Shown here: piece by piece, positions 1 to 10,483 of the stretch
Layout of the letters: each line of letters opens with the position of its first letter
Position numbering within the stretch: position 1 is the stretch's first letter
Origin: Candidatus Pygmaiobacter gallistercoris
GTDB taxonomy: Bacteria > Bacillota > Clostridia > Oscillospirales > Ruminococcaceae
DNA length: 10,483 bases
Assembly (NCBI GenBank): GCA_019113125.1
Contig: DXIA01000155.1
Coordinates: forward strand, 1 to 10,483
Direction: 5' to 3'
Program-made: the position numbers and the translations under genes
The notes under the pieces: generated by a model
What the model saw: only the letters and a program-made list of their open reading frames with translations
Told to the model about the DNA's origin: nothing
The model's database searches: none

Positions 1-1
1 C

Positions 2-715
2 ATCGACAAGCTGTTTCTTCTGCCATTCGATTACTCGACCACCGACGGGGATCTGGTGAGTGTGGATGAGGTCAAGAGGGTCGTCGATCTGGGTGAAGGG
101 GACTTTATCGGGTTCGCGGCGGTGGACCCCAACCGCAAGGATGCGGCAGAGGTCCTCGAATACGCCTTCCGGGACCTGGGGCTTGCAGGGCTCAAACTCC
201 ACCCCGGCAAACAGCAATTTTACCCCTGTGAGGAGAGAATGTTCCCGCTGTATGAGATCTGCTTGAAATACAACAAGCCGATCATCTTCCATGCGGGGAT
301 TTCCTGGGAGCCCGGAGCGCTCGCCGATTATTGCCGTCCGATCCGGTTTGAGCCGCTGGCCGTGCGGTATCCGCAGCTGCGGTTCTGCCTTGCCCATATG
401 GGATTCCCCTGGGTAACCGAGACCGCGGCGCTCATGGCAAAATACCCGAATATCTACGCGGACACCGGGCTGATGTATTTTGATTCCGCGCAGGAATTCT
501 ACAACCATGTCTTTGACAAGCAGATGGATCATACCTGGGTGGATCGGGGCATCCGGCACCAGCTGATGTTTGGAACCAACTCCCAGCGCTGGATTCCGAG
601 CAAGATGCTGCAGGCACTGGGAAATCTGGGGCTGCGGCAGGAAACGGTGGATCTGATTACCAGCCAAAACGCGCTGGAATTTTTAGGGGAGGAGCCGGTA
701 ACGTGGATAAGCTGA
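2..715 (+). CDS. Amidohydrolase-family TIM-barrel protein, copy 1 (5' partial)
   Basis: The reading frame is open from the left edge, and its first residues (IDKLFLLPFDYST) align without gaps to residue 51 onward of the full-length paralog at 3198-4061. About 50 N-terminal residues, including the HxH metal motif, therefore lie outside the window. The GTG at 56 is internal, not the start. The product belongs to the Amidohydro_2 (ACMSD-like, COG2159) metal-dependent hydrolases. Visible landmarks are LKLHP, FHAG (strand-5 His), CLAHMGFPW (strand-6 His) and LMFGTNSQRW. In the last motif the family normally has Asp, but here it is Asn (codon 578-580). Roughly two thirds of residues match copy 2. 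The gene overlaps the following YjbQ gene by 13 bases, which suggests coupled translation and a shared task. The substrate is unknown; hydrolysis of a lactone or amide derived from the imported compound is only a guess. The family call is secure, the function is not. Confidence 0.88.
   Translation: MDKLFLLPFDYSTTDGDLVSVDEVKRVVDLGEGDFIGFAAVDPNRKDAAEVLEYAFRDLGLAGLKLHPGKQQFYPCEERMFPLYEICLKYNKPIIFHAGISWEPGALADYCRPIRFEPLAVRYPQLRFCLAHMGFPWVTETAALMAKYPNIYADTGLMYFDSAQEFYNHVFDKQMDHTWVDRGIRHQLMFGTNSQRWIPSKMLQALGNLGLRQETVDLITSQNALEFLGEEPVTWIS
686..694 (+). promoter_or_regulatory. Ribosome binding site of YjbQ copy 1, inside the amidohydrolase gene
   Basis: GGGGAGGAG lies 8 bases before the GTG at 703. 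It is encoded by the conserved FLGEE tail of amidohydrolase copy 1. It supports the GTG start; the next in-frame Met is residue 62, inside the conserved core. Confidence 0.75.
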
Positions 716-1131
716 GTGAGTTCGTCATACCCACAACCAAGCAGACCGAGTACATCAACATCACCGAAAAGGTCGCACAGCTGGTTCGGGAATCCGGGAT
801 CCGGGACGGCGTGGCATTTGTCATTACCGCGCATACCACCTCCGGCATCACGGTAAACGAGTGCCTCGAGTGCCTTCAGAGCGATATGGAGGTGCTCATG
901 AAGGACCTTGTCCCGGAGGACCGTCCCTACGCTCACGCCCGAATGCTGCACTCTTATGGTACAACCGCCGGAAATGCACCCGGACATCTGCGCGGCATGC
1001 TGACAAACAACCATGCGGTGTTTCCGGTCCGTGACGGGGAACTGGTGAAGGGGCATGCTGCTGAGGTCTTTTTTGCGGAGTACGACGGGCCGCAGGACAG
1101 AAAGGTTTATGTACAGGTCATGGGCGATTGA
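703..1131 (+). CDS. YjbQ/UPF0047 family protein, copy 1
   Basis: A 142-residue protein starting at GTG 703, overlapping the amidohydrolase end by 13 bases. The family is recognised from AHTTSGITVNE (residues 43-53), the stretch GNAPGHLRGML (90-100), a PVRDGELVKG turn, and AEYDGPQDRKV near the C terminus. YjbQ proteins are small trimeric enzymes often annotated as 'secondary thiamine-phosphate synthase' because E. coli YjbQ has weak activity of that kind; the physiological role is unsettled. This protein departs from the family: the usual GTWQ motif reads GHAA (117-120), the usual DPxV after the NE pair is missing, and about nine extra residues (around ARMLHSYGTT) precede GNAPGH. By hand count 103 of 142 residues match copy 2 with no gaps. 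No thiamine gene is nearby. Coupling to the amidohydrolase and the sugar-uptake setting point to a catabolic role, which is inference. Confidence 0.9.
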   Translation: MDKLSEFVIPTTKQTEYINITEKVAQLVRESGIRDGVAFVITAHTTSGITVNECLECLQSDMEVLMKDLVPEDRPYAHARMLHSYGTTAGNAPGHLRGMLTNNHAVFPVRDGELVKGHAAEVFFAEYDGPQDRKVYVQVMGD

Positions 1132-1155
1132 TAACATAACAAGGATGGAATGAAA

Positions 1156-2319
1156 ATGTCTGAAAAAAAGATTTCATTTTCACATTTGGGCAAGCATTCA
1201 ACCTATATCGCACTGGTTGCCGTGCTGCTGATCTTCGGGGTTCTCACCGAAGGGAGAATCTTTACCCCGATGAATATCACAAACAACTTTATCCAGAATG
1301 GATATCTGTTCCTGCTCACCATCTCGCTGTTTTTCTGCATCCTGACCGGTAATACCGATCTGTCGGTCGGCTCGATCATCGGTTTGGTGGGCGCGGTGAT
1401 TGGCATTCTGTATGTCAATCTTCAGGTCCCGATGATTCTCGCAGTCTTCTGCGGTCTGTTGGTCGGGGTGCTGATCGGCGCCTTTCACGGTGTGCTGATC
1501 ACAAAGTTCGGGTTCGCCCCCTTCATTGTCACGCTGGCCGGCAACTTTGCCTACCGCGGCATCGTGCAGTATCTGCTGCAGGGCGGCACCCTGGGCCCGC
1601 TCGCACCCCAGATCAAGTCCTTCGCAAATGGCTACATCCTCAGCGATCTCCGGGTTGCCGGGATCAACCTGGTCTGCCTGCTGGTGCCGGTGCTGGTTGC
1701 GGTGATTGTGCTGATGGGAGAGATGCGGCGCCAGCGCGAGGCGGAAAAGTACGGTATGCAGAAATCCCCGGTTGCGGCGGTTGTCGCCCGAACCGTGGCA
1801 ATCACCCTGGTTGCGGCCGTGATCAGCTATTTCTGGAACGCACACAAGGGGATGCCGATCATCGTTCTGTGTCTGGTCGTGATCATCGCCATCTATAACT
1901 TTATTGCGAACAATACGGTTCTGGGACGGCATGTCTATGCCGTGGGCGGCAACTGCGGCGCGGCGGCGCTTTCCGGCGTCAATGTGAACCGGGTGATGTT
2001 CTTAGTCTTCTTCAACAGCGCCTTTGTCGCGGCGATCGCGGCCTTGGTGGTTGCCGGCCGGGTGGGCGCCACCTCCACCAATGCGGGCGACGGATACCAG
2101 ATGGACGCCATTGCAGCCTGCTACATCGGCGGGTGCTCAGGATCGGGCGGTTCGGGCTCGCTGGTCAAGGCAATTGTGGGCGCCTTTGTGGTGAGCATTC
2201 TCCTCAATGGAATGACCCTGATGGGCCTGGGATCGGATGTGCAGCAGATGGTAAAGGGTCTGGTGCTGCTGGCGGCCGTCACCTTCGACGTGTTTGCCCG
2301 GTCCCGGTCAGAGGGATAA
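1156..2319 (+). CDS. Sugar ABC transporter permease, XylH/GguB type, copy 1
   Basis: An inner-membrane permease of the BPD_transp_2 class (387 residues from ATG 1156; ATG 1150 is the alternative). I prefer 1156 because AAGGA at 1141-1145 is 10 bases away and because MSEKKISFSHLG then aligns with the start of copy 2 at 6038. About ten hydrophobic segments are visible. The family motif TGNTDLSVGS sits near residue 65. A charged loop (MRRQREAEKYG) near residue 190 and the segment LGRHVYAVGGN are typical of XylH/GguB-type permeases rather than RbsC. The C-terminal loop MDAIAACYIGGCSGSGGSG (near 316-334) is close to the conserved Gly-rich motif of this family. No ATPase is adjacent, so it probably shares the ATPase at 4503-6041, perhaps as a heterodimer with permease copy 2. 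A partner encoded upstream of the window cannot be excluded. Confidence 0.9.
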   Translation: MSEKKISFSHLGKHSTYIALVAVLLIFGVLTEGRIFTPMNITNNFIQNGYLFLLTISLFFCILTGNTDLSVGSIIGLVGAVIGILYVNLQVPMILAVFCGLLVGVLIGAFHGVLITKFGFAPFIVTLAGNFAYRGIVQYLLQGGTLGPLAPQIKSFANGYILSDLRVAGINLVCLLVPVLVAVIVLMGEMRRQREAEKYGMQKSPVAAVVARTVAITLVAAVISYFWNAHKGMPIIVLCLVVIIAIYNFIANNTVLGRHVYAVGGNCGAAALSGVNVNRVMFLVFFNSAFVAAIAALVVAGRVGATSTNAGDGYQMDAIAACYIGGCSGSGGSGSLVKAIVGAFVVSILLNGMTLMGLGSDVQQMVKGLVLLAAVTFDVFARSRSEG

Positions 2320-2336
2320 GGAGCGGTGAAGAAAAG

Positions 2337-3182
2337 ATGAAGAAACTGAGCATAGATCGCTTTGCCGCGATGAACATGGTCTATCAGCGGTACTCCTTTG
2401 AGTTCTTTCTGGACTCGCTGGACCGGCTGGGAATCAGCAATTTTGAACTGTGGACCGGCGCGCCGCATCTGAACAATCTGGTCGAGTCGCTGTCGGATGC
2501 GCAGAAGGTCCGCAGGCAGGTGGAGGACAGAAAAAAGAGGATCGTCTGTGTCACCCCCGAGCAGTGCTTATATCCGCACAACATTGCGGCGGTGGACGAC
2601 GGACTGCGGCAGTACAGCCTGGACTATTTTCTGAGCTACATCGACATGACGGCACAGCTGGGCTGCGACAAGATGCTCTGCTGTGCAGGCTGGGGAAACT
2701 ACGATGAGGATCCGGCGCTGGCCTGGGCAAGATCGGTGGACAGCCTCAAGCGGATGACCGAGCGGGCGGAGCAACGGGGGGTTACCCTGGCGTTCGAGAT
2801 CCTCTGCCCCTCCGAGAGCAATCTGGTCAACGACCTCGCATCGACCAAGCGGATGATGGACGAGATTCAGAGCCCCAACTTCATGCTCTGCATCGATACC
2901 GTGCCGATTCGGCTGTCCGGCGCGCAGGTGGAGGACTTCTTCGAGACCTTCGGCAAACGGATCTGCCACATCCATCTGACCGACGGAACGCCGACCGGCC
3001 ATCTTCCCACCGGACTGGGAGAGCACCCGATTATCCATTATCTTCGGGTGATCGAGGAGAACGACTATGCGGGGGATATCACGCTGGAGATCGGCAACCC
3101 GGCCTGGTATCAAAATCCGGAAGAGGCGACGCGCATCTCCTTTGAGACGATCAGCAACAGCCTGAATGCGCGCAACGCGTAA
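2337..3182 (+). CDS. Sugar/ketosamine epimerase, AP-endonuclease-2 TIM barrel, FrlC-like
   Basis: A cytosolic TIM-barrel isomerase/epimerase of 281 residues. The start is ATG 2337, with AAGGAG at 2318-2323 overlapping the stop of the permease gene; the spacing of 13 bases is long. Four metal ligands of the D-tagatose 3-epimerase fold can be placed: E154 (FEIL), D187 (CIDT), H213 (HIHLTD) and E251 (TLEIG). The closest match I recall is E. coli FrlC, the fructoselysine 3-epimerase. Shared segments include an ELW/EIW..PH motif, a TPE..xYP stretch (T73-P80), P-ESN (158-162), and a GxGxxP-like GLGEHPI loop. FrlC interconverts psicoselysine and fructoselysine. Here it sits 15 bases before amidohydrolase copy 2, within a sugar-import operon containing FrlB-like proteins, which strengthens but does not prove a ketosamine substrate. 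A plain ketose or sugar-phosphate 3-epimerase is the alternative. Confidence 0.85.
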   Translation: MKKLSIDRFAAMNMVYQRYSFEFFLDSLDRLGISNFELWTGAPHLNNLVESLSDAQKVRRQVEDRKKRIVCVTPEQCLYPHNIAAVDDGLRQYSLDYFLSYIDMTAQLGCDKMLCCAGWGNYDEDPALAWARSVDSLKRMTERAEQRGVTLAFEILCPSESNLVNDLASTKRMMDEIQSPNFMLCIDTVPIRLSGAQVEDFFETFGKRICHIHLTDGTPTGHLPTGLGEHPIIHYLRVIEENDYAGDITLEIGNPAWYQNPEEATRISFETISNSLNARNA

Positions 3183-3197
3183 AGGAGGAGAGAAAGA

Positions 3198-4061
3198 ATG
3201 GTGATTGACGCCCATTTTCATCCCATGTTTATCAAGGAGGTCTGCCCCACACCGGAGCTGACACAGCGGCGCAAGGAACTGATGGCCTACTACAAAACGG
3301 GCCAGATGGATCTGGAGCGGACCATCGAGATCAACAAGATCAAGGGGGTTGACCGGGCGATCCTGCTGCCCCATGACTATTCTACCAAATACGGCGACCG
3401 CATTACCAACGAGGAGGTGCGGCTGCTGGTGGACAAATCCGGCGGCGCCTTCTATGGCTTTGCCGGGATTGATCCCGATCGGGAGGATGCGCTGGAGGAA
3501 CTGGAACATGCATTTCGGGATCTCGGGCTCTCCGGCCTCAAGCTCCATCCGGCCAAGCAGCAGTTTTACCCGTCGGATGAAAAGATGTACCCCATCTATG
3601 AGCTGTGCGTCAAGTACAACAAGCCGATTACCTTCCACGCCGGCATGTCCTGGCAGCCCAATGCCCTGGCCGAATACGCGATGCCGATTCACTTTGAGCA
3701 GGTGGCAAAGGACTTTCCCCAGCTGCGGTTCTGCCTGGCACACATGGGATTTCCCTGGGTGACCGAGACTGCGGCCCTGCTTGCAAAGTATCCCAACATG
3801 TATGCGGATACCTCCGCGCTCTACTTCGATTCAGCCTACGAGTTTTACAACTATCTGTTCAACAAGGCGATGGATGTCACCTGGCTGGATCGCGGAATCC
3901 GCCATCAGGTGATGTTCGGCACAAACTTCCCCCGCTGGCAGGCAAAGCGGACCCTCAAGGCGATCCGGATGCTGGGGCTGCGGGAGGAGACTGTGGAACT
4001 GATCACAGGCAGGAATGCGCTGGAGTTTTTGGGTGAGGAGGAAGCGAGTTGGTTAAGCTGA
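3198..4061 (+). CDS. Amidohydrolase-family TIM-barrel protein, copy 2 (full length)
   Basis: A 287-residue protein of the Amidohydro_2/COG2159 group, preceded by AGGAGG at 3183-3188, 9 bases from ATG 3198. Putative metal and active-site residues, by family pattern, are H6 and H8 (DAHFHP), H147 (TFHAG), H182 (LAHMG), and position 243, where the family's Asp is replaced by Asn (MFGTNFPRW). The same replacement is present in copy 1, so it is conserved and not decay. Members of this group are usually mononuclear hydrolases, lactonases or decarboxylases, with that Asp acting as ligand and base. With Asn the protein may use a different chemistry, or bind without hydrolysing. The final bases overlap the YjbQ copy 2 gene by 13. 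Copies 1 and 2 differ mostly at synonymous or conservative sites, so the duplication is old. The substrate is unknown. Confidence 0.92.
   Translation: MVIDAHFHPMFIKEVCPTPELTQRRKELMAYYKTGQMDLERTIEINKIKGVDRAILLPHDYSTKYGDRITNEEVRLLVDKSGGAFYGFAGIDPDREDALEELEHAFRDLGLSGLKLHPAKQQFYPSDEKMYPIYELCVKYNKPITFHAGMSWQPNALAEYAMPIHFEQVAKDFPQLRFCLAHMGFPWVTETAALLAKYPNMYADTSALYFDSAYEFYNYLFNKAMDVTWLDRGIRHQVMFGTNFPRWQAKRTLKAIRMLGLREETVELITGRNALEFLGEEEASWLS
4035..4041 (+). promoter_or_regulatory. Ribosome binding site of YjbQ copy 2, inside the amidohydrolase gene
   Basis: GAGGAGG lies 7 bases before the TTG at 4049 and is encoded by the LGEEE tail of amidohydrolase copy 2. It supports the TTG start, which is at the equivalent place to the GTG start of copy 1. 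Confidence 0.75.
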
Positions 4062-4477
4062 ACAAGTTTGTACTGCAGACGATGAAGGAGACGCAGTACA
4101 TCCTGATCACCGACAGGGTCGAAAAACTGGTGGAGCAATCCGGAATTCAAAACGGCGTGGTATTTGTCATTACGGCCCATACGACCTCCGGCATCACGGT
4201 GAATGAGAGCCTGGAGTGCCTGCAGAGCGATATGGAGGTCCTGATGGATGAACTTGCCCCGGAGCTGAAACCATACAGCCATGCGCGGATGCTCCACTCC
4301 TACGGCCAGACGGCGGGAAATGCGCCGGGACATCTCAAGGCGATGCTGACAAACAACCATGCGGTGCTGCCGGTTCAAAACGGAAAAATTGTCCGGGGCC
4401 ATGCGGCCGAGATCTTCTTTGCGGAATACGATGGCCCACAGGACCGCACGGTCCTGGTCGAAGTGATGGGCGAATAA
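4049..4477 (+). CDS. YjbQ/UPF0047 family protein, copy 2
   Basis: A 142-residue paralog of the protein at 703-1131, aligning end to end without gaps. It starts at TTG 4049, inside the amidohydrolase copy 2 gene (13-base overlap). It keeps AHTTSGITVNE (43-53), HSYGQTAGNAPGH (83-95) and AEYDGPQDR (125-133). It shares the unusual features of copy 1: GHAA in place of GTWQ, no DPxV after NE, and the extra residues before GNAPGH. Most differences between the copies fall in the first 40 residues and in surface-like charged positions, while the putative pocket is nearly invariant, so both copies probably do the same chemistry. The conventional 'thiamine-phosphate synthase' name is unlikely to describe its job in this sugar-uptake operon. 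The gene for the transporter ATPase follows after 25 bases. Confidence 0.9.
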   Translation: MVKLNKFVLQTMKETQYILITDRVEKLVEQSGIQNGVVFVITAHTTSGITVNESLECLQSDMEVLMDELAPELKPYSHARMLHSYGQTAGNAPGHLKAMLTNNHAVLPVQNGKIVRGHAAEIFFAEYDGPQDRTVLVEVMGE

Positions 4478-4502
4478 TTACACGGTGGAACGAGGTGTTC
4501 AA

Positions 4503-6041
4503 ATGTCTTCCGATTACATACTGGAGACCAAAAATATCACCAAACGATTTTGGAATGTGGTGGCGCTCAACAACGTCAACTTCAAGGTGCGCAGGGGGGA
4601 GATCCATGTCCTGTGCGGTGAGAACGGTGCGGGAAAGTCGACCCTGATGAACATCATCAGCGGCGTCTACCACTATGGAAATTACGAGGGGGATTTTTAC
4701 TACAACGGCGAGCTGTGCCAGTTCCGCTCGGTCAACGACAGTGTCGAGAAGGGGATCTCCATCATCCATCAGCATCTGGCGCTGATTCCGCTTCTGACGA
4801 TAGCGGAAAACATCTTCTTGGGCAATGAGCAGTCGAAGAACGGCGTCATCGACTGGCAGTCGACCAAGCAGCGGGCCAAGGAGCTGATGGACCGGGTCGG
4901 GCTGCACGAGAGCCCGGATACCAAGATCAAGGACATCGGCGTGGGCAAGCGGCAGCTGGTCGAGATCTGCAAGGCCATCTCCAAAAATGTCAAGCTGCTG
5001 ATCCTGGATGAGCCGACCGCAGCCCTCAATGAGGAGGAGAGCGACAAGCTGCTGCAGATGCTCAAAACATTCCAGAAGGATGGAATAACCTCAATCCTGA
5101 TCACCCACAAGCTCAACGAGGTTACCAAGGTCTGCGATACCATCACCATTCTGCGGGATGGCTCGACCATCGAGAGTCTGGACCGGGAGAAGGACGATGT
5201 ATCGCAGGGCAGAATCATCAAGTCGATGGTCGGACGGGAGCTGACCAATCTGTATCCGCCCCGTGAGAGCAAGATCGGCGAGGTCACATTCGAGCTGCGG
5301 GACTGGAATGTCTACGACCCGCACTTCTCGGATATCGAGGTGCTGCACAAGGTCAACATGAACGCCAGGAAAGGCGAGGTGCTGGGAATTGCCGGCCTGA
5401 TGGGCGCCGGGCGCACCGAGCTCGCGATGAGCGTCTTCGGCAAGAGCTACGGACAGAAGATCACCGGCGAGGTCCTCATCAACGGGCAGAAGGTCAGGAT
5501 GAACAACACCGCACAGGCGATCGGTCACGGTCTTGCCTACGTCTCGGAGGACCGGCATGAGTATGGCCTGATCAGCGGCATGTCGGTCAAGGACAACATC
5601 TCGCTGGCCAGCCTGAAGGACTTTGTCAAAAACGGCGCGCTCGACAGCGACAAGGAGATCATCGTCGCAAAGGAGTACAAGGAAAAGATGCGGATCAAAT
5701 GCCGGGATGTGGACCAGAAGGTGGACGCGCTGTCGGGCGGCAACCAGCAGAAGGTCATCCTGAGCCGCTGGATCCTGAAAAATGCCGATATCCTGATTCT
5801 CGACGAGCCGACCCGCGGCATCGATGTCGGATCCAAATACGAGATCTATGAAATCATCAACCAGCTCGCGGAAGAGGGAAAGTGCATTATCTTCATCTCC
5901 TCCGACATGCCCGAGCTGATCGGCATGTGCGACCGGGTCTATGTGCTCAATGAGGGCCGGGTGGTCAAGGAGCTCAACAGGCCCGACATCAGTCAGGAAA
6001 ATATCATGGCTGCAATTATGGAAACAGGGGGAGCAAAATGA
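4503..6041 (+). CDS. Sugar ABC transporter ATP-binding protein (two cassettes), GguA/XylG type
   Basis: A cytoplasmic ATPase of 512 residues powering sugar import, with two fused nucleotide-binding domains as in RbsA, XylG and GguA. In domain 1, Walker A is GENGAGKST (39-47), the Q-loop is Q90, the signature is IGVGKRQ (145-151; the usual form is LSVGQQQ), Walker B is LLILDEPT (165-172), and an ITHK switch follows. In domain 2, the P-loop is degenerate, GLMGAGRTE (298-306), as is normal for this family; the signature is LSGGNQQ (410-416) and Walker B runs to DEPTRG (434-439). I chose ATG 4503 because GAGGTG (4492-4497) sits 5 bases upstream; GTG 4485 would add six residues and has no better site. 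The stop overlaps the next permease start (ATGA), a sign of coupled translation. It is the only transporter ATPase in the window. Confidence 0.95.
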   Translation: MSSDYILETKNITKRFWNVVALNNVNFKVRRGEIHVLCGENGAGKSTLMNIISGVYHYGNYEGDFYYNGELCQFRSVNDSVEKGISIIHQHLALIPLLTIAENIFLGNEQSKNGVIDWQSTKQRAKELMDRVGLHESPDTKIKDIGVGKRQLVEICKAISKNVKLLILDEPTAALNEEESDKLLQMLKTFQKDGITSILITHKLNEVTKVCDTITILRDGSTIESLDREKDDVSQGRIIKSMVGRELTNLYPPRESKIGEVTFELRDWNVYDPHFSDIEVLHKVNMNARKGEVLGIAGLMGAGRTELAMSVFGKSYGQKITGEVLINGQKVRMNNTAQAIGHGLAYVSEDRHEYGLISGMSVKDNISLASLKDFVKNGALDSDKEIIVAKEYKEKMRIKCRDVDQKVDALSGGNQQKVILSRWILKNADILILDEPTRGIDVGSKYEIYEIINQLAEEGKCIIFISSDMPELIGMCDRVYVLNEGRVVKELNRPDISQENIMAAIMETGGAK

Positions 6042-7180
6042 AAAACAAGAGCATATCACTTTCCAAATACGGACTGGTGATCTCCCTGGTTGTGGTGGTC
6101 CTGTTCTTTGGCATTATTACCGGGGGCAACATGTTCGTGCCGATGAACGTCACCAATATCTTCATGCAGAACAGCTACCTGATCATTCTGTCGGTCGGCA
6201 TGTATTTCTGCCTCTCCACCGGCAGCGTGGATCTGTCCTGTGGCTCGGTGGTGGCGGTCGCGGGTGCGATTTTGGGGTTCATGACCGTGACCAACAGCTA
6301 TCCGCTCTGGCTGACCATCCTCTGTATCATCCTCTGCGGCGGGCTCTTGGGACTGTTTCAGGGTTCTCTGATCGCCTATTTCGGCGTGCCGGCCTTCATC
6401 GCGACACTGGGCGGCGAGCTGGTGTTCCGGGGCGCGAACACGGTAATTCTGGACAGCCAGACGCTTGGACCCTTCGATCCCGCGGTGCAGTATTTCGCAG
6501 CGGGCTATATCATGCGGGATTTCAAGCTGTTCGGAATGAACGGGTTCTGCCTGATCGTGCTGGCAGTCGGGATCGTGGCGATCATCTTCAATGAAGTTTC
6601 CACCCGCAGAAAGCGGCAGAAGTACGGATTCACGGTGCCGGCGGTCTACGCCAGCGTGCTGAAGGTCATCGCCATCATCTTCGCACTGTCGTTTGTCATG
6701 ATCAGCATGGCGATGTATAACGGCATGCCGTTTATCCTGCTGGTGCTGATTGCGATCATTTTGGTCTACTCTTTTATCGCGAACAAGACGGCATTCGGCC
6801 GGCATGTGTTTGCGGTGGGGGCGAATCGCTCGGCGGCAAGATTGTCCGGCGTCAAGGACAAGGCCACCATCCTGATCGTCTTTGTCAACGCAGGACTTCT
6901 GGCATCGGTTGCGGGCATCGCGGTTGCGGGACGGCTGAACGCCGCAACCTCCCTCGCGGGAACCGGATATGAGCTGGAAGCGATCTCCTCGGTGCTGATT
7001 GCCGGCGGCGCCCGTGCCGGCATCATGGGAACTCTGGTCGGAGCCACCATCATGGCAGTGCTCAACAACGGCATGTCGGTGCTGGGCCTCGGCGCAGATG
7101 TTCAGAAGATTGTAAAGGGCATTGTGTTATTGTTGGCTGTTGGGTTTGACATATATTCCAAATCAAAAGCGGAGAATTAA
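6038..7180 (+). CDS. Sugar ABC transporter permease, XylH/GguB type, copy 2
   Basis: A 380-residue inner-membrane permease starting at ATG 6038, overlapping the ATPase stop by 4 bases. It is a clear paralog of the permease at 1156-2319: FVPMNVTNIFMQNSYL near residue 33 matches its equivalent there, as do TGSVDLSCGS (61-70), the charged loop STRRKRQKYG (188-197) and FGRHVFAVGANRSAARLSG (253-271). The C-terminal Gly-rich loop, which in this family usually reads like IGGTSLAGGVGS, is altered to IAGGARAGIMGT (about 321-332). Permease copy 1 keeps a near-standard version. This raises the possibility that the two permeases form an asymmetric pair over the single ATPase. The binding-protein gene follows 14 bases later. 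Confidence 0.93.
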   Translation: MKNKSISLSKYGLVISLVVVVLFFGIITGGNMFVPMNVTNIFMQNSYLIILSVGMYFCLSTGSVDLSCGSVVAVAGAILGFMTVTNSYPLWLTILCIILCGGLLGLFQGSLIAYFGVPAFIATLGGELVFRGANTVILDSQTLGPFDPAVQYFAAGYIMRDFKLFGMNGFCLIVLAVGIVAIIFNEVSTRRKRQKYGFTVPAVYASVLKVIAIIFALSFVMISMAMYNGMPFILLVLIAIILVYSFIANKTAFGRHVFAVGANRSAARLSGVKDKATILIVFVNAGLLASVAGIAVAGRLNAATSLAGTGYELEAISSVLIAGGARAGIMGTLVGATIMAVLNNGMSVLGLGADVQKIVKGIVLLLAVGFDIYSKSKAEN

Positions 7181-7186
7181 AGGAGG
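7181..7186 (+). promoter_or_regulatory. Strong ribosome binding site of the binding-protein gene
   Basis: A perfect AGGAGG lies 8 bases before ATG 7195. It is one of the strongest sites in the window, fitting the need for excess binding protein over membrane components. Confidence 0.8.
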
Positions 7187-7194
7187 ATTAAGTT

Positions 7195-8361
7195 ATGTTG
7201 AAGAAAGTATTGGCAGTTCTGCTCAGCCTTACCTGTCTTGCGGCGCTCTTCGCCGGCTGCTCCGGCGGCGGGTCTTCTGCGGCCGGCGGCTCATCCGCAG
7301 CCGGTGGGTCTTCCGCCGGCGGGGAAAAGACCGGAGAGGGAAAAACCATCGGCATCGCGCTCACCTCCAAGGCGCTCGCGCGCACCAATCTGGACTCGAT
7401 CTACCTCACCCAGTACCTTGAGGAGATGGGATATGAGGTGATGATCCAGTACTCCGAAAACGATGTCGCGGTTCAGAATTCCCAGATCGAGACGATGGTC
7501 TCCTCCGGCATCGACGGCCTGATCGTCTCTCCCTCTGATGGTACCGCCCTCGCCGGTGCGATGGAACTGTGCCATGAGAATGACGTCAAGGTCTGTGACT
7601 ATGACGCGCTGATCATGGACAGCGAATATATCGAGTACTACGCCACCGACAACCTGTTCGAGGTAGGCCGCTGCCAGGGACAGTACATCGTCGATGCGCT
7701 GGATCTCGAGAATGAAACGGGACCCTTTAACCTGGAGATCTTCGCCGGCTCGATGACCGACAACAACGCCACCTACTTCTTCGACGGCGCAATGTCTGCA
7801 CTGCAGCCCTACATCGATAACGGGAAACTGGTGGTCCAGAGCGGTCAGGTGACCTTTGCGGAGTGCTCGACCGAGAAGTGGAACGCCGCCAACGCGCAGA
7901 CCCGTGCCGACACGATTCTCAGCACCTATTATTCCGACAAGCGGGTGGATGCCTGCCTGACCCAGAACGACGATCTGGCGACCGGCGTGATCTCGGCGCT
8001 CAAGAGCGTCGGCTACGGCACCGCCGACAAGCCGCTGCCGGTCACCACCGGTCAGGACTGCAACGTCTCGGCGATCAAGTCGATCATCGCCGGCGAGCAG
8101 ACCTCCACCGTCTTTAAGGATATCAAGGAACTGGCCCGCGCTGCAAGCAATATCATCGACTGCATGGTGAACGGCCGTGAGGTTGTGATCCCCGAGGACA
8201 AGCTGGGCTACTATAACAACAACGTCGTGGATGTTCCCACCTATCAGGTCAGCCCGATGGTTCTGGACAAGAGCAACTGGTATGAGCTGATCATCGAGTC
8301 GGGTTTCTACACCGCCGAGGATCTGGGCATGACCGAGGAAGAGGCAAAGGCGGCTGCCTGA
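7195..8361 (+). CDS. Sugar-binding lipoprotein of the ABC importer, ChvE/XylF-like
   Basis: A 388-residue extracellular lipoprotein. Residues 1-21 form a signal peptide (MLKK, then a hydrophobic core) ending in LFAG-C22, the lipid-anchored Cys. A low-complexity Gly/Ser/Ala linker follows to about residue 49. The mature domain is Peripla_BP_4-like and resembles Agrobacterium ChvE. Shared segments are YYAT.N (148-153), GPFNLEIFAGS (176-186), DNNATYFFDGAM (189-200), LQPYIDNGKLVV, W229, TGQD (285-288), SIIAGEQ.STVFKD and a C-terminal DKSNW. Two sugar-contact positions conserved in XylF and ChvE differ: the Trp of the RW motif is Thr64 (LART), and the Arg of YDR is Ala138 (YDALI). The ligand may therefore not be a plain aldopentose or aldohexose. 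It is placed with its ATPase and permease, giving a complete importer. The residue comparison rests on remembered family sequences. Confidence 0.94.
   Translation: MLKKVLAVLLSLTCLAALFAGCSGGGSSAAGGSSAAGGSSAGGEKTGEGKTIGIALTSKALARTNLDSIYLTQYLEEMGYEVMIQYSENDVAVQNSQIETMVSSGIDGLIVSPSDGTALAGAMELCHENDVKVCDYDALIMDSEYIEYYATDNLFEVGRCQGQYIVDALDLENETGPFNLEIFAGSMTDNNATYFFDGAMSALQPYIDNGKLVVQSGQVTFAECSTEKWNAANAQTRADTILSTYYSDKRVDACLTQNDDLATGVISALKSVGYGTADKPLPVTTGQDCNVSAIKSIIAGEQTSTVFKDIKELARAASNIIDCMVNGREVVIPEDKLGYYNNNVVDVPTYQVSPMVLDKSNWYELIIESGFYTAEDLGMTEEEAKAAA
7273..7323 (+). repeat. Low-complexity Gly/Ser/Ala linker repeat in the lipoprotein
   Basis: Residues 27-43 are built from repeated SSAAGG units with slightly different codons. 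This is a flexible tether between the lipid-anchored Cys22 and the sugar-binding domain, common in Clostridia binding proteins. No other function is suggested. Confidence 0.8.
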
Positions 8362-8387
8362 GCCACAAAACAAAATATATGTCAAAA

Positions 8388-8410
8388 TGTGGGGAGCCCT
8401 GCTCCCCACA
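8388..8410 (+). promoter_or_regulatory. Perfect 10-bp RNA hairpin after the binding-protein gene, no U-tract
   Basis: TGTGGGGAGC pairs perfectly with GCTCCCCACA around a 3-base loop (CCT). It starts 27 bases after the binding-protein stop. The bases that follow (CCCACTGTAA) contain no run of T, so it is not a normal intrinsic terminator. Such hairpins between a binding-protein gene and later genes commonly protect the upstream mRNA from 3' decay and lower downstream expression; that role here is inference. Confidence 0.65.
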
Positions 8411-8427
8411 CCCACTGTAAGGAAAAA

Positions 8428-8475
8428 ATGACCAAAACCGATCGTTTCAAATCGGCAGAATCAGAGATTATTTGA
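8428..8475 (+). CDS. Possible 15-residue leader ORF before the SIS genes
   Basis: ATG 8428 opens a frame encoding MTKTDRFKSAESEII, ending at TGA 8473-8475. AAGGA at 8419-8423 lies only 4 bases before the ATG, which is short. The stop falls 3 bases before the AAGGAG ribosome site of the first SIS gene, so translation of the small frame could influence that gene. The peptide has no run of a single amino acid that would indicate classic attenuation. It may be chance, since the gap is short and A-rich. Confidence 0.2.
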   Translation: MTKTDRFKSAESEII

Positions 8476-8478
8476 TGT

Positions 8479-8484
8479 AAGGAG
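8479..8484 (+). promoter_or_regulatory. Ribosome binding site of the first SIS gene
   Basis: AAGGAG lies 7 bases before ATG 8492 and fixes that start. It directly follows the stop of the possible small ORF at 8428-8475. Confidence 0.75.
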
Positions 8485-8491
8485 ACAACAA

Positions 8492-9499
8492 ATGGCACAC
8501 GCGGTAAATTTGACAAATGCGGATGCGATTGCCGCCTGCGTTCAGGACGTCATGGATAAAATGCGCGGGCGGGGCGGACTCAAAGAGGTCTACGCTGTGG
8601 CATGCGGGGGATCGCTGAGCGGCTGCTATCCGCTTTACTATCTCCTGCGCAGCGAGGCAAAACAGCTGCGCAGCGACTGCATCAGCGCGAACGAGTTTGT
8701 CTGGAGCACCCCGAAGGCGGTGGGAGCAAACAGCCTTGTGGTCTGCATGTCCAGAAGCGGCACCACGCCGGAAACGGTCGCTGCTGCACACAAGGCCCGT
8801 GCGCTGGGAGCGCTTGTGGTCACCCTCTCGATCAATGAGGCGGATCCGCTGCAGGAGCAGGGGGACTACAATTTTGTCTGGGCCGCAAGCAATGAGAAGG
8901 ATTCCTATGAGTACAGCAACTCGGCGCTGGTCCTGCGGCTGGGCTTTGAACTGCTGAAAGCGGTGGAGGGATATGCGAAGTTTGATGCGGCGGCCGGGGC
9001 ATTTGAAAAAATCGACCGGATCATCCGCTCGGCGATCGCGCAGGCGCAGGAGAAGGCGGATCGCTTTGCCCAGGAGCATCAGGACGACTTCGCGATCTAC
9101 ACGCTGGGCAGCGGTCCGGTTTACAATATCGCCTATTCCACCTGCATCTGCCACCTGATGGAGATGGAGTGGATCAACTCAAGCTCCTTCCATACCGGCG
9201 AGTTTTTCCACGGCCCGTTTGAGATCACCGACAAAAAGGTTCCGTTTTTGCTGTTTATGAGTTCGGGACGCACCCGGGCTCTGGACGAGCGGGCGAAAGA
9301 CTTCCTCGCCCGGTACACCGAGTGTCTCGAGGTGCTGGACGCCGAAGACTATGGCGCACTGGAACTGGACGAAGGGGTGCGGGAGTTCTTTGACAACCTG
9401 ATCCTCGCCGCCGTGGGACGGGTTTACACCGAGACCCTCGCGGTTTATAAGCAGCATCCCTTTGCGTACCGCAAGTACATGTTTAAGGTAGAATACTGA
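8492..9499 (+). CDS. SIS-domain protein resembling FrlB/FraB deglycases, copy 1
   Basis: A cytosolic 335-residue protein with two SIS (sugar isomerase) domains, about residues 29-160 and 190-320. Sugar-phosphate-binding motifs are CGGSLSG (38-44) and SRSGTTPET (87-95) in the first domain, and TLGSGP (204-209) in the second. The segment from E224 (LMEMEW) to H240 (GEFFHGPFEI) has the same 16-residue spacing as the Glu/His pair reported as catalytic in Salmonella FraB (E214/H230), and matches E. coli FrlB. The C terminus (YKQHP...KVEY) also resembles FrlB's YKDHN...LVEY. FrlB and FraB split 6-phosphorylated ketosamines into glucose-6-phosphate and the free amine or amino acid. The start at ATG 8492 is set by AAGGAG at 8479-8484. 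Other SIS enzymes, such as AgaS-type deaminases or GlmS-like isomerases, are alternatives, but FrlB-type is my best call. A matching kinase is not visible. Confidence 0.85.
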   Translation: MAHAVNLTNADAIAACVQDVMDKMRGRGGLKEVYAVACGGSLSGCYPLYYLLRSEAKQLRSDCISANEFVWSTPKAVGANSLVVCMSRSGTTPETVAAAHKARALGALVVTLSINEADPLQEQGDYNFVWAASNEKDSYEYSNSALVLRLGFELLKAVEGYAKFDAAAGAFEKIDRIIRSAIAQAQEKADRFAQEHQDDFAIYTLGSGPVYNIAYSTCICHLMEMEWINSSSFHTGEFFHGPFEITDKKVPFLLFMSSGRTRALDERAKDFLARYTECLEVLDAEDYGALELDEGVREFFDNLILAAVGRVYTETLAVYKQHPFAYRKYMFKVEY

Positions 9500-9521
9500 T
9501 TGATGAGAAAGGAAAAAAACT

Positions 9522-10483
9522 ATGGCTATTCAGTACACCACCGGTGAACAGGTCAGACAGGCCGTGGAGGAGATTTGCGGAAAACTGGAGGCAAAGGGTG
9601 GTCTGCAGAATGTGTTTTGTGTGGCCTGTGGGGGTTCTCTGTCCAACCTGTACCCGTTGTATTACCTTCTGCGCAGCGAGTCGAAAAAGCTCTGGGCGCA
9701 GGAGATCAACGCCAATGAATTTGTGCATGCCGCACCGGCCGGCGCAGATGAGCGCGCGTTGGTGGTCTGCATGTCGATGACCGGCACGACGCCGGAGACG
9801 GTTGCTGCCGCCAAAAAGGCAAAGGAGCTGGGGGCCACCGTCATCACCATTGCCGGAACCGAAGACAGCCCGATGAGCGCATACGGGGATTACCGCTGGA
9901 TCTTTTCCAATGAGACTGCCGGCACACAGGTGGACTATGCCGCCTGCAACATGGCGCTTGCACTGCGGCTGGGCTTTGAGCTGCTGCGGGTGTATGAGGG
10001 GTATGCCCATTACGACAAGGCGATGGCGGGCTTTTCGGTGCTCGACCGCTCGGTACATCACGCGCGGGCGATGGTGCAAAAACGGGCGGTTCGATTTGGC
10101 GAAGAACACAAGGATGACCCGGTGATCTACACCGTCGGCAGCGGCCCGAGCTACAATACGGCTTACGCGTTTTCGATCTGCATCCTGCTGGAGATGGAGT
10201 GGATCAACTCCAGCTGTATTCACGCCGGCGAGATGTTCCACGGTCCGTTTGAGATCGCGGATTTCAACACACCGTTTGTGATCTTTATGAGCGAGGGGAA
10301 GAACCGTTATCTGGACGAGCGCGCGCTGCGTTTCCTGCAGCGGTACGCCGGAAGGGTGTCGATCATCGATGCCAAAGAGCTGGGGGTCAGCATCATCGCG
10401 CCGGAGGTGGAAGAGTACTTCAGCGCGATCTACAACTGGGTAGTCGCGTATGAATACGCCAAGGAGCTGGCAATTGCAAAACG
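9522..10483 (+). CDS. SIS-domain protein resembling FrlB/FraB deglycases, copy 2 (3' partial)
   Basis: The frame runs from ATG 9522 (AAAGGA at 9508-9513, 8 bases upstream) off the right edge: 320 full codons, probably lacking only about 15 residues. It aligns without gaps to the preceding SIS protein, so motifs have identical numbers: CGGSLSN (37-43 region), SMTGTTPET (about 85-93), TVGSGP (204-209), and the putative catalytic pair E224 (LLEMEW) and H240 (GEMFHGPFEI). The first-domain loop differs (SMTGTT versus SRSGTT), as does the stretch before the His (SSCIHAGEM versus SSSFHTGEF), so specificity may differ while chemistry is kept. A tandem deglycase pair with different substrates is known from the Salmonella gfr operon (GfrE and GfrF); a similar division of labour is possible here. 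The gap to the previous gene is 22 bases. Confidence 0.85.
   Translation, partial: MAIQYTTGEQVRQAVEEICGKLEAKGGLQNVFCVACGGSLSNLYPLYYLLRSESKKLWAQEINANEFVHAAPAGADERALVVCMSMTGTTPETVAAAKKAKELGATVITIAGTEDSPMSAYGDYRWIFSNETAGTQVDYAACNMALALRLGFELLRVYEGYAHYDKAMAGFSVLDRSVHHARAMVQKRAVRFGEEHKDDPVIYTVGSGPSYNTAYAFSICILLEMEWINSSCIHAGEMFHGPFEIADFNTPFVIFMSEGKNRYLDERALRFLQRYAGRVSIIDAKELGVSIIAPEVEEYFSAIYNWVVAYEYAKELAIAK

Follow-up and report, generated by a model that had tools for sequence, protein, structure and literature searches.

What is the joint task of an amidohydrolase (AH) and a YjbQ protein whose genes stand side by side, twice, among genes for sugar uptake? The question is raised by contig DXIA01000155.1 of Candidatus Pygmaiobacter gallistercoris, the whole 10,483 nucleotides of which are called the window below. 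Apart from weak thiamine phosphate synthesis as a side activity, YjbQ (UPF0047) proteins are not known to catalyse anything, and we know of no physiological function for any of them. Under current annotation the two proteins are named 'secondary thiamine-phosphate synthase' (YjbQ) and 'amidohydrolase' (AH).

Gene content of the window

Both AH-YjbQ pairs listed in the initial annotation are present (AH1-YjbQ1 and AH2-YjbQ2). The sugar-like compound that it had suggested as the theme of the neighbours is likewise borne out by a ChvE/GguAB-like importer, an FrlC-like barrel and two SIS proteins:

2..715, plus strand: AH1, amidohydrolase-2 fold, copy 1; PF04909 91 bits (cut-off 26.4); about 50 N-terminal residues missing at the contig end
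703..1131, plus strand: YjbQ1, paired-type UPF0047 protein, GTG start; PF01894 106 bits (cut-off 27), TIGR00149 106 bits (cut-off 67.75)
1150..2319, plus strand: GguB-like sugar permease 1; NF040906 377 bits, below the cut-off of 450; 42% identity to permease 2
2337..3182, plus strand: FrlC-like xylose-isomerase-type TIM barrel, putative epimerase; PF01261; best NCBIfam match NF007360 (fructoselysine 3-epimerase) 114 bits, below the cut-off of 305
3198..4061, plus strand: AH2, amidohydrolase-2 fold, copy 2; PF04909 134 bits (cut-off 26.4); Asn243 at the strand-8 Asp position
4049..4477, plus strand: YjbQ2, paired-type UPF0047 protein, TTG start; PF01894 109 bits (cut-off 27), TIGR00149 105 bits (cut-off 67.75); Cys57, Ala119 and a loop insert within 81-89
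4485..6041, plus strand: GguA-like ABC ATPase; NF040905 785 bits, slightly below the cut-off of 810; alternative ATG at 4503
6038..7180, plus strand: sugar permease 2; PF02653 115 bits
7195..8361, plus strand: ChvE-like sugar-binding protein; NF040907 374 bits, below the cut-off of 460
8492..9499, plus strand: SIS protein 1, FrlB-like, putative ketosamine-phosphate deglycase; NF008481 94 bits, below the cut-off of 430
9522..10483, plus strand: SIS protein 2, FrlB-like; NF008481 87 bits, below the cut-off of 430; 48% identity to SIS protein 1; 3' end lost at the contig end

Promoter and terminator scans gave signals no higher than in shuffled sequences. No FrlD-type kinase lies within the 10.5-kb contig; in a locus with the same gene order (L033), a PfkB kinase is encoded directly upstream, and the top-scoring match of this kinase in the source genome has 27% identity.

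Conservation of the pair

In loci chosen by AH alone, YjbQ lies directly downstream of AH in 79 of 80. The sole exception (L046) is on a contig that stops 138 nt past AH, and at one locus (L087) the YjbQ start merges into a masked stretch. Among 391 genomes sampled from the class, the AH profile and the paired-YjbQ profile match the same five, the source genome included, and the two genes are adjacent every time, whereas a UPF0047 gene of any type is found in 166 of these genomes and in 10 of 14 control genomes ranging from archaea to E. coli. The expectation that the pair is conserved outside the source genome is thus confirmed, and the view of it as a local peculiarity is rejected. Controls behaved differently: 24 amidohydrolases of lower similarity, scoring 57-122 bits against the same profile, lack any YjbQ match in the surrounding 2.9-3.8 kb, and no paired-type AH is encoded at 40 loci with other UPF0047 genes (2.6-4.8 kb each), one of which (L157) encodes a distant amidohydrolase (77 bits) on the opposite strand. 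In the loci examined, AH and paired YjbQ are all but inseparable across four phyla; Paenibacillus jilunlii and Clostridium manihotivorum, both environmental, are among the carriers.

As a sign of contact between the two proteins, mirror-tree correlations do not single out the AH-YjbQ pair, AH-kinase being practically as high. Over the 50 loci with all four genes, the values are 0.90 for AH-YjbQ, 0.89 for AH-kinase, 0.885 each for AH-TIM and kinase-TIM, 0.79 for YjbQ-TIM and 0.77 for YjbQ-kinase; over 85 rows AH-YjbQ gives 0.87.

Duplication and gene overlap

AH1 matches residues 51-287 of AH2 at 66% identity, in a gap-free alignment of 237 residues, with dN 0.25 and dS 2.4 (near saturation), and YjbQ1 and YjbQ2 are 73% identical over 142 residues, with dN 0.19 and dS 1.1; dN is far below dS in both cases. 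In YjbQ trees the window copies group together (support 100/85 and 99/85) although L033 is duplicated in the same order, and therefore two histories remain, namely a shared duplication with gene conversion, or separate duplications. The tree of AH, built from 31 of 87 rows, gives no resolution at the window copies.

The two pairs had been described as sharing an identical 13-base overlap and a non-ATG yjbQ start under strict conservation. The length of 13 nt holds in both, but the sequences agree at 11 of 13 bases; both window copies do start with a non-ATG codon (GTG at 703, TTG at 4049), but in a survey of 90 pairs (2 from the window, 88 from other loci) ATG is used by 76 YjbQ genes, GTG by 8 and TTG by 6. 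The YjbQ starts in L033 are ATG and TTG. With a 13-nt overlap in just 14 of the 90 pairs and a non-ATG start in 14 of 90, strict conservation of the coding overlap and start codon as a general property is rejected. Genes overlap to any extent in 31 pairs, are separated by 0-20 nt in 54 and by more than 20 nt in 5. Close coupling is common in the family, and the 13-nt geometry and the non-ATG start are clade features of one part of it.

Paired-type YjbQ as a subfamily

Judged by sequence, paired YjbQ is a distinct subfamily, marked by an invariant Cys57, a Trp119 to Ala replacement, a loop insert and a separate branch. Cys57 is found in 87 of 87 paired rows, and Ala119, Leu82, Tyr85 and Gly86 in 86 each. 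Neither Cys57 nor Ala119 occurs in 42 rows of other UPF0047 proteins (comparators were 20 loci taken mostly from the best scorers among the matches listed, plus 20 lower-scoring loci), where position 119 is occupied by Trp in 40 rows and by Phe in the other two, and columns 81-85, filled in the paired rows, are empty in all 42. The paired rows lack the usual UPF0047 pocket, with its Trp119 and no loop insert; their insert comprises 5 to 9 residues, varying with the comparator. All of them fall on one side of a branch with support of 100/100 (100/96 with more controls), and 84 of the 87 retain every one of the ten YjbQ positions inspected. The fold is shared with the family, as the AlphaFold model of YjbQ2 (pLDDT 93.8) has the YjbQ fold with 1vph as best PDB match (TM 0.91), and so are the score above the TIGR00149 cut-off and the residues Asn91, His95 and Glu126; His44, Glu53 and Arg133 are not common to all UPF0047 proteins when the lower-scoring comparators are included.

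It is very improbable that, in line with its annotation, the paired YjbQ synthesises thiamine phosphate and stands among these genes by coincidence. Both window copies pass the TIGR00149 cut-off and, in the 91.6% complete source genome, ThiE was not found, which taken by itself would suit such a role; but ThiC was likewise not found there, and with neither found a thiamine role is not favoured. Furthermore, no thiamine family besides YjbQ scored over its cut-off among 30 proteins scanned with NCBIfam (for the ATPase, among the best 25 of 196 families), and the pocket Trp has given way to Ala, together with the loop insert, in 86 of 87 paired rows.

Genomic neighbourhood

The most constant neighbour of the pair in the 80 AH loci is a PfkB kinase, often FrlD-like, which is present in 77 (in 72 of them no more than about 3.5 kb away and encoded on the same strand). 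An FrlC-like barrel is found in 66 loci, an SIS gene in 52 and FrlA in 38. At some loci the pair is embedded in a complete frl set. In one of these (L040), FrlB, FrlC and FrlD score 471, 477 and 383 bits against NCBIfam cut-offs of 430, 305 and 247, accompanied by an amino-acid permease (FrlA, 56% identity to E. coli) and a GntR-UTRA gene. On account of these neighbours and this complete set, the pair looks like a previously undescribed accessory of Amadori (ketosamine) catabolism; a literature search that lay mostly outside subscription papers returned no account of an AH-YjbQ pair in this process. The initial idea of a dedicated pair, in which a YjbQ subfamily has a non-thiamine role in sugar-like catabolism, survives apart from its strictness of overlap and start, and is sharpened to kinase-dependent Amadori/ketosamine operons.

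Compared with E. coli frlABCDR (fructoselysine/psicoselysine), relatives of the pair are likewise flanked by FrlD-, FrlC-, FrlA-, FrlR- and sometimes FrlB-type genes, whereas the E. coli operon has neither AH nor YjbQ. The window differs further by its ChvE/GguAB-like importer, and its FrlC-like and both SIS proteins stay far below the NCBIfam cut-offs, so that the FrlB and FrlC expected of an frl operon are not recognised at these cut-offs and the substrate may lie outside the Amadori compounds. Profiles based on E. coli serve poorly as a reference in this class, since an E. coli-type FrlC (at E 1e-60) was found in 1 of its 391 sampled genomes. The gfr fructoselysine/glucoselysine PTS operons of Salmonella and Faecalibacterium also encode SIS deglycases that act on sugar-amine conjugates; they use PTS uptake instead of an importer and kinase; the available parts of both sources do not name AH or YjbQ for gfr (PMC12136445, PMC5270733).

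Could the pair itself be a second, SIS-independent ketosamine-phosphate deglycase, splitting the kinase product into sugar phosphate and amine as in the FrlB step of E. coli? The constancy of the kinase would suit this, as would two loci (L088 and L096) that have kinase-AH-YjbQ without other module genes. An SIS gene is absent from the flank in 28 of 80 loci, some on short contigs, and of 16 such genomes searched, ungraded for completeness, two (L097 and L042) show a GlmS-sized SIS protein only. However, an FrlB-size SIS protein is encoded elsewhere in the other 14, and 52 of 80 loci do include an SIS gene besides the pair, which in eight of them is an FrlB 55-60% identical to that of E. coli. 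The deglycase role is thus considered unlikely.

The amidohydrolase partner

The AlphaFold model of AH2 (pLDDT 93.6) is a TIM barrel by its fold matches, and its closest structures are metal enzymes of the ACMSD/LigJ/LigW branch. As in the PF04909 family (BB4693 = 3irs, LigJ hydratase, ACMSD, LigW decarboxylase), the metal histidines (HxH, strands 5 and 6) are retained, all four in AH2 and in 82 of 87 rows, and both within the sequenced part of AH1. Unlike that family, most AH rows have Asn at the strand-8 Asp position, followed by Pro-Arg, and are paired with YjbQ; the Asp is missing in 3irs too. When AH2 was aligned by profile to LigW2 chains, Asn243 stood opposite the LigW2 Asp. Both window copies have Asn at this position; over 87 rows, residue 243 is Asn in 72, Asp in 11, Gly in 3 and Ser in 1, and the Pro and Arg that follow are found in 86 and 87 of 87, respectively.

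The strand-8 Asp is catalytic in the amidohydrolase superfamily. Because AH mostly has Asn there, and occasionally loses histidine ligands (4 of 87 rows) while YjbQ stays constant, YjbQ is probably the catalytic partner of the pair. On the other hand, the four histidines in most rows make it quite possible that AH binds metal and is itself catalytic. It might even be a genuine hydrolase, or a lactonase, whose substrates are modified ketosamines in lactone, lactam, acyl or peptide-linked form, with YjbQ as partner or next enzyme. Its fold, its closest structures, these histidines and an Amidohydro_3 gene near the pair in L040 are in keeping with this, but Asn at the strand-8 position and the persistence of the pair where histidines are lost are not, and such a hydrolase seems unlikely as well.

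Proposed function

Our preferred reading, to which we give a probability of about 0.4, is that AH and paired YjbQ act as a single unit, probably in the form of a hetero-oligomeric enzyme, in kinase-dependent catabolism of sugar amines (Amadori/ketosamine or close relatives), where it would be a putative isomerase/epimerase. YjbQ would carry the essential chemistry, and AH would be a partner for substrate binding or for chemistry other than ordinary hydrolysis. Less surely, the unit may act on the kinase product or its precursor and convert ketosamine stereoisomers that do not suit the pathway, being non-fructose or wrong in another way, into the one cleaved by the SIS deglycase, by analogy with FrlC, which does such a conversion at C3. 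For the window, we would expect the substrate to be imported by the ChvE/GguAB-like system and, by comparison with L033, the kinase to be encoded directly beyond the upstream contig edge. Against this proposal, the pair is not required for ordinary fructoselysine, as it is absent from E. coli frl and from one class genome (G217) whose FrlC scores over the cut-off and which is not among the AH-positive genomes. In addition, 66 of 80 loci have an FrlC-type barrel of their own, which leaves less need for an additional epimerase.

It is distinctly unlikely that the pair repairs or detoxifies damaged intermediates (e.g. breakdown products of ketosamine 6-phosphate) outside the main flux. Its accessory distribution, exemplified by the E. 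coli frl operon, agrees with such a role, and a Salmonella fraB mutant is inhibited by fructose-asparagine, for which a pathway intermediate is the cause proposed in the available part of the source (PMC4941530). Yet the near invariance of the pair in the module and its kinase-only company in L088 and L096 fit a main step better. More far-reaching, and rather unlikely, is the possibility that paired YjbQ, with its new catalytic Cys and carried by a repurposed amidohydrolase-fold subunit, represents a second, SIS-independent class of enzymes that break or remodel phosphorylated Amadori compounds, the kinase, AH and YjbQ forming a three-gene pathway.

Significance

Amadori compounds arise in heated food and are degraded by gut bacteria, according to the available part of the source (PMC9749803). 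The present annotation names hide what looks like an undescribed step. A subfamily whose partner is fixed, whose kinase neighbour is nearly constant and whose sequence signature is clear allows the open question of YjbQ to be turned into a substrate test. If the three-gene kinase-AH-YjbQ pathway is true, it would, as far as we know, assign a physiological role to a YjbQ protein for the first time.

Gene Content of the Contig

The source genome of Candidatus Pygmaiobacter gallistercoris is a draft assembly of 198 contigs totaling 1.6 Mb, with an estimated completeness of 91.6%, and the window is one entire contig of 10,483 bp. All genes described, including two pairs of an amidohydrolase-2 fold protein (AH) and a UPF0047 protein (YjbQ), are located on the + strand:

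2-715, +, AH1, 5' end cut
703-1131, +, YjbQ1
between YjbQ1 and the FrlC-like barrel, +, GguB-like permease
between the GguB-like permease and AH2, +, FrlC-like TIM barrel
3198-4061, +, AH2
4049-4477, +, YjbQ2
directly after YjbQ2, +, GguA-like ATPase
after the GguA-like ATPase, +, second permease
after the second permease, +, ChvE-like binding protein
8492-10483, +, two FrlB-like SIS proteins in tandem

Duplication of AH-YjbQ as a unit, proposed in the initial annotation, was borne out by copies sharing 66% (AH) and 73% (YjbQ) identity, with dN well under dS. The permeases (42% identity) and the SIS proteins (48%) are also mutually related, and the tandem SIS genes suggest two substrates or a deglycase of two subunits. 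No UPF0047 gene beyond YjbQ1 and YjbQ2 was found in this 91.6% complete genome. Searches of it for ThiC and ThiE also gave no match, so the organism may depend on external thiamine.

Conservation of the Pair

AH-YjbQ is a general unit, and the expectation that it is kept together outside the source genome was upheld. Loci were gathered through AH alone, using a profile (A1) built from 28 sequences, and of 433 confirmed matches in one genome per species the 80 best were retained. In 79 of these 80 best-scoring loci YjbQ directly follows AH in the same orientation. The loci represent Bacillota, Chloroflexota, Actinomycetota (Olsenella, Olegusella) and Spirochaetota (Sphaerochaeta). In L087 the beginning of YjbQ is visible before a masked stretch, and in L046 the contig stops 138 nt past AH. 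As a control, 24 amidohydrolases from relatives that score lower with the same profile (57-122 bits) were inspected, and the 2.9-3.8 kb of sequence available for each contained no YjbQ match. Likewise, paired-type AH was found beside none of 40 other UPF0047 genes; one of these loci, L157, carries a distant amidohydrolase (77 bits) on the opposite strand. When 391 genomes sampled from the class were searched with a profile for AH (E 1e-50) and one for paired YjbQ (E 1e-38), both selected the identical five genomes, including the source genome, with the genes adjacent in all five; 166 of the 391 carry a UPF0047 gene of any kind.

A Distinct YjbQ Subfamily

In trees built on few columns, with E. 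coli YjbQ on a long branch, paired YjbQs form one side of a branch supported at 100/100 against 20 others and E. coli YjbQ, and at 100/96 when 35 of the 87 paired rows are set against 42 others. Cys57 (87/87) and Ala119 (86/87) mark the paired proteins, whereas none of the 42 others has either, carrying mostly Pro or Gly at 57 and Trp (40) or Phe (2) at 119. L82, Y85 and G86 are each present in 86/87 paired rows; none of the 42 others has a residue in columns 81-85, and some of them fill columns 86-89, giving a paired-YjbQ insert of 5 to 9 residues. His44, Glu53 and Arg133 are near-fixed in paired YjbQ and variable elsewhere, whereas Asn91, His95 and Glu126 are widely common across UPF0047 rows. 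All ten key positions are kept in 84/87 paired rows, the exceptions being L049 and two rows ending early (L004, L057). The YjbQ2 model (pLDDT 93.8) matches YjbQ structures, with its weakest block at residues 81-90 (74). A second UPF0047 group in the class (L152-L171) has mostly Asp53, Gly57 and Lys133, and E. coli YjbQ may be nearer to it than to the first group; the UPF0047 family is of more than one kind.

Genomic Context

Neighboring genes in the 80 loci were surveyed with tblastn at a threshold of 45 bits. The queries were the Frl proteins of E. coli, two window proteins and four taken from L034, L040, L097 and L108, which match themselves. A PfkB kinase occurs in 77 loci, and in 72 it shares the strand of the pair and is no more than about 3.5 kb away. 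FrlC-like barrels were detected in 66 loci, SIS proteins in 52 and FrlA in 38. The three loci lacking a kinase, L037, L048 and L107, are on contigs of 4.6, 13.3 and 9.5 kb, respectively. Eight loci encode a FrlB that is 55-60% identical to the E. coli protein. In L040 (Caproiciproducens), FrlB, FrlC and FrlD all exceed NCBIfam cut-offs, and the locus also encodes an amino-acid permease and a GntR-UTRA protein. Importers vary among FrlA, ChvE/GguAB-like and amino-acid ABC systems; for the ABC binding protein of L098 the top model is lysine/arginine/ornithine, with a score under the cut-off. Given the PfkB, FrlC-like, SIS and FrlA neighbors and the differing transport, the loci are read as a module that catabolizes sugar-amine (Amadori) compounds in a kinase-dependent way, its substrates varying.

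The window groups with L033-L036, which share its importer type. L033 has the same duplicated order, with a kinase frame (319-1257) immediately before AH1. No close relative of this kinase was found elsewhere in the source genome (best-scoring match 27% identical), which fits a kinase sitting in the gap past the contig end.

Several other genes accompany the pair. About four tandem FrlC-like TIM barrels lie directly 3' of AH-YjbQ in L098 (11279-14687), with similar arrangements in L049 and L082 (Paenibacillaceae), as if several stereocentres were to be handled. FGGY kinase and BtpA/SgcQ-family genes recur (L078, L089, L056, L038, L108), their similarity clusters covering 25/80 and 23/80 loci, sometimes with an HAD phosphatase alongside. 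Long frames divergent from the module occur in L108 (5950-7659, -) and L040 (3145-4740, -), the latter encoding an Amidohydro_3 protein that possibly acts on the amine moiety.

Predicted Function

The AH2 model (pLDDT 93.6) is an ACMSD/LigJ-type barrel, with 3irs, LigJ (6dxs and 6dxq) and 3cjp as best-ranked structure entries. In the amidohydrolase superfamily the strand-8 Asp is catalytic. By profile alignment, AH2 residue 243 aligns with an Asp of the 4inf chain (LigW2 type); among 87 AH rows this position holds Asn in 72, Asp in 11, Gly in three and Ser in one. All four histidines are kept in 82/87 rows (the AH1 row is cut), including L008 with Gly at 243, and one or more histidine ligands are lost in four (L007, L116, L086, L097), where the pair is still present. 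Because AH loses ligands while the key YjbQ positions persist, an asymmetry with few lineages behind it, the essential chemistry is placed, judging from sequence, putatively in YjbQ rather than AH.

The best guess for AH-YjbQ is a heteromeric isomerase/epimerase that would supply the SIS deglycase, as suggested by the proximity of kinase and FrlC-like genes, the SIS co-occurrence in 52 loci and the non-hydrolytic look of AH. Its main rival, a putative SIS-independent deglycase, is favored by L088, where kinase-AH-YjbQ stands alone between opposite-strand genes, and by L096, where the same three genes precede a same-strand 380-aa frame. An SIS gene is missing from the surroundings of the pair in 28 loci, and for 16 of these the genomes, of unestablished completeness, were searched for SIS proteins. 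In two (L097, L042) only GlmS-sized ones were found, which also favors the deglycase; the other 14 have a FrlB-sized one elsewhere. Correlated divergence fails to set AH-YjbQ apart from the remaining module genes.

The frl pathway itself is already known; the E. coli frl operon has neither AH nor YjbQ, and the pair is also absent from G217, a class-sample genome with FrlC over the cut-off. This counts against the pair being needed for ordinary fructoselysine use. By curated cut-offs, the window falls outside the E. coli-type frl family. Literature searched for YjbQ and synonyms, fructoselysine with amidohydrolase, and operon and gene names, a coverage mostly outside subscription papers, does not describe the pair in this role. 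AH-YjbQ is filed as an undescribed two-protein component within a known operon type.
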